From: an alpha proteobacterium AAP38 | Lineage (GTDB): Bacteria > Pseudomonadota > Alphaproteobacteria > Azospirillales > Azospirillaceae | Direction: 5' to 3' | Assembly (NCBI GenBank): GCA_001296005.1 | Contig: LJHR01000009.1 | Coordinates: forward strand, 186,001-250,000 | DNA: 64,000 nucleotides | In this document: in pieces, positions 1 to 64,000 of the stretch | Numbering within the stretch: the first letter of the stretch is position 1 | Layout: every line of letters starts with the position of its first letter | Program-made: the position numbers and the translations under genes | Notes under the pieces: model-generated | The model's input: the letters and a program-made list of their open reading frames with translations, nothing else | Database searches by the model: none | What the model was told of the DNA's origin: nothing

Positions 1-740
1 GCCCGCAGGAGCGGGACAGGGACCCGGACACGGGCCGCGCGATGGCCCACCGCATCCGCCGCGCAATCCAGCAGCGTTGCCCAGTCATAGCCGACGGTCA
101 CCCCGTCACACAGGGCATATTCCTGTCCCTGCGGTCCGCCGGGTTTGGCCAGGGCGGCGATGGCGTCGGCGGCATCTGCTACCTGTACCATGGCCAGCCT
201 CGCTTCCGACCCGCCCAGCACAGGCACGACAGGCCCGGCAGCGGCCTTGAATAGCGACAGGGTTTCGCGGTCCCAGGGGCCATAGATGGCGGGCGGGCGG
301 ATGATGCACCAGTCGGTGCCGCCATGGGCCGCCAGTGCCGCCACCTCTCCCGCCTGCTTACTGGCGGCATACTGGGACAGGTGCGGCTGGGTCGCGGCCT
401 GGCTGGAGATCAGCAGCAGTCGGGCGCGGGGCGCGTGGGTGGCGACGGCGCGACCGATGGAAGCCGAACCGCCCTCATTCACGGCGAAGAACTGCGCCCG
501 GTCTTTGGCCTTGATCAGGCCGGCGCCATGGATGACGACATCAGCACCCGTGACAAGTCTGGCCAGGGCCGCATCATCGCGTAGATCGCCCAGCACCAGT
601 TCGGGCCGGACATCGGCCAGCAGCGGATGCACCGGGTCCTGACGCACCAGCATACGGACGGCAAAGCCGGCGCGGTGCAGGGCCGCCACTATATAGCGGC
701 CCAGAAAGCCGGTGCCACCCGTTATGGCGGCGACCTTCAT
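1..740 (-). CDS. NAD-dependent epimerase/dehydratase (extended SDR), 3' end outside window; ceramide-reductase-like candidate
   Basis: The reading frame opens at an ATG at 740 on the minus strand and runs off the left edge, giving about 246 codons. The N-terminus MKVAAITGGTGFLGRY holds the GxxGxxG Rossmann motif for NAD(P). Further in come the SDR-type YxxxK (YAASK) and an IRPPAIYGP stretch typical of extended SDR epimerases. It starts two bases downstream of the stop of the acyl-AMP ligase gene, so the two are translationally linked. In Caulobacter an SDR of this type (CerR) reduces 3-keto-ceramide and sits beside an acyl-ACP synthetase. The same pairing here makes a ceramide reductase plausible, but that is inference; a sugar epimerase is the alternative. 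Confidence 0.85.
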   Translation of the reverse strand, partial: MKVAAITGGTGFLGRYIVAALHRAGFAVRMLVRQDPVHPLLADVRPELVLGDLRDDAALARLVTGADVVIHGAGLIKAKDRAQFFAVNEGGSASIGRAVATHAPRARLLLISSQAATQPHLSQYAASKQAGEVAALAAHGGTDWCIIRPPAIYGPWDRETLSLFKAAAGPVVPVLGGSEARLAMVQVADAADAIAALAKPGGPQGQEYALCDGVTVGYDWATLLDCAADAVGHRAARVRVPVPLLR

Positions 741-742
741 AA

Positions 743-2476
743 TCAGGCGGACAGTAGGGCGTTGGCGCCGAACTCACCGGCCAGCAGCATCTGCCGGGCC
801 TTGGTGCGTGACAGCTTGCCCGAAGAGGTCTGGGGCAGGGAGTGGGTGGGTACCAGCACCACCTTCACCTCCAGCCCATGGGCGGCACGCAGCACGCCCT
901 GCACCTGGGCCGCCAGGGCGGCGCGGGCTTCGTCCTGCGTCGGGCGGCACTGCACCAGCACCACCACCTGCTCTCCGCCATCCCCATCGACAGAGAAGGC
1001 AACGACGTCGCCGCTGCGCAAGCTGTCGATGGAATGTTCGGCGGACCATTCCAGATCCTGCGGCCAGATATTGCGGCCATTGACCAGGATCAGGTCCTTG
1101 GCCCGGCCCGTGATGACGATCTGCCCATCGCAGAGATAGCCCAGGTCGCCCGTATCCAGCCAGCCATCGGCGGACAGCACTGCCGCCGTTTCCTCCGGTC
1201 GGTTGAAATAATCGCGCATGAGTGACGGGCCGCGGGCGAACAGGCGGCCCACCTGCTTTTCGCCCAGCAGCTTGCCATCAGGATCGCGCACCTCAATGGC
1301 GTGGCCTGGCAAGACGGGGCCGTTCAGCACGAATTCACGCTCGCGCTCCGTCTGCGGACCCGGCGGTACGGCGACCGCGTCGCCTTCCAGCCGGTCGAGA
1401 TCAACACGGTCGGTGACCAGTCCGACACCCAGCGGTGCGAAGGACAGGGCCAGCGATGCCTCTGCCATGCCGTAGGAGGGGACCAGGGCGCCGGCGTTGA
1501 ACCCACGCGGGGCAAAGGTTTCCGCAAACTTGCGTAGCACGCGCGGACGCACCATGTCGCCGCCGATGCCGGCCCCGCGCCAGGTGGACAGGTCGATCCC
1601 TTCGGTCGAGGCCGTCTCCGCGCGCCGTGCCGCAAGCTCGTACCCGAAGCTGGGGCTGTAGGACAGAGTACCGCCATTGCGGGTGATCAGGTTCAGCCAT
1701 AGCAGCGGACGGCGGGCAAATTCACGGGTCGGCAGATAGTCGATGGAAACCTGACAGACCAGCGGGGTCAGCAGGAACCCGACCAGCCCCATATCGTGAT
1801 AGAGCGGCAGCCAGGAAACGCAGCGGTCAGCCGCCGTGATCTTCAAGCCATGATGGGTGATGGCATAGGCATTGGCCATCAGGGCACGCTGCGTCACGGC
1901 CACGCCCAGGGGGAAACGCGTGCTGCCCGACGAGAATTGCAGGTAACAGAGATCGTCGGGGCCAACGGTCGGCAACTCAATCCCCGCCCCGTCGACATCA
2001 TCGAACACGGCAAGCGTGCCCACGGCCTTCATGTCCAGGCCATCGGCGGCGGCCTTTACCCAGTCGGCCAGCGAGGCGGGCGACAGGACGGCGGCGGCAT
2101 CGGCCCCCTGCATCATGCGGCGAATATGCTCAATATAGGCGTCCTTGCCACCGAACGCCGCCGGCAGGGGCAGGGGGGCGGGGACGAGGCCCCCAAACTG
2201 GCACGCCGTGAAGGCGCGCATGAAGTCGCCGTCGCTTTCGGCGATGATGGCGACGCGGTCGCCCTTCACCAGCCCCTTGGCCAGCATCTTGCGGGCCAGC
2301 GACACGCCCTGTTCATACATCTGCGCGTAGGGCAGCGCCTCCGTCAGTTCACCCTTGCCGGAGTAGAAATTCAGGCCGGTCTCCCCGCGCGACGCGTATT
2401 CAATCGCTTCCGGCACCGTGGCAAAATCAGCCAGGCGGGAGGCGAGCGCATGCTTGGAAGGGGTGGGGCTGACCAT
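743..2476 (-). CDS. Fatty acyl-AMP ligase / acyl-ACP synthetase-like (ANL superfamily)
   Basis: A 577-residue adenylate-forming enzyme. The ATP-binding loop FSSGSTRFPLG is near residues 181-191. SYGMAEA, the DTGDLG aspartate, GRNIWPQDLE and a C-terminal SGKLSR lysine loop follow in the expected order. The GRN-x-x-PQD-x-E signature is typical of fatty acyl-AMP ligases rather than acyl-CoA synthetases. I chose the ATG at 2476 because the family is about 580 residues long; the frame stays open upstream to 2584, but those 36 residues do not look like the family. It would activate a fatty acid as acyl-AMP and load it onto an acyl carrier protein. No ACP is visible, so the partner may lie left of the window, as with AasR/AcpR in Caulobacter sphingolipid synthesis (inference). 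Confidence 0.88.
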   Translation of the reverse strand: MVSPTPSKHALASRLADFATVPEAIEYASRGETGLNFYSGKGELTEALPYAQMYEQGVSLARKMLAKGLVKGDRVAIIAESDGDFMRAFTACQFGGLVPAPLPLPAAFGGKDAYIEHIRRMMQGADAAAVLSPASLADWVKAAADGLDMKAVGTLAVFDDVDGAGIELPTVGPDDLCYLQFSSGSTRFPLGVAVTQRALMANAYAITHHGLKITAADRCVSWLPLYHDMGLVGFLLTPLVCQVSIDYLPTREFARRPLLWLNLITRNGGTLSYSPSFGYELAARRAETASTEGIDLSTWRGAGIGGDMVRPRVLRKFAETFAPRGFNAGALVPSYGMAEASLALSFAPLGVGLVTDRVDLDRLEGDAVAVPPGPQTEREREFVLNGPVLPGHAIEVRDPDGKLLGEKQVGRLFARGPSLMRDYFNRPEETAAVLSADGWLDTGDLGYLCDGQIVITGRAKDLILVNGRNIWPQDLEWSAEHSIDSLRSGDVVAFSVDGDGGEQVVVLVQCRPTQDEARAALAAQVQGVLRAAHGLEVKVVLVPTHSLPQTSSGKLSRTKARQMLLAGEFGANALLSA

Positions 2477-2651
2477 GGCGTACTGTTCCGAACAAGGGGG
2501 CGCGGGGCCCGAACCAGAGGATTGAATGCCGTTCACAGCGCGCAACGGCAAAAGCGTACCCCCAACATAGGGAAGTCCGTCCATGCCGGCTCATACCAGA
2601 GCGGGAGGTTTCGGGCAATCAGCGCGGATGTAGGGGCACCCTTGCCACCTG

Positions 2652-3779
2652 TCAAATGGAGCGGGACAGCCATTCCGCCAGCAGCGTCGCGTTATGCCGC
2701 CCTGGATTATTCACCGACAGGTCGAAATTCGCGGCAAAGGCCTGTTCCTGAACGGCCCGCCATTGCGGGTGGCTGGCGATGGCATCGTCCAGATGCATCA
2801 GCAGATCATCAGCCGTGTCCAGCACAGGCCCGAAGGTCCAGAACCGGTAATTGGCGTTGTCCCGCCAAGCGACGGCATGGGCGTTCAGGAACACGCATGG
2901 ACGCGGTTTGCACAGGAACTCATAGACCTGGCTGCTAACATCCCCGAGATAGAGGTCTGCTGCCATCGTGTAGGTCATGTCGCAACTGGCATCGCTGCCC
3001 AGATCAATGCGGATATGATCCAGCCCCCTGAATCGCTCAAACGCCGCCAGCTTGCCCGGCGTCACCGGGTCGAACAGCCGCATATGGGGTGCGAAAATCA
3101 GGTTGTAGCGGTCCTGGCGGGCCATGATCTCCAGAATCATCATGCCAAAGCGTGGCCAGGACCCCAGCGTTGTGGAGAAATGCGGGTTGTAGAGGATGGT
3201 GGGCCGGCCATTGGCGAACAGGGGGGGGCGTCCGCCCGCCAGCCGGTTTACCGCGTCGAACTTCGTGTAGGCGGAAACCGCATAGCGGTTCGCCGTCAGA
3301 TATCCGGCTTCCACCAGGCGTTGCGCACTTTTCGGGCTGGGGATCAGGTTGAAGTCGAACTTGGCGACGCGGGGGTCAAAGGTGACGTCCCGATCACCGG
3401 CGCCATGTTCGGTATTGATGAATTTGGGCCGCCTGACGCCGAACCGGCGCAGCAAGAGGCTGGTCTTGTCCGTCGACACCAGCGCGTCATAGGTATTCAG
3501 CATCCGGCGGTTATGGAACAGCGACCACGCCTTGGGCGGTACCGGCAAGGCGCGAAAACGCCGGTAGAGGCGAATGCCCAGCGGCTGCGGCATCAGGCGC
3601 AGGCTGACCCTGGCACCGGGATAAAGTGGGATGAATTGCTGGATGTAATCCAAGTGGCCCTGGCTGGGGGCCAGAATGTCCACCTGCCAGTCCGGCCGCA
3701 GAATGGACAGTTCCAGGGCCATCGGCAGGGAATGCAGGATCTGGTGACTCTGACTGTTGTAGAGAAACCCGATCCTCAT
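2652..3779 (-). CDS. CDP-glycerol glycerophosphotransferase-like / glycosyltransferase-like protein
   Basis: A 375-residue protein with a GT-B-like layout. The N-terminus MRIGFLYNSQSHQ resembles the start of surface-polymer transferases, NTEHGAGDRD lies near the middle, and the C-terminal half carries LYLGDVSSQVYEFLCKP. That last stretch matches the D-x-S-S-x-x-x-E donor-binding region of CDP-glycerol:glycerophosphotransferases. The start codon overlaps the stop of the flippase gene by four bases (ATGA), so the two are co-translated. Together they suggest assembly and translocation of a surface glycan or polyol-phosphate polymer. The acceptor and donor cannot be named. It may belong to the family only by fold. 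Confidence 0.65.
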   Translation of the reverse strand: MRIGFLYNSQSHQILHSLPMALELSILRPDWQVDILAPSQGHLDYIQQFIPLYPGARVSLRLMPQPLGIRLYRRFRALPVPPKAWSLFHNRRMLNTYDALVSTDKTSLLLRRFGVRRPKFINTEHGAGDRDVTFDPRVAKFDFNLIPSPKSAQRLVEAGYLTANRYAVSAYTKFDAVNRLAGGRPPLFANGRPTILYNPHFSTTLGSWPRFGMMILEIMARQDRYNLIFAPHMRLFDPVTPGKLAAFERFRGLDHIRIDLGSDASCDMTYTMAADLYLGDVSSQVYEFLCKPRPCVFLNAHAVAWRDNANYRFWTFGPVLDTADDLLMHLDDAIASHPQWRAVQEQAFAANFDLSVNNPGRHNATLLAEWLSRSI

Positions 3780-5173
3780 GCCTTGTTCCGCTCCTCCGCC
3801 ATCCGCTGCCGGAACCAGCGCACCACGGGCACCAGAAACGCGACAAGCACCAGGATGGCAGAGAACATGCGGGCCCAGCCGGCGCCAATCAAGCCAAACC
3901 AGTGGATGCAGGCCAGAAGGATCGGGATATAGAGCGTCGTCGTCCAGATGCGCACCATCAGCGCCTTGTGCGCCTCACCCGCCGAAACCATGACGGGTTC
4001 CAGCGGGAAGGACCAGATGCCGACCACGGCGGCGGCCACCAACCACATCATGACGGGCCAGGCGGGCACGAATTCCTCGCCCACGATCAGGCGCAGGCCG
4101 ATTTCCCCGATGAACCAGCAGATGACCAGCGCCAGCATGGCACCGGCCCCGGCCAGCAGGGCCGAACGCTGGATCAGGGACCGCATTTCCCCGAACTGCC
4201 GCGCCTCGATCATGCGCGACAGTTCCGGGTAGATGGCGGGGATCAGCAGCTTGGCCGGCTTGGCCAGCGCCTCCCCGAGTTGCCGGGCGATGCGGAACAA
4301 GGCGGCGTCGCGCGGGCCCAGCATCCAGCCGACGGCCAGCGTGCCGATATGGGTGTAGGCCAGTTCCAGGGTGGAGGAGAGGTTGGTGGACCAGACGAAA
4401 CTCCATACCCCATCGAATCCATGGCTCATCGGTTTGCCGTCGCCGCGCCAGCTATACCCGTCCAGCAGGCCACGCTTGCGCAGTTCTGACCAGCCCTTGG
4501 CGATCAGATAGATGCCGGCGACGGCGGTGGCGACGTACCAAGCCACCAGGAAGGCTACAATGCTGCCGCCCATGATCCAGGCGATGCCGCCGCCCACCAT
4601 GCGGATGATGGCGCCCAGCGTGCTTTGCACCGACAGGATGTCGAACCGGTCGATCAGCCGCAGGATGCCCGTGGGCGTGGCCTGCACCATGAACAGAACC
4701 GAGGTGACATAGATCAGCGCCGCCGGCATCAGGTCCGCCGGCCAGCCGAAGGATGCCCCCAACGCCCAGGCAACGGCCACCGACAGGAAGGTGCCGGCGA
4801 TGGCACTCCACCCGTCCAGATGGGCTGTGAATCGCAGCAGGCGCTGGAAATCGCCGATCCGCCCTTCATTCAAGGCCGGCGTGCCATAGCGCAGGACGGC
4901 CTGCCAGCTCTGGAATTTCGCGATCTCACCAATGGTCTGGGTGAAAGTGTGGATCAGGACCAGGATGCCGAACTGTTCCACGCCCAGCGCGCGTGCCGCG
5001 ATGGCCAGACCTGCCAGGCCGGCAATGGCGTTGACCGTCTTGCCGCCCAGCAGGATGCCGGCATTGGCGAACAGACGGCGCAGGCGGTCATCGCCAAACC
5101 AGGATTTGAGGGGGGAACGGAACGTCTTACGGGCCACGTGTCGAGCTGTCTGAAATGGGTATGCCCTGCCCAT
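3776..5173 (-). CDS. Wzx-like polysaccharide/lipid flippase (MOP superfamily)
   Basis: A 465-residue integral membrane protein with about twelve hydrophobic segments. The N-terminus has the usual NAGILLGGKTVNAIAGL helix, followed by ARALGVEQFGIL, a hallmark of oligosaccharide flippases of the RfbX/Wzx type. Such proteins move undecaprenyl- or lipid-linked sugars from the cytoplasmic to the periplasmic face of the inner membrane. It is the first gene of a two-gene unit with the glycerophosphotransferase-like gene. The ATG at 5173 is the only start that keeps the basic cytoplasmic leader. No Wzy polymerase or Wzz chain-length regulator is visible in the window. Confidence 0.85.
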   Translation of the reverse strand: MGRAYPFQTARHVARKTFRSPLKSWFGDDRLRRLFANAGILLGGKTVNAIAGLAGLAIAARALGVEQFGILVLIHTFTQTIGEIAKFQSWQAVLRYGTPALNEGRIGDFQRLLRFTAHLDGWSAIAGTFLSVAVAWALGASFGWPADLMPAALIYVTSVLFMVQATPTGILRLIDRFDILSVQSTLGAIIRMVGGGIAWIMGGSIVAFLVAWYVATAVAGIYLIAKGWSELRKRGLLDGYSWRGDGKPMSHGFDGVWSFVWSTNLSSTLELAYTHIGTLAVGWMLGPRDAALFRIARQLGEALAKPAKLLIPAIYPELSRMIEARQFGEMRSLIQRSALLAGAGAMLALVICWFIGEIGLRLIVGEEFVPAWPVMMWLVAAAVVGIWSFPLEPVMVSAGEAHKALMVRIWTTTLYIPILLACIHWFGLIGAGWARMFSAILVLVAFLVPVVRWFRQRMAEERNKA

Positions 5174-5348
5174 TTAGCAGCAGGCCGCCCATCCGCATAG
5201 GCCATGCATGACGGGATAGACGAATTGCAGCGTTGGCAATGGCGCCCTGTCCTGTGACTGTGATCACTTTACGGGGGACGGATGCGGCCTACATGAACAA
5301 GGTTCGCGCGCCGCCCGCCGAATATCCGTTGCTGTTGAGGCCCTGCCC

Positions 5349-6170
5349 ATGTCGCGTTTGTCCGCCACCCATCTGCTGCACCGCACCGCGCTGGCCACCG
5401 CGCTGGCCCTTGCTGTTACGGCTGTGCCGGTTGCGGCGCAGGATAATGCGGCGGCGCCGTCGCCCGCGCTGAACGTGGATAATGCGGCCCTGGTCGCCGC
5501 CGGTCCCGCCGAGGATGTGAATGACCCGCTGGAGCCGGTGAACCGGGCCATCTTCTGGGTCAATGAGGGGCTGGATGTCGTGATCATCCGCCCGGCGGCG
5601 AAGGTCTACCGCACGGTCCTGCCGACGCCGGTACAGAAGGGCGTGCGCAATGTCCTGCGCAATCTGCGCTCCCCGCTGGATCTGACGAACCAGTTGCTGC
5701 AGGGCGACTGGCATGGGGCGGGTGATGTGCTGCGCCGCTTCACCATTAACACGACCATCGGCCTGGGTGGCCTGGTTGATGTGGCTGCCGACCATGGCAT
5801 GCCCTACGAATATGAAAGCCTGGATCAGACGCTGGCCGTCTGGGGCATTCCGGAGGGGCCATATCTGGTGCTGCCGCTGCTGGGGCCGTCATCGGTGCGC
5901 GATGCGACCGGTTTTGTGGGCGAGTATTTCGCCGATCCGGTATCGAACTATGCCAGCAATACCGACCAGGACTGGATCACCCTGACCCGTGGCACCCTGA
6001 CGGCGCTGGATACGCGGGCCGAATATATCGAGGCGCTGGACGATGTGAAGCGCAACAGCTTCGACTATTACGCCTCCATGCGCTCGCTCTACCGTCAGCG
6101 GCGCGACGGCTGGATTCGCGATGGTAAGCCCGATGTGGAGCAGATGCCGGATATTCCCGACTACGAGTGA
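5349..6170 (+). CDS. mlaA: MlaA/VacJ family outer-membrane phospholipid transport protein, without lipobox cysteine
   Basis: A 273-residue protein. An N-terminal signal segment (about residues 10-30, ending AVPVAAQD) is followed by the MlaA core, including DVNDPLEPVNRAIF, LRSPLDLTNQLLQG, TTIGLGGLVDVA and YLVLPLLGPSSVRD. MlaA takes mislocalised phospholipids from the outer leaflet of the outer membrane and passes them to MlaC. There is no cysteine anywhere in the protein, so it cannot be lipidated like the E. coli lipoprotein and is probably cleaved by signal peptidase I. The MlaBCDEF partners are not adjacent. The gene ends in a bidirectional terminator shared with the convergent TSUP gene. 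Confidence 0.9.
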   Translation: MSRLSATHLLHRTALATALALAVTAVPVAAQDNAAAPSPALNVDNAALVAAGPAEDVNDPLEPVNRAIFWVNEGLDVVIIRPAAKVYRTVLPTPVQKGVRNVLRNLRSPLDLTNQLLQGDWHGAGDVLRRFTINTTIGLGGLVDVAADHGMPYEYESLDQTLAVWGIPEGPYLVLPLLGPSSVRDATGFVGEYFADPVSNYASNTDQDWITLTRGTLTALDTRAEYIEALDDVKRNSFDYYASMRSLYRQRRDGWIRDGKPDVEQMPDIPDYE

Positions 6171-6176
6171 GTGTTC

Positions 6177-6202
6177 AATGGCTGGCCGTCAGGCCAGCCA
6201 TT
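6177..6202. terminator. Bidirectional hairpin terminator between mlaA and the TSUP gene
   Basis: Perfect 11-bp arms at 6177-6187 and 6192-6202 flank a GTCA loop. The hairpin starts seven bases after the mlaA stop and covers the last codons of the convergent exporter gene. T and A runs flank it, so it could serve both strands. Confidence 0.7.
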
Positions 6203-6944
6203 TCTGCACGACATCGACCAGATTGCGCAGGCTGAGCAGCATGATGACCACGGCAACGAGGATCATCATGGGCTTGTCGGGCAATTTCTGCGTCACCATC
6301 GCCGCAAAGGGTGCGGCGATGACGCCGCCGATGATCAGGCCAAGGATGGCGGGCCAAAGCTCCAGCCCGATGGTGAAGATGAAGGTGAAGGACACCGTCA
6401 TTGTGACGAAGAATTCAGCCAAATTGGTGGAGCCGATGGCATAGCGTGGCTGTGTGCCGCCGCCGATCAGGGTGCTGGCCACCATTGGACCCCAGCCACC
6501 GCCGCCGATTGCATCCAGGAAGCCGCCGCCAAGCCCCAGGCCCGCGACCTTGCGCGTTGATAGCTCATGCGGCGGTGGCGGGTGCAATGCCTTCCACAGG
6601 ATCAGGCCACCCATGGCCAGAAGATAGACTGCCACCACGGGCCGGATGACATCGCCATCAATCCCCGATAGCACATAGGCGCCCAGTGCGCCGCCCAGCA
6701 TGCCGGGAAGTGCCAGCCGCCAGACAAGATCAAGGCGGACATTCTTGCGCCGCCAATGGGCAAAGCCGGAGGCGCCGGTCGTGAACATTTCCGCCACATG
6801 CACGCTGGCGCTGGCCGTGGCCGGGGGCACGCCCATCGACATCATGACGCTGCTGGCCGTCACGCCATAGGCCATGCCGATGGCCCCGTCCACCATCTGG
6901 GCGGCAAAGCCGACAGCGATGAAAAGCAGGATGTCTTCGATCAT
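6189..6944 (-). CDS. Sulfite/organosulfonate exporter, TauE/SafE (TSUP) family
   Basis: A 251-residue membrane protein with seven to eight hydrophobic segments and the family's paired repeats: AQMVDGAIGMAYGVTASS near the N-terminus, and FLDAIGGGGWGPM followed by IGSTNLAEFFVT in the second half. TSUP proteins are thought to export small anionic C1-C3 or sulfur compounds. The start at 6944 is preceded by GGAAGGA at good spacing. The gene stands alone between mlaA and the methyltransferase, and nothing nearby indicates its substrate. Confidence 0.88.
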   Translation of the reverse strand: MIEDILLFIAVGFAAQMVDGAIGMAYGVTASSVMMSMGVPPATASASVHVAEMFTTGASGFAHWRRKNVRLDLVWRLALPGMLGGALGAYVLSGIDGDVIRPVVAVYLLAMGGLILWKALHPPPPHELSTRKVAGLGLGGGFLDAIGGGGWGPMVASTLIGGGTQPRYAIGSTNLAEFFVTMTVSFTFIFTIGLELWPAILGLIIGGVIAAPFAAMVTQKLPDKPMMILVAVVIMLLSLRNLVDVVQKWLA

Positions 6945-7001
6945 CGGTGTCCTTCCGAATGGCGGCCTGGGCGCCCTTTGTGCGGGAAAAATCCGGTCGG
7001 G

Positions 7002-7616
7002 TCAAAGCCGGCGCCACAGGGTGGCCAGCCATTCCTGCCGGTGACGGGGTAATCCTTCGGGCCGGCGCCAATCGGCCAGCAGGGTGAACCCAGCCCCCTT
7101 CACCGCCGCCTTCCAGCTTTGCGGGCGGCGAAAGGCCAGATAGCGGCCATCGGTGGCCAAGCCTTCCATGCCATCGCCGGTGGGATCGCAGGCATAGAAA
7201 ACACCGCCGGGTCGCAGCCAGTTCCCCACCCGATGCAGAACATGCGCAAGGGCGATGTCCGGCAGGTGGAAGAACAGATGATGGGCCCATATCCCGTCGA
7301 ACGAATGATCCATCCAGGGCGCGCGATCGGCAGACAGCAGGTCCAGCACATGCACCGTACACCCCGTCTGTTGTGCGGCGATAGCGGCCAGGGCGGGGCT
7401 GCCGTCGGCCCCGATTGCCAGGGCGCCTGCTTCCCGGAAGCCGGCAAGGTCCCGCCCGGCGCCGCATCCCAGGTCCAGAATGGCGGGCGCTTGGCAGTCG
7501 ATAGTCGTCAGGAACCGTTGCCTTGCACCGGCGCTGTCATGATCGGCCAAGTGACTGGCATAATGCGCGGCATGCGCGCTGTAATGGGCGAGCGTGGGGT
7601 TCGCTGCCCGCCCCAT
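7002..7616 (-). CDS. Class I SAM-dependent methyltransferase
   Basis: 204 residues from the ATG at 7616. That ATG overlaps the stop of the upstream gene (TGATG), which decides the start against an upstream in-frame extension to 7736. Motif I reads ILDLGCGAGRD (SAM-binding glycine loop), followed by an acidic GADGSP, a post-motif FDGIWAHHLFFHL and the motif LRPGGVFY. The nearest general family is Methyltransf_11/25. It is the last gene of an operon with a Tam41-like cytidylyltransferase, a lipid kinase and a CDP-alcohol phosphatidyltransferase. A role in modifying a lipid head group is therefore possible but unproven. Confidence 0.85.
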   Translation of the reverse strand: MGRAANPTLAHYSAHAAHYASHLADHDSAGARQRFLTTIDCQAPAILDLGCGAGRDLAGFREAGALAIGADGSPALAAIAAQQTGCTVHVLDLLSADRAPWMDHSFDGIWAHHLFFHLPDIALAHVLHRVGNWLRPGGVFYACDPTGDGMEGLATDGRYLAFRRPQSWKAAVKGAGFTLLADWRRPEGLPRHRQEWLATLWRRL

Positions 7617-8551
7617 CAGCGGATGACCCCCATCCGCTTCAGCTTCCACAGGATGCCAGGGGCCGACAGGATGGGGTGGCGCCGCTGCCATGGCGTCAGG
7701 TCCAGGCGCACACCGGAATGACGGTGCAGCTTCCACAGCAGGTAATCGACCCCGCCGGTGAAGGTAAAGGCCGCCTTTACCAGACGGGCGACGTTCAGCA
7801 CCTTGCCGAACCGTCCGCGCCAGTCCCAGGCACTGGCCGCCCTTGCCCGTTCAGCCGGCGACAGAAGTGGGTGCAGGCGACCATCGGGTCGTTCCTCAAA
7901 CGGAACCCGTGCCGATGCCCATGCAGGGGGCAGCAGGGCCGTGTAGCGGTCGGCGGCATGGTCCACGATGCTGACCCCGCGGGATGCCTTCTCCACACGC
8001 AGTTCGGCGCTGTAGGTGGCCTTGAACAGGGCCTCCCAGTAATCGCGTGCCGTACCCTCGGCGGGACCCAGCAACGCGGCCCAGCGGGTCGCCGTCGTGA
8101 CCGCCTGGGCCACGGCGGCCCGAACCTGCCGGCGGGCGGCTGCGTCGCGGGTGTGGGCCAGCATCACCGGCTGGGTGAACCGCGCCCAAATGGTGGTGTC
8201 CATGCCGTCAAAACGGGTGCTGCGCGCGAACTGGTCAATGCCCATCACGGCTACCTTGGCCCGCAAGGTGTTGCCCTGCCATGGCACTTCCCAATATTCC
8301 ACGCTGGGCGGCAGCAGGCGTGTGGCGGCTGCCAAAGGGCGGCTGTCGCGCCAGCCCGTCAGACTGTCCACCAGCACATAGAAATCCAGCAGCCCCTCGA
8401 CATCGCCCGTCCGCAGGTTGGAGCCGTAGAACAGCACCGAAGCGACATTGTCCCCGCCATGCGCCAGCAGCGCCGCCACCAGGGCGGCGGCGGGTGCGGG
8501 CAGGGGCAGGTCCCATTCCTGGTCAATCAGGGTGGAAAGTGGGTCGGTCAC
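7616..8551 (-). CDS. Tam41-like phosphatidate cytidylyltransferase family protein
   Basis: A 311-residue protein with a GTG start at 8551 that overlaps the stop of the lipid-kinase gene (GTGA). VLFYGSNLRTGDVEGLLDF at about residues 39-57 has the G-S and aspartate spacing of a pol-beta-type nucleotidyltransferase active site. The layout downstream follows mitochondrial Tam41: a VEYW strand, then FTQPVML where Tam41 has GRLHKPV, then an AVTTATRW helix and an FKATYSAELRVE segment matching Tam41's LSYSGDxR. Tam41 makes CDP-diacylglycerol from CTP and phosphatidic acid in mitochondria. I have only recalled sequence patterns, not an alignment. The classical CdsA is also present at the other end of the window, which argues for a different lipid substrate here. 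Confidence 0.65.
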   Translation of the reverse strand: MTDPLSTLIDQEWDLPLPAPAAALVAALLAHGGDNVASVLFYGSNLRTGDVEGLLDFYVLVDSLTGWRDSRPLAAATRLLPPSVEYWEVPWQGNTLRAKVAVMGIDQFARSTRFDGMDTTIWARFTQPVMLAHTRDAAARRQVRAAVAQAVTTATRWAALLGPAEGTARDYWEALFKATYSAELRVEKASRGVSIVDHAADRYTALLPPAWASARVPFEERPDGRLHPLLSPAERARAASAWDWRGRFGKVLNVARLVKAAFTFTGGVDYLLWKLHRHSGVRLDLTPWQRRHPILSAPGILWKLKRMGVIR

Positions 8552-9501
8552 GGCTGAACGAATTGGATGCTGTCATGGGCGGACAGGATGACACGGCCCG
8601 CAGGATACGTCTCCCCATCCATGATCAGGGGGCGGGTCAGGTGCAGTTCGATCCGTTCCGCCCCGCCCGACCGATAGGCACCCGCGTTGCGCATGCCGGC
8701 GCTGGGCCGCCCCGTCATCAGGCGCGGCAAGGCACCCAGCAGGCCGGGTGGACTGGCCGCCACATCCAGATAGCGCAGGGGACGCGTGCCATGATCCCAG
8801 AAGGGCCACAGCCCCATGATCAGCTTGTCGAGCGTCGTCGCCAGGAACAGGAAGCGGTTGCCGTCCAACGCCGGGCTGTCATCGACCGTTGCCGTGAAAG
8901 GCTCACCCGCCAGCCAGCCATGGCTGTCATTGCCGATCAAGGCCCGGCCCAGAACACCGGCCATGGTCAGCACCACGGCAATTTCCTGGGTGAAGCCGGC
9001 CTTGTGGATGGCGGCATTGGCAAGGTCGGTGCCACGCGTGAAGGCGCCGGCCCCCATGAACATGCCGCGCACTGGCCCATGTTCCCCGTCGGGCCAGTGC
9101 AGCGACAGGATGGGCCGCTGCGTGGTGCGGGTGCCCAGCGTCCCCTCGTGCGCTGCCCGCACCAGTCCGGCCAACCCGCGAGGGCCATAGCCGTGGGTGC
9201 CGACATCGGCGGCGATCAGGTTGGTCTTGCCTGCCGCCAGGATGGCCAGCGCCGGGCTTGCATCGCCATATGCGTGGGGCAGGGCGGTCAGCACCTCCCG
9301 CACGGTCCCGTCACCACCATCCACCGTGATGATATCCACCCCGCCATCGGCAAAGCCGCGCAGGGCCTGCACCAGCTTTTCCGGCGTGTCAGGCGATGCC
9401 ACATGGCTGCCGAACAGGCGCGCGGCATCCGCCGGCAAATCACCGGCCCCCGCCTTGTTCCGGTGGCTGAACGGATTACGGATAAGACCCGGACGCGCCA
9501 T
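8548..9501 (-). CDS. Lipid kinase of the diacylglycerol/ceramide/sphingosine kinase fold
   Basis: 317 residues. The N-terminal strand LIRNPFSHRNKAG and the ATP-binding VDGGDGTVREVL (GGDGT at about residues 62-66) identify the DAGK catalytic domain. ILAAGKTNLIAAD occupies the place of the usual PxGTxNxxA motif with changes, so it is a divergent member. It sits between a CDP-alcohol phosphatidyltransferase (six bases upstream) and the Tam41-like gene (four-base overlap). In Caulobacter a low-similarity kinase of this fold, CpgB, phosphorylates ceramide. Given the ceramide-type genes on both sides, ceramide is my first guess for the substrate, diacylglycerol or undecaprenol the second. Confidence 0.82.
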   Translation of the reverse strand: MARPGLIRNPFSHRNKAGAGDLPADAARLFGSHVASPDTPEKLVQALRGFADGGVDIITVDGGDGTVREVLTALPHAYGDASPALAILAAGKTNLIAADVGTHGYGPRGLAGLVRAAHEGTLGTRTTQRPILSLHWPDGEHGPVRGMFMGAGAFTRGTDLANAAIHKAGFTQEIAVVLTMAGVLGRALIGNDSHGWLAGEPFTATVDDSPALDGNRFLFLATTLDKLIMGLWPFWDHGTRPLRYLDVAASPPGLLGALPRLMTGRPSAGMRNAGAYRSGGAERIELHLTRPLIMDGETYPAGRVILSAHDSIQFVQP

Positions 9502-9507
9502 GATGGA

Positions 9508-10680
9508 TCAGGCGGACAGGTAGGAGGTGATGGGGCCCTTCTTGGACGCCTGTTCGGCCTGAACGATTTGCGCCATATGCACGCCGAAGCAGGCCGCGAT
9601 CCAGAAGACCACCAGTGCCATGCCGATATCCGGGCGGCCCAGTAGGGTGGCCAGCGTCAGGATCACCAGATTGGGGTTGCGCCGCGCCGTGATCAGCCGG
9701 AAGAAGCTGTCGAACGGGCGCCAGGTGTGCATGTCGATCTTGAAGCGCTTGATGAAATAACCTTCCTGCAAACGCTGCGACACATAGCCGGCCCAGATGA
9801 CGATCAGGGCGAAGATCTCGCCCCCCGGCATGGTGAAGCCCGCCGCCGACAGGCCCGCGACCCAGGCCCACCACCAGAAGGGCGGGTGGACCAGATCAAT
9901 GCCATGGTCGAAGATGTTGCCCCACTTGCTGCTGGTCAGCGTCACGCGCGCCAGCTTGCCATCGACCGTGTCCAGGAAGGTCATGACCCAGCCGGCGGCA
10001 AGACCGGGCAGGTAATGTCCCTCCGCAAACAGCCAGAGCGCCAGCAGCATCAGGACGGCACCGATGCCCGTCACCATGTTGGGCGACAGGCCCAGCACGG
10101 CGCATAGCTTGGTCACGTGCCGAGCCGGCAGCGGCCAGACATATTTGGTGATGACGTCAGTGACGCCCTTATAGCTGCCGGCGAACATGCGCTGTTCGAT
10201 CTTGGGCAGGGCTTCGGGCGTCAGGCGCAGCAGGAACGGGGTTTCGCGCTTGCGCAGCGCGTGATTGTAGGAGGAGGAGAGATCGTCCGGCACCAGGACA
10301 CGCAGCCGGGCCGCCAGATTAGCGGGAACGATTCGGCTGCTGTTCAGCATCTCCGCCACTTCGGCGGCATCCTCGGCGGACACATGCGCCGCCACAGGCT
10401 CCTGATTGCGGCTGTCCACCAGGATGGTGCCCGGCCGCTTGGCCAGATCACGCACCAGCACTTCGTCAAACACCCAGTCGGTGCGCAGCAGCAGCTGTGA
10501 ACGGCCATGATCCAGCCCGTCCCAGGCCCGGACCTCCGTCACGCCATTGCGCACGCATTGGCGGCGCAGGCGTTCGGCGGAACTCATGCCCCACAGGCGA
10601 ACGGGATTGTCGCCGATGGTGGCGGCCATGGGCGGGGTGGTTTCAGCGGCGTGATTGTCGGCGGACAAGGCGTGAACCAT
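9508..10680 (-). CDS. CDP-alcohol phosphatidyltransferase with degenerate N-terminal nucleotidyltransferase-like domain
   Basis: 390 residues. The membrane half carries a complete CDP-alcohol phosphotransferase signature, D237-x2-D240-G-x2-A-R-x8-G254-x3-D258-x3-D262, surrounded by hydrophobic helices. The first 170 residues resemble the nucleotidyltransferase half of fused cytidylyltransferase/CDP-alcohol transferases such as the inositol-phosphate enzymes of thermophiles, but the N-terminal glycine-rich NTP loop is missing. The enzyme would join a CDP-activated group to an alcohol acceptor, forming a phosphodiester lipid. It is the promoter-proximal gene of the four-gene minus-strand operon and is divergent from a metallophosphoesterase. 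The substrate pair is not evident from sequence. Confidence 0.85.
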   Translation of the reverse strand: MVHALSADNHAAETTPPMAATIGDNPVRLWGMSSAERLRRQCVRNGVTEVRAWDGLDHGRSQLLLRTDWVFDEVLVRDLAKRPGTILVDSRNQEPVAAHVSAEDAAEVAEMLNSSRIVPANLAARLRVLVPDDLSSSYNHALRKRETPFLLRLTPEALPKIEQRMFAGSYKGVTDVITKYVWPLPARHVTKLCAVLGLSPNMVTGIGAVLMLLALWLFAEGHYLPGLAAGWVMTFLDTVDGKLARVTLTSSKWGNIFDHGIDLVHPPFWWWAWVAGLSAAGFTMPGGEIFALIVIWAGYVSQRLQEGYFIKRFKIDMHTWRPFDSFFRLITARRNPNLVILTLATLLGRPDIGMALVVFWIAACFGVHMAQIVQAEQASKKGPITSYLSA

Positions 10681-10763
10681 GATCAGGTTGGTTTGTTGAT
10701 GGTCTACATACTCCCAGACGCGGGCTTTGCCTATCGCCTGTAAGGCATTGTAGCTTGGCTTTC

Positions 10764-11675
10764 ATGCAGCCCTTCCGCTTCGCCCACCTGTCCGATCCGC
10801 ATCTGCCGCTGGAACCCGACCGTCCGAAGGGGCTGGAATGGCTATCCAAGCGCACATTGTCCTATCAATCATGGCAGCGTAAACGCCGCCACGCCCATAC
10901 GCCTGCCATGCTGTCCGCCATCGTCGCCGATATCAGGGCGCAGGGCGTGGACCATTGGGCCGTGACGGGCGACATCGCCAATATCTCCCTGGCGGGGGAG
11001 TTCCAGCGCGGGGCCGTCTGGCTGCGGACCCTGGGGGATGGGCGGGATGTGTCCTATGTCCCCGGCAACCATGACGCCATGGTGCATGTGCCCTTCGCCG
11101 ATGGTCTGGGCCTGTGGGCGGATTACATGATGGGTGATGGTCAGGGGGAGGCGGCTTTCCCCTATCTGCGGCAGCGTGGGTCCGTTGCCTTTATCGGGGC
11201 CAATTCAGGTGTGCCGACCAAGCCGCTGCTGGCACAAGGGTCCTTGGGGCGGGAGCAGTTGGAACGGCTTGGCGATATGCTGGCCGATGCCGGGCGGCGC
11301 GGGCTGTTCCGGGTACTTATGGTGCATCATCCCGTGGTCGATGGGGTGGTATCGGGGCGCAAGGGCCTGACCGACCGGCGGGAACTGCGCCACCTCCTGT
11401 CGCGCACGGGGGCGGAGATGCTGCTGCATGGTCACGCCCATGTCGCCAACCTGTCGATGATCAAGGGGCCCAAGGGGCCGATCCCCAGTCTGACGGTGCC
11501 ATCAGCTTCCGCCATCGGTTATCGACATGACATGCCCGCCCGCTGGCACCTTGTGACGGTGGACACAGACGGCCCGGACTGGCGGGTGCAGGTGGAGGTT
11601 CGTGGCGTGGAACGCCGCGACGGGCCGGTCACCGCGCTGGGCGGCTGGACGCTTCGGCTGCCTGCCACGTTGTAG
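10764..11675 (+). CDS. Calcineurin-like metallophosphoesterase
   Basis: 303 residues from the ATG at 10764; an in-frame TTG nine bases upstream is less likely. The metal-binding blocks appear in order: FAHLSDPHL (D-x-H), VTGDIAN (GD), VPGNHDAM (GNHD), VMVHHPVV (H) and LLHGHAHV (GHxH). Such enzymes hydrolyse phosphomonoesters or diesters. The position, divergent from the CDP-alcohol transferase operon and first in a run of envelope genes, suggests removal of a phosphate from a lipid intermediate, for example a glycerophosphate head group. LpxH-like activity is an alternative, but the protein is longer than LpxH. Confidence 0.88.
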   Translation: MQPFRFAHLSDPHLPLEPDRPKGLEWLSKRTLSYQSWQRKRRHAHTPAMLSAIVADIRAQGVDHWAVTGDIANISLAGEFQRGAVWLRTLGDGRDVSYVPGNHDAMVHVPFADGLGLWADYMMGDGQGEAAFPYLRQRGSVAFIGANSGVPTKPLLAQGSLGREQLERLGDMLADAGRRGLFRVLMVHHPVVDGVVSGRKGLTDRRELRHLLSRTGAEMLLHGHAHVANLSMIKGPKGPIPSLTVPSASAIGYRHDMPARWHLVTVDTDGPDWRVQVEVRGVERRDGPVTALGGWTLRLPATL

Positions 11676-11779
11676 GCTTGTGGGCGGATACGGTCCTGTC
11701 ACCGGATAATGGTGGTTCCGGTCCCCTCTGTTCCGCACTAAAGTGCCTGTCTCTTTTGTCCTCCAGAGTGCCACACCCT

Positions 11780-12226
11780 ATGACCCAGCCCAATGCCACC
11801 ATGCTGAAATTCGGCTATCCGGCCAGCGTCGTGGCGGAGACGGCCCTGTGGTCGGTGCAGGTACGGCCGCAGCAACCGGCCCTTGGCTCCCTTGTTCTAG
11901 TCTGCAAGGAACCGGCCACCGCCTTCGGGCAGTTGACGCCGGCTGCGTTCGCAGGGCTGCAGGAAGTGGTGGCGCGGGTGGAGACGGTGCTGACCCGGTT
12001 CACCGCCTATCAGAAGATCAATTACCTGATGTTGATGATGGTGGACCCCGACGTGCATTTCCACGTGATCCCCCGGTATGAAGGCGCGCGGGACTATCGC
12101 GGCGTCAGCTTCCCCGATGCCGGCTGGCCCGGTCCCCCGGCGCTGGGCCAGGCGGTGGCGCCGGATGCCGATATGCTGGCGGCGCTGACTGCCGATCTGA
12201 AGGCATTGTGGGTGGATGTGACGTGA
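11780..12226 (+). CDS. HIT family nucleotide hydrolase/transferase
   Basis: 148 residues from the ATG at 11780. The C-terminal half holds the histidine-triad stretch DVHFHVIPRY. The canonical pattern is H-x-H-x-H-x-x; here the first histidine is aspartate while the middle (nucleophilic) and third positions are kept. HIT proteins cleave nucleoside phosphoramidates or dinucleotides through a nucleotidyl-histidine intermediate. The stop overlaps the GTG start of lptF by four bases, so the gene is co-translated with the LPS exporter subunits. Its role in this envelope operon is unknown. Confidence 0.85.
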   Translation: MTQPNATMLKFGYPASVVAETALWSVQVRPQQPALGSLVLVCKEPATAFGQLTPAAFAGLQEVVARVETVLTRFTAYQKINYLMLMMVDPDVHFHVIPRYEGARDYRGVSFPDAGWPGPPALGQAVAPDADMLAALTADLKALWVDVT

Positions 12227-13473
12227 ACGGTTCGCCGCTGCCGTCAGAACGGCAATACAAGCTTCACTCCACGCGGCTGATCGACCGCTATATCCTGACC
12301 GAGACGCTGAAGCCCTTGTTCGCGTCGCTCCTGGTCGTGCTGGTGGCGCTGCTGATGGAGCGGCTGCTACGGCTGTTCGACCTGCTGGCCAATCATGGCG
12401 GGCCGTTCGACATGGTCATCCGGCTGGTCGCCAATCTGGTGCCGCATTATCTGGGGCTGGCCCTGCCGGCGGCGTTCTTCATCTCCATGTTCATCATCGT
12501 CGCCCGGATGGGGGAGGATAATGAACTGGACGCGTTGCAGTCGGCGGGTCTGTCGGTGCCGCGCATCGCCCGGTCCTTCCTGGGGCTGGGCGTGGCGCTG
12601 ATGGTGTTTTCCATCATCCTGTTCGGCTATCTCCAGCCCTATGGCCGTTATGGCTACAGCGCCATCTATCACATGGTGGTCAATGCGGCCTGGGATGCGA
12701 CGGTGCCGCAAGCCACCTTTGTCGATGCCGGCGAGGGTGTGACCATCTCCGCCGATATGGTGGACCCGACCGGGCGCCGATTGGAAAAGGTGTTTGTGCA
12801 GCAGGACCGCGACAATGGTGAGAAGTGGGTGACCACGGCTGTCACCGGCGCCCTGGCTGCCACACCCGATCGGCAGCGGGTGCTGGTCACCCTGCATGAC
12901 GGGGTGCAGGTGCGCGTGCTTCCCGATGGCCGCCGGCAGGTGATGGAGTTCGGGGAAATGACCCTGGACAAGCCGTTCCGGCTGGTCACCGAACCTTTCC
13001 GCGAACGTGGCGGCAGCGAGCGTGAACTGACCTTGCATGAGCTATGGTCGGAAATGCACGACCCGCAATCGATCCTGCCCTTTAACAAGGTGCGGTCGGA
13101 ACTGCATGCGCGGCTGGCCCGGTCACTGTCATTGCCGCTGCTGCCATTGCTGGCCGTGCCGATGGGCATGGCGGCGAAGCGGGCGCGGCGTGGGCAGGGG
13201 ATCGCGTTGGCGACCCTGATCCTGATCATCTACCATCATCTGATACAGTTGGGTGAAAGCCTGGGTGATGTCGGGCGTCTGCCGCCCAGCATCGGCATCT
13301 GGGTGCCGTTTGGCCTGTTCTGCCTGCTGTGCGGCTGGTTGTTCCACCGCGCCGATGTGCGGCCGGGCGAGAACCCGTTCGCGGCGATGTTCGATGTCAT
13401 CGACAATGTCACGGGCTTCATCGGTCGCCTGTTCAAGCGCCGAAAGAAGAAGGCGGGGGGGGCCAAGCCATGA
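12223..13473 (+). CDS. lptF: LPS export ABC transporter permease LptF
   Basis: 416 residues from a GTG at 12223 that overlaps the upstream stop. The N-terminus LIDRYILTETLKPLF and the first helix match LptF/LptG permeases. A large periplasmic beta-jellyroll domain (about residues 120-280) lies between the N-terminal and C-terminal transmembrane bundles, and LPLLPLLAVPMGMAAKRARRG is the conserved coupling region. With LptG and LptB it extracts LPS from the inner membrane and passes it to LptC. The neighbours lptD, surA and pepA often seen beside this pair are absent. Here the pair sits between a HIT protein and a lipid hydroxylase. Confidence 0.93.
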   Translation: MNGSPLPSERQYKLHSTRLIDRYILTETLKPLFASLLVVLVALLMERLLRLFDLLANHGGPFDMVIRLVANLVPHYLGLALPAAFFISMFIIVARMGEDNELDALQSAGLSVPRIARSFLGLGVALMVFSIILFGYLQPYGRYGYSAIYHMVVNAAWDATVPQATFVDAGEGVTISADMVDPTGRRLEKVFVQQDRDNGEKWVTTAVTGALAATPDRQRVLVTLHDGVQVRVLPDGRRQVMEFGEMTLDKPFRLVTEPFRERGGSERELTLHELWSEMHDPQSILPFNKVRSELHARLARSLSLPLLPLLAVPMGMAAKRARRGQGIALATLILIIYHHLIQLGESLGDVGRLPPSIGIWVPFGLFCLLCGWLFHRADVRPGENPFAAMFDVIDNVTGFIGRLFKRRKKKAGGAKP

Positions 13474-14549
13474 ACCGCAGCACCATCACCCGTTATCTGA
13501 CCCGCACTTTCCTGGTCCGCGTTCTGTCGGTTCTGTTCGCGCTGTCGGCGCTGTTGCAACTGCTTGACCTGCTGGATGCCGCGTCGACGGTTCTGGAGCG
13601 TGGGCTGGGCGGCGGCGGTCTGGCCTATTACACGATGATCCGCCTGCCCATGGTGATGGAGCGGGTGGTGCCGTTGGCCGTGCTGATCGGCTCGCTGTCC
13701 ACCCTATGGACCTTTGCCTCCACGAACGAGATCGTGGCCATGCGGTCGGTCGGCATGACGCCATACCAGATCATGGGCGCGCTGCTGCCGGCGGCCTTGG
13801 TCATTTCCATCGCCCATTTCATCATGGCCGATCAGGTGGCCCCGCGCTGCGAACGCGCCTTCGTCAGCTGGTGGACGGCGACGGAACTGCCGTCGGAAAA
13901 GAAGGATGATGACCCGGTGAAGCCGGTCTGGTTCCGGCTGGGCGATCATGTCGTGCGGATCGGCAGTATTTCCGATGATGGCAAGCATATCTATGAGATG
14001 GAGATGGTTACCCGCGATGCGGACGGCAAGGCGACGGGCCTGATGTCGGCGGTTAGCGGTGACCATGGCCGCGATGGTTGGCAATTGTCAGGCGTGGTCC
14101 GGACCGAGATCGGGGAGCCGCTGCGCGTGACGCAGGATGACAAGCTCCGCTGGGATGTGGACCTGTCGCCCAACAATATGATCGACCTGCGCAAGCCGCC
14201 GGAGAATATCCCCTTCAACCGGCTGCTGCGCATCGTGCGGGGTAGCTGGGCTGGCGGCGAAAGCCCCACCTACTATGCTACGCGCCTGCATTCCACCTAT
14301 GCGGCACCGCTGGCGTCGCTGGTCATGCTGCTGCTGGCGGCACCCGTTGCGCACGGCATGCGCCGGCGCGGTGGGGCCATGGGCAGTCTGGCATTGGGCA
14401 CCGTCATCGGCCTGATTTTCCTGCTATCCTCTGGCATTCTAAGCTCCATGGGGCAGGCGGGTGCCTTGCCGCCGGTGATGGCGGTCTGGTCACCGCTGGT
14501 CCTGTTTGCCGCCATTGGCGGGGCCATCATGGTCTATGTGGAAGGATAG
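13470..14549 (+). CDS. lptG: LPS export ABC transporter permease LptG
   Basis: 359 residues from the ATG at 13470, overlapping the lptF stop by four bases. It begins MNRSTITRYLTRTFLVRVL, as LptG does. Six transmembrane helices frame a periplasmic domain (about residues 125-255). The coupling region near FASTNEIVAMRSVGMTPYQI and the C-terminal APVAHGMRRRG match the family. It is the second half of the LptFG heterodimer. Its stop is followed by 117 bases without a recognisable gene before the hydroxylase gene. Confidence 0.93.
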   Translation: MNRSTITRYLTRTFLVRVLSVLFALSALLQLLDLLDAASTVLERGLGGGGLAYYTMIRLPMVMERVVPLAVLIGSLSTLWTFASTNEIVAMRSVGMTPYQIMGALLPAALVISIAHFIMADQVAPRCERAFVSWWTATELPSEKKDDDPVKPVWFRLGDHVVRIGSISDDGKHIYEMEMVTRDADGKATGLMSAVSGDHGRDGWQLSGVVRTEIGEPLRVTQDDKLRWDVDLSPNNMIDLRKPPENIPFNRLLRIVRGSWAGGESPTYYATRLHSTYAAPLASLVMLLLAAPVAHGMRRRGGAMGSLALGTVIGLIFLLSSGILSSMGQAGALPPVMAVWSPLVLFAAIGGAIMVYVEG

Positions 14550-14666
14550 GGCGGTACGGTGTCGCATTGCGGCATCGCCCTTGAAGACCGGTCCTTCGGG
14601 GCCTAATTTGACGCCACGGTTAATGGGCCGGATGGCCTGTTCGATGATTTGGGAAAGGGTAGGGGC

Positions 14667-15449
14667 ATGTGGGGCGATGCCTGGCGCGGCCGCAGCTATG
14701 ACCTCGGCAAGATGAACCTGCGGGAATTGGCGTTTGCCTATTCCACATATCCGGCCATCCAGGCCTATGCGGCCCTGGCGCTCGCCTCTGCCGTGCTGGC
14801 GGTGATCTGGACGGAGAATTGGGGCCTGATGGCGCTGACCGTGCTGGTCGCGACCTTCATCTATCCGATGGCCTGGTACCTGATCCACCGCTACATCCTG
14901 CACGGTCGCTGGCTGTACCGCATGAAATGGTCCGCCGCCCTGTGGAAGCGCATCCATTTCGACCATCACCAGGACCCGCACAAGCTGGAAGTGCTGTTCG
15001 GCAGCCTCGCCAACACCCTGCCCACCATCGCCCTGGTGACGGTGCCTGTCGGTTACCTGATTGATGGCAAGGCGGCGGCGGCAACGGCGCTGGCCACGGG
15101 CCTGTTCACCACCTGCATCTATGAATTCTTCCACTGCATCCAGCACCTGAACTACAAGCCGACCTGGAACTGGGTGGCGCGGATCAAGCAGCTGCACCTG
15201 TATCACCATTTCCATAATGAGGATGGCAATTACGGCATCATCTCCTATGGTCCCGACATGCTGCTGGGCACCTTCTACCGCGAGGCGAAACAGAAGCCGC
15301 GCAGCCCGACCGTGTTCAACCTGGGCTATGATGTGGAAGAGGCCGGGCGCTATCCCTGGGTCATGGAACTGACCGGTTCACCGCCGCGTGACCGGCCACC
15401 GCGCCCGCCCGCAGCGGGCAACAGCGACGGCGTGAAGGCTGCATCTTGA
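14667..15449 (+). CDS. Fatty acid hydroxylase / sterol desaturase family di-iron membrane enzyme
   Basis: 260 residues from the ATG at 14667, preceded by AAAGGGTAGGGG. The histidine boxes of the superfamily are all visible: HRYILH (74-79), HFDHH (97-101), HCIQH (156-160) and HLYHHFH (177-183), between hydrophobic helices. These enzymes insert a hydroxyl group or double bond into membrane lipids. The stop overlaps the start of the GNAT acyltransferase gene, so the two are co-translated. If the acyltransferase is a ceramide synthase, this could be a sphingoid-base or fatty-acyl hydroxylase of the kind that gives 2- or 4-hydroxyceramides. The substrate is inference. Confidence 0.85.
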   Translation: MWGDAWRGRSYDLGKMNLRELAFAYSTYPAIQAYAALALASAVLAVIWTENWGLMALTVLVATFIYPMAWYLIHRYILHGRWLYRMKWSAALWKRIHFDHHQDPHKLEVLFGSLANTLPTIALVTVPVGYLIDGKAAAATALATGLFTTCIYEFFHCIQHLNYKPTWNWVARIKQLHLYHHFHNEDGNYGIISYGPDMLLGTFYREAKQKPRSPTVFNLGYDVEEAGRYPWVMELTGSPPRDRPPRPPAAGNSDGVKAAS

Positions 15450-16600
15450 GCGGCGGCCAGGGCGGGGACGCCGGCATCCGTATTGAACAGGTGGTGCCCG
15501 GTTCCAAAGGTGTGGACCGCTTCATCGCCCTGCCATACCGGCTGCATCAGGGGGACCCCAACTGGGTCCCGCCCTTGTTCATGGAGCGGCAGGAAACCCT
15601 GTCGCCCAAGACCAATCCCTATTTCCTTCATGCCGATGTCATGTACTTCCTGGCCCTGCGGGGGGACCGGGTGGTGGGCCGCATTTCGGCGCAGATAGAC
15701 CGCGCAGGCCTTGAAATTCGCAAGGATGCAATGGGCCATTTCGGCCTGCTGGCGGCAGAGGATGATCAGGCGGTGGTCGACGCCCTGTTTGCGGCGGCGG
15801 CGGACTGGCTGCGTGCCCGTGGCATGGTGCGCATGGTCGGGCCCTTCAATCTGTCGATCAATGAGGAAACGGGCCTGCTGGTCAATGGCTGGGACCGGCC
15901 ACCCATGCTGATGATGGGCCATGACCGCGCCTATCTGGGCCCCCGGATCGAAGGGGCAGGACTGGTCAAGGCCAAGGATGTCTACGCCTATCTCTACGAC
16001 ATCGAACGCGACATGCCCTCGGCGGTTCGTCAGATGATCGACCGGCCCCTGCCGTCCAATCTGACGCTGCGCATGCTGGATATGAAGCGTTATGAGGAAG
16101 ATCTGGGCCACGTCACCAGCATCTTCAACAATGCCTGGTCCGGCAACTGGGGTTTCGTGCCGCTGTCGGAGGCCGAGACCAAGCAGATGGCGAAGTCGCT
16201 GAAGCTGCTGATCAATCCCAAGCTGGCCTGGATTGCCGAAGTGGATGGCAAGCCGGTGGCCTTTGGTGTTTGCCTGCCGAACTTGAACGAGGCCATTGCA
16301 GACCTTGGTGGCAAGCTGTTCCCGTTCGGCATCTTCAAGATGCTGTGGCGGTTGAAGGTGGCGGGTGTGAAGACGGCGCGTGTTCCCCTGATGGGGGTGC
16401 GGCGCGACGTTGGTGGCTGGCTACAGGCCATTCTGCCCTTCCTAGTGGTCGACCGTATGCGCCTGGAAGCACGCAAGCTGGGCTATGAGTGGATCGAGCT
16501 GTCCTGGATTCTGGAAGACAATCGACCCATGCGCCGCATGATTGAGGCAATCGGGTCGGATCGCTACAAGACCTACCGTCTGTATGAGCGCGCGTTGTGA
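15446..16600 (+). CDS. Large GNAT-fold acyltransferase; bacterial ceramide synthase-like candidate
   Basis: 384 residues from a TTG at 15446 that overlaps the hydroxylase stop. No ATG occurs near the expected N-terminus, and in-frame GTGs at 15491 and 15494 are alternatives. Recognisable stretches are LPYRLHQGDPNWVPPL, a KTNPYF block, GPFNLSINEETGLLV and a C-terminal WILEDNRPMRR. This is the architecture of long GNAT proteins to which the Caulobacter ceramide synthase (bCerS) belongs: a split acetyltransferase fold much longer than a typical 150-residue GNAT. In that role it would acylate 3-ketosphinganine. The assignment rests on family resemblance and neighbours, without an alignment. Confidence 0.7.
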   Translation: MSGGQGGDAGIRIEQVVPGSKGVDRFIALPYRLHQGDPNWVPPLFMERQETLSPKTNPYFLHADVMYFLALRGDRVVGRISAQIDRAGLEIRKDAMGHFGLLAAEDDQAVVDALFAAAADWLRARGMVRMVGPFNLSINEETGLLVNGWDRPPMLMMGHDRAYLGPRIEGAGLVKAKDVYAYLYDIERDMPSAVRQMIDRPLPSNLTLRMLDMKRYEEDLGHVTSIFNNAWSGNWGFVPLSEAETKQMAKSLKLLINPKLAWIAEVDGKPVAFGVCLPNLNEAIADLGGKLFPFGIFKMLWRLKVAGVKTARVPLMGVRRDVGGWLQAILPFLVVDRMRLEARKLGYEWIELSWILEDNRPMRRMIEAIGSDRYKTYRLYERAL

Positions 16601-17370
16601 CGGGCATGACGACCCTGGTTCTGGCGGGATCGCGGGGACCGGAGGATCCGGTGGCAAAGCTGATGGGCGTCAGCCACAAGGCCTTTGCCCCCATCGCCGG
16701 TGTGCCCATGCTGGTGCGTGTGGTGCGTGCGCTGACCGCATCGCCTTGCGTCGGCATGATCCATATCGCCATTGAGCGGCCCGAACTGGTGGAACAGCAC
16801 CCGGAGCTGGGCTTATTGCTGGCCGGCGGGCGCATTGCGTTGCTGCCGGCGGAAGGCAGCCCCAGTCGCAGCGTGTCGGCAGCGCTGGAGACGCTGGGCA
16901 CGCCCTTGTTCGTGACGACCGCAGATCATGCGCTGTTGCGCCCGGAATGGGTGGATCATTTCCTGACGCATCTGCCGGACGGGACCGATGTCTGCGTCGG
17001 TCTGGCGCGTGACAGCGTGATCCAGGCGGCGGTGCCGGAGACGAAGCGCACCTATCTGCGCTTTGCCGACGGGGCCTTCTCCGGCTGCAACATGTTCGCT
17101 TTCCGCACGCCCGCCGCCGCCGGTGTGGCCCGCACATGGCGGCAGGTGGAGGCCCAGCGCAAGCATCCGCTGCGCATGATCCGCCTGCTTGGCCCACTGT
17201 CGATCCTGCGCTTCTTGCTGGGTCGCTTGACCCTGACCGCCGCCCTGGCCCGTCTTGGCCGGATCACGGGGGCCAGGGCAGGGGTGGTGGAAATGCCCTT
17301 CGGTCTGGCCGCCGTCGATGTGGACAAGGCGGCGGATGTGGAACTGGCAGAACGGCTGCTGTCGGTGTGA
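16597..17370 (+). CDS. MobA-like nucleotidyltransferase (NTP_transf family)
   Basis: 257 residues; a GTG at 16597 overlaps the previous stop (GTGA) and an ATG lies at 16606. The N-terminus TTLVLAGSRGPEDPVAK is the NTP-binding loop of the MobA/IspD-type fold, with the usual LAGGxG changed to LAGSRG. KAFAPIAGVPMLVRVV and a VTTADHALL strand follow. The family transfers NMP to phosphorylated sugars, polyols or cofactors. As the last gene of the lipid run, it may activate a head group as a CDP derivative. It could also supply the nucleotidyltransferase function that appears incomplete in the CDP-alcohol transferase at 9508-10680. Confidence 0.75.
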   Translation: MTGMTTLVLAGSRGPEDPVAKLMGVSHKAFAPIAGVPMLVRVVRALTASPCVGMIHIAIERPELVEQHPELGLLLAGGRIALLPAEGSPSRSVSAALETLGTPLFVTTADHALLRPEWVDHFLTHLPDGTDVCVGLARDSVIQAAVPETKRTYLRFADGAFSGCNMFAFRTPAAAGVARTWRQVEAQRKHPLRMIRLLGPLSILRFLLGRLTLTAALARLGRITGARAGVVEMPFGLAAVDVDKAADVELAERLLSV

Positions 17371-17373
17371 GGA

Positions 17374-18795
17374 TCACACCCAGGCTGCACTGGTGGCGAC
17401 GGGATTGCTGATCAGGCTTTCCACCACGGACAGGCCCTTTTCCAACTGGCTGGCATGGTCCACGCCCAGCAGGCAGATGCGCACCGCATTCTGCACCTCG
17501 CCCTTGCCGGGGCTGAAACCGTCGGCAGACGTGATCTTCACCCCGCGTTCCAGAGCGCCGCGCACCAGTTCTTCCCGCCGCACGCTTTCCGGCAGGGGCA
17601 GCCAGAGATGGGTGACCGCCGGGTCGGAGGCGGAAAGATCCATACCCGACAGCACCGACCGGGCCAGGGCCTGTCGTTCAGCCACCAGGGCGCGGCGGCG
17701 ATGCGCGATGCGAACCGCCTCCCCACTGTCGATCAGTTCCGCCGCGACCACGACACCCAGATGGGCCGGGGCCAGGACGGTGGCGCGCAGGATGGTGGCC
17801 AGCCGGTCGAACAGCGGGCGCGGCCCCACCACATAGCCCGTGCGCAGACCGGGGAACAGTGACTTGGACAGGCTGCTGATATAGAGCGTCACGTCCGGAC
17901 CCAGACTGTACAGGGTCGGCGGTGCCGGCTGCTTCAGGAAGCCATAGACATCATCCTCAATGATCATCAACCCGATGCGCCGCGCCATATCGACCAGCGC
18001 GCGACGGCGTTCCAGGGACAGGGTGGCTGTGGTCGGGTTCTGCAATGTCGGCATGCAGTAGAGCGCGTGGGCACCATGGGTGCGGGCGGCCTGTTCCACG
18101 GCGTCGGGCAGCAGGCCGTGGGCATCCATGGCCACAGGCACCAGCCGTAGCCCCAGATGCAGCGCCACCGCCCGCAATCCGGTATAGGTCAACTGTTCCA
18201 CCAGCAGCGTATCGCCCGGCCGCGTGACGGCGGACAGGGCCGTCAGCATGGCCCCCTGGCCGCCGACGGCCAGCAGCACCTGTTCGGGGGCGACATGCAT
18301 GTTGGCGCTGTCCGCCAGCCAGTCGGCAATGGCGGCGCGCAGGCGCGGATGGCCCAGCGGCGTCTGATAGGACATGAGGGCCACCAGATCGGGCCGTTGT
18401 GCCACCGCCTGCGTCGCCGCCGTCAGGGCACCAGCGTCGGGCCACAGGGCCGTGGCGTTCACCGACAGGTCGATCAGGCCGACATTCATCTCCATCAAGG
18501 TGCCGCCCGTGTCCGCCACCGGCTCTGTCAGGCGGCGGGGGTCGCGCACGAAGGTGCCGCGCCCGACCTCACCTCCGATCAGGCCCTGACGCTCGGCCTC
18601 CTGATAGGCCCGCGTGATGGTGCCGACAGTGACCTTCAGGTCCCAGGCCAGATCACGGTGGGTGGGCAGGCGGGTGCCGGGCGGCAGGGTACCGTTGGCA
18701 ATATCCTCTGCCAGGGCCGCCGCGATGGCGCGGTAAAGCGGGCCCGGACGATGGGCGATGGCGGGCTGCCAGCGGACGGTGGCGGGCTGATTCAT
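17374..18795 (-). CDS. MocR/PdxR-type transcriptional regulator (GntR HTH plus aminotransferase domain)
   Basis: 473 residues from the ATG at 18795, chosen over nearby in-frame starts because a GAGG lies nine bases upstream. Residues about 20-85 form the GntR winged helix (LYRAIAAALAEDIANG, LPTHRDLAWDLKVTVGTI). The rest is a fold-type I aminotransferase-like domain with SYQTPLG, IIEDDVYGFL and the PLP-lysine region SSLSKSLFPGLR. MocR proteins sense PLP or amino-acid adducts and usually control an adjacent divergent gene, here the LysE exporter. It is convergent with the nucleotidyltransferase gene, three bases apart. Confidence 0.9.
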   Translation of the reverse strand: MNQPATVRWQPAIAHRPGPLYRAIAAALAEDIANGTLPPGTRLPTHRDLAWDLKVTVGTITRAYQEAERQGLIGGEVGRGTFVRDPRRLTEPVADTGGTLMEMNVGLIDLSVNATALWPDAGALTAATQAVAQRPDLVALMSYQTPLGHPRLRAAIADWLADSANMHVAPEQVLLAVGGQGAMLTALSAVTRPGDTLLVEQLTYTGLRAVALHLGLRLVPVAMDAHGLLPDAVEQAARTHGAHALYCMPTLQNPTTATLSLERRRALVDMARRIGLMIIEDDVYGFLKQPAPPTLYSLGPDVTLYISSLSKSLFPGLRTGYVVGPRPLFDRLATILRATVLAPAHLGVVVAAELIDSGEAVRIAHRRRALVAERQALARSVLSGMDLSASDPAVTHLWLPLPESVRREELVRGALERGVKITSADGFSPGKGEVQNAVRICLLGVDHASQLEKGLSVVESLISNPVATSAAWV

Positions 18796-18895
18796 GGCAC
18801 GCATCCTCAATCCAGATCCCGGTGACCATGGCCGATCATCGGTTTCAGGCGTCAGGAGCACCCGGTTTCACCGGGCATATCCCCGTCATGGCGGA

Positions 18896-19053
18896 AATTG
18901 TCCCCCTTTGTCGCATGGGTGCCAGGAACAATCCGCACATTGACGCCTGATTGTCCTCAAAATATCCAGAAGAGACAGCGTGATCAACCCGGCAATTCTG
19001 CGATACAGGGTGACAAATCACGCAAGGCAAGGGTGACAATGGTGATTGTCACC
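18896..19053. promoter_or_regulatory. Divergent control region with ATTGTCC motifs and a perfect palindrome
   Basis: The 277 bases between the MocR and LysE genes contain repeated ATTGTCC/GGACAAT-like words, including ones near 18896 and 18950. There is also a perfect inverted repeat, GGTGACAAT-GGTG-ATTGTCACC, at 19032-19053, twenty bases before the lysE start. A partial copy (GGTGACAAA) lies near 19009. The layout fits operators for the adjacent MocR regulator; binding is inferred. Confidence 0.55.
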
Positions 19054-19072
19054 CATACATGGAGGGTGCGTG

Positions 19073-19675
19073 ATGGAAAACAGCCTGAACGAAACCCTGT
19101 TGGCCCTGGCGGCCTATTGCGTCGCCACCTCCGTCACACCGGGCCCCAACAACATGATCCTGGCCGCCAGCGGCGCTACCTTTGGCGTGCGCCGCACGGT
19201 GCCGAATATACTGGGCATTGTCGCCGGCTTCGGTTCCCTGCTGCTGCTGGCCGGCATTGGCGGGGAGGCGCTGATGCGCGCCGTGCCGATATTGGAACCG
19301 ATCCTGAAATATGCCGGGGTGGCCTATATGCTGTACCTGTCATGGAAGATCGGCACGGCGGGCCGTCCTGAGGCGGGATCACGCGCCGCACCCCTGACCT
19401 TCCTGCAGGCGGCGGCATTTCAGTTCATCAATCCCAAGGGTCTGGCCATGGCCCTTTCTGTCCATGCCATCTACCGCATGCCGGTACTGGGCGAGGTGGG
19501 CAGCATCCTGACCGTCACGGGCATGTTCCTGGTGGTGGGCATGCCCTGGACCCTTGTCTGGGTCCTGTTCGGTCAGGCCATGGGCCGTTGGTTGCGGGAT
19601 GACCGCCGTCTGCGGCTGTTCAACGGTGCCCTGGGGCTTGCCACGGCGGCCAGCGCCTTGTTGCTTCTGGTTTGA
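19073..19675 (+). CDS. LysE/RhtB family amino-acid exporter
   Basis: 200 residues, five to six transmembrane segments, with the family motif SVTPGPNNMILAASG near the N-terminus and INPKGLAMALS in the fourth helix region. The ATG at 19073 is preceded by GGAGGG at ideal spacing. LysE-type carriers export amino acids or derivatives such as homoserine, cysteine pathway products or amines. Divergent pairing with a MocR regulator is common and suggests induction by the exported compound. A PLP-dependent decarboxylase follows 105 bases downstream. Confidence 0.92.
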   Translation: MENSLNETLLALAAYCVATSVTPGPNNMILAASGATFGVRRTVPNILGIVAGFGSLLLLAGIGGEALMRAVPILEPILKYAGVAYMLYLSWKIGTAGRPEAGSRAAPLTFLQAAAFQFINPKGLAMALSVHAIYRMPVLGEVGSILTVTGMFLVVGMPWTLVWVLFGQAMGRWLRDDRRLRLFNGALGLATAASALLLLV

Positions 19676-19780
19676 CGATCTTGTTATGGATACAATATCG
19701 TCATTGAGTGTCTATTGTCCTGATTGTACCTGTTGATTGTGTCGCCTGCGGGTGACGTTTCCCGTGCGACAGGGACAATC
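19676..19780 (+). promoter_or_regulatory. Leader of the decarboxylase gene with further ATTGTCC words
   Basis: The 105-base gap contains TATTGTCCTGATTGTACC near 19714 and GGGACAATC directly before the decarboxylase start, where it overlaps the ribosome-binding region. The words match those upstream of lysE, suggesting joint control by the MocR protein. This is pattern observation only. Confidence 0.4.
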
Positions 19781-21142
19781 ATGGACGAACTTTCCTTGAT
19801 CCGCGATGCAGACAACCGCGCCACCGCTTATCTGGGTGGCGTGGCGGGTCGGCGGGTCTTTCCCGACCAAGCAGCGCTGAACGCCTTGTCGGTATTCGCC
19901 GAGCCGCTGCCCTACCGGGGTCGTCCAGCCGAGGAAACGCTGTCCCTGCTTGATGGCGTCGGCGGCCCGGCGACCGTGACCAGCAATGGTCCGCGCTATT
20001 TCGGCTTCGTCATCGGTGCAGCACTGCCGGTTGCTGCGGCGGCGGAACGGCTGATGCTGGCCTGGGACCAGTGCGCCTCTTCCTATGACAATTCACCGGT
20101 GTCGGCTGTGCTGGAACGGCAGGCAGGCGACTGGCTGCTGGAGGCGCTGGATCTGCCGCGTGAGGCGGCGGTGGGTTTCGGCACGTCGGCAACCGCCTGT
20201 GGTCTGGCCTGTCTGGCGGCGGCGCGCCGGTCACTGCTGGCACGCAAGGGCTGGGACTTTGACCGTCAGGGTCTGGCCGGGTCGCCGCCCATCCGCGTGG
20301 TTGTGTCGGAGACGGTGCATATCACGGTGCGCAAGGCGCTGCGGGTTCTGGGCTTTGGCCTGGATAACCTGATCATCGCGCCCACCGATGAATTCGGCCG
20401 GATTGATCCTGACCGTCTGCCGCCCCTGGATGACAGCACGATCCTGTGCTTGCAGGCCGGCGAGGTGAATATGGGCGAATTCGATCCCTTCATCCCCCTG
20501 ATCCGGGCGGCGCGGGCCACCGGTGCCTGGGTGCATGTCGATGGCGCCTTCGGCCTGTGGGCGCGGCTGTCATCGGATGCCATGCGCCTGACCGCCGGGG
20601 TGGAAGGGGCGGACAGCTGGACCACCGATGGCCATAAATGGCTGAACACCCCCTATGATGGCGCCATCGCCATCTGCCGCGATGGTCACGCCCTGGCCAC
20701 CGCCATGAACAGCGACGCGGCCTATGCCGCCGCCGATCCGTTTTCGCAGAAAAACCTGACGCTGGAATTCTCCCGCCGGGCGCGGGGCATTCCCATCTGG
20801 GCGGCCCTGCGCACCCTGGGGGTGGAGGGCATTGCGGAGATGGTGGACCGCCACCGCGCCTTCGCCCGCCGCCTGGCCGACGGGCTGCGCGCCACGGGGT
20901 TCGAGGTGCTGAACCGCGTCGTCCTTAACCAGGTGCTGATCCGGGTGGCGGGCGATACTGACGATGGCGCCCATCTGACCCGCATCCGCAAGGCGGCGGA
21001 GGCGTCGGGCGAGATCTGGTTCGGTCCCACCGTCTGGCGCGGGCGTCCCGCCGCCCGCCTGTCCGTCTCCAGCTGGCGCACGGGCGAGGCGGAAATTGAT
21101 CACGCTATCGCCGTTCTGGCCCGGTTGCGCGAAACTGTCTAA
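19781..21142 (+). CDS. Group II PLP-dependent amino-acid decarboxylase family protein
   Basis: 453 residues from the ATG at 19781. It shows the decarboxylase/aspartate-1-decarboxylase superfamily pattern: SNGPRYFGFVIG, a VGFGTSATACGLA glycine-serine loop, VSETVHITVRKALRVLG, HVDGAFGLWA with the PLP aspartate, and TTDGHKWLN with the Schiff-base lysine at about residue 286. The nearest named relatives include aromatic-L-amino-acid and tyrosine decarboxylases, but the substrate cannot be told. Flanking LysE exporters and a PhzF protein suggest formation and export of an amine or modified amino acid. Confidence 0.85.
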   Translation: MDELSLIRDADNRATAYLGGVAGRRVFPDQAALNALSVFAEPLPYRGRPAEETLSLLDGVGGPATVTSNGPRYFGFVIGAALPVAAAAERLMLAWDQCASSYDNSPVSAVLERQAGDWLLEALDLPREAAVGFGTSATACGLACLAAARRSLLARKGWDFDRQGLAGSPPIRVVVSETVHITVRKALRVLGFGLDNLIIAPTDEFGRIDPDRLPPLDDSTILCLQAGEVNMGEFDPFIPLIRAARATGAWVHVDGAFGLWARLSSDAMRLTAGVEGADSWTTDGHKWLNTPYDGAIAICRDGHALATAMNSDAAYAAADPFSQKNLTLEFSRRARGIPIWAALRTLGVEGIAEMVDRHRAFARRLADGLRATGFEVLNRVVLNQVLIRVAGDTDDGAHLTRIRKAAEASGEIWFGPTVWRGRPAARLSVSSWRTGEAEIDHAIAVLARLRETV

Positions 21143-21165
21143 GTCTGACCTTTGAGGAACTGATC

Positions 21166-21954
21166 ATGCGCCTGCCGCTCTATCAGGTCGATGCCTTCAC
21201 CGACACACTGTTCGGGGGCAATCCCGCCGCCGTGGTGCCGCTGGAAAGCTGGCTGCCCGACGCCGTCATGCAATCCATCGCGGCGGAGAATAATCTGGCC
21301 GAAACGGCCTTCATCCTGCGCGATGGAGAGGGATGGTTCGTGCGCTGGTTCACGCCGGCCAACGAGATCGACCTGTGCGGTCATGCCACCCTGGCCTCGG
21401 CCTTCGTCATCAGGACCTTCATCGATCCCGATATCAGCGAGATCCGGTTCCGCACCAAGGTGGCGGGGGACCTGCGCGTGATCATCACCGATGGGCTTTA
21501 CACGTTGGATTTCCCGACCCGCGCGCCGAAGGATATCGATGCCCATCCTGACCTGATCCGCGGGCTTGGCGGTCCGTCGCCGGAGCTGGTGCAGGCGGCC
21601 CGCGACTGGTTCGTCGTCTATAAGGACGCGGCCACGGTCCGTGCCCTGTCCCCGGATTTCGCCCTGCTTAACGGGGTGGGGCGCATGGTCATTGTGACCG
21701 CACCAGGGGATGAGCCGGGCGTGGATTTTGTGTCCCGCTTCTTCGCGCCCATGGATGGCATTCCGGAGGACCCTGTCACGGGGTCGGCCCATTGCACCCT
21801 GATCCCCTATTGGGCGGAACGGCTAGGCAAGGATGTGCTGGAGGCGCGGCAGGTTTCGGCGCGCGGCGGTACGCTGCATTGCCGCCTGCTGGGTGACCGC
21901 GTCCATATCGCGGGCCGCGCCGTCCTTTATCTGGAAGGCACGATCCATGTCTGA
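21166..21954 (+). CDS. PhzF family epimerase/isomerase
   Basis: 262 residues with the PhzF hallmarks: YQVDAFTDTLFGGNPAAVVPL at the start (positions 3-23), the catalytic-region AAENNLAETAFI (NxxETxF), FTPANEIDLCGHATLAS, and the C-terminal EDPVTGSAHC. PhzF-type enzymes catalyse cofactor-free isomerisations; the archetype acts in phenazine synthesis, but most family members are of unknown substrate. Twenty-three bases separate it from the decarboxylase, and its end overlaps the second LysE gene by eight bases. The three therefore form one transcription unit. Confidence 0.9.
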   Translation: MRLPLYQVDAFTDTLFGGNPAAVVPLESWLPDAVMQSIAAENNLAETAFILRDGEGWFVRWFTPANEIDLCGHATLASAFVIRTFIDPDISEIRFRTKVAGDLRVIITDGLYTLDFPTRAPKDIDAHPDLIRGLGGPSPELVQAARDWFVVYKDAATVRALSPDFALLNGVGRMVIVTAPGDEPGVDFVSRFFAPMDGIPEDPVTGSAHCTLIPYWAERLGKDVLEARQVSARGGTLHCRLLGDRVHIAGRAVLYLEGTIHV

Positions 21955-22606
21955 GATCATCATGGTCGGCAATCTGCTGCCGGTGCCACTGCCCGTTCTG
22001 GGCGGTTTCGCGGCACTCAGTCTTGGCATGGTGCTGACGCCCGGCCCCAACATGGCCTATCTCGTCTCCCGTTCCATCTGTCAGGGACGGGGTGCCGGCC
22101 TGATCTCGCTCATGGGGGTAGGAACCGGCTTTGTCGTCTTCTTGATGGCGACGGTTTTGGGCCTGACGGCGGTTCTGTCCGCCGTGCCCCTGGCCTTCGA
22201 CATCATCCGCTGGGCTGGTGCCGCCTATCTGGCCTGGCTGGCCTGGAACGCGCTGCGCCCCGGCGGGCATTCCCCGTTTCAGGTGCGCGATCTGCCGCCC
22301 GACAGCCCCCGCCGGCTTTACATGATGGGGCTGGTTACCAACCTGCTGAACCCCAAGGCGGCGATGCTGTACCTGTCGCTGCTGCCGCAATTCATTGATC
22401 CGGCGCGCGGCTCTGTTCTGGCGCAGGGCCTGGAACTGGGGGCCGTGCAGATCACCATCAGCCTGTCGGTGAACGCCATTTTCATCCTGATCGGCGGCGG
22501 CATCGCCCGATTTCTGGCAGGGCAGCCTGTTTGGGCGCGGGCACAGCGCATGGTCATGGGATCGGTCCTGGCCGGCCTTGCTGCCCATATGGCGATCAAT
22601 CGGTAA
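21947..22606 (+). CDS. LysE family translocator (second copy)
   Basis: 219 residues from an ATG at 21947 inside the end of the PhzF gene. LGMVLTPGPNMAYLVSRS, RWAGAAYLAWLAW and LVTNLLNPKAAMLYLSLLPQF place it firmly in the LysE/RhtB family. It differs clearly in sequence from the copy at 19073, so the pair is not a recent duplication. Its translational coupling to the PhzF gene suggests that it exports the product of the decarboxylase/PhzF step. Confidence 0.92.
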   Translation: MSEIIMVGNLLPVPLPVLGGFAALSLGMVLTPGPNMAYLVSRSICQGRGAGLISLMGVGTGFVVFLMATVLGLTAVLSAVPLAFDIIRWAGAAYLAWLAWNALRPGGHSPFQVRDLPPDSPRRLYMMGLVTNLLNPKAAMLYLSLLPQFIDPARGSVLAQGLELGAVQITISLSVNAIFILIGGGIARFLAGQPVWARAQRMVMGSVLAGLAAHMAINR

Positions 22607-22618
22607 GGGAAGGGCGCC

Positions 22619-23056
22619 ATGGATATCTGGGAAATCCGCCGCGACGACGGGCATGTCGTCAGCAATGATCCGGCCCGTCTGAACTTCGATATCATCCATC
22701 CGGCCCTGGCATCTAGCTACTGGTCACCGGGAATCAGTCGCGCGAAAGTCGAGCAGGCTGCACGCCATTCGGTGGCAATCGGCCTCTATGATTTCAATTG
22801 TTTCCAAATCGGCTATTGCCGCGTCATCACCGACCACACCAGTTTCGCCTATCTGGCGGATGTCTGGGTGAACCCGGAACGGCGCGGTGCGGGGCTTGGA
22901 ACCTTCCTGGTGGACAGTGTGGTCAACCGTCCGGAATGGGCGGATTTGCGCCGATTCCTGCTTTTCACGGCGGACGCGCACGGGTTGTACGCAAAGTTCG
23001 GCTTTGCAGCACTGGATAAACCGGGAAGGGCCATGTGGCGGCCCGCAAAAGCCTGA
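22619..23056 (+). CDS. GNAT family N-acetyltransferase
   Basis: 145 residues. The acetyl-CoA binding motif A reads VWVNPERRGAGLGTFLVDSV (RxxGxG), and the C-terminal YAKFGFAALDKPGRAMWR is the usual GNAT ending. This short, single-domain protein resembles the group with an SDYWA-like segment (here SSYWSPGIS) often annotated as a putative acetyltransferase. It lies twelve bases after the LysE gene and is probably in the same operon. Acetylation of the exported amine is possible. Confidence 0.88.
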   Translation: MDIWEIRRDDGHVVSNDPARLNFDIIHPALASSYWSPGISRAKVEQAARHSVAIGLYDFNCFQIGYCRVITDHTSFAYLADVWVNPERRGAGLGTFLVDSVVNRPEWADLRRFLLFTADAHGLYAKFGFAALDKPGRAMWRPAKA

Positions 23057-23071
23057 TGGATACGCGCATAG

Positions 23072-24949
23072 GTGGTACAAATCGCCTATGCCTTTCGGTC
23101 TATCCAACCCGTCCGTTATTCCTCTGTTTACCCCGGATGGAGAATTGAGCAAGATAGCCCGGCTTTCAGACTTGCCGTCCGCTGGCGCCGCCCCGTTGGT
23201 TTGACGGTCGGCGTTCGAGATGGTTTTATCGAGCCCTGGCCTGTGGACAAACAGAAACTCATCGGTACCGTCCAGACGGTCTATGAACTGCACAGTTTCC
23301 ACACGGACCTGTGGCTGGTGGTGCGGGAGTCGCCCGACCTGCGTCAGCTGGAGCCGTCGGCTGCCATGCTGGTTCAACGCAATGAGGTGGATGGTATCCG
23401 CCTTGTCCGCCGTTCCGACTATAAGGACCATGAGTTCGTCACGACCGTGACCATGGTGAAACGCCTGCGCAATGGCGTGCAGGAAGTGGACCCGCTGGCC
23501 CGTGCCAATCCGGGCAGGGATGCATCCTGGTGCGATAAGCCTGAAGACCTGATGGGCGATATCCAGCGCCAGATGTTCCGTACCTTCTTCGTGAAGTTCC
23601 TGGATGAGAAACGGCTGACCCCGCTGGAAATCCTGAATTACGAGGTGCATGCCCGCGTGCTGGATCAGGCGGGCACGACGGTGCAGGGCGCCTTGCAGCG
23701 TCTGGCCTCGGTACAGGTGCGCGGCACCAAGCAGACCGCCGTGTCGCGCATGAAGGAATTGATGAACATCGCCGACAATGGTTTGGCGACGCTGGTCAAG
23801 GAAGCCAAGGGCAACCCGCCGATCAAGATCGGCCCCGGCGGATTGCTGGAGGTTGTTTCCGCCTATAAGGGCCCGCCGGAAGGGCTGTCGCGGGCGCTGT
23901 ACCGCGCCGTGGCGGCGTATCTGGCCGATGCCAAAAGCTGGGTGGAGAAGCTGGATCGGCTGTTCCAGATGTTCACGCCGGACCTGTCCTTGCGTGAAAT
24001 GCGCGTCCTGGACAGCTTGGCCGCCGAAATCCTGGCCTCCCCCCTGGCGCTGAAGGAACTGGCGGGGCAGGAGAAGACGCGCCTGGAACTGGTGCTGAAT
24101 GCGGTCGATCTTTATGTCGGCAATCTGGGGGCAGGGCAGGGGGAGCAGCCGGCGGGCGTGAAGGCCCTGTCCATGCTGCTGTCCGAAGGGGTGCTGCCCC
24201 GCACGCTGGCCGAGCTGCGCCTGGGTCTGTTGCGCCATCTCCATTCGCGCCTGCCGCTGCGCAGCGACCGGGGTATCCGGGATGAGATGGAGGCCACGGT
24301 CGAGGTCATCACCTACCTGCGCCAGCACGCGCCGTCCCTTGGCAGGGACGAGGAAGTGCTGGAGGCGCTGGCCCAGCGCGCCGACCGTCTGATCCAGCCG
24401 GAGGCGATGTCCGAACTGATCGGCCCTATCCGCGGCGCGGTGACCAAGGCGGAAACGGTTCTGTCCCTGGCCGAAACCGCGCCGGGCGACGCGCCGAAGG
24501 CCAAGATTGCAACATATCTGCGCAGCCTGATCGTGCCGGAGGATTTCATCCGCGAGGTCGGTAACCGGATGGAGGCGATCAAGACGCTGGGCACCATGGC
24601 CCGGCGCATCGTGATGTCGGGCATGCCGGCGGCACCCAAGCGGGAAATGGCCGAAATCCTGGACAGCGCTATCTTCGACAGTATCCGCACGGAAATCCTG
24701 GCCAATCAGGCCATGCCGTTCGCCGACCGTATCCTGACCATCGTGCGCCTGTGCGGTGGCCTGCCGGAGGGGCGGGCGCGGCAGCTTGCGGCGGATCAAC
24801 TGACCCAAGCGCTGAAGCGACCGGAATTCATCCTGAACTATCTGGAACGGTTCCCCGGCGCCACCGAACGCCGCGACGCCTATTTCAAGCTGTGCAATGC
24901 CATGCTGGAATCCGGGCTGGTGGATAAGTCGCTGCTGCCGATGGGGTAG
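23072..24949 (+). CDS. Hypothetical protein, mostly alpha-helical, 625 residues, uncertain start
   Basis: I do not recognise this family. The frame opens with a GTG at 23072; in-frame TTG (23201) and GTG (23243) are other candidates. From about residue 45 it has normal alphaproteobacterial composition and reads as long amphipathic helices, with WPVDKQKLIGTVQTVYEL near the start and many Leu/Ala/Glu/Arg heptad-like stretches. No signal peptide, membrane segment or catalytic motif is visible. The first 44 codons are less convincing: an overlapping frame from the ATG at 23088 to a stop at 23204 encodes a plausible N-terminus (MPFGLSNPSVIPLF). A frameshift is possible. The gene is tandem with the acetyltransferase and followed by a hairpin cluster. 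Confidence 0.7.
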   Translation: MVQIAYAFRSIQPVRYSSVYPGWRIEQDSPAFRLAVRWRRPVGLTVGVRDGFIEPWPVDKQKLIGTVQTVYELHSFHTDLWLVVRESPDLRQLEPSAAMLVQRNEVDGIRLVRRSDYKDHEFVTTVTMVKRLRNGVQEVDPLARANPGRDASWCDKPEDLMGDIQRQMFRTFFVKFLDEKRLTPLEILNYEVHARVLDQAGTTVQGALQRLASVQVRGTKQTAVSRMKELMNIADNGLATLVKEAKGNPPIKIGPGGLLEVVSAYKGPPEGLSRALYRAVAAYLADAKSWVEKLDRLFQMFTPDLSLREMRVLDSLAAEILASPLALKELAGQEKTRLELVLNAVDLYVGNLGAGQGEQPAGVKALSMLLSEGVLPRTLAELRLGLLRHLHSRLPLRSDRGIRDEMEATVEVITYLRQHAPSLGRDEEVLEALAQRADRLIQPEAMSELIGPIRGAVTKAETVLSLAETAPGDAPKAKIATYLRSLIVPEDFIREVGNRMEAIKTLGTMARRIVMSGMPAAPKREMAEILDSAIFDSIRTEILANQAMPFADRILTIVRLCGGLPEGRARQLAADQLTQALKRPEFILNYLERFPGATERRDAYFKLCNAMLESGLVDKSLLPMG

Positions 24950-24953
24950 CAAT

Positions 24954-25029
24954 CGTCGCCTGACCATTGCCGGTCGGCGACTGCCGGTCCGCCGCACATG
25001 CGGCGTGAGCCAAGCCGCCGGATGGCGGC
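24954..25029 (+). terminator. Cluster of three G+C-rich hairpins after the 625-residue gene
   Basis: Three successive inverted repeats follow the stop: GTCGCC...GGCGAC (24954-24981), CGCCGCA...TGCGGCG (24990-25005) and GCCGCC-GGAT-GGCGGC (25014-25029). No clean T-run follows, so factor-independent termination is not certain; RNA-end protection is an alternative. Confidence 0.45.
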
Positions 25030-25121
25030 GCCCGGTGCCTGAGGGAACAAATCAAAAGTAATAATCTTTCCCCTGCGTGCCCCGCAGAGCAGAAATCTGA
25101 TCCACGCGCAGCGATGCCCCA

Positions 25122-25202
25122 TTGACGGGCACCTTCCAAGTCCATAGCTTCGACGGCGGGTCACACCCCCCCAACGGGGTGCTACTATTCTGGAAGGAAT
25201 AG
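25122..25202 (+). promoter_or_regulatory. serC promoter and structured 5' leader (serC-motif-like)
   Basis: A TTGACG at 25122-25127, then 17 bases and TAGCTT at 25145-25150, form a sigma-70-like promoter. The leader then holds a hairpin CACCCC...GGGGTG (25164-25181) and a second one, CTATTC-TGGAAG-GAATAG (25185-25202), whose loop carries the ribosome-binding GGAAGG. Two short stems ahead of serC, the second overlapping the Shine-Dalgarno, agree with what I recall of the alphaproteobacterial serC RNA motif; a covariance search would settle it. Confidence 0.5.
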
Positions 25203-25207
25203 CCATA

Positions 25208-26365
25208 ATGGCTGCGCCGAAGCCGGGCAATCGCCCCGCTAATCCGCAATTCTCGTCGGGTCCCTGCGCTAAGCGCCCCGGCTGGACGATTGAAGCCCTC
25301 AAGGGCGCCCTGACGGGCCGCTCGCACCGCTCCAAGCCCGGCAAGGCCAAGCTGGAGCAGGTGATTACCCTCTCCAAGGAAATTCTGGGCATCCCCGCCG
25401 ATTACCGGCTGGGCATTGTTCCCGCCTCCGACACCGGTGCCGTCGAAATGGCACTGTGGTCGCTGCTGGGCGCCCGTGGCGTCGATATGCTGGCCTGGGA
25501 ATCCTTTGGTAAGGATTGGGTCACCGACGTCGTCAAGCAGCTGCGGCTGACCGATGTCCGTCAGATGGTCGCCGGTTACGGTGCGCTGCCCGACCTCACC
25601 GCCGTCGATTTCTCCCGCGATGTCGTCTTCACCTGGAACGGCACCACCTCGGGTGTCCGCGTCGCCAATGGCGACTGGATTGCCGCCGACCGCGAGGGCC
25701 TGACCATCTGCGACGCGACGTCTGCCGCGTTCGCCATGGACCTGCCCTGGGACAAGCTGGATGTCGTCACCTGGTCCTGGCAGAAGGTGCTGGGCGGTGA
25801 AGCCGCGCACGGCATGATCGCGTTGAGCCCTCGTGCCGTTGACCGGCTGCTGAACTACAAGCCGGCTTGGCCGCTGCCGAAGATTTTCCGCATGGCCAGC
25901 AATGGCAAGCTGTCGGAAGGCATCTTCAAGGGTGAGACCATCAACACCCCATCAATGATCGCCGTCGAAGACGCGCTGGACGGCCTGAACTGGGCCAAGT
26001 CGGTGGGCGGTCTGGAAGGGCTGATCGGCCGGTCGGAAGGTAACCTGAAGGCCGTGGCCGACTGGGTTGCCAAGACCGACTGGGTCGATTTCCTGGCCGA
26101 CACGGTGGACAGCCGTTCCTGCACCTCCATCTGCCTGAAGATTGTCGACCCCTGGGCGACCGAACAGCCGGCAGAGGCGCAGGCCGAGATCGCCAAGAAG
26201 CTGACCAGCCTTCTGGAAAAGGAAGGCGTGGCGCTGGACGCCGGCTCCTACCGCGATGCCCCGCCGGGCATCCGCATCTGGGGCGGCGCCACTGTCGAGA
26301 ACGCTGACATCGTGGCCCTGCTGCCCTGGCTCGACTGGGCCTATGAGACGGTCAAGGCCGGCTGA
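25208..26365 (+). CDS. serC: Phosphoserine aminotransferase
   Basis: 385 residues from the ATG at 25208. [12 protein letters not shown] at the start, the [10 protein letters not shown] phosphate region and [13 protein letters not shown] precede the PLP lysine in [12 protein letters not shown]. This is the longer form of SerC found in alphaproteobacteria and some archaea. It transfers the amino group of glutamate to 3-phosphohydroxypyruvate, the second step of serine synthesis, and can serve pyridoxine synthesis. serA, the first enzyme, follows 204 bases downstream. Serine is also the head-group donor for sphingolipid base formation, though that link is only metabolic. Confidence 0.95.
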
Positions 26366-26386
26366 TTTCCTGATTTGACGGGTTGA

Positions 26387-26521
26387 CCCTCACCCTCCCA
26401 TTGCTTGGCAGCGATGGGCCCCTCCCTCTCCCGCCAGGCGGTAGAGGGGCAGATTTCACCCCTCGCCCACGAAAGTGGGAGAGGGAGGGGCCCGCCCGCA
26501 ACGCAGGTGGGAGGGTGAGGG
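26387..26521. repeat. Large nested inverted repeat (REP/BIME-like) between serC and serA
   Basis: Outer arms CCCTCACCCTCCCA (26387-26400) and its exact complement (26508-26521) enclose inner arms of 17 bases (26416-26432 and 26477-26493), also exactly complementary. The whole 135-base element would fold into one long, interrupted hairpin. The C/T-rich CCCTCACCCTCCC word is the style of dispersed intergenic palindromes in alphaproteobacterial genomes. It could attenuate or stabilise the serC-serA transcript. Confidence 0.8.
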
Positions 26522-26569
26522 GACCCTGCTTCCCCATATATCCCGCATCTTCATGCGAAGGACACTCCC

Positions 26570-28150
26570 ATGCCCAAGGTTCTGATTTCCGACAGCCTGT
26601 CCCCCCGCGCCGTAGAGATTTTCAAGGAGCGCGGCGTTGAGGTTGACGTCAAGGTCGGTCTGAAGCCCGACGAGTTGAAGGCCATCATCGGTGAGTATGA
26701 TGGTCTGGCCATCCGTTCCAACACCAAGGTGACCAAGGATATCCTGGCCGCTGCCACCAACCTGAAGGTTGTCGGGCGCGCCGGTATCGGTGTTGATAAT
26801 GTGGACATCCCCGCCGCCACGGCCCGTGGCGTCGTCGTGATGAACACGCCGTTCGGCAATTCCATCACCACCGCCGAACATGCCATCGCCATGATGTTTG
26901 CGCTGGCCCGTGAAATCCCGGCGGCCAATGCCTCCACCCATGCCGGCAAGTGGGAGAAGAACCGCTTCATGGGCGTGGAACTGTTCGGCAAGGTGCTGGG
27001 CGTCATCGGCTGCGGCAATATCGGTGGCATCGTCGCTGATCGCGCCATCGGCCTGAAGATGAAGGTCATCGCCTTCGACCCGTTCCTGTCGCCCGAACGC
27101 GCCACGGAAATCGGCGTGGAGAAGGTGGAACTGGAAGAGCTGCTGAAGCGCGCTGACTTCATCACCCTGCACACGCCGCTGACCGAGGCGACCAAGGGTG
27201 TGCTGGACGCCAAGGCGCTCGCCAAGACCAAGAAGGGCGTGCGCATCATCAACTGTGCGCGTGGCGGCCTGATCGTGGAAGAGGCCCTGCAGGCCGCCAT
27301 CGAAGCCGGCCATGTTGCCGGTGCCGCCCTGGACGTGTTCGCGGAAGAGCCGGCCAAGGCCCATCCGCTGTTCGGCAATGAAAAGGTTGTGGCCACGCCG
27401 CACCTGGGCGCCTCTACGACGGAAGCGCAGGAAAACGTTGCCCTGCAGGTGGCCGAACAGCTGGCCGACTATCTGGTGAATGGCGCTGTCGTCAATGCCC
27501 TGAACATGCCGTCCGTCACGGCGGAAGAGGCCCCGCGCCTGCGTCCCTACATGAAGCTGGCCGAACAGCTGGGCGGTTTCGTGGGCCAGCTGATCGATGG
27601 CAGCCTTAAGGGCGTGGCCATCGAATATGAAGGCCAGGCCGCGACGCTGAACACCAAGCCGCTGACCGCCATCGTGCTGAAGGGCCTGCTGGGTCCGCTG
27701 ATGGAATCGGTGAACATGGTCAACGCCCCCGTCATAGCCAAGGAGCGTGACATCAAGGTGGCCGAGACCAAGCGCACCAATGACGGCGATTATCAGACGC
27801 TGGTCCGCATCATCGTCACCACCGACAAGGGTACCAACAGCGTCACTGGCACCCTTTTCGGCGGCGACAAGCCCCGTCTGGTCGAAATCGATGAAGTGCC
27901 GATCGAAGCCGAAGTGACGCCCTTCATGCTGTTCGTCCGTAACGAGGACAAGCCGGGCTTCATCGGCAAGCTGGGTACCACGCTCGGCAATGCCAGCGTC
28001 AACATCGCCACCTTCCACCTGGGCCGTACGGCCCCGGGTGCCAACGCCATCTGTCTGGTGTCGGTCGATCAGAAGGTGGATGACGCCCTGCTGGCCACCA
28101 TCCGCGCCCTGCCTAGCGTGGTGCGTGCGACGGAACTGACCTTCGCCTGA
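26570..28150 (+). CDS. serA: D-3-phosphoglycerate dehydrogenase
   Basis: 526 residues, the length of the long (type I) enzyme. The N-terminal substrate domain (GLAIRSNTKVT, GRAGIGVDNVDI) is followed by the NAD-binding GVIGCGNIGG (about 144-153), the catalytic INCARGGLIVEEAL arginine and HLGASTTEAQENVA. An intervening ASB domain and a C-terminal ACT-type regulatory domain (PGFIGKLGTTLGNASVNI) complete it. It oxidises 3-phosphoglycerate to phosphohydroxypyruvate; the ACT domain is the usual site of serine feedback. The transcript ends in a strong terminator. Confidence 0.96.
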   Translation: MPKVLISDSLSPRAVEIFKERGVEVDVKVGLKPDELKAIIGEYDGLAIRSNTKVTKDILAAATNLKVVGRAGIGVDNVDIPAATARGVVVMNTPFGNSITTAEHAIAMMFALAREIPAANASTHAGKWEKNRFMGVELFGKVLGVIGCGNIGGIVADRAIGLKMKVIAFDPFLSPERATEIGVEKVELEELLKRADFITLHTPLTEATKGVLDAKALAKTKKGVRIINCARGGLIVEEALQAAIEAGHVAGAALDVFAEEPAKAHPLFGNEKVVATPHLGASTTEAQENVALQVAEQLADYLVNGAVVNALNMPSVTAEEAPRLRPYMKLAEQLGGFVGQLIDGSLKGVAIEYEGQAATLNTKPLTAIVLKGLLGPLMESVNMVNAPVIAKERDIKVAETKRTNDGDYQTLVRIIVTTDKGTNSVTGTLFGGDKPRLVEIDEVPIEAEVTPFMLFVRNEDKPGFIGKLGTTLGNASVNIATFHLGRTAPGANAICLVSVDQKVDDALLATIRALPSVVRATELTFA

Positions 28151-28175
28151 TCCTGACCGTGATCAAGCGGGAGAG

Positions 28176-28206
28176 AAGGGAGGGCATTGGCCCTCCCTTT
28201 TTCTTT
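28176..28206 (+). terminator. Rho-independent terminator of serA
   Basis: Perfect 10-bp arms AAGGGAGGGC and GCCCTCCCTT (28176-28185, 28190-28199) with an ATTG loop, followed by TTTCTTT. Confidence 0.9.
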
Positions 28207-28217
28207 ATGTGCAACGG

Positions 28218-28781
28218 TCAGGCCGGTGTCGCACCTGGTGGGCGCAGATACGCAAGCATGTGCGCGACATAATCGGCCTTGCCCAGCGGAATGCCGTGAT
28301 GGCGCAGGATCGTGTAGGCCGTTGTCAGGTGGAAATAGAACTGCGGCAGGCACCAGTCCCGGGCATATTGTTCAGGTGACATGTCAAAGACCATGCCGTT
28401 GGGCAGGGCCAGGGCGATGGTGCGCCCGTCATGCCGGTCCAATGCGCCTGGCTCCAGTGCCGTCAGGAAACCGATCGCCGCCGACAGGCATTCCCGCGCC
28501 TGGACCCAGTTGCCGGGATTGGCATTGGCGTTCCAGCCCTGCTGACGCACGGCCAGCAGCGTATCGGGCAAGGCGACGCCCTGAAGACGGTAGAACGGTT
28601 CCTGCGCCTGGAAACAGGCAAAGCGGATTTGGGCGGCCAGAGGATACATGTCAGGTGCCAGCCGATTCGACAGCAGTGCGTCGGTATCCGTCCCCTGATG
28701 GGCCTGCGCCTTGTCCAGCCAGCCGCCCATGGCGCGCAGCATCTGCGTGAAGGTCGGCACCAGAAGCTCATGCAATGACAT
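28218..28781 (-). CDS. DUF1993 family protein
   Basis: 187 residues from the ATG at 28781 (MSLHELLVPTFTQMLRAM), preceded by GAGAGA. The pattern of a four-helix-bundle protein with LAPDMYPLAAQIRFACFQA and a C-terminal PQFYFHLTTAYTILRHHGIPLGKADY matches the DUF1993 family, structurally related to DinB-like bundles. No enzymatic activity is established for the family. It is transcribed alone, convergent with serA. Confidence 0.85.
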   Translation of the reverse strand: MSLHELLVPTFTQMLRAMGGWLDKAQAHQGTDTDALLSNRLAPDMYPLAAQIRFACFQAQEPFYRLQGVALPDTLLAVRQQGWNANANPGNWVQARECLSAAIGFLTALEPGALDRHDGRTIALALPNGMVFDMSPEQYARDWCLPQFYFHLTTAYTILRHHGIPLGKADYVAHMLAYLRPPGATPA

Positions 28782-28998
28782 TTCATCTCTCGTCCGGTTG
28801 ATCGTCCCCGGACTGTAGCGCCCATGGACCGGCGTCACGCCATCCCGTCGATACAGATACCCTTCTTCCTATCCGAAAGTGATGTGTTCGGTGGAAAATC
28901 GTAACCATGGTGTTCGACAGTTTGTGCTATGTAGTCTGTCGGACCCGGTAGACCCGGGCCCTTGATCGGACAACCCCTGAGACGCAAGGCCTTTGCAG

Positions 28999-29361
28999 AT
29001 GAAGTATGGCAGCGAATCGAGCAATCTCTCCGGCGCTGGCAAGAGCGAGGTGTCCTCCGCCTTGCAGGAAATCAGCCGTGAGTTGGAAGGCCTGCGGACC
29101 GAAATTGAGAAGGTCGGCACGGTGGCGCAGCAGATTGACGCCATCGCCAAGCAGACCAACCTGCTGGCCCTGAACGCCACCATCGAAGCCGCCCGCGCGG
29201 GCGAAGCCGGCAAGGGCTTCGCGGTCGTGGCCGGTGAAGTGAAGAACCTGTCGGGCCAGACCGCCGCCGCAACGGCCGAAATCTCTGCCGTGCTGCAGAG
29301 CCTGACGAAGCGTACCCAGCATCTGGGCCAGCTGGTCGAGCGCGCCATCACCCACGCCTGA
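28999..29361 (+). CDS. Soluble mini-chemoreceptor: isolated MCP signalling hairpin
   Basis: Only 120 residues from the ATG at 28999. It contains the highly conserved tip of methyl-accepting chemotaxis proteins: [20 protein letters not shown] and [15 protein letters not shown], flanked by short heptad-repeat helices. There is no transmembrane helix, HAMP, PAS or other sensor domain. The hairpin could bind CheA/CheW or insert into receptor arrays as a non-sensing member. It has its own terminator and no chemotaxis genes beside it. Complete coding with normal codon use and an independent terminator argue against a degraded pseudogene. Confidence 0.85.
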
Positions 29362-29380
29362 TCGCGTGTTGTGACATTAG

Positions 29381-29418
29381 AAAGGGCGGTGCCGGTGACG
29401 GCGCCGCCCTTTGCGTTT
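29381..29418 (+). terminator. Rho-independent terminator of the mini-chemoreceptor gene
   Basis: Arms AAAGGGCGGTGCC (29381-29393) and GGCGCCGCCCTTT (29400-29412), with one G-U pair, are followed by GCGTTTT. Confidence 0.85.
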
Positions 29419-29456
29419 TGAATGATGTTCCAAGGTAAAATTTCAGGATCGCACTG

Positions 29457-30695
29457 ATGTCGAACCGCCCCATCCTGATAATCGGCGCTGGCCCTGCGGG
29501 TCTGATGGCAGCAGAAATCCTGGCAGGTGCGGGCCACCTCGTGGAAATCCATGACGCCATGCCCAGCCCGGCGCGCAAGCTCCTGATGGCGGGGCGCGGG
29601 GGGCTGAACATCACCCATTCTGAACCGCTGGACCGGTTCATCACCCGCTATGGTGCTGCCCGTCCCTTCATGGACCCGCTGATCCGGGCCTTCACGCCAC
29701 CCGACCTGCGCGACTGGTGCCATGGGCTGGGGGTGGAGACATTTGTCGGCTCCTCCGGTCGGGTGTTCCCGAAAAGCTTCAAGGCCTCCATCCTGCTGCG
29801 CGCCTGGCTGCAACGGCTGGACGGGTTGGGGGTGAAGCTGTTCACCCGCCACCGCTGGACCGGTTGGGCCGATGACGGGGCCGTGTCATTTGATACACCG
29901 GCGGGTCCGCAGACGGTCCAGGCCGCCGCCACCATCCTGGCACTGGGTGGGGCCAGCTGGCCGCGGCTGGGATCGGATGGTGGGTGGAGTGCGCTGCTGG
30001 CGGCGCGCGGTTTGCCGCTCGCCCCGTTCCGCCCGTCCAATAGTGGCTTTGATGTCGCCTGGAGTGCCGGGTTCCTGGAGCGGGCAGAGGGTGAGCCGCT
30101 GAAGCGCATCGCCCTGACCTTCAAGGACCGCACCGTTCCCGGTGAACTGGTCGTCACGCGCACGGGGCTTGAAGGTGGGGCGCTTTACGCCCTGTCGGCG
30201 CCGCTGCGCGACGCGATTGAGCGGGAAGGAAAGGTGGTGGTGCATCTGGACCTGAAGCCCGACCTGACGGGGCCGCAGGTGCAGAACAAGCTGGCGCGCA
30301 CCCCGCCCGCCGACAGTCTGGCCAACAAGCTGCGCAAGGGCCTGACCCTGGGGCCGCCAACCGTTGCCCTGATCCGGGAATTCGCAGGCGATGCCGATCT
30401 GGGCCGAACCACCAATCTGGCGGCACTGGTCAAGGCCCTTCCGGTGACCCTGTCCGGGCAGCGGGGGCTGGACCGGGCCATCTCCAGCGCGGGCGGCATC
30501 AAGCTGTCGGCCCTGGACGGCAATCTGATGCTATCCACACTGCCGGGCGTCTTTGCCTGTGGCGAGATGCTGGATTGGGAGGCGCCGACGGGCGGATACC
30601 TGCTCCAGGGCTGTTATGCGACGGCGGTGGCGGCGGCCAGGGGTGTGGAGCGGTTCCTTACTTCCCCGACGACACTGCCCGGCGAAGGCGCCTGA
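29457..30695 (+). CDS. TIGR03862-type FAD/NAD(P)-dependent flavoprotein (HI0933/BaiN-like)
   Basis: 412 residues. The N-terminal ILIIGAGPAGLMAAEIL binds FAD, and KLLMAGRGGLNITHSEP is the signature of the HI0933/BaiN group. Near the C-terminus FACGEMLDWEAPTGGYLLQG closes the FAD site. Relatives include BaiN-like oxidoreductases of poorly known physiological substrate. The ATG at 29457 lies just after the mini-MCP terminator. The last 38 bases overlap the end of the convergent DUF3422 gene. Confidence 0.92.
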   Translation: MSNRPILIIGAGPAGLMAAEILAGAGHLVEIHDAMPSPARKLLMAGRGGLNITHSEPLDRFITRYGAARPFMDPLIRAFTPPDLRDWCHGLGVETFVGSSGRVFPKSFKASILLRAWLQRLDGLGVKLFTRHRWTGWADDGAVSFDTPAGPQTVQAAATILALGGASWPRLGSDGGWSALLAARGLPLAPFRPSNSGFDVAWSAGFLERAEGEPLKRIALTFKDRTVPGELVVTRTGLEGGALYALSAPLRDAIEREGKVVVHLDLKPDLTGPQVQNKLARTPPADSLANKLRKGLTLGPPTVALIREFAGDADLGRTTNLAALVKALPVTLSGQRGLDRAISSAGGIKLSALDGNLMLSTLPGVFACGEMLDWEAPTGGYLLQGCYATAVAAARGVERFLTSPTTLPGEGA

Positions 30696-31968
30696 TCCCC
30701 ACCCAGACGGCGGCGACAATGGTCGGCACGGCAATGCCGGTCATCAGCGCCTTGGGCGGCAGGCCGCCAATGGTGGGTAGGCCATCCACCACGTACTTCA
30801 CCAGCCCCAGCAGATAATAGGAGATGGCGAAGACCGACAGGCCTTCGACCGCTTCCTGAATACGCAGTTGGGTGCGGGCGCGGTGTTCCAGGCTTTTCAG
30901 GATTTCGGCGTTCTGTTCCGCCCGTTGCACATCCACACGGGTACGCAGCAGCGAACTGGCGCGGCTGATCCCGGCGGCCAGCTCTCCCTGACGCCGGGCC
31001 ACCGCCTCACAGGTGCGGACGGCGGGGCGGAAACGGCGTTCCAGGAAGACGCCAAGGCGCTGCAGGCCGGGTATCCGTTCTTCCCGCAATTCCTCCACCC
31101 GCCGTTCGACCAGCTCGGCATAGGCGGTCGTGGCCCCGAACCGGTAGCGGCAGCGCACCGACAGGGCTTCGGCTTCTGCCGCCAGACGGGTCAGCGCATC
31201 CAGCAGCCCATGTTCTTCCGCTAGATTGCCGCCTAGGGCGGTGCTGGCCACGATGCCTTCCAGCCGCTGTTCCAGGCTGGCCAGTTCCGGCCCTGCCTCC
31301 CGCGCCAGGGGCAGGCCCAGCAGCGCGGTCATGCGGTAGGTCTCAATCTCCAGCAGACGCTGGATCACACGGCCGGCATGGCTGGCCGACAGGGCCTTGT
31401 CGCGCACCAGGATGCGGGTATGGCCGTCGCTGCCTAGGTGGAAATCGGTCCAGACCAGCGCCTCGCCGCCCGCCACCTCGCTGCCCAGCAGCTCTCCACG
31501 AGGAAAAATGGCGGACAGGCTGTCGGGTGTGTGATGCGGGTCGCCATCCGGCTCCAGCCGCAGATGGCAGGCCACCAGACGCGACCCCGGCAGCCGTGAG
31601 GTCCAGTCGGCCAGACGCGGGGACAGGGCCGACCAGTCTCCCGCTTCTCCCGGTGCCATGTCGGCGATGGTGATGGCGGTGAATTCGGTATGGCGTTCCC
31701 ATTTTACGGCGCGGCCATCGACCAACAGCTGCACCTGCCGTAGCTCCGATCCCGGCAGCGGCAGGCCAACATCGCGGCATAGCGCCAGCAGATGGGCATG
31801 ATCAGCCCCCAGCTCTCCCGTCAGATGCGCCAGATGGGTGATGCGGGCCGGGGTCGTGATCCGCATGTGCGGACGCGCATGCAACTCGTCATTCAGCTGC
31901 GTGCGTTGGGGGTGATCCCTTCCGTCGCGCCCATCCGGTGCCATCGCCATGAAGTTCCCCCGGCTCAT
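30658..31968 (-). CDS. DUF3422 family membrane-anchored protein
   Basis: 436 residues. The N-terminal part (LNDELHARPHMRITTPARITHL) and the central helical region match the DUF3422 family. The C-terminus carries two hydrophobic segments (SVFAISYYLLGLVKYVV and MTGIAVPTIVAAVWVGI), so the bulk of the protein probably faces the cytoplasm as a C-terminally anchored protein. Function is unknown. A start at the internal ATG 31950, with GGGGGAAC just upstream, is at least as likely as 31968. Confidence 0.85.
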   Translation of the reverse strand: MSRGNFMAMAPDGRDGRDHPQRTQLNDELHARPHMRITTPARITHLAHLTGELGADHAHLLALCRDVGLPLPGSELRQVQLLVDGRAVKWERHTEFTAITIADMAPGEAGDWSALSPRLADWTSRLPGSRLVACHLRLEPDGDPHHTPDSLSAIFPRGELLGSEVAGGEALVWTDFHLGSDGHTRILVRDKALSASHAGRVIQRLLEIETYRMTALLGLPLAREAGPELASLEQRLEGIVASTALGGNLAEEHGLLDALTRLAAEAEALSVRCRYRFGATTAYAELVERRVEELREERIPGLQRLGVFLERRFRPAVRTCEAVARRQGELAAGISRASSLLRTRVDVQRAEQNAEILKSLEHRARTQLRIQEAVEGLSVFAISYYLLGLVKYVVDGLPTIGGLPPKALMTGIAVPTIVAAVWVGIRRLRRAVSSGK

Positions 31969-32038
31969 TATTCTGATTATGGTTAACTATGACGCGGGTG
32001 TTGGCGGTGCGCCATGAGACATGTTGGCAAAATGCCCG

Positions 32039-35000
32039 TCAGGCCCGCACTCCGGAACCGCGTGATGCCGATTGGACACGCGCCCAGAAATGTGCCCCCG
32101 TTTGAAACCCGATGGTGCCGGCGTAACCGACCGTTTCAAGACTGTCGCGGAAGATGGTGCCGATGGATTGACGCAGGTCCGCCGACAGCAGCGTCTGGGT
32201 GCGGATCATCAGGTCGAAGCGGCCGGGCCAGACCAGCCCATCCAGCTGCATGGGGCCAAGACGGCTGAAATTCAGGTCCAGAAGGAAGCGCTTGGCAGGG
32301 CCACGGCCATCGGCCGGCTTCTCCTCTCCCTCCTGATCCGTCGCGCTGCGTACATGTAGCTGCGCGCGCATCACCTGTTCCGGCACGCCGAACGGGATGG
32401 GCATGCCGCGCCAGCCATCGGGCGTCGGTTCGGCCGCCTGCCGTGCCGCCGCCTGGAAATCCTCCCGCAACTGGGCCAGCAGGCGGGCGCCGCCACGGCC
32501 CTTCAGAATCTCCGTCGCTTCCCCGCCCAGCCAGCCCGACGCATCGCCACCGCGCAGGGCCGACAGGAAGAAGGTCAGGTTGGTGGTCAGGCGCTTGCTG
32601 GGCTGTGGCAGGATATTGGCGGCGATGGTGCGGGCCATGGCGGGATCGGCGGCCATCAGGGCCGACATCACCTCCCGCATGGCAGGCCAGTCGCTGCCCT
32701 GGCCGGGGTCAAGCGGGGGCAGTATGCCCACCATGTCCCGGTTCTGCGGAATTTCCAGGGCCAGTGTCAGGTTGGTGCCGGGCGGCAGATCGGTACGCGC
32801 CCGCAGAACCAGGGTCCCCGCCGGTGTCGTCACCACAGGCTGCCCCTGGCTGGTATTGCCAACCAGGGTGCCGGTAACACTGTTGGCCGGCGCGTCGTCC
32901 AGACTTGCCGGGCTTGCCCCCGCCATATCCACCGACAGGATACGCAGTTGCACCGGCTGTCCATTGGGCAGGGGGGCCGGGCGGGGGGACTGTGGGGGTG
33001 CTGACGGTACGGTGGGTGGGGCGGTCACCGGGGTTGATGCATCGCCGCGCAGACGCGCGGTCTGGATCGCGGGTTCAGCCTCCGGTGCTGGAACAAGGCC
33101 GGGGGTTGCTGTCGCACGGGCCGGTTCGCTGGCGGTCTGGGGCATTGTGGGGGTAGGCGGGCGAGCGGCACCGTTGCCGGGAGACGCGGCGGCGGGCGTG
33201 GGCGGGTCGGCGCGGTCCGGCCTGTCCGGCATGGCCGGCGGGCTTGTGGATGGCTGGGCCGCCGGTGCCGGCCTCGCGTCTGGCTGTGTGCCAGCCTGTG
33301 TTGTTGCGGGCGCAGTCGGGGGCGATGGCGGCAGGGCGTCACGCGCCCGCGCCACCTGCACCGGCGGGGCCGGGGCCTGTTCCGCCTGACCAGGGATCGG
33401 CGGCGGAGAGGGGCGGGCGTCAGTACCGGCGGGAGGTATGGCGGGTGCTGTCGGTTGTGCCGGGCCGCCGGGCACTGGTGCCGGTGGCGCGTTGGGTGTG
33501 GGTACTGTTGACGGCGCGGTCGGTGGGGGTGGCGGTTGCGGATCACGCAGCCGTGCCACCTGTATCGCCTGTGGCTGTGGCGCGCCGGGTTGGGCGGGTG
33601 TTGGCTGTGGCCGTGTCTGTTCCCCCGTCGGTGGGGCTGTGGGGGGGGATGGTGGCTGTCCGTCCCGGATGCGGGCCAGGGGTATCTCGCTGGTCTCCGA
33701 TTTCGCTCCGGGTGGCTGCGGCGGCACCGGCGGTGGCGAGGGGGCCTTGCCGGGGACCGGACTGTCGGGGGCCGGGCTATTCGTTGGGGCGGGAGTTGTC
33801 GGGGCCTGACCATCGGCGGGTTTTGCTGTCTCTGGAACGGGCGCCGTTGAACCGGGCAGCGGCGGGAGGGTTGGTCCTGCCGGTACGGTCGCGGTCGGGG
33901 GGGCTGTGGGGGACTGGGGTGGCGATGGCTGCCGTGCCCGTGCCAATTCCTGCCCCCCCGCAGCGGCGGGCAGGTCGGGCAGGGGAACGCCGGGTGTGGC
34001 CGGTGCGGCGGGTCGGGAGGGGGTAGCCGCAGGTTCAGCGGGCCGTCTGCCACCCGTTGGTGCGGGGTTGGGCGTTGGAATCGGTGTCCCCGCCGCCGGC
34101 TGTGTCGACGGGGCGGTCGCTGGGGCTGACGGTGCCGCCGACCGCAGCCGCGCTTCCGTCACCGGTGGCTGTTTCGATGAAGGGCTGTCCAGGTCCTGGA
34201 AGGAGAACAGGCCGGATGAGGGGGTGGTGGGGATGTTGTACCGCGCCAGACGGGCCAGACGCGCGGCGTCCGGGGCGGGTGGCGTTGCCGGCCTTTCCGC
34301 TGTGGGTGCCGGGGGCTGGTCCGGCGTATCGCTCGGTGCCGGTGTGGGTTCCGGCGATGACGGGGCGGCAACACCAGGCTTCGCCACGACCGCTGGCGTA
34401 TCACCCAACAGGGCGGTCAGAGGCGGCAAGGAGGCCGAGCTGGGAAGCGGCGCCTGCCCCTGGGTCGGCGCGGGGCTGGGCGCGCTGCCTGTGTTGGGGG
34501 TGGGCGTCTGGGGTGCGGGCGCGGAGGCCGGTGGGCTTATAGTTTCCGCTGTTGGCGCACCGCCGCCGGGCGCCGGCACCTGTCCTGATGGTGCGGCGGC
34601 ATTTGCACCGCTGGCGGCGTTGCTGGTGCTGACGGGGGGCGGGGGGGATGGTGCGCGCGGCGTGGCGGCCACGACGATGGCGGCGATGGTGGCCCCTGGC
34701 TGGATCTGCGGCAGGGGCTGGGCCGGCGGGGTGGGGGCCGTGGTCTGCGGTGCGGCGGCCTTATCCGTGACCGGATTATTTACCGCCGGGGTCGGCGTCT
34801 GTGTCTGCGGTGGGGCCAGGGCGGCGGCGCGGGGCGGGGTTCCCGCCACCTGCGGCGGGATGCGCAGGGTGACGGGGCGGTCGGTGGGCAGTGGGGTTGG
34901 CGTTTCCACCGACACATCACCGGCGGCGGTGCGGATGGTGGCCTTGCCATCCTCCTGCGCCACCACCTGACCGGACACCACCAGCGCACGGTCAAGCCCT

Positions 35001-35122
35001 GCCAGCTTGTCCGGCAAGGCACGGATCATGACATCGGCCAACGGCACCAGACCGGGGCCGGATGGTGCCGGACCGGTCGTGGTCCCGGCCCCTGTCAGGG
35101 CGGGGGGAAGGGGGGCGGACAT
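32039..35122 (-). CDS. Very proline-rich FliK-like flagellar hook-length control protein
   Basis: 1027 residues. A short N-terminal segment (MIRALPDKLAGLDRALVVSG) precedes about 550 residues of Pro/Ala/Thr-rich low-complexity sequence. The C-terminal third is globular and ends in a domain (LLDLNFSRLGPMQLDGLVWP, then GYAGTIGFQTG) resembling the FliK C-terminal hook domain. The proline-rich part has imperfect copies of ARxRDxxPPxPPTAP. A long extended N-terminal ruler and a C-terminal switch domain suit FliK, which stops hook growth. It is twice the usual FliK length and lies directly after flhG rather than beside hook genes, so the name is held open. Confidence 0.7.
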   Translation of the reverse strand: MSAPLPPALTGAGTTTGPAPSGPGLVPLADVMIRALPDKLAGLDRALVVSGQVVAQEDGKATIRTAAGDVSVETPTPLPTDRPVTLRIPPQVAGTPPRAAALAPPQTQTPTPAVNNPVTDKAAAPQTTAPTPPAQPLPQIQPGATIAAIVVAATPRAPSPPPPVSTSNAASGANAAAPSGQVPAPGGGAPTAETISPPASAPAPQTPTPNTGSAPSPAPTQGQAPLPSSASLPPLTALLGDTPAVVAKPGVAAPSSPEPTPAPSDTPDQPPAPTAERPATPPAPDAARLARLARYNIPTTPSSGLFSFQDLDSPSSKQPPVTEARLRSAAPSAPATAPSTQPAAGTPIPTPNPAPTGGRRPAEPAATPSRPAAPATPGVPLPDLPAAAGGQELARARQPSPPQSPTAPPTATVPAGPTLPPLPGSTAPVPETAKPADGQAPTTPAPTNSPAPDSPVPGKAPSPPPVPPQPPGAKSETSEIPLARIRDGQPPSPPTAPPTGEQTRPQPTPAQPGAPQPQAIQVARLRDPQPPPPPTAPSTVPTPNAPPAPVPGGPAQPTAPAIPPAGTDARPSPPPIPGQAEQAPAPPVQVARARDALPPSPPTAPATTQAGTQPDARPAPAAQPSTSPPAMPDRPDRADPPTPAAASPGNGAARPPTPTMPQTASEPARATATPGLVPAPEAEPAIQTARLRGDASTPVTAPPTVPSAPPQSPRPAPLPNGQPVQLRILSVDMAGASPASLDDAPANSVTGTLVGNTSQGQPVVTTPAGTLVLRARTDLPPGTNLTLALEIPQNRDMVGILPPLDPGQGSDWPAMREVMSALMAADPAMARTIAANILPQPSKRLTTNLTFFLSALRGGDASGWLGGEATEILKGRGGARLLAQLREDFQAAARQAAEPTPDGWRGMPIPFGVPEQVMRAQLHVRSATDQEGEEKPADGRGPAKRFLLDLNFSRLGPMQLDGLVWPGRFDLMIRTQTLLSADLRQSIGTIFRDSLETVGYAGTIGFQTGAHFWARVQSASRGSGVRA

Positions 35123-35144
35123 GGGGTCCGGCCCGCCCGATGGA

Positions 35145-35939
35145 TCAACCCGCCGTCAGCTTCTGTGCCAGCGCCATGATGTCGTGCGCTGCGTCTGAGG
35201 TGGGGGAACGGACCAGCAGCGGCGTCTGCGTCTTGATGCTTTCGCGCACCTTCATGTCACGGCGGATGATGCCGGCCAGTTGCGGCGACTTGCCAAGGAA
35301 TTTGCGGCAGGCGGCCAGCAGGGTCTCATACGTCTTGTCGCCCTCGGCCCGCGTCTGCGCCATGTTCACCACGATGCGCAGGTCAGCCATGGGGTTGGCC
35401 TGATAAGACAGCTTCAGGAAGGCGTAGGCGTCGGTGATGCTTGTCGGCTCGTCCGTCGTCACCACCAGCGAGATGCCGGCGGGGGCGGTGAAGGTGCGGA
35501 CATTACGGTCCACACCGGCGCCCAGGTCGATGACGATATTGTCGTAGGACCGGGCAAGATCGGTCAGATCATTGCGCAGCTGGGTCAATTTTGCCGGGGG
35601 CAGATTGGCCAGGCTGCCGGACCCGGAACGACCGGCAATGATATCGAACCCACCCTCATTATAGCGGGTGGTGGAACCGGCCAGCGTTACCATGCCGTCG
35701 ATGACCTGACCCAGGTCCCGCTTGGGCATGAGGCCCAGCTGGATATCGACGTTGGCAAGGCCCAGATCGCCGTCGAACAGCAGGGTCTTGCGGCCCAGCT
35801 TGCTCAGCGCGTGCGTCAGGCTGATGGAGAAGAAGGTCTTGCCCACCCCGCCCTTACCGCTGGCGACAGCCAGGATGTTGCGCTGGCGCAGCGGGGTAAC
35901 ATTGGCGGAGGCGGCCATCATCGCGGACAGGTCGTTCAT
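35145..35939 (-). CDS. flhG: MinD/ParA-type ATPase FlhG (FleN), flagellar number regulator
   Basis: 264 residues. The deviant Walker A SGKGGVGKTFF (about residues 27-37) is preceded by an N-terminal amphipathic stretch. LLFDGDLGLANVDIQLG and VIDLGAGVDRNV are the switch motifs of MinD-like proteins. FlhG counters FlhF at the pole and limits flagellar number. Its ATG overlaps the flhF stop (ATGA), so both are made together. The FliK-like gene follows after 22 bases. Confidence 0.92.
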   Translation of the reverse strand: MNDLSAMMAASANVTPLRQRNILAVASGKGGVGKTFFSISLTHALSKLGRKTLLFDGDLGLANVDIQLGLMPKRDLGQVIDGMVTLAGSTTRYNEGGFDIIAGRSGSGSLANLPPAKLTQLRNDLTDLARSYDNIVIDLGAGVDRNVRTFTAPAGISLVVTTDEPTSITDAYAFLKLSYQANPMADLRIVVNMAQTRAEGDKTYETLLAACRKFLGKSPQLAGIIRRDMKVRESIKTQTPLLVRSPTSDAAHDIMALAQKLTAG

Positions 35940-36943
35940 GCGTGGGTCCCCGTTTGCTTGGCTCGCCGCTGTTCGGCTTGCAGTTCCGGCATCATCATCT
36001 TGGCCAAAATTGTCGGCGTCAGGGCAGTCAACCCATCGGCAACTTTTGTCGTCGCACTCACATCTGCAAAAGCCAGGCCAGCCTCGTGCGCGGCGGCCAG
36101 CAGGCTTCCGTAACGCCTTGCCATGTCCATGCGGGTGGCCAGCAGACGCCTGACCCCGATGGCACGGAAGGCCTTGGCGATCTCCACCGCTTCCACCGGA
36201 TCAAGGCCGGCGGGCATGACCAGCACCGGTTCCATATCCGTGGCGGTGACGAATTCCCGCAGATCCTTCATATCCTGCGCGCTGTAGGGGTTGCGACCGG
36301 CGCTGTCGACCAGCACCTGCTCCATCCCCCGTGACACTTCCACCGCGTCCGACAGGGCCGTCGGATCTTCCACGGTGATCAGGCGCAGTTTCAGCACGCG
36401 GGTGAAGGCCTGCAGCTGTTCAATGCCGCCCGCCCGGATCGTGTCGGTCGAAATCACCCCGACGGGACGTTTCTGCAGGGCACAGCGCGCGCACAGCTTG
36501 GCGACGGTCAAAGTTTTCCCACCCCCCGGCGGGCCGACCAGCATCAAGGGGCGGGGGGCCTTGCCATCGGGCAGGGGTTGGAAGCTGAAGACGGCGTCCA
36601 ATGCTGCGGCCATGGCCATCATGGGGTCGCGCGTATCGAAATCTTCCAGACTATCGACCAGCCGCTGATTCAGTTCTGCCGGAACACCATGGCGCAGCAG
36701 GGCATCGGCGACGACATCAATGGGTTCCGGGCCTTCCGGTTCCAGAAAGCGCAGGGGATTGGGGGCGGCGACCGGGGCGTGGGTTGCCAGCATGCCCTCA
36801 TCTTCCTCAATGGCGGCGGTTACGCGGACGCCGACGCCTTCCTCCTCGCGGGTGGCCACGATGATGGCGTCGTCGCCCAGCACCTCGCGGACAAGCCGCA
36901 TGGCTTCCTGCATGGATGGCGCATGGAACGATTTCAGACGCAT
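35936..36943 (-). CDS. flhF: SRP-type GTPase FlhF, polar flagellum placement
   Basis: 335 residues. The N-terminus MRLKSFHAPSMQEAMRLVRE is the family start, followed by a short basic/linker part. The G domain has P-loop GPPGGGKT (137-144), the SRP-specific STDTIRAGGIEQLQAF and VDSAGRNPYS. FlhF localises the first flagellar components to the cell pole; its GTPase is stimulated by FlhG. The protein is shorter than the gammaproteobacterial form because the linker is short. Confidence 0.93.
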   Translation of the reverse strand: MRLKSFHAPSMQEAMRLVREVLGDDAIIVATREEEGVGVRVTAAIEEDEGMLATHAPVAAPNPLRFLEPEGPEPIDVVADALLRHGVPAELNQRLVDSLEDFDTRDPMMAMAAALDAVFSFQPLPDGKAPRPLMLVGPPGGGKTLTVAKLCARCALQKRPVGVISTDTIRAGGIEQLQAFTRVLKLRLITVEDPTALSDAVEVSRGMEQVLVDSAGRNPYSAQDMKDLREFVTATDMEPVLVMPAGLDPVEAVEIAKAFRAIGVRRLLATRMDMARRYGSLLAAAHEAGLAFADVSATTKVADGLTALTPTILAKMMMPELQAEQRRAKQTGTHA

Positions 36944-37055
36944 GCCGACCCCGCCTTCCCGGCCCTCCAGCCATTGTTGATCCGATGAAACGCCACTATA
37001 GCAGCCTTTCCGGCGAAAACCCTATGGCGGTGGAGGATATGTCTCGTCCGCGCCA

Positions 37056-39173
37056 TCATATCTGCCCCAACGTCTTGATCTTGGCCTTGGGATGGATCTC
37101 GTTCTGTGACATCACAACCGTGGCCGGACGGAAGCGTTCGATGATGGAGCGCACGAAGGGCCTGATCAGCGGGGAGGTCAGTAGGACCGGCGCCTCACCC
37201 TGCATCGCGAACCGTTCGAAGGACTGGCGCACGGCGGTGATGAATTGCTGCAGGCGTGACGGTGCCATGGACAGCTGCCGCTCGTCCCCGTCGCCCACGA
37301 TGCTTTCCGCGAAGGCCTGTTCCCATTCCGGCGACAGGGTTACCAACGGGATGAAGCCCAGATCGTTGGTATTGCTGTCCGAAATCTGGCGGGCCAGACG
37401 GGCGCGCACGTGTTCGGTGATCTGGGTCATGTTGCGGGTATAGGCCGTCGCCTCCGCCACACCCTCCAAGATCGTGGGCAGGTCGCGCACCGACACACGC
37501 TCGCCCAGCAGGTTCTGCAACACGCGCTGCAGGCCGCCGATGGTGATCTGGGTTGGGACGACATCGCCCACCAGCTTCTGGTGTTCCTTGCCCATCTCGT
37601 CCAACAGCTTCTGCGTCTCCGCGTAGGAGAGCAGGTCGGCCATATTGTCCTTGATGATTTCGGTCAGATGCGTGGTGACGACGGTGGGCGGGTCGACAAC
37701 CGTATAGCCCTTGAACAAGGCCTCTTCACGGTAGGCCCCGTCGATCCACATGGCGGGCAGGCCGAAGGTCGGCTCCGTCGTTGCCTCACCCGGCAGGCCG
37801 ATGCGGTCGCCGCGCGGGTCCATGCACAACAGCATGTTGGGCCGCACATCGCCCCGGCCCGCCTCAATCTCCTTGATGCGGATCAGGTAGGTGTTGGGCG
37901 GCAGCTGCAAATTATCCTGGATACGGACGGCGGGCATGATAATGCCGATCTCACCCGCCAGCTGCCGGCGCAGGCCCTTGATCTGATCCGTCAGGCGGTG
38001 CCCAATCTCTGAATTGATCAGCGACAGCAGGCCATAGCCCAGTTCCAGACGGACAAGGTCGATAGCCAGGGCCGTGGAGATGGGTTCGTCGGCGACAGGG
38101 GTGGGGGCGGCGGCCGCAGCGGCCTGCGTCTCCTGCTCCGCTTCCAACGCCTGGCGCATCATCTTGGTTTTCGGCAGGTAATAGGCGGCGGCGGCTAGAC
38201 CGATGGCCAGCAGGCCGAACGGGATCTTCGGCATGCCGGGCAGCAGGCCGATGGCCAGCACAACGGCCGCCGTCAGGCCCAGGGCCGTGGGGTAGAAGGT
38301 CAGTTGCCCGAATACGGCCTTGTCTGTGGAGCCGGTGGAACCCGACTTCGACACCATAAGACCGGCGGCCAGCGAGACCAGCAGGGCCGGAATCTGCGAT
38401 ACCAGACCGTCGCCGACCGTCAGCAGCGTATAGGTCTGGCCCGCCTCCAGGAACTCCATGTCCTTCTGGGCGACGCCGATGATCATGCCGACGATGATGT
38501 TCAGGAAGGTGATGACCAGACCGGCCACGGCATCGCCGCGCACGAACTTGGACGCACCGTCCATCGAACCGAAGAACTGGCTTTCATCTTCCAGTTCCTT
38601 GCGGCGCGCCCGCGCTGTCGCCTCGTCGATCAGGCCGGCGGACAGGTCGGCGTCGATGGCCATCTGCTTGCCGGGCATGGCGTCCAGGGTGAAACGGGCA
38701 GCCACTTCGGCGATACGGCCCGAACCCTTTGTGATGACGCTGAAATTTACCAGCATCAGGATGCCGAACACGGTCACGCCGATGATGAAATTGCCGCCCA
38801 TGATGAACTGGCCGAACGTCGCGATGACGTGGCCGGCGGCGTCAACCCCCTCATGCCCGTGACCCAAGATCAGGCGGGTCGATGCTAGGTTGAGCGCCAG
38901 TCGCAACATGGTGCTGACCAGCAGGATGGTGGGAAAGCTGCTGAACTCCAGGGGCTTCTGGATCGACAGCACCGTCATCAGGATCAGGACGGAGAAGGCA
39001 AAGGAAATGGTCAGGCCCACGTCCAGAAGGAAGGTGGGCAGGGGGATGATCAGGACCACCACGATGGCCAGAATGGCAATCGCGAACCCAACCTCGCCGC
39101 GTTTCAGCGACTGGCCGATAAGGCGCAGAGCATCCTGGGCGGAGCCTACATTCGTCTGCGGTTGGTCGGTCAT
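37056..39173 (-). CDS. flhA: Flagellar type III export gate protein FlhA
   Basis: 705 residues. Eight transmembrane segments occupy the first half, with the FHIPEP-type conserved stretches (VDVGLTISFAFSVL-like helix, FTLDAMPGKQMAIDADLSAG). The soluble C-terminal export-gate domain follows a linker at about residue 340. FlhA recruits chaperone-substrate complexes for export of rod, hook and filament proteins. It lies between flbD and flhF, and 112 bases separate its end from its downstream neighbour. FlhB is not in the window. Confidence 0.96.
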   Translation of the reverse strand: MTDQPQTNVGSAQDALRLIGQSLKRGEVGFAIAILAIVVVLIIPLPTFLLDVGLTISFAFSVLILMTVLSIQKPLEFSSFPTILLVSTMLRLALNLASTRLILGHGHEGVDAAGHVIATFGQFIMGGNFIIGVTVFGILMLVNFSVITKGSGRIAEVAARFTLDAMPGKQMAIDADLSAGLIDEATARARRKELEDESQFFGSMDGASKFVRGDAVAGLVITFLNIIVGMIIGVAQKDMEFLEAGQTYTLLTVGDGLVSQIPALLVSLAAGLMVSKSGSTGSTDKAVFGQLTFYPTALGLTAAVVLAIGLLPGMPKIPFGLLAIGLAAAAYYLPKTKMMRQALEAEQETQAAAAAAPTPVADEPISTALAIDLVRLELGYGLLSLINSEIGHRLTDQIKGLRRQLAGEIGIIMPAVRIQDNLQLPPNTYLIRIKEIEAGRGDVRPNMLLCMDPRGDRIGLPGEATTEPTFGLPAMWIDGAYREEALFKGYTVVDPPTVVTTHLTEIIKDNMADLLSYAETQKLLDEMGKEHQKLVGDVVPTQITIGGLQRVLQNLLGERVSVRDLPTILEGVAEATAYTRNMTQITEHVRARLARQISDSNTNDLGFIPLVTLSPEWEQAFAESIVGDGDERQLSMAPSRLQQFITAVRQSFERFAMQGEAPVLLTSPLIRPFVRSIIERFRPATVVMSQNEIHPKAKIKTLGQI

Positions 39174-39227
39174 GGGCGGTGGTCTTAAATCTCTGTGTCA
39201 GGGACGGTTGGGATCAGGCGGTGGCGG

Positions 39228-40757
39228 TCATCCCACCGCCCGGTCATCCTCCACCCCGCCCGCCGGTGGCGGCACCGCCAAGCCACCCTCGCTATACTCC
39301 TTCAGCTTATTGCGCAGCGTGCGGATGGAGATACCAAGGATATTGGCGGCGTGGGTGCGGTTGCCCAGTGTGTGTTTCAGCGTATCGATGATCAGATCGC
39401 GTTCGACATCGGCCACGGTACGCCCCACCAGCGCCTGCGTCGCCGACCCGCCGGGCAGGAAGCTGTTGCCGGCATCGGCCACGGGAATGACCGGGGCCGG
39501 CGGCGGATAGGGCTGTGGCGCATAAGGCTGCGGCGAATAGATGGACGCGTTGCCATAGCTGTTGGCCGCGCGGGCAGCGGCGGGCATCACCGGCTGCGGC
39601 GGGGGTGCCGGCTGATAGGCAGCTGGCTGCGGGGCAGGCGTCGGCGCATAGGTCGGATCGGCACCCGTCAACAGGATGGCGTCGGTCCCGATCTCCGTTC
39701 CGCGCGACAGCAGGACGGCGCGATGCATAGTGTTTTCCAGCTCACGCACATTGCCGCGCCAGTGATGCGACTGGAGCAGAGCCATGGCCGCCGGGCCGAC
39801 AGTGCGTTCCGGCAGGCCGTTGGCCTCGGAATATTTCGTCGCGAAATGCTGGCACAAAAGGGCGATATCGTGTGGACGGTCGCGCAGCGGCGGCAGATGC
39901 AGGGCCACCACGTTCAGGCGGAAATACAAATCCTCGCGGAACCGCCCGGCCTTGGCTTCCGACAGCATGTCACGGTTGGAGGTAGCCAGGATGCGGATAT
40001 CCACCTTCACAGGCGTATTGCCGCCCACACGGTCGATCACCCGTTCCTGAATGGCGCGCAGCAACTTAGCCTGCAGGCGCAGGTCCATTTCCGAAATTTC
40101 GTCCAGCAGCAGGGTGCCGCCATTGGCCTCTTCGAACTTGCCGATGCGCCGCGCCACGGCACCCGTGAAGGCACCCTTCTCATGCCCGAACAGCTCGCTT
40201 TCCAGCAGGTTTTCCGGAATGGCGGCGCAGTTGACAGAGACAAAGGGTGCGCCCGAGCGCCGGCTCTTGCGGTGCAGATAGCGGGCCATCAACTCCTTAC
40301 CCGTCCCGCTTTCGCCGGTGATCAGGACCGAGGCATCGGATGGCGCGATCTGATCGGCGAGCGACAGGGTGGCGGCCATGGCGGGGTCGCGACTGACGAT
40401 GGCGTGGCTCTCCTCCGCCACAGCCTCCAGCACGGCGGCGATCAGGTTCGCGTCGGGGGGCAGGGGGATATACTCCTTGGCACCCGCCCGGATGGCCTTC
40501 ACGGCGGCCTGCGCATCGGTACCCACGCCACAGGCGACGACGGGAACCGCGAACCGTTCATTCTTCAGGGCGTCGACCAGAATACGCACATCCAGCTTGA
40601 CGTCGATCATCACCAGATCGGCGCCCTGGCCGGTGCGCAAGGCGTTCAGCGCCCCCTCGATACTATCGGTATGCGCGACCTTCGCCCCCTTTTGCAGGGC
40701 GATCTTGCCGGCGGCGCTGATATAGCCTTCGAGTGTTCCCACGATCAGAAGACGCAT
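39228..40757 (-). CDS. flbD: Sigma-54-dependent flagellar activator FlbD
   Basis: 509 residues. The N-terminal receiver-like domain lacks the acidic pair normally found after the first strand (it reads LLIVGTLEG). It is therefore probably not controlled by ordinary phosphorylation, as in Caulobacter FlbD. The AAA+ domain has GESGTGKE, the sigma-54 contact loop GAFTGA and a VGGNTPVKVDIRILA stretch. After a Pro/Ala/Gln/Tyr-rich linker, the C-terminal HTH reads ANILGISIRTLRNKL. It would activate sigma-54 promoters such as the one upstream of fliF. FliX, its usual partner, is not in the window. Confidence 0.9.
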   Translation of the reverse strand: MRLLIVGTLEGYISAAGKIALQKGAKVAHTDSIEGALNALRTGQGADLVMIDVKLDVRILVDALKNERFAVPVVACGVGTDAQAAVKAIRAGAKEYIPLPPDANLIAAVLEAVAEESHAIVSRDPAMAATLSLADQIAPSDASVLITGESGTGKELMARYLHRKSRRSGAPFVSVNCAAIPENLLESELFGHEKGAFTGAVARRIGKFEEANGGTLLLDEISEMDLRLQAKLLRAIQERVIDRVGGNTPVKVDIRILATSNRDMLSEAKAGRFREDLYFRLNVVALHLPPLRDRPHDIALLCQHFATKYSEANGLPERTVGPAAMALLQSHHWRGNVRELENTMHRAVLLSRGTEIGTDAILLTGADPTYAPTPAPQPAAYQPAPPPQPVMPAAARAANSYGNASIYSPQPYAPQPYPPPAPVIPVADAGNSFLPGGSATQALVGRTVADVERDLIIDTLKHTLGNRTHAANILGISIRTLRNKLKEYSEGGLAVPPPAGGVEDDRAVG

Positions 40758-40800
40758 CGTCCTACCCTTTCACTCACCGGTCCGGTCGTTCAAACGGAAA

Positions 40801-41706
40801 TCATTCATAATTGGTCAGCCGCAGTTCGGGCGGCAGTACCGTATTGATCATCACCTCCAGCCGGCGGGGATTTTCCTGCCGCGCCACCGAACCGGCGGCC
40901 AGCAGGTAAAGCCCGTCGACCAGCGCCTCACGTTCCGCATTGCGGTCGATCTTGGCAGCAAGAGGCGAGAAAACCATGGAACCCAGGATGGCCCCGTAAA
41001 AGGTGGTGATCAGCGCCACGGCCATGGCGGGACCAACGGTCGACGGGTCCGACAGGTTGCCCAGCATCTGCACCAGACCGACCAGCGTGCCGATCAGGCC
41101 CATGGCCGGTGCTACCTCTGCCGCGCGGCGCATCACGGCGGAGGCGGTGCGGGCGCGTGACAGGTTGGCCTCGATCTCCGTGCGCAGGATGCGTTCGGCG
41201 TCATCGGCCGGCAGACCGTCGGCGATCAGTTCCACCGCCTTAGACAGGACCGGCCAGGCCTTGGTGCTTTTGGCCAGGGGCTGCAGCGCCAGAGGGCCGC
41301 TGCGCCGGGCGAATTCCGCCAATGACAGGGCCGTCTGCGCCGCCGCGCGTGGGTCGGGCGTATTGGCGATCATGGTGGAGGACAGGGCCTTCATCGCCGC
41401 CTTCATATCGGGCAGGGAGAAGGAAATGGTGGTGACGGCCGCCGTACCGCCCAGCACGATCAGGATGGAGGGCACATCGACGAACGATCCCAACCCGCCA
41501 CCACCCATGAACAGGGCGCCGAGCACCAGCAGCAGGCCCGACGACAGGCCCACGATGGTCGCAAGGTCCAGCCGCCGGCGCATGCGCGGCAGCGGCGGCA
41601 CCTTGGCCGTCGGCATGGGGGCAGGTGCGGGTGCCGCCGCCGCTGCCGGTTGCGGCGGCGGTGCAGGTGGTGTTGTGCGGCTGCGGCTGGGGATGCGGTC
41701 GCTCAT
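40801..41706 (-). CDS. motA: MotA/PomA-type flagellar motor stator protein
   Basis: 301 residues. An N-terminal extension of about 45 residues rich in Pro/Ala precedes the MotA core, which begins LDLATIVGLSSGLLLVLGAL. The cytoplasmic loop carries the charged stretch used for rotor contact, and the last two helices include AAEVAPAMGLIGTLVGLVQM and AVALITTFYGAILGS. It is of the PomA type by its first helix. It is three bases from fliN. No motB/pomB follows, which is unusual because stator genes are normally paired. Confidence 0.88.
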   Translation of the reverse strand: MSDRIPSRSRTTPPAPPPQPAAAAAPAPAPMPTAKVPPLPRMRRRLDLATIVGLSSGLLLVLGALFMGGGGLGSFVDVPSILIVLGGTAAVTTISFSLPDMKAAMKALSSTMIANTPDPRAAAQTALSLAEFARRSGPLALQPLAKSTKAWPVLSKAVELIADGLPADDAERILRTEIEANLSRARTASAVMRRAAEVAPAMGLIGTLVGLVQMLGNLSDPSTVGPAMAVALITTFYGAILGSMVFSPLAAKIDRNAEREALVDGLYLLAAGSVARQENPRRLEVMINTVLPPELRLTNYE

Positions 41707-41709
41707 GCG

Positions 41710-42039
41710 TTACGCCCGCTCCGTCTTGATGATTTCAGTCATGGTCACGCCCAGCCGGTCTTCCACGACCACCACTTCGCCGCGCGCCACCAGCCGGTTG
41801 TTCACATAGATGTCGATGGCTTCACCCACTTTGCGGTCCAGTTCCACCACGGCACCCTTGTTCAGGCGCATCAGGGTGCTTACCTGCATGTTGGTCTTGC
41901 CCAGCACCGCGGAAATCTGAACCGGGATGTCGTAGACGGACTCCAGGTCCTTGACGACGGGCAGCGCTTCTAACTCCCCGCCGCCACCGCCGCGGTTATT
42001 CTCGAAATCGCTCAGCGACATGTCGTCCTTGGCGGCCAT
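41710..42039 (-). CDS. fliN: Flagellar switch protein FliN
   Basis: 109 residues, mostly one SpoA domain: DIPVQISAVLGKTNMQVSTL, then LDRKVGEAIDIYVNNRLVAR and VVVEDRLGVTMTEII. FliN forms the lower C-ring with FliM and docks FliH for export. The order fliH-fliN-motA-flbD on one strand indicates an operon. A glycine run precedes the folded part. Confidence 0.95.
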   Translation of the reverse strand: MAAKDDMSLSDFENNRGGGGGELEALPVVKDLESVYDIPVQISAVLGKTNMQVSTLMRLNKGAVVELDRKVGEAIDIYVNNRLVARGEVVVVEDRLGVTMTEIIKTERA

Positions 42040-42078
42040 CTCAGCCCCTATCCGCGCCGGTTATGATGTTCAGCATGC

Positions 42079-42822
42079 TCACAGCGTCACCTCACGTTTA
42101 GGTGAGAGGATCGCATCCTTCGGCCCACCAGGGAAATCTGCCAGGACGTCGCCGGCAATACGCTCGATCTCCGTCCATAGCCGCCCGACCTCGCGCTCCG
42201 CGCCGCCGGCAGCCCAATCCACCTTCACATCCATCTGGCTCAGCTTCGGGTCGGCCAGGACGGTAACCTGCCCGGCGAAGCCATGGCGAAGGGCCATGTC
42301 GTCGATACGTCCGCGCAATTCATCGAACCAGCGTTCATTGACGCGGAAGACCAGCTTTGGTTCTTCCACCAGTTCTTCCATGAAGGCGGCGATCACCACT
42401 TCGATCTCGGCCAGACCCTGCCGCTCCACCAGGCCGGGCCACAGCTTGCGCATGATGGCCAGCGCGATGCGGGCGGTGTTTTCCTGCCGCATCTGTGCCT
42501 GCGCGTTCTGCACCGTCACAAGCTGCTTCAGGCTGTTCTCCACGCTGCGCAGGGCGTTGGACAGTTCCTGCTGCGCCTCGACCTCCGCCTGCTGCCGGCC
42601 CTGCTGGATACCTTCGGCCAGGGCAGCGGTGCGCGCCTGATCCTTGGCCATCTTCACCTGCTGCTGCAGCTGCTCCACGCTGAAGGTGGGCGGTGGCGGC
42701 GGGGGCGGTGGGGCAGGCGGCAATTCGGGCTCGGGTTCGGGCGGCGGGGCAGCGGCCTTTGCCGCGCCCCCAAACCCGTCCTCGAAATCCTTTTCGAACA
42801 GAAACTTCTGAATGGTTGCCAT
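42079..42822 (-). CDS. fliH: Flagellar export ATPase regulator FliH
   Basis: 247 residues. It starts MATIQKFLFEKDFEDGFG, followed by a Pro/Ala/Glu linker (about residues 20-50), a long coiled coil with Gln-rich heptads (VEQLQQQVKMAKDQ), and a C-terminal globular domain similar to FliH/FlbE. It regulates the FliI ATPase and ties it to the C-ring. The gene follows fliF by twelve bases, in the place where fliG normally lies. Confidence 0.88.
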   Translation of the reverse strand: MATIQKFLFEKDFEDGFGGAAKAAAPPPEPEPELPPAPPPPPPPPTFSVEQLQQQVKMAKDQARTAALAEGIQQGRQQAEVEAQQELSNALRSVENSLKQLVTVQNAQAQMRQENTARIALAIMRKLWPGLVERQGLAEIEVVIAAFMEELVEEPKLVFRVNERWFDELRGRIDDMALRHGFAGQVTVLADPKLSQMDVKVDWAAGGAEREVGRLWTEIERIAGDVLADFPGGPKDAILSPKREVTL

Positions 42823-42834
42823 GCCTCAGAAGCC

Positions 42835-44499
42835 TCAATTTTCCGTGTAGAGCCAGTTGCGGATGATCGACACAGCCTCTTCGGGGTGTTTTTCCACAAT
42901 CTCCCCCACCTTGCGCAGGGAGGAGGCGCGGACCCGACCGTCGACACGGTTGATGTCGATCATCTGCTCCAGTTCCTCGTTGGCCTGCGCCGCCTCCATG
43001 GCCAGTTCCCGGGCCAGCGCACCGCCACCGGGGCCGGCCAGTTGCGGCACGCCGCTGCCATCGGACAGAAGATCGGGCTCTTCATCCAGCTGCGGCGACC
43101 GGTCCAACGCGCGGGTGACCAGCGGCTTGATCACCAGCAGGATCACCAGGATGGCGACGATGGCCAGGATCAGCGTTTCTGCAATGCGGATCACGTCAGC
43201 CTTCGGCATGCCGAAGATTGTGTCCTCCATGGCGGCCAGTTCATCCTCCGGCCGCGAGAACTGCATGGAGATCACTTCGACATTGTCGCCGCGTGACGGA
43301 TCGACGCCGACCGCCGACTGCACCAGCCGTTGCAGCTGCGCCAGTTCGGCGTCGCTGCGCGGGGTGTAGGTGCGGGTGCCATCCTCGGCAGTGGTATAGT
43401 TTCCATCCACCAGCACGGCGACCGACATGCGGCGGACCTGACCCGTCTCACGCTCATGCACCTTGGTGGTCTTGGAAATCTCGTAATTCACCGTCTCTTC
43501 GGATCGGTTCTTCTTCTCCGAATTGGCACCGGCGATGCTGTTGGCGGCGTCCGCGTTAGGCAGGTTGTTGGCCACGGTGACGGGATCGACGCCGTCGCGG
43601 TTGGTGCTTTCGCTGTTCTCCGTCACCGACTGCGTGCCGCGCACCACCTGGCCTTCGGGATCATAGACCTCGCTGTTGGTGGTGATGCGGTCGAAATCCA
43701 TTTCGACCGAAACCTGCGCCTGCACGCGGCCCTGGCCGACGGAGCGGCCCAGCAATTCCTCGATGGTCTGGGTCAGCTCACGTTCGCGGGCCAGACGCCG
43801 TTCTTCCGCGCTGGCGGCCATGGCCTCCGGCGTGTTGGGGCGCAGGCCGCGCGAGAGCAGATTGCCCTTGTCATCCAGGATGGAGACGTTGGCCGGTTCC
43901 ATCTGCGGTACAGCGGTCGCCACCAGCTGCTGAATGGCCGCGACCTGTTCCTTGGACAGCGGCTTGCCCGGCCGCAGTTTCAGCAGGACAGAGGCCGTGG
44001 CCGTCTGTGCCTGCCGCGCGAACAGTTCACGCTTGGGCAGTACCAGATGCACGCGGGCATTCTGCACCTGCTGCAAGGTCTGGATGGAGCGGACAAGCTC
44101 ACCTTCCTTGGCGCGGAGCTGCTGCATCTGTTGCTGGAAGGCGGTGGTGCCCAGGCCTTCCGGCTGATTGAAAATCTCGTTGCCGACATTGCCGCCGCTG
44201 GGGATGCCCTGCTGCGCCATCATCATGCGCAGACGGCCCACCTGCTCGGCCGGCACCTCGATCCGCGTGCCGTCGGGCGACGCCTTGTACGGGATCTGCT
44301 GTGCTTCCAGCTGCTGCACGATGGCGCCGCCATCGGCGGGCGACAGGTCGCTGTACAGAAGCGACAGGGTCGGTGTCGACCATTGCCCCGCGAAGAAGAC
44401 GATGGCGCCGATGGTGACAAGCACGGCTGCCCCGATCCCCGCCAGGCGCAGGGTGCCGAGATTCCGCAAGGTTTGCAGAAACGACTCCACGTGGATCAT
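42835..44499 (-). CDS. fliF: Flagellar MS-ring protein FliF
   Basis: 554 residues. Two transmembrane segments (about residues 20-42 and 440-460) flank the periplasmic ring-building motifs. LYSDLSPADGGAIVQQLEAQ lies in RBM1 and LLKLRPGKPLSKEQVAAIQQ in RBM2. The C-terminal tail MIDINRVDGRVRASSLRKVG is the FliG-binding segment. It is the first structural gene after the sigma-54 promoter candidate. The ATG at 44499 and a GTG three codons later are both possible starts. Confidence 0.95.
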   Translation of the reverse strand: MIHVESFLQTLRNLGTLRLAGIGAAVLVTIGAIVFFAGQWSTPTLSLLYSDLSPADGGAIVQQLEAQQIPYKASPDGTRIEVPAEQVGRLRMMMAQQGIPSGGNVGNEIFNQPEGLGTTAFQQQMQQLRAKEGELVRSIQTLQQVQNARVHLVLPKRELFARQAQTATASVLLKLRPGKPLSKEQVAAIQQLVATAVPQMEPANVSILDDKGNLLSRGLRPNTPEAMAASAEERRLARERELTQTIEELLGRSVGQGRVQAQVSVEMDFDRITTNSEVYDPEGQVVRGTQSVTENSESTNRDGVDPVTVANNLPNADAANSIAGANSEKKNRSEETVNYEISKTTKVHERETGQVRRMSVAVLVDGNYTTAEDGTRTYTPRSDAELAQLQRLVQSAVGVDPSRGDNVEVISMQFSRPEDELAAMEDTIFGMPKADVIRIAETLILAIVAILVILLVIKPLVTRALDRSPQLDEEPDLLSDGSGVPQLAGPGGGALARELAMEAAQANEELEQMIDINRVDGRVRASSLRKVGEIVEKHPEEAVSIIRNWLYTEN

Positions 44500-44730
44500 C
44501 TCCTGTCAGGCGAGGGCACTTTGGGGCACAAAATACTAGCGTTTTCCCGCATTTACGAGGTGCTTTGCATCCGGATCGTGAAGATAGGCGGTGTCAACTG
44601 GGCAATTTTTGCCCGATTCGCTGGCACTGTGACATGAAAAGCACGCCTCATGCAATGTACAAGAGGGATAGATGCAGGTGGCTTTGCGGAATGCAAAAAG
44701 CCCTGCCCCTGTCCCGGTTTGACGGGAAAG

Positions 44731-44747
44731 AAGCAAGGGCGGTGCCA
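44731..44747 (-). promoter_or_regulatory. Sigma-54 (-24/-12) promoter candidate for the fliF flagellar operon
   Basis: Read on the minus strand, the element is TGGCAC-CGCCC-TTGCTT, matching the TGGCAC-N5-TTGCW consensus exactly in sequence and spacing. It lies just after the stop of the XRE regulator gene and points toward fliF, leaving a leader of about 220 bases. FlbD encoded downstream is the obvious activator. A short palindrome GGGCAA-TTT-TTGCCC at 44600-44614 lies in the leader. Confidence 0.8.
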
Positions 44748-44760
44748 GGATGGGGGCGTT

Positions 44761-45594
44761 TCAGGGGTGGGAGAACCATTCCCTGGTCGCGGCATCCGCC
44801 GGATAGAACAGTTCTACCCGCAGGTTCTGCAGCCCCGCATCCAGCGGCGTGCCCACCATGGCAATGATGGAGAATAGCGACAGGCGCACCCCATCCTTGT
44901 GGAAGCGGGTGTACAGGGTCGGGGCATCCGGCAGCCCGTCCCCAAATGGCGCGCCCAGCGCGGCCAGGGCGGGGTCGGCCAGCAGATCGGCGAACGGGTC
45001 TGCGCCCACGGCCTGCACCGGGTCCTCCAGCAAGGCTTCTGCCTTGATGCGGCGGATCATCCAGGCCGCGACCTCGGCCCAGTTTTCCACCATGCCCTGC
45101 AAGTCCGGCGACAGCAGCAGACGGACAAGATTGGGATTGGGCATCTGGGCGATGGCCGGACCGGCCAGGAAGCCCAGAAGGCGCTGTGCCCCGGCATTGG
45201 CCTGAATCAGATTATAGTGCCGGTCCACGACGACGGCGGGAAAGGGTGACTGCGTTTCCAGCATATGGGTGATGGCGGCCTTCACTGGTGCCATTTCCGG
45301 GGCGTCCAGGGGTGAACTGTCCCAGGCGGGGGCGAAGCCGGCGGCCAGCATCATGGCGTTCTGGTGACGCAGAGGTACCGACAGGGCCGTGGCCAGTTGC
45401 AGCACCATCCCGCGGGAGGGCCGCGACCGCCCCGATTCCAGGAAGGACAGATGCCGCTGGCTGGTATTGCAGCTCAGCGCCAGATCCAGCTGGCTCAACC
45501 CCCGCGAGGCGCGCCAGCGCTTCAGCAACGGGCCGAAAGCCTCGGCATTGTTGATGCGGCGGCGGGGTGCGGGCTGGCGGGCGGGGCTGGACAT
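44761..45594 (-). CDS. XRE-type transcriptional regulator with MmyB-like ligand-binding domain
   Basis: 277 residues. The helix-turn-helix spans about residues 20-75 (LLKRWRASRGLSQLDLALSC, HLSFLESGRSRPSR). The following domain (AVVVDRHYNLIQANAGAQRL, then a C-terminal FYPADAATREWF) is the MmyB-like PAS-fold that binds fatty acids or similar ligands. These regulators often control adjacent oxidoreductase genes, none of which are present here. It is divergent from dnaE with a 153-base gap, and upstream of the flagellar operon on the same strand. Confidence 0.9.
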   Translation of the reverse strand: MSSPARQPAPRRRINNAEAFGPLLKRWRASRGLSQLDLALSCNTSQRHLSFLESGRSRPSRGMVLQLATALSVPLRHQNAMMLAAGFAPAWDSSPLDAPEMAPVKAAITHMLETQSPFPAVVVDRHYNLIQANAGAQRLLGFLAGPAIAQMPNPNLVRLLLSPDLQGMVENWAEVAAWMIRRIKAEALLEDPVQAVGADPFADLLADPALAALGAPFGDGLPDAPTLYTRFHKDGVRLSLFSIIAMVGTPLDAGLQNLRVELFYPADAATREWFSHP

Positions 45595-45747
45595 GGGGCA
45601 CCTGTGTGGTCGTGACCCCGCCCTTTTCCCATGCGCTATAGGGCCTGTCGATTACATCACAGGTAATGAACGCCGACAGGCTCGCCATCCGCGACCCATC
45701 CGCGCTAAGGTCGGGCACCTGTCCCGCCGCCGGAAGCCTGCCGCCCC

Positions 45748-49239
<3,492 letters not shown>

Positions 49240-49241
49240 TC

Positions 49242-50702
49242 ATGACGACCCCCAATCCCCAGGCGGCCCCAGGCCGGACCTTCACGGGCACGGCCAATGC
49301 CGACCGTCTGACCGGCACGGCGGATGATGACACGCTGAATGGCGGGGCCGGCAATGACACGCTGGACGGGGGGGCGGGCAACGATGTGGTGGTTTTCGAC
49401 CACCTGTCCACCGTCAATAACGGTTTGACCATCGCCATCACGACCGACCGGATCACGGTCACGGGTGGAGAAGTCGATACCCTGACCAGTATTGAGCAGG
49501 TGAACCTGACCGGCACCCGGTTCAGCGATGTGATCACCGGCAGTGACCGTCCCGAACGTCTCGACGGGTCCACGGGGGCCGATACGATCAGTGGCGGCGG
49601 TGGCAACGATACGATCATCGGCGGCGGCAACCTGGACCGGCTGACCGGTGGGGCGGGGCAGGACCAGTTCTGGTTCTATGGGCCGGACACGGGCGGTTAT
49701 GATCTGATCACCGATTTCGGGACCGATGATGTCCTGGTCTTCCACAATAATGTCGGCGGCCAGACCGTTGTCATGCCTATCACCAGTGTCGCGGTTGGCA
49801 GCGGGTCCGGCCTTCTGGCGGGGCAGGCACATGTGCAGGCCATCACGGGCGGGGTCCGCGTCTATGTGGGGCAGGATGCCACGGCGGGTTTCGACATGGC
49901 GGTCGATCTGTCCGGCAGTTTGACCCTTGCTGATTTCGAAGCATCGGCCAGCGGGCAGATGCGCTTGGTCACCGCGCGGACCGTGAACGGCACGGCCAAT
50001 GATGATGTGCTGCGCGGCGGTCTTTTCGACGACACCCTGTCTGGCGATGCCGGGGAGGATAGTCTGGTGGGTGGTGCCGGGTCGGACCGGTTGGACGGTG
50101 GCACTGGCGTCGATGCGGCCGGTCTGAAGGCCAGCTTCGCCAATGTCACCATCACGCGGCAGGCGGATGGCAGCGCCCTGATCAGCACCCAGGAGAATGG
50201 CCTGACCGTCACCGACCGGCTGACCAATGTCGAACTGCTGTACCTGTCCGACCGCGTGGTCCTGCTGACCCCGGTGGGTGGTGAGGCACCCAGCACCAGC
50301 CTGCCCCTGGGCTTCAACGAGGCGCAGTATCTGGCCGCCAATCCCGATGTTGCCGCCGCCGTTGCCGATGGCCGCTTCGCCAACGGCTGGGTCCATTTTC
50401 AGGCCTATGGCTATGCCGAGGTGCGGACCACCAGCAGCCTGTTCGATATCGACTGGTATCTGGCGCGCAACCCGGATGTCGCGGCGGCCGTTACGCAGGG
50501 AACCATGACGGCGCTGAGCCATTTCATGGCCTATGGCTGGCGTGAAGGGCGTGATCCGTCCTCTGCCTTTGATACCAGCGCCTATCTGGACCGTTACAAC
50601 GATGTGAAGGCCGCCGGCATGAATCCGCTGGTCCATTACGTCGCCTGGGGACAGGCGGAGGACCGGATCATCAATGCTGCGGATGCAGGGTGGCTTGGGT
50701 AG
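49242..50702 (+). CDS. RTX (hemolysin-type calcium-binding) protein A with C-terminal YLxxNPDV repeats
   Basis: 486 residues from the ATG at 49242, with GGAG overlapping the end of dnaE. Three blocks of GGxGxD-type nonapeptides (about residues 14-48, 105-142 and 250-288) bind calcium as parallel beta rolls. Between them lies a module with HVQAITGGVRVYVGQDATAG. After an LSDRVVLLTP strand, three tandem repeats of about 40 residues follow, each with Y/W-Y-L-x-x-N-P-D-V and H-[FY]-x-x-Y-G-x-x-E-x-R. There is no signal peptide, so type I secretion is the expected route. The repeats, not RTX motifs, form the C-terminus. Confidence 0.88.
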   Translation: MTTPNPQAAPGRTFTGTANADRLTGTADDDTLNGGAGNDTLDGGAGNDVVVFDHLSTVNNGLTIAITTDRITVTGGEVDTLTSIEQVNLTGTRFSDVITGSDRPERLDGSTGADTISGGGGNDTIIGGGNLDRLTGGAGQDQFWFYGPDTGGYDLITDFGTDDVLVFHNNVGGQTVVMPITSVAVGSGSGLLAGQAHVQAITGGVRVYVGQDATAGFDMAVDLSGSLTLADFEASASGQMRLVTARTVNGTANDDVLRGGLFDDTLSGDAGEDSLVGGAGSDRLDGGTGVDAAGLKASFANVTITRQADGSALISTQENGLTVTDRLTNVELLYLSDRVVLLTPVGGEAPSTSLPLGFNEAQYLAANPDVAAAVADGRFANGWVHFQAYGYAEVRTTSSLFDIDWYLARNPDVAAAVTQGTMTALSHFMAYGWREGRDPSSAFDTSAYLDRYNDVKAAGMNPLVHYVAWGQAEDRIINAADAGWLG

Positions 50703-50836
50703 GCGCGAAACGGAGCAGTCATCCTGTTTTCTGCACGCAGGGCGGCCAAAGGTCGTACCTCCTATGTTGCGATAGGATTTAAGATTGTTAGTAGTTATAA
50801 AGTTGGTGAACAGGCTTTCTTTTATGGAGTGCGGCC
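50703..50836 (+). promoter_or_regulatory. AT-richer promoter region of RTX gene B
   Basis: The 134-base gap contains TTTAAGATTGTTAGTAGTT and neighbouring A/T-rich words, well below the local G+C level. A GGAG at 50826-50829 precedes the TTG start. No terminator for the upstream gene is clear, so read-through is possible. Confidence 0.4.
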
Positions 50837-52936
50837 TTGTCCACCAATCAACAGGGAACCGCCGGCGATGACACCCTGACCGGTACGTCTGGGAATGACA
50901 CGTTGGTGGGATTGAACGGCAATGATGTCCTGCGCCCTGGTGACCGTGGGGATGATGTCATTGATGGTGGGGCGGGCCTGGATACGCTTGAACTGCCGGC
51001 CAGCGGCTTTGCCCTGAATTCGCGTGTCGATGCGTCGGGCCTTCTTCTGGGTGTCGATATCCAGGTGTTCGGTCAGCCCGACCGGTTGATCACCACCACG
51101 GGCGTTGAGCGGATTGTCATCGGCGATGCCATTTATCGCTATGCCTACGCCACCTCCGGCAATGACCGGATCGTCGGGGAGGCGGGGGCCGTCAACCGCC
51201 TTTGGGGCGGTCCGGGGGCCGATCACCTGACGGGCGGTAATCTGGCCGACGAACTCTATGGCGGTGACGGTGCCGACAGCCTTTATGGCGGTGCGGGCGA
51301 GGATACGCTGACGGGGGGCAAGGGCAATGATCTGCTGAATGGCGGTGCCGGCGACGATCTGGCGGTTTTCAGCTATGCCGACGCCACGGCAGGTCTTTCC
51401 ATCTCTATTGACGCCCTGAATGTCCGGGCGGGCACGCAGGAGGTGGATTGGCTGTTCTCGATTGATCGGATCAATCTTACGGGCACTGCCTTCAACGATA
51501 CGATCACCGGCAGCAGCCGGCGCGAAACCCTGTCGGGCGGGGCGGGTGACGATGTCATCCGTGGCGGTGGCGGGGATGACGTCATCGCCGGCGGCGCGGG
51601 CCACAACACCCTCTGGGGTGGGGCCGGAAGTGACCAGTTCACTGTGGGTGGGACGGGTTCCACCAATCTGGTCATGGATTTCACGGTGAATGACCGTCTG
51701 TCGCTGCTGCGTGCCGACGGGGCCGGGACCTTGGCCATTACCTCCTATGTGGCAGGCAACGGTGACGAGCTTGGCCTGGGTGCCGTGCGGTACCAGGATT
51801 TAGGCAATGGTCTTGTGCGGCTGCATGTCGGCGCGGATGATGTCGCCGGCGCCGATTACACGATCGACCTTGCCGGTCTGGGCACCGGTGCGCGGTTGGC
51901 CCGGACTGACTTTCAGACACCGCATATCCTGCAATTGAGCGGCTATTCCATCAATAACGGCACTGCCAACGCTGATTACTTCACCGGCGTCACAGTCATG
52001 CGCGGTGGCGGGGCCGGCAATGATCTCTACCAGGGAAGTGCCGGTGTTCAGGCCGTGGTGATGGGGGCGAGCTTCGCCGATATCACCATTCAGAACCAGG
52101 GCAATGGCGCCTTCCAGGTGTTCGACAGCCGTGCCAATGGCCAGGGGGTCGACACGCTCTACAATGTCGAACTTCTGATCCTGTCCGACCGGGTGGTGCA
52201 ACTGGCCGATCCGCAACTGCTTTCCTCCATCGGTTCGACCCGCGTGGATGAGGCCTGGTACCTGTCCAGCAATACCGACATCGCCGAAGCTGTGGCCGCC
52301 GGCTGGATCAGCAGCGGTGCCGATCACTACGCCCGATATGGTCAGGCCGAAGGACGCCAGCCCAACGCCCTGTCGGACAATCAGGGCAAGGCCTACAGCG
52401 AATCCGCCTATCTCGCGGCCAACCCCGACATCCGTGACGCGGTGGCCAAGGGCTGGTTCGACAGCGGTTACGACCATTATCTGGTCTATGGAAGGGCAGA
52501 GGGGCGGCTGGCCTATCCCAGCCAGTCGCTGCTGCGGCTTGGGTTCGATGATGCGGCCTATCTTTCCGCCAATCCCGATGTCGCTCTGTCGGTGTCACGC
52601 GGTGAATATGCCAATGGCTATGAGCACTACGCCCGCTTCGGTGCCGCGGAGGGGCGCAGCCCCAACGCCTTCTTCGATGCCACCTGGTATCTGGCCCGCA
52701 ATCCCGACGTTGCCGCCGGCGTGGCCCAGGGCAAGGTGGCCAGCGCCATCGACCATTACCTGCTCTATGGCTGGCGGGAAGGGCGGGACCCGTCCGCCTA
52801 TTTCGATACCGGCGCCTATCTGGACCGCAATGCCGATGTCGCGTCGGCGGGTATGAACCCGCTTCTGCATTTCCTGGGCTGGGGACAGGCGGAAGGCCGC
52901 ATCGCGAGCGTGGCCGATCTCTCCCTGTTGGGCTAA
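50837..52936 (+). CDS. RTX protein B with five C-terminal YLxxNPDV repeats
   Basis: 699 residues. No ATG fits; a TTG at 50837 with GGAG eight bases upstream gives MSTNQQGTAGDDTLTG. RTX blocks lie near residues 8-40, 118-175 and 228-262. A middle domain includes HVGADDVAGADYTIDLAG, then LSDRVVQLADP leads to five repeats, for example WYLSSNTDIAEAV, AYLAANPDIRDAV and AYLSANPDVALSV, each closing with HY..YG..EGR. It is a longer paralogue of protein A with the same domain order. Surface or secreted calcium-dependent adhesin or matrix protein is the likely class; there is no enzymatic domain. Confidence 0.88.
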   Translation: MSTNQQGTAGDDTLTGTSGNDTLVGLNGNDVLRPGDRGDDVIDGGAGLDTLELPASGFALNSRVDASGLLLGVDIQVFGQPDRLITTTGVERIVIGDAIYRYAYATSGNDRIVGEAGAVNRLWGGPGADHLTGGNLADELYGGDGADSLYGGAGEDTLTGGKGNDLLNGGAGDDLAVFSYADATAGLSISIDALNVRAGTQEVDWLFSIDRINLTGTAFNDTITGSSRRETLSGGAGDDVIRGGGGDDVIAGGAGHNTLWGGAGSDQFTVGGTGSTNLVMDFTVNDRLSLLRADGAGTLAITSYVAGNGDELGLGAVRYQDLGNGLVRLHVGADDVAGADYTIDLAGLGTGARLARTDFQTPHILQLSGYSINNGTANADYFTGVTVMRGGGAGNDLYQGSAGVQAVVMGASFADITIQNQGNGAFQVFDSRANGQGVDTLYNVELLILSDRVVQLADPQLLSSIGSTRVDEAWYLSSNTDIAEAVAAGWISSGADHYARYGQAEGRQPNALSDNQGKAYSESAYLAANPDIRDAVAKGWFDSGYDHYLVYGRAEGRLAYPSQSLLRLGFDDAAYLSANPDVALSVSRGEYANGYEHYARFGAAEGRSPNAFFDATWYLARNPDVAAGVAQGKVASAIDHYLLYGWREGRDPSAYFDTGAYLDRNADVASAGMNPLLHFLGWGQAEGRIASVADLSLLG

Positions 52937-53029
52937 CAGGCTTGCCATTCCATCCCGTGTTTCCTACGGTGCGCGTGCAGGGGTGCAATACCTGGAACGT
53001 CTCATCGTTCCGGGCGCGGGTGGATTGCG

Positions 53030-54619
53030 ATGAGCGTGTTAGCGGCGGCTGTGGCCGGCTCCGTCATCAATGGCGGCAACTTCAACGACAACCTGAACGG
53101 CACCACGGGCAATGACACCATCGACGGCGGGGCCGGCGATGACATCATCAATGCCGATGCCGGTGAGGACAGTGTGCTGGGCGGTGCCGGCATCGATGAA
53201 CTGCATGGCGGGCCGGGGGCAGACTTCCTGTCGGGCGGGATCGGCGACGATGTGCTGGAAGGCGGTGCCGGTGACGACACGCTGGATGGCGGCGATGGCG
53301 ATGACATTCTCTATCACCGCATCCAGGCGACGACAGCGGCGGCACCGCCGGTCGTCATTGGCGACACGACCCTGACCAGCGATCAGGGAACCGACATCCT
53401 GCGCTCGATCGAGCGGGCCTGGATCGAGGGTTCGGCCTTTGGCGACAATGTCACCGGCTCCTGGCGGCAGGAGGTGATGTTCGGGGGTGACGGCGCCGAC
53501 ACGCTGATCGGCGGTGGTGGCAATGACACCCTGATGGGGGGCAAGGGCGCCGACATCCTGACGGGTGGCAGCGGCCAGGACGTGTTTGAATTCCATGCAC
53601 AGGAATTCGACACGGTGGATACGGTCACCGATTTCGCCATGGGCGATCTGCTGACCTTCCTGACCTATCCCACGGGCAGCCCTTATCTGGCGGTAAAGGC
53701 CATCGGCGCCATCGCGCAGGGCAATGGCACCGGTCTTCTGGATGGTCAGGTGCATGTGCAGGCGGTTGCCGGTGGCGTGCGTGTCTATGTGGGGCTGGAC
53801 AGCAAGGCCGGCTTTGATGCCTCCGTCACCCTGACCGGCAACTATGATCTGTCGCGCTTCATCTCCACCGGCTGGGGTATCGGATACCGCACCACCGACA
53901 TTCCGGCGGGTACCTCTGGCAACGACCTGTTGGTCGGCTCTGACTATGGCGACACGTTGCGCGGTGGGGCTGGTGACGACCGTCTGGTCGGCGGCGGTGG
54001 GCCGGACCTGCTGGATGGCGGGTCGGGCGTGGATGCGGTGGGCCTCAATACGACCCTGGATCAGCTGTATCTGGCGCGCATGGTCAATGGCTCCGTCGCG
54101 ATGGGCGTGAAGGCCTGGGGCGATCCGGTGGTCAGCGAACTGGCCAATGTTGAATTCCTGTACCTGTCCGACCGCGTCCTGCTGCTGACAGTGATGGAAC
54201 AGGCGGTCTCCGCCAATCTGCCGCTGGGCTTCAGCGAACAGGGCTATCTGGCCGTCAATCCCGATGTGGCGGCGGCGGTGACGGCGGGCGTCTTCGCCAG
54301 CGGCTGGCAGCATTATCAATATTACGGGCAAATGGAAGGCCGCAGCACCACGGCCCTGTTCGATACCAACTGGTATCTGACCCAGAATCCCGATGTCTCC
54401 GCCGTGGTCGCGGCGGGCGGGATGACGGCCATGGGTCATTTCATGACCTATGGCTGGCGCGAGGGGCGCGACCCGTCGGCGGCCTTTGATGTCAGCGCCT
54501 ATCTGGAACGCCACACAGATATCGCGGCGGCGGGCGTCAACCCGCTGGTCCATCTTCTGGGTTGGGGGCTGGCCGAAGGGCGCATCTTCACATCAGCCGA
54601 TCAGGGCTGGATCGGCTGA
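53030..54619 (+). CDS. RTX protein C with three C-terminal YLxxNPDV repeats
   Basis: 529 residues from the ATG at 53030. An N-terminal RTX roll (NGTTGNDTIDGGAGDDIINA and onward, about residues 22-92), a second at about 145-185 and a third at about 300-335 alternate with spacer modules. The spacer QVHVQAVAGGVRVYVGLDSK is nearly the same as in protein A, showing close paralogy. LSDRVLLLTV leads into three repeats ending LVHLLGWGLAEGR. It lies 93 bases after gene B on the same strand. No signal peptide, protease or lipase motif is visible. Confidence 0.88.
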   Translation: MSVLAAAVAGSVINGGNFNDNLNGTTGNDTIDGGAGDDIINADAGEDSVLGGAGIDELHGGPGADFLSGGIGDDVLEGGAGDDTLDGGDGDDILYHRIQATTAAAPPVVIGDTTLTSDQGTDILRSIERAWIEGSAFGDNVTGSWRQEVMFGGDGADTLIGGGGNDTLMGGKGADILTGGSGQDVFEFHAQEFDTVDTVTDFAMGDLLTFLTYPTGSPYLAVKAIGAIAQGNGTGLLDGQVHVQAVAGGVRVYVGLDSKAGFDASVTLTGNYDLSRFISTGWGIGYRTTDIPAGTSGNDLLVGSDYGDTLRGGAGDDRLVGGGGPDLLDGGSGVDAVGLNTTLDQLYLARMVNGSVAMGVKAWGDPVVSELANVEFLYLSDRVLLLTVMEQAVSANLPLGFSEQGYLAVNPDVAAAVTAGVFASGWQHYQYYGQMEGRSTTALFDTNWYLTQNPDVSAVVAAGGMTAMGHFMTYGWREGRDPSAAFDVSAYLERHTDIAAAGVNPLVHLLGWGLAEGRIFTSADQGWIG

Positions 54620-54649
54620 AACCACGTTTGACGTTCAGGAGTTGTTTTG

Positions 54650-55273
54650 ATGACCAAGCCCATGTGGGATCTTGAAACGCCGCGCGGGCGTATTTTGCCG
54701 GCGGCGCTGGCTGGCCTGTTGCCGGTTATCGCTGGTCTCGCCGCTGCCGCATTTGTGTTCATCGGGCCGATGTTGAACGCTTTGGAGCGTGACCAGCGCG
54801 TATTGAGCGCATCTGCGGAAATCCGCTCGACCAGCCGGGCCCTGCAGCGCGATATCTTGCTGATGATTTTCGATGCCGACAGCCGCGAGAAGACCGGTGG
54901 ACGGCTGGATGCGCGCGTTCCGCAATTCCGCGCTATGGCTGTTGAGCTGGAACAAGCGCTGTCGCCGGTTGATCTGGAGAAAGCTACCCGTCTGCGCGTC
55001 ACGCATGAGGCGTTAGCTGATGGTTTCGCCGCCGTTATCGCCTCTGTCCGGTCCGGCGCATCGACAGCTGACAGCTGGGCTGTGCAACAGGAAAGGGTGC
55101 TGGCGAATGAAATCCCGGCAGCTCGGAGCAATGACCCGGTGGTCGCCGAGTATCAAGCGCGGGTAGCCGCCACGACTGGAGACCTGCGGGCCATGTTCTG
55201 GATGGTCGCAGCAATGTCTTTGATATTGTTCGGCCTTGGCATTGCAACGGCGACGGTTGTCCTGCGTCGTTAA
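54650..55273 (+). CDS. Two-helix membrane protein resembling a chemoreceptor input module
   Basis: 207 residues from the ATG at 54650, with CAGGAG upstream. A basic N-terminus precedes a hydrophobic helix (AALAGLLPVIAGLAAAAFVF). About 125 residues of Ala/Arg/Glu-rich helix follow, then a second hydrophobic helix (FWMVAAMSLILFGLGIA) and only a few terminal residues. This is the layout of a four-helix-bundle periplasmic sensor of a chemoreceptor or kinase, but HAMP and output domains are missing. It sits between RTX genes C and D. It may be a partner or membrane anchor for them, or an orphan sensor fragment. Confidence 0.7.
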   Translation: MTKPMWDLETPRGRILPAALAGLLPVIAGLAAAAFVFIGPMLNALERDQRVLSASAEIRSTSRALQRDILLMIFDADSREKTGGRLDARVPQFRAMAVELEQALSPVDLEKATRLRVTHEALADGFAAVIASVRSGASTADSWAVQQERVLANEIPAARSNDPVVAEYQARVAATTGDLRAMFWMVAAMSLILFGLGIATATVVLRR

Positions 55274-55540
55274 TCACGATGCGGGCACCCCGGAATAGTG
55301 AGAAGACCAGATTGCTTAAGCCATAAGGTATCTCCAGAATATCAAATGGGGGCAATTCTAAATAAATTGCCCCCTTAATGAAATTAGTATAACAAGAATT
55401 TTTGGTGAAATCACCAAAATGTTAAAATGGCACCTAAAGTCATATATATAGCGGTAAATACTTACAACTATTTACACTCATTCGTTTGCTGTAACTAGTG
55501 ATAACAATGCTCCAAACCATAATGTTTGGAGAAATCTGCC
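55274..55540 (+). promoter_or_regulatory. AT-rich, palindrome-rich control region before RTX gene D
   Basis: This 267-base gap is markedly AT-rich compared with everything around it. It holds a 10-bp perfect hairpin GGGGGCAATT/AATTGCCCCC (55348-55374, likely a terminator) and a palindrome TTTTGGTGA-AA-TCACCAAAA (55400-55419). TATATATA-like stretches near 55442 follow. A hairpin TCCAAAC-CATAAT-GTTTGGA (55511-55530) has a right arm that overlaps the ribosome-binding GGAG. Together they look like a regulated promoter and leader. Confidence 0.6.
55348..55374. terminator. Hairpin terminator after the two-helix membrane protein
   Basis: Perfect 10-bp arms (55348-55357, 55365-55374) with a 7-base loop; the flanking sequence is A/T-rich but has no long T-run. 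Confidence 0.6.
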
Positions 55541-57235
55541 ATGACCATCGTTTTTTCTACGCGCCCTGCGGCGATTCCTGGCCAACTGCCGATCCTCACG
55601 ATCACCGGCTCTGAAGCTGGACAGCTATTCGTGACCTTGTCGAACAGCCGGCCGTCCGCCACCTTGAATGGCCGGGCCTTGGAGATGCCTTCTGGTGTGA
55701 CCGTATCCGGTGTTGATGCATCCGGGTTGGCATTGGCCACGTTGGTGATCGTCGGCGGCGAGGAGGCTGAATATCTGCAAGGCACCTACCTTGCTGACCA
55801 GATATCGGGCCGGGCGGGGGCTGACTCCATTCTGGGCGGTGATGGTGCCGACCGCTTGTTCGGCGCGGGAGGCGACAGCCTGGTCGGCGGTCCCGGTAGC
55901 GATGTATTCATCCTCGGCGGCGTCGGAGGATCCGGACAAGTCAGTATCCAGGACATCCAGTCCGGTGACCGGTTGGAGTTCTATCGCACCGACAATGGTG
56001 TGGCTCTGGATACGACCGTTATTCGTGCTGGTGATGGTGTCGGACTCGGGCTGGGGGAAATCAGTTACGAACTGCAGACCAATGGCACGCTGCGCTATTA
56101 CGTGGGCACTGATACGACTGCCGGATCAGATATCATTCTGGATATGGCGGGCATCGGGCGGATCAATGGATTCGCGCGTGCTTCCGGTGATGCGGTCAAC
56201 CAACGCACATTCACGGGCGATACTGTAGCCAGCTTCACCGGCACGACAGCGGCGGAGATTCTGGCGCCCGGTGACGGCAGCCATCCGCGTGGCAATGGCA
56301 CCTTCAATGGATTAGGCGGGAATGACATCATTCGAGGTGGGCGCGGTACCGATACGGCGGTGATGTCAGCGCAATTCGCCAATATCACGATCAATGCGGC
56401 ACTTGGCGATATCTACACAGTCACCGACAATCGCGATGGCGGCCAGGGGAGTGATCGGCTGGAACAGGTTGAACTGCTCCGGCTCGACGACCGCGTGGTC
56501 CTGCTGAACGCTCCGAGTGTGTTTACCGGTAAGGAGGGGGCGGCCTTCAATAACAGTTGGTATCTGTCACATAATTCCGATGTCGCCGCCGCCGTGAAGG
56601 CCGGACAGTTTTCAAGTGGTCTGGAGCATTACAATCAAGTCGGGCGGGCGGAAGGCCGGCAGCCCAACCAGATCAGTGATGCCACCGGCAAACCGTTCAG
56701 CGAATCCCACTATCTGAGGGCCAATACCGACGTCGCCAAGGCCGTGGCGGAATTCCAGTATGGCAGCGGCTATGACCACTATCTGCTTCATGGCAAGGCC
56801 GAGGGACGTGTGGCATTCCCCACATTGGATATGACGCGGCTCATCTTCGATGAGGTGGGGTACTTGAAGGCGAATACCGACGTGGCCAACGCTGTGACGA
56901 AAGGTGAGTTCGCTACAGGCTATGAACATTTTGCTTTGTATGGACTGCGAGAGGGGCGTGACCCCAACGCGTTGTTCGATTCCGATTGGTATTTATCCAA
57001 ATATGCCGACGTCGCCCGCGCCGTATCCAATGGTGAGTTTGCCAACGCGGTGACGCATTTCGTCGAATTTGGCTGGCAGGAAAATCGGGATCCGTCAGCG
57101 GCATTCGACACCAGTGCCTATAGATTGGCGAATGCCGGTGTGTTGACTGCGGACACAAATCCCCTGCGGCATTACCTGGAAACGGGCTATTTCGAAGGCC
57201 GCGTGATCGTCGCAGATCCCGCCTGGTTTTTGTAA
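55541..57235 (+). CDS. RTX protein D with five C-terminal YLxxNPDV-type repeats
   Basis: 564 residues from the ATG at 55541. RTX motifs are fewer than in the paralogues (GADSILGGDGADRLFGAGGD near residues 92-111, and GLGGNDIIRGGRGTD near 258-272). The central part FYRTDNGVALDTTVI and YYVGTDTTAGSDIILDMAG corresponds to protein B. LDDRVVLLNAP leads to five repeats that are more diverged than in A-C (WYLSHNSDVAAAV, HYLRANTDVAKAV, GYLKANTDVANAV). Codon third positions carry more A and T than in genes A-C. A strong terminator follows. Confidence 0.87.
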   Translation: MTIVFSTRPAAIPGQLPILTITGSEAGQLFVTLSNSRPSATLNGRALEMPSGVTVSGVDASGLALATLVIVGGEEAEYLQGTYLADQISGRAGADSILGGDGADRLFGAGGDSLVGGPGSDVFILGGVGGSGQVSIQDIQSGDRLEFYRTDNGVALDTTVIRAGDGVGLGLGEISYELQTNGTLRYYVGTDTTAGSDIILDMAGIGRINGFARASGDAVNQRTFTGDTVASFTGTTAAEILAPGDGSHPRGNGTFNGLGGNDIIRGGRGTDTAVMSAQFANITINAALGDIYTVTDNRDGGQGSDRLEQVELLRLDDRVVLLNAPSVFTGKEGAAFNNSWYLSHNSDVAAAVKAGQFSSGLEHYNQVGRAEGRQPNQISDATGKPFSESHYLRANTDVAKAVAEFQYGSGYDHYLLHGKAEGRVAFPTLDMTRLIFDEVGYLKANTDVANAVTKGEFATGYEHFALYGLREGRDPNALFDSDWYLSKYADVARAVSNGEFANAVTHFVEFGWQENRDPSAAFDTSAYRLANAGVLTADTNPLRHYLETGYFEGRVIVADPAWFL

Positions 57236-57282
57236 TCCACTTTGTGTTTCCTCAAGCGTCGGGCCGGCAGTCACCGGCCTCC

Positions 57283-57315
57283 AAACCGCCAAGGGTCAAA
57301 AACCCTCGGCGGTTT
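57283..57315 (+). terminator. Terminator of RTX gene D
   Basis: AAACCGCC (57283-57290) pairs with GGCGGTTT (57308-57315), with inner pairs AGGGT/ACCCT around a CAAAA loop. Flanking A and T tracts would let it work on both strands. Confidence 0.75.
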
Positions 57316-57330
57316 AGTATAATACCAGCG

Positions 57331-57362
57331 GCTTGAAATACTGACTCATCAGCATTTCAAGC
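57331..57362. repeat. Isolated inverted repeat after the RTX cluster
   Basis: GCTTGAAAT (57331-57339) and ATTTCAAGC (57354-57362) are exact complements around a 14-base spacer. The rest of the 57363-57489 gap shows nothing I can name. It could be a second terminator or a remnant of a mobile-element end. Confidence 0.4.
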
Positions 57363-57489
57363 TTTGACGGCATGGGCCGCAGCCGCGCCAGTCGGCGCGG
57401 GTACCACCGGCCAAGAATTTTGACCGGGGGTATAACACCCGTGCTGGTGCTCCCTGGCCGAAAGCCTGGGAAACCTCAACGCGCGCCTT

Positions 57490-58059
57490 TCATGCCGGTC
57501 GATGTCCGCTCAGCAGTTCCACGGCATTCGCCAGCACGCGCCCGTCACTACGGGCATAAAGCGTGGTGGCGCGGCCATGGATGACGCTGCCCGGTGTCAG
57601 CCGCAGCAGGCGTGACAATTCGTCATTGGCAACCAGACGCAGGAAACCGGCTGGCTGGCTGCGGAAGGACACGCCGCAGGCCGACAGAATGGCGCCGAAC
57701 GGAATGCGCCGCTGGCGCACCGCGAATAGGGCGCCGGCGGGCAGGGCACCCAGACGGATCTCAATCAGGCCCAGTTCGGCCGGTATACCGCTGTCCGCGC
57801 CCGACAACAGCACATGGCGACGGAGCAGATCGTCCGTCTCCTCCGTATGCAGAACCGAGAGGCGCATCTGTTCGCCCCAGAAGGCTTCCAGGGTCGCCGT
57901 CATGCCATGATCATGCACCAGCAGCCGGCGGGGCACGTCAGGCAGACCGTCAGCCTCCAGCCATAGCGGCGGCGACGGGTCGTGGCCCGGCGATAGCTGG
58001 CGCAGGAAACCTGTCAGCAGGTCGGGCGAGGCATCGGTCGGTCGGGCTGTGACGGTCAT
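57490..58059 (-). CDS. Chorismate-lyase/UTRA-fold protein (UbiC-like)
   Basis: 189 residues from the ATG at 58059; an in-frame ATG at 58077 would add six residues. The protein reads as a single alpha/beta domain with LLRRHVLL, PAGALFAVRQRRIPFGAIL, RLLRLTPGSVIHGR and a final ANAVELL. The arginine and glutamate of these strands fall where UbiC has its product-binding Arg and Glu. UbiC releases pyruvate from chorismate to give 4-hydroxybenzoate for ubiquinone. The match is one of pattern, not a clear signature, and the related UTRA ligand-binding fold cannot be excluded. No ubiA is nearby. Confidence 0.5.
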   Translation of the reverse strand: MTVTARPTDASPDLLTGFLRQLSPGHDPSPPLWLEADGLPDVPRRLLVHDHGMTATLEAFWGEQMRLSVLHTEETDDLLRRHVLLSGADSGIPAELGLIEIRLGALPAGALFAVRQRRIPFGAILSACGVSFRSQPAGFLRLVANDELSRLLRLTPGSVIHGRATTLYARSDGRVLANAVELLSGHRPA

Positions 58060-58250
58060 TCTTACGGTGCTTGGCATGCCGGGAGCGTGGTCTGGGCCGC
58101 GCGGGGCGGACCATAGCCACCCGCCGGGCGATTGCCAAGGCATGGCGGACCTGCACCACCAAGGATCGTGATAATGGCTCCTTCGCGCCACCATTCCGCC
58201 ACAGCATGGCACCAAAAGGTTAAGTCTCCTTAACCCTTCTGGATGAGCCC

Positions 58251-59231
58251 ATGCGCCTCTCCCTGTCCGCTGCCGCCCTGACCCTGCTGTGTCTGACCGG
58301 TGCCGGTGGTGCCCAGACCGTACCGGCTGACTACGCCACCCTGGTGGAGCCGGTTGACCGCAAGGATGCAGCCGAGGCCCCGTTAAAGGCGCGATTGGCC
58401 GCCAATCCGGCTGACCGTGACGCCGCCCGGGACCTGCTGCTGGTCTATCAGCGCTTTGGCGATGTCGAGGCCGGCCTGCCCCTGGGTGCCCGGCTGGCGG
58501 CGGAGGCACCGGATGACAGGCAGGTGCTGGAAGCGCGGATGGTGCTGGCCACCCGCCGTATCACCGATGCTTCGCTGTTCTCCAAGAAGTCCGCCGCTGC
58601 CGACCTTCTGACCCTGTGCGAGGGGGAGAGGGCGCGTGATCCGCGCAGCGTTCCCGCCATCAAATGCATCGCGCAGTATCACCTTGTTGCGCCATCGATT
58701 GTGGGGGGTGACAAGGTAAAGGCAGAAGAGGCGATCAAGGCGATCCAGCCGCTGGACGAGGCACAGTATGCATTGCTGCGCGCGACTCAGGCGCTGAGTG
58801 ACGAGAATGAAGCCTCGGCAAAGACGCTGCTGAAGGAAGCGACGGCGAAGCTGACCGATGCCTCTGAACTGGCCGGTGCCGCGGTCGGCCTTGGGCGGCT
58901 GGGTGAAACTGACGCGGCCTTTGCGGCGCTGGACAAGGCGGTGTCGTTCGACCCCGCCGATCCGTTCACCCTCTATCAGCGGGGCCGCGCCTCAGCCTTG
59001 GAGAACCGGAACCTGGAGGCGGGCCGCGACTCGCTGCTGCGCTTCCTGTCGGGTTCGGCCTGGATCGGCGGTACTAACTACCGCGCGCCCGCCCATTGGC
59101 GTCTGGGCATGATCTATCAGGCGATGGGGGATAAGGTGACGGCGGAGAAAGCCTATAAGCGTGCCCTGGAGCTGGAGCCTAAGCATAAGGAGGCGCAGGC
59201 TGCCCTGAAGGCCCTGAAAAGTGCGGGTTGA
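58251..59231 (+). CDS. Secreted/periplasmic TPR-repeat protein
   Basis: 326 residues. A Sec signal peptide (RLSLSAAALTLLCLTGAGGA, cleaved near AQT) is followed by helical repeats. The clearest tetratricopeptide units are near residues 60-90 and at the C-terminus (HWRLGMIYQAMGDKVTAEKA, ELEPKHKEAQAALK). YHLVAPSIVGGDKVKAEEAI is the insertion seen in a family of bacterial TPR proteins. Function unknown; a scaffold in the periplasm is likely. It is monocistronic, 253 bases before rpsB. Confidence 0.85.
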   Translation: MRLSLSAAALTLLCLTGAGGAQTVPADYATLVEPVDRKDAAEAPLKARLAANPADRDAARDLLLVYQRFGDVEAGLPLGARLAAEAPDDRQVLEARMVLATRRITDASLFSKKSAAADLLTLCEGERARDPRSVPAIKCIAQYHLVAPSIVGGDKVKAEEAIKAIQPLDEAQYALLRATQALSDENEASAKTLLKEATAKLTDASELAGAAVGLGRLGETDAAFAALDKAVSFDPADPFTLYQRGRASALENRNLEAGRDSLLRFLSGSAWIGGTNYRAPAHWRLGMIYQAMGDKVTAEKAYKRALELEPKHKEAQAALKALKSAG

Positions 59232-59484
59232 GGCTTGAAAAGCCCCCGCCATGCGGAGATGAAGGGGGAGGGCGTGCGCAAAACGCGGCCGGGTGGGGTT
59301 GCAATGCGGCCCCGCCTGCGCTATTCCACCGCCCGTCGTTAATCCCACACGTGGGCTTGCGGTGTGTTGGCTTTTACCCGGACGCTAGTTGTTCGGGTGT
59401 GCCATCCCATCGATCCGGTGTTCGGCGGGCATGATGCCCAATGGACATTGCTCACGGAGGCCAAACCGGAAAAGGAAGTTTTCC

Positions 59485-60258
59485 ATGGCAATGCCGACCT
59501 TTACCATGCGTCAGCTCTTGGAAGCTGGCGTCCACTTCGGTCACCACACCCGTCGCTGGAATCCGAAGATGTCCACGTACATCTTTGGTGCCCGCAACGG
59601 CGTGCACATCATCGACCTGGAACAGACCGTTCCGCTGCTGCACCGGGCCATGCAGGCCGTGCGTGACGTCGTCGCCGGCGGCGGTCGCGTCCTGTTTGTT
59701 GGCACCAAGCGCGCCGCGCAGGAGCAGGTTGCTGCTTCCGCCAAGCGCTGCGGCCAGTACTATGTGAACCACCGCTGGCTCGGCGGCATGCTGACCAACT
59801 GGAAGACCATCTCCCAGTCGATCCGCCGCCTGAAGGACATGGACGAGGCGCTGTCTCATGGTGAAGGCTCCGGCCGCACCAAGAAGGAGCTGCTGAACAT
59901 GACCCGCGACCGCGATAAGCTGGAGCGCGCGCTGGGCGGTATCCGTGACATGGGCGGCCTGCCCGACCTGCTGGTGATCATCGACACCAACAAGGAAAGC
60001 CTGGCCATTCAGGAAGCCAACAAGCTGGGTATCCCGGTCGTTGCCATCCTGGACAGCAACAGCTCCCCCGACGGCATCACCTTCCCGGTTCCGGGTAACG
60101 ACGACGCCCTGCGCGCCATCGAGACCTATTGCGAACTGCTGAGCGGCGCCGTCCTGGACGGTCTGCAGGCTGAGATGTCGGCTGCCGGCATCGATGTCGG
60201 CGCCCAGGAAGTCGCCCCGGAAGAGGCCCTGCCCGCCGAAGCGGCCGTCGAGGCCTGA
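59485..60258 (+). CDS. rpsB: 30S ribosomal protein S2
   Basis: 257 residues from the ATG at 59485 (preceded by AAAGGAAG), which gives the canonical [20 protein letters not shown] start. [28 protein letters not shown] and [12 protein letters not shown] follow as in all S2 proteins; the Ala/Glu-rich tail is variable. Ribosomal protein S2 is needed for small-subunit assembly and binds S1. First gene of the conserved rpsB-tsf-pyrH-frr-uppS-cdsA cluster. Confidence 0.98.
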
Positions 60259-60270
60259 GTTTAAGGTGCG

Positions 60271-60309
60271 ACGGCCGGGCCGCATCCGCTTCGGGTGCGG
60301 TCCGGCCGT
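60271..60309 (+). terminator. Strong hairpin between rpsB and tsf (attenuator-like)
   Basis: ACGGCCGG (60271-60278) pairs with CCGGCCGT (60302-60309), extended inward by CCGCA/TGCGG. There is no clean T-run, so it may only lower read-through from rpsB into tsf. Confidence 0.55.
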
Positions 60310-60395
60310 TGTGCTGTCCGGGCTTGGCGCGAAACCGCCATGACCCTGTGGTAAAAGATATCCCGTCACACCCCGACGATTTGAGAGAGGCGAAA

Positions 60396-61319
60396 ATGGC
60401 CGAGATCACCGCTGCCCTGGTGAAGGACCTCCGTGAGAAGTCCGGCGCCGGCATGATGGACTGCAAGAAGGCGCTGACCGAGGCGAATGGCGACGTGGAA
60501 GCCGCCATCGACTGGCTGCGCAAGAAGGGCCTCGCCGCCGCTGCCAAGAAGGCCGGTCGCGTTGCCGCCGAGGGTCTGGTCGGCGTTGCCGCCAATGGCC
60601 TGTCCGGCGCCGCTGTCGAGCTGAACGCCGAGACCGACTTCGTTGCTCGTAACGACGCCTTCCAGGCTGCCGTTTCCACCGTCACCAAGCTGGCGCTGGA
60701 CACCGACGGCTCGCTGGACAGCCTGAAGGCCGCTGCCTATCCGGGCACCGGCCGCACCGTCGCCGACGAGCTGCCGAATCTGGTCGCCACCATCGGCGAG
60801 AACATGAACCTGCGCCGCGTCGCCAAGCTGTCGGTCACCGATGGCGTGGTGTCGTCTTATGTCCACTCCGCCCTGGTTCCGGGCCTGGGCAAGATCGGCG
60901 TGCTGGTTGCTCTGGAGTCGACTGGCGACAAGGCCGCCCTGGCCGATCTGGGCAAGCAGATCGCCATGCATGTCGCTGCCGCCCGTCCGGAAGCCCTGGA
61001 CGTTGCCGACGTGTCGACCGCCAACCTGGAGCGTGAGCGCGCCGTTCTGATCGAACAGGCCCGCGCTTCCGGCAAGCCCGAGAACATCATCGAGAAGATG
61101 GTCGAAGGCCGCGTCCGCAAGTATTATGAAGAAGTGGTCCTGCTGGAGCAGCTGTACGTCATCGACGGCGAAACCAAGATCCGCAAGGTCGTGGAAAACG
61201 CCGCCAAGGCCGTTGGCGCCCCGGTTACCCTGACCGGCTTCGTCCGCTTCCAACTGGGCGAAGGCATCGAGAAGGAACAGTCCGACTTCGCCGCCGAAGT
61301 GGCCAAGATGGCCGGCTAA
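60396..61319 (+). CDS. tsf: Translation elongation factor Ts
   Basis: 307 residues from the ATG at 60396, with GAGAGAGG upstream. The N-terminal UBA-like domain ([20 protein letters not shown]) and the core [11 protein letters not shown] are typical of EF-Ts, the guanine-nucleotide exchange factor of EF-Tu. Two core subdomains and a C-terminal dimer region are of normal length. The transcript continues past a hairpin into pyrH. Confidence 0.98.
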
Positions 61320-61365
61320 GGCGGTTCGGGGCCGGACCTCGTGCCGGCTCTGGAGCGTTATTCTG

Positions 61366-61389
61366 TCGGGGCCGGTTCGCCGGCCCCGA
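61366..61389 (+). terminator. UUCG-loop hairpin between tsf and pyrH
   Basis: Perfect 10-bp arms TCGGGGCCGG/CCGGCCCCGA enclose a TTCG tetraloop. It is very stable but lacks a T-tract, so partial termination or 3'-end protection of tsf mRNA is likely. Confidence 0.6.
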
Positions 61390-61434
61390 TATGATCTGTT
61401 GCAAGACCGGATTTCCAACCGAAAGGACAAACCC

Positions 61435-62157
61435 GTGCCCGAAGCCCGTTACAAGCGCGTTCTTCTGAAGCTTTCAGGCGAAGCCCTTATGGGGGAAAGG
61501 GAGTACGGGATCGATCCCAACGTCGTTAGCCGCATGGCGACGGAGATCAAGTCTGTGATCGATATGGGGATCGAGGTCTGCGCCGTCATCGGTGGCGGCA
61601 ACATCTTCCGCGGCATTTCCGGCGCTGCGTCCGGCATGGAACGCGCGACCGCCGATTATATGGGCATGCTGGCCACCGTCATGAACGCGCTGGCCGTGCA
61701 GAATGCGCTTGAAAAGGCTGGCGTGGAGACCCGCGTGCAGTCGGCCATCCCGATGGACAGCGTCTGCGAGCCCTATATCCGCCGCAAGGCCGAGCGTCAC
61801 ATGGAAAAGGGCCGGGTGGTGATTTTCGCCGCCGGCACCGGCAACCCCTTCTTCACCACGGATACGGCTGCCGCACTCCGCGCCTCTGAAATGGCTTGCG
61901 ATGCGATGCTGAAGGCTACCAAGGTGGATGGCGTCTACAGCGCCGATCCCAAGAAGGTGAAGGACGCCATCCGCTATGACCGCCTGACCTATCTGGACGT
62001 GCTGTCGCGCGACCTGCAGGTCATGGACGCGTCTGCGATTTCGCTTGCCCGCGAGAACAAGATTCCCATCCTTGTCTTCTCCATCCAGAAGGACGGCGGT
62101 TTCGCCGAAGTGATGGCCGGACAGGGCAAATTCACCATCATAACCGAAGAGGCATAA
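61435..62157 (+). CDS. pyrH: UMP kinase
   Basis: 240 residues from a GTG at 61435, with GAAAGGA seven bases upstream; this matches the normal start ([17 protein letters not shown]). [11 protein letters not shown] and the C-terminal [14 protein letters not shown] are conserved in bacterial UMP kinases of the amino-acid-kinase fold. It phosphorylates UMP to UDP and is usually regulated by GTP and UTP. One base separates it from frr. Confidence 0.97.
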
Positions 62158-62158
62158 G

Positions 62159-62719
62159 GTGGCCGCTCCCGAACTGATCAAGGACATTGAGCGTCGCATG
62201 GCCGGCGCGCTTGAGCAGCTCCGCAAGGAATTCGCGGGCCTGCGCACCGGGCGCGCTTCCGCCAACCTGCTGGAGCCGGTGACGGTTGAGGCCTATGGCA
62301 CCACGGTTCCGCTGAACCAGGTCGCCAATATCTCCGTGCCGGAGCCGCGCCTGATCTCGGTGCAGGTGTTCGACCGATCCACGGTCAAATCGGTGGAAAA
62401 GGCCATCCGTGATAGCGGTCTGGGCCTCAACCCGCAGACCGAAGGCTCGACCATCCGCGTGCCGATTCCGGAACTGAACTCCGAGCGCCGCAAGGAACTG
62501 TCCAAGGTTGCCGCCAAGTATGCGGAGCAGACCCGGGTGGCCGTGCGCAATGTGCGTCGCGACGCGATGGACGCGCTGAAGAAGCTGCAGAAGGATGGTT
62601 CCCTGTCCGAGGACGAGCAGAAGACCTGGTCCGACAAGGTCCAGGGCGTGACCGACGCCCACATCAAGAAGGTGGATGAGGCGCTGGCGACCAAGGAAAA
62701 GGAAATCCTGCAGGTCTGA
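62159..62719 (+). CDS. frr: Ribosome recycling factor
   Basis: 186 residues from a GTG at 62159 directly after the pyrH stop. [20 protein letters not shown] and [14 protein letters not shown] are family hallmarks of the two-domain, tRNA-shaped factor. With EF-G it splits post-termination ribosomes. Confidence 0.97.
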
Positions 62720-62755
62720 TCGTTTCCCGGTACCCAAGGGTAAGGACCTGCTGCC

Positions 62756-63496
62756 ATGCCGGGCCCCGACACATCCGCGTTTCCGCCGCCGCCCACGCAC
62801 ATCGCCATCATCATGGATGGCAATGGACGCTGGGCGACGGCACGGGGCCTGCCGCGCACGGCCGGGCATAAGAAGGGCGTGGACGCCGTCCGTCAGGCCA
62901 TCGAGGGTGCTCGCGAACTTGGCGTGCGCTACCTGACGCTCTACAGTTTCTCGACTGAGAACTGGAGCCGTCCCCAGGACGAGGTGTCCACCCTGATGCA
63001 GCTCCTGCGCTTCTACCTGCGCGGGGAGATTGCCAAGCTGCACAAGAATGGCATCCAGCTGCGGGTGATCGGTGACCGCTCCCGTCTGTCGGCTGACATC
63101 CAGGCACTGATCAGCAATGCCGAGACGCTGACTGCCGACAATACCGACATGACGCTGGTGTTGGCCCTGTCCTATGGCGGGCGTCAGGAACTGGTCGATG
63201 CGGCGCGCAAGCTGGCGCAGGCGGTAGAGCGGGGGGAGATGACCCCCGGCGACATCACGACCGACACCTTTGCCCGCGAATTGACCACGGGCGGCAACAT
63301 TCCCGACCCCGATCTGATGATCCGCACCAGCGGCGAAAAGCGCATCAGCAATTTCCTGCTGTGGCAGCTAGCCTATGCGGAGATGGTTTTTCTGGATACG
63401 CTGTGGCCGGATTTCACCCGCCGCGATCTGGAAGCCGCCATCCAGGAATTCCACCGACGCGACCGGCGTTTCGGTGCCACGGCGGGAAGCCGTTGA
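62756..63496 (+). CDS. uppS: Isoprenyl transferase (undecaprenyl diphosphate synthase)
   Basis: 246 residues. The catalytic HIAIIMDGNGRWA (aspartate in MDGN) lies after a short variable N-terminus. TLYSFSTENWSRP and the C-terminal RTSGEKRISNFLLWQ are the substrate-binding motifs of cis-prenyltransferases. It makes the C55 carrier lipid for peptidoglycan and O-antigen or capsule units, including those the flippase near 4 kb would handle. Confidence 0.97.
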   Translation: MPGPDTSAFPPPPTHIAIIMDGNGRWATARGLPRTAGHKKGVDAVRQAIEGARELGVRYLTLYSFSTENWSRPQDEVSTLMQLLRFYLRGEIAKLHKNGIQLRVIGDRSRLSADIQALISNAETLTADNTDMTLVLALSYGGRQELVDAARKLAQAVERGEMTPGDITTDTFARELTTGGNIPDPDLMIRTSGEKRISNFLLWQLAYAEMVFLDTLWPDFTRRDLEAAIQEFHRRDRRFGATAGSR

Positions 63497-63503
63497 TATC
63501 GTG

Positions 63504-64000
63504 ATGGACAGCCAGACGCCCAACAAGAAGCCTCGGTCCAATTTCACGCAGCGCGTGATCTCCGCCATTGTCCTGGCACCGCCCGTGCTGGGGGCGGTCT
63601 GGTGGGGTGGGGTGCCGTTTCAGGTGCTGATGATGGTGGCGGTGGCGCTGTCCGCCTGGGAATATGCTCGCCTCGCTGTGCCGGGACAGCCCAAGGCCGT
63701 TTCACTCCTGTTGGTGGGCGTGCTGCCTCTTCTGGCCAACTCCATCATCTATCAAGATGATAGTGCTGGTGTGCGGGTCATTGTGATGTTGCCCGTTTTT
63801 GGGGCACTACTTTATGCCGTGGCCAAGTCACTGCGCTTCCCCAATCCCCGGCTCTTCGTCTTCGGACTGCCCTATGTGGCCTTTCCCTTCCTGTCGATGT
63901 ATTGGCTGCGCCTGGAGAGCGGCCCTTACGGCCTGGCGCTTTTCCTGTTCCTGCTGCTGTCCATCTGGGCCACCGATATCGGGGCCTATGCGGCGGGCAA
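63504..64000 (+). CDS. cdsA: Phosphatidate cytidylyltransferase CdsA, cut by the right edge
   Basis: About 165 residues are visible from the ATG at 63504 (a GTG at 63501 is adjacent). A basic leader is followed by several hydrophobic segments, and the frame is still open at 64000. The last visible stretch, SIWATDIGAYAAG, is the CdsA membrane motif containing the conserved aspartate. CdsA makes CDP-diacylglycerol for phospholipid synthesis. The gene position after uppS is the standard one. Confidence 0.93.
   Translation, partial: MDSQTPNKKPRSNFTQRVISAIVLAPPVLGAVWWGGVPFQVLMMVAVALSAWEYARLAVPGQPKAVSLLLVGVLPLLANSIIYQDDSAGVRVIVMLPVFGALLYAVAKSLRFPNPRLFVFGLPYVAFPFLSMYWLRLESGPYGLALFLFLLLSIWATDIGAYAAG

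Follow-up and report, generated by a model that had tools for sequence, protein, structure and literature searches.

The window analysed here, a 64,000-nucleotide stretch of a contig from the alphaproteobacterium AAP38, carries the cluster of genes listed in Table 1. Three of these, named cpgA, cpgB and cpgC after their Caulobacter orthologs, lie on the minus strand and, according to the ORF list, are transcribed in that order; read directly from the sequence, a 6-base gap (9502-9507) separates cpgA from cpgB, and cpgB and cpgC share a 4-base GTGA overlap (8548-8551), which bears out the tight three-gene arrangement described in a first-pass annotation of this DNA. The lipid kinase and the CDP-alcohol transferase that this annotation had recognized were recovered as well, in that the cpgB product carries a GGDGT motif and matches Pfam DAGK_cat (E=4.2e-10), and the cpgA product matches CDP-OH_P_transf (E=7.7e-9) and retains an intact D-x2-D-G-x2-A-R-x8-G-x3-D-x3-D motif (DTVDGKLARVTLTSSKWGNIFDHGID). 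A separate CdsA had also been reported and is represented by a fragment at 63504 (CTP_transf_1, E=3.9e-16). A methyltransferase-domain gene runs into the 3' end of cpgC and shares up to 121 bases with it; such a gene adjoins cpgC in each of the three genomes of the genus and is absent from the other loci examined.

Table 1. Features of the locus, with related genes of other loci in the last row
Feature	Position	Strand	Basis and remarks
cerR ortholog (CC_1164), SDR	1-773	-	synteny; gene continues past left window end
aasR ortholog (CC_1165), acyl-ACP synthetase	743-2584	-	57% identity, same neighbours
CC_1167 ortholog, TagF-like	2652-3779	-	43% identity; weak PF04464 match (CDP-glycerol glycerophosphotransferase), 17.5 bits, cut-off 22.1
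CC_1166 ortholog, flippase	3776-5173	-	Polysacc_synt; 40% identity
methyltransferase-domain gene	7002-7736
cpgC ortholog (CC_1161), putative Tam41-like nucleotidyltransferase	7616-8551	-	311 aa, GTG start; 47-50% identity to C. vibrioides protein, same order
cpgB ortholog (CC_1160), predicted ceramide kinase	8548-9501	-	317 aa, ATG start; DAGK_cat; 36-38% identity to Caulobacter protein adjoining cpgC
cpgA ortholog (CC_1159), predicted CDP-alcohol phosphotransferase with AF2299-like N-terminal domain	9508-10680	-	390 aa, ATG start; 54% identity
CC_1158 ortholog, metallophosphoesterase	10755-11675	+	Metallophos; 43% identity, same position
CC_1157 ortholog, HIT-family protein	11678-12226	+	59% identity, same position
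lptF2 (CC_1156 ortholog), putative sphingolipid transport	12208-13473	+	LptF_LptG, E=1e-74; synteny
lptG2 (CC_1155 ortholog)	13329-14549	+	LptF_LptG, E=1e-69; synteny; real start probably downstream of 13329
fatty acid hydroxylase-family protein	14649-15449	+	FA_hydroxylase; recurs in cluster of other genomes
cerS ortholog (CC_1154), ceramide synthase	15446-16600	+	55% identity, same position; GNAT
CC_1153 ortholog, MobA/CofC-like nucleotidyltransferase	16597-17370	+	NTP_transf_3; 45% identity
second CDP-alcohol transferase paralog (other loci)	L045 3528-4931; L047 16112-17326; L049 2675-3913; L050 16124-17338; L066 6136-7530

The phosphosphingolipid cluster of Caulobacter crescentus spans CC_1168-CC_1152 (PMC11324152). 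In C. vibrioides DSM 9893, which was located by means of a published cpgD primer and served as the synteny reference, the genes for the TagF-like protein and the flippase, aasR, cerR, acpR and spt are followed by cpgC-cpgB-cpgA on the opposite strand and then by genes for the phosphoesterase and HIT protein, lptF2, lptG2, cerS, CC_1153 and cpgD. Orthologs of 15 cluster genes are found here (32-66% identity), and cpgC-cpgB-cpgA together with the run to their right stand in identical order; by contrast, the block spt-acpR-cerR-aasR-tagF-like-flippase is inverted relative to cpgC, mlaA, a TSUP gene and the methyltransferase gene lie between this block and cpgC, a fatty acid hydroxylase gene precedes cerS, and cpgD maps to the same contig at a distance of about 122 kb (G000:C62:64038-64772, product 63% identical). 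With acpR and spt immediately left of the window, orthologs of the ceramide genes aasR, cerR, acpR, spt and cerS are all present and syntenic (43-66% identity), as are, in the source genome, orthologs of cpgA, cpgB, cpgC, cpgD and CC_1153. The same gene order is found in several other families besides Caulobacter, and a chance arrangement is thus excluded. Judged by its sequence, the locus is a Caulobacter-type pathway for anionic phosphosphingolipids, with cpg genes orthologous to cpgB, cpgC and cpgA; the gene-for-gene synteny with C. vibrioides answers the neighbourhood comparison that the first-pass annotation had suggested, the SDR, acyl-AMP ligase, hydroxylase and GNAT genes that it took for ceramide-type flanks are confirmed, and its idea of a lipid set distinct from CdsA is supported in the form of a sphingolipid set flanked by ceramide-gene orthologs. 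As an ortholog of a described pathway the system is ordinary.

Identity and position assign the nucleotidyltransferase gene downstream of cerS to CC_1153, and its identification as cpgD was rejected. The HIT-family gene CC_1157 and the TagF-like gene CC_1167 are both called probably unrelated to the pathway in PMC11324152. The TagF-like gene was also rejected here as a universal part of the pathway, because 10 of the 289 genomes carry it and two of these lack cpgC; the source genome has a second TagF-like copy on contig C20. Enzymes of the PF04464 type take CDP-glycerol-type donors, and a link between the TagF-like protein and CDP-glycerate is therefore possible.

Caulobacter CpgB is a demonstrated ceramide kinase that makes ceramide-1-phosphate and, in vitro, phosphorylates diacylglycerol as well (PMC10331486). 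The protein encoded here is its ortholog by position, with the same neighbours, the same domain and the GGDGT motif, and is thus a probable ceramide kinase, in line with the Caulobacter precedent invoked in the first-pass annotation. A kinase homolog was found in all 35 cpgC-bearing genomes, in a few of them at a distance from cpgC, where it may be a paralog.

For CpgC, direct searches with the 311-aa protein gave no match in Pfam, NCBIfam or PDB. One CpgC homolog exceeds the cut-off of the Tam41 model PF09139 (28.8 bits vs 24, residues 87-222), another, from elsewhere in the phylum, falls below it (21.8 bits), and most of the homologs scanned gave no match; over 299 genomes of the phylum, the only match to PF09139 was below threshold and was itself a CpgC relative. 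The CpgC family was assembled as 34 full-length homologs, including the window protein and the Caulobacter protein. Profile and single-homolog searches of PDB yielded no Tam41 and only weak nucleotidyltransferase or unrelated matches. A 15-sequence alignment shows Y42-G43-S44, D56, K99, W122-x-R124-x2-Q127-P128, E183-x-R185-x-E187, K259, T263-F264, Y270, K274 and H278 to be invariant; D56 is the sole acidic residue conserved throughout near the YGS motif, with no second invariant acid nearby, and Tam41 retains one of the three acidic residues of its fold (review, PMC11646218). Foldseek placed Tam41 with CTP first among 350,542 chains (E=0.15, nearly full-length alignment), a result that carries little weight because the single-sequence AlphaFold model used as the query is poor (pLDDT 43). 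CpgC thus resembles Tam41/TAMM41, the mitochondrial CDP-diacylglycerol synthase, in that some homologs share a stretch of about 135 residues with the Pfam model, in a YGS motif with one acidic residue and in not being, unlike CdsA, a multi-pass membrane protein; it differs in its sphingolipid setting and in the lack of a Pfam match for the window protein itself, for which reason we label it Tam41-like rather than file it as Tam41. The best reading of the protein is a remote Tam41 relative, so that the Tam41-like cytidylyltransferase of the first-pass annotation stands by way of its homologs, the HMM check on the protein itself having found nothing.

Serine palmitoyltransferase (SPT), the absence of which from the genome had been named as an argument against a ceramide pathway, is encoded at 184113-185327 on contig C62, and that argument falls away; across the sample, SPT was found in all 35 cpgC-bearing genomes vs 1 of 11 cpgC-less genomes tested. 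The sphingolipid setting makes ceramide-1-phosphate the likely substrate of CpgC, and a role as a CTP:ceramide-1-phosphate cytidylyltransferase making CDP-ceramide is plausible, supported by the homolog above the PF09139 cut-off, the single invariant acid and the occurrence of CpgC only with SPT in the sample. Formation of a nucleotide-activated ceramide by CpgC is not a new idea; it was proposed in 2024 in PMC11324152, where CC_1161 is noted to carry a CDP-diacylglycerol-synthase InterPro domain. The literature searched yielded no assay of either CpgA or CpgC, and no paper that combines CDP-ceramide with related terms.

The first-pass annotation let the three genes form a complete line, in which the kinase and CpgC would supply CDP-ceramide and CpgA would condense it with an alcohol; in the present setting this alcohol would be glycerate or phosphoglycerate. 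The three genes are indeed adjacent or overlapping, the CDP-alcohol motif of CpgA is intact, and among the PDB relatives of CpgA are phosphatidylinositol-phosphate synthases, which are known to take CDP-diacylglycerol as donor. A survey of 289 genomes of the class argues against such a line: cpgC occurs in 34 genomes, and cpgA and cpgD (the latter set off by a distinct gap in E-values, from 3e-60 to 4e-27) occur in an identical set of 20, all within the 34 (Fisher p=7e-10 within the cpgC genomes, treating genomes as independent though they are related). Mapped onto the cpgC tree, the cpgA/cpgD pair switches between present and absent 7 times, and well-supported branches force at least 4 of these changes. 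The other 14 cpgC genomes have CpgB and CpgC with neither CpgA nor CpgD, and their loci show no ORF with a CDP-alcohol motif within about 10 kb on either side of cpgC, or about 20 kb in all (less at contig ends), and neither a conserved replacement transferase nor any other recurring enzyme gene. Zymomonas mobilis, too, reportedly lacks CC_1159 (PMC11324152). Furthermore, Caulobacter without cpgA still makes ceramide phosphoglycerate (CPG) (PMC11324152); CpgB and CpgC are needed for CPG, and CpgA and CpgD for the di-phosphoglycerate lipid CPG2 (PMC11324152, PMC12275187). A line confined to the operon is thus unlikely, and the role of CpgA as CDP-ceramide consumer was not upheld.

The identical distribution of CpgA and CpgD, together with the 14 further genomes that have CpgB and CpgC but neither of them, indicates that the donor used by CpgA is most likely CDP-glycerate rather than CDP-ceramide. 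The CpgA profile matches the AF2299 and IPCT-DIPPS enzymes in PDB, and the donor of DIPPS is CDP-inositol, a CDP-activated small polar alcohol. As in these enzymes (PDB 4o6m, 4mnd), the CDP-OH domain of CpgA is preceded by an N-terminal cytoplasmic domain; however, the match of the N-terminal part, at about 4 bits, is weak, and a different donor and a different acceptor are expected. In Caulobacter, CpgD has been demonstrated to be a CTP:phosphoglycerate cytidylyltransferase that makes CDP-glycerate, and use of this donor by CpgA to convert CPG to CPG2 has been proposed (PMC12275187).

We thus consider it fairly probable that the pathway consists of two modules. In the core module, CpgB would turn ceramide into ceramide-1-phosphate (as shown in Caulobacter, PMC10331486), CpgC would move CMP from CTP onto ceramide-1-phosphate to give CDP-ceramide, and an enzyme outside the operon would convert CDP-ceramide to CPG. 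In the extension module, the distantly encoded CpgD would make CDP-glycerate (as shown in Caulobacter, PMC12275187), and CpgA would transfer phosphoglycerate from CDP-glycerate to CPG to yield CPG2; by taking its donor from CpgD, CpgA would belong to a separable second module outside the CDP-ceramide line. For the full conjunction of CDP-ceramide synthesis by CpgC, its use by a transferase outside the cluster and a separate CDP-glycerate elongation module of CpgA and CpgD, the chances appear evenly balanced. Of the order ceramide, ceramide-1-phosphate, CDP-ceramide, ceramide-phospho-alcohol put forward earlier, the kinase step is retained and the cytidylyl step is plausible, while the third step is not assigned to the transferase of the operon.

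The CC_1153-type gene follows cpgC rather than cpgA and cpgD: it is present in 33 of the 34 cpgC genomes, the exception being an 82% complete genome, and nowhere else among the 289, and 13 of the genomes that carry it lack cpgA and cpgD. The closest solved structure to its product is the hypothetical protein TTHA0179 (2dpw). In Caulobacter, a CC_1153 mutant reportedly loses CPG2 and accumulates CPG and ceramide (PMC11324152); the distribution fits badly with the published assignment to the step from CPG to CPG2, and either cpgA-less genomes extend the head group otherwise or the step of CC_1153 lies earlier in the pathway than the mutant phenotype indicates. This distribution, along with the lack of any other conserved transferase gene near cpgC, would suit a scheme in which CpgC itself joins ceramide-1-phosphate to a nucleotide-activated glycerate from the CC_1153-type enzyme, giving CPG directly. 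We regard this scheme as quite improbable, since Tam41 and its fold transfer nucleotides rather than alcohol phosphates, the condensation would give two phosphates whereas CPG has one, and CPG still accumulates in the CC_1153 mutant. That CpgC is a Tam41-type phosphatidate cytidylyltransferase providing extra CDP-diacylglycerol, as the name of the Tam41 Pfam family and the in vitro activity of CpgB on diacylglycerol might suggest, is very improbable given that CdsA is already present, that cpgC is always accompanied by SPT and a ceramide-kinase-like gene and that Caulobacter cpgC mutants lose phosphosphingolipids (PMC11324152).

If the CDP-ceramide core of the two-module pathway is correct, bacteria possess a sphingolipid counterpart of the route through CDP-diacylglycerol; its central idea, a nucleotide-activated ceramide, is already published. 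Phosphosphingolipids can substitute for lipopolysaccharide in Caulobacter and determine polymyxin sensitivity. The exact pairing of CpgA with CpgD, and that of the CC_1153-type enzyme with CpgC, separates two modules that can be tested and points to a missing transferase; the module split and this transferase are both worth following. Genome G244 (locus L041), the nearest cpgC relative of Caulobacter on the tree, has cpgB and cpgC and neither cpgA nor cpgD, and setting it against C. vibrioides would be a natural way to approach the chemistry of lipids with CPG only.

Two further genes recur in subsets of the loci. Six cpgA-less loci (L038, L041, L043, L044, L046 and L053), three of them from one genus, encode a small, apparently secreted protein near cpgB and cpgC, which may be DUF2141-like. 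In five genomes, a second CDP-alcohol transferase paralog (33-36% identity to CpgA; Table 1) lies between lptG2 and the hydroxylase gene and perhaps represents a third head-group step.
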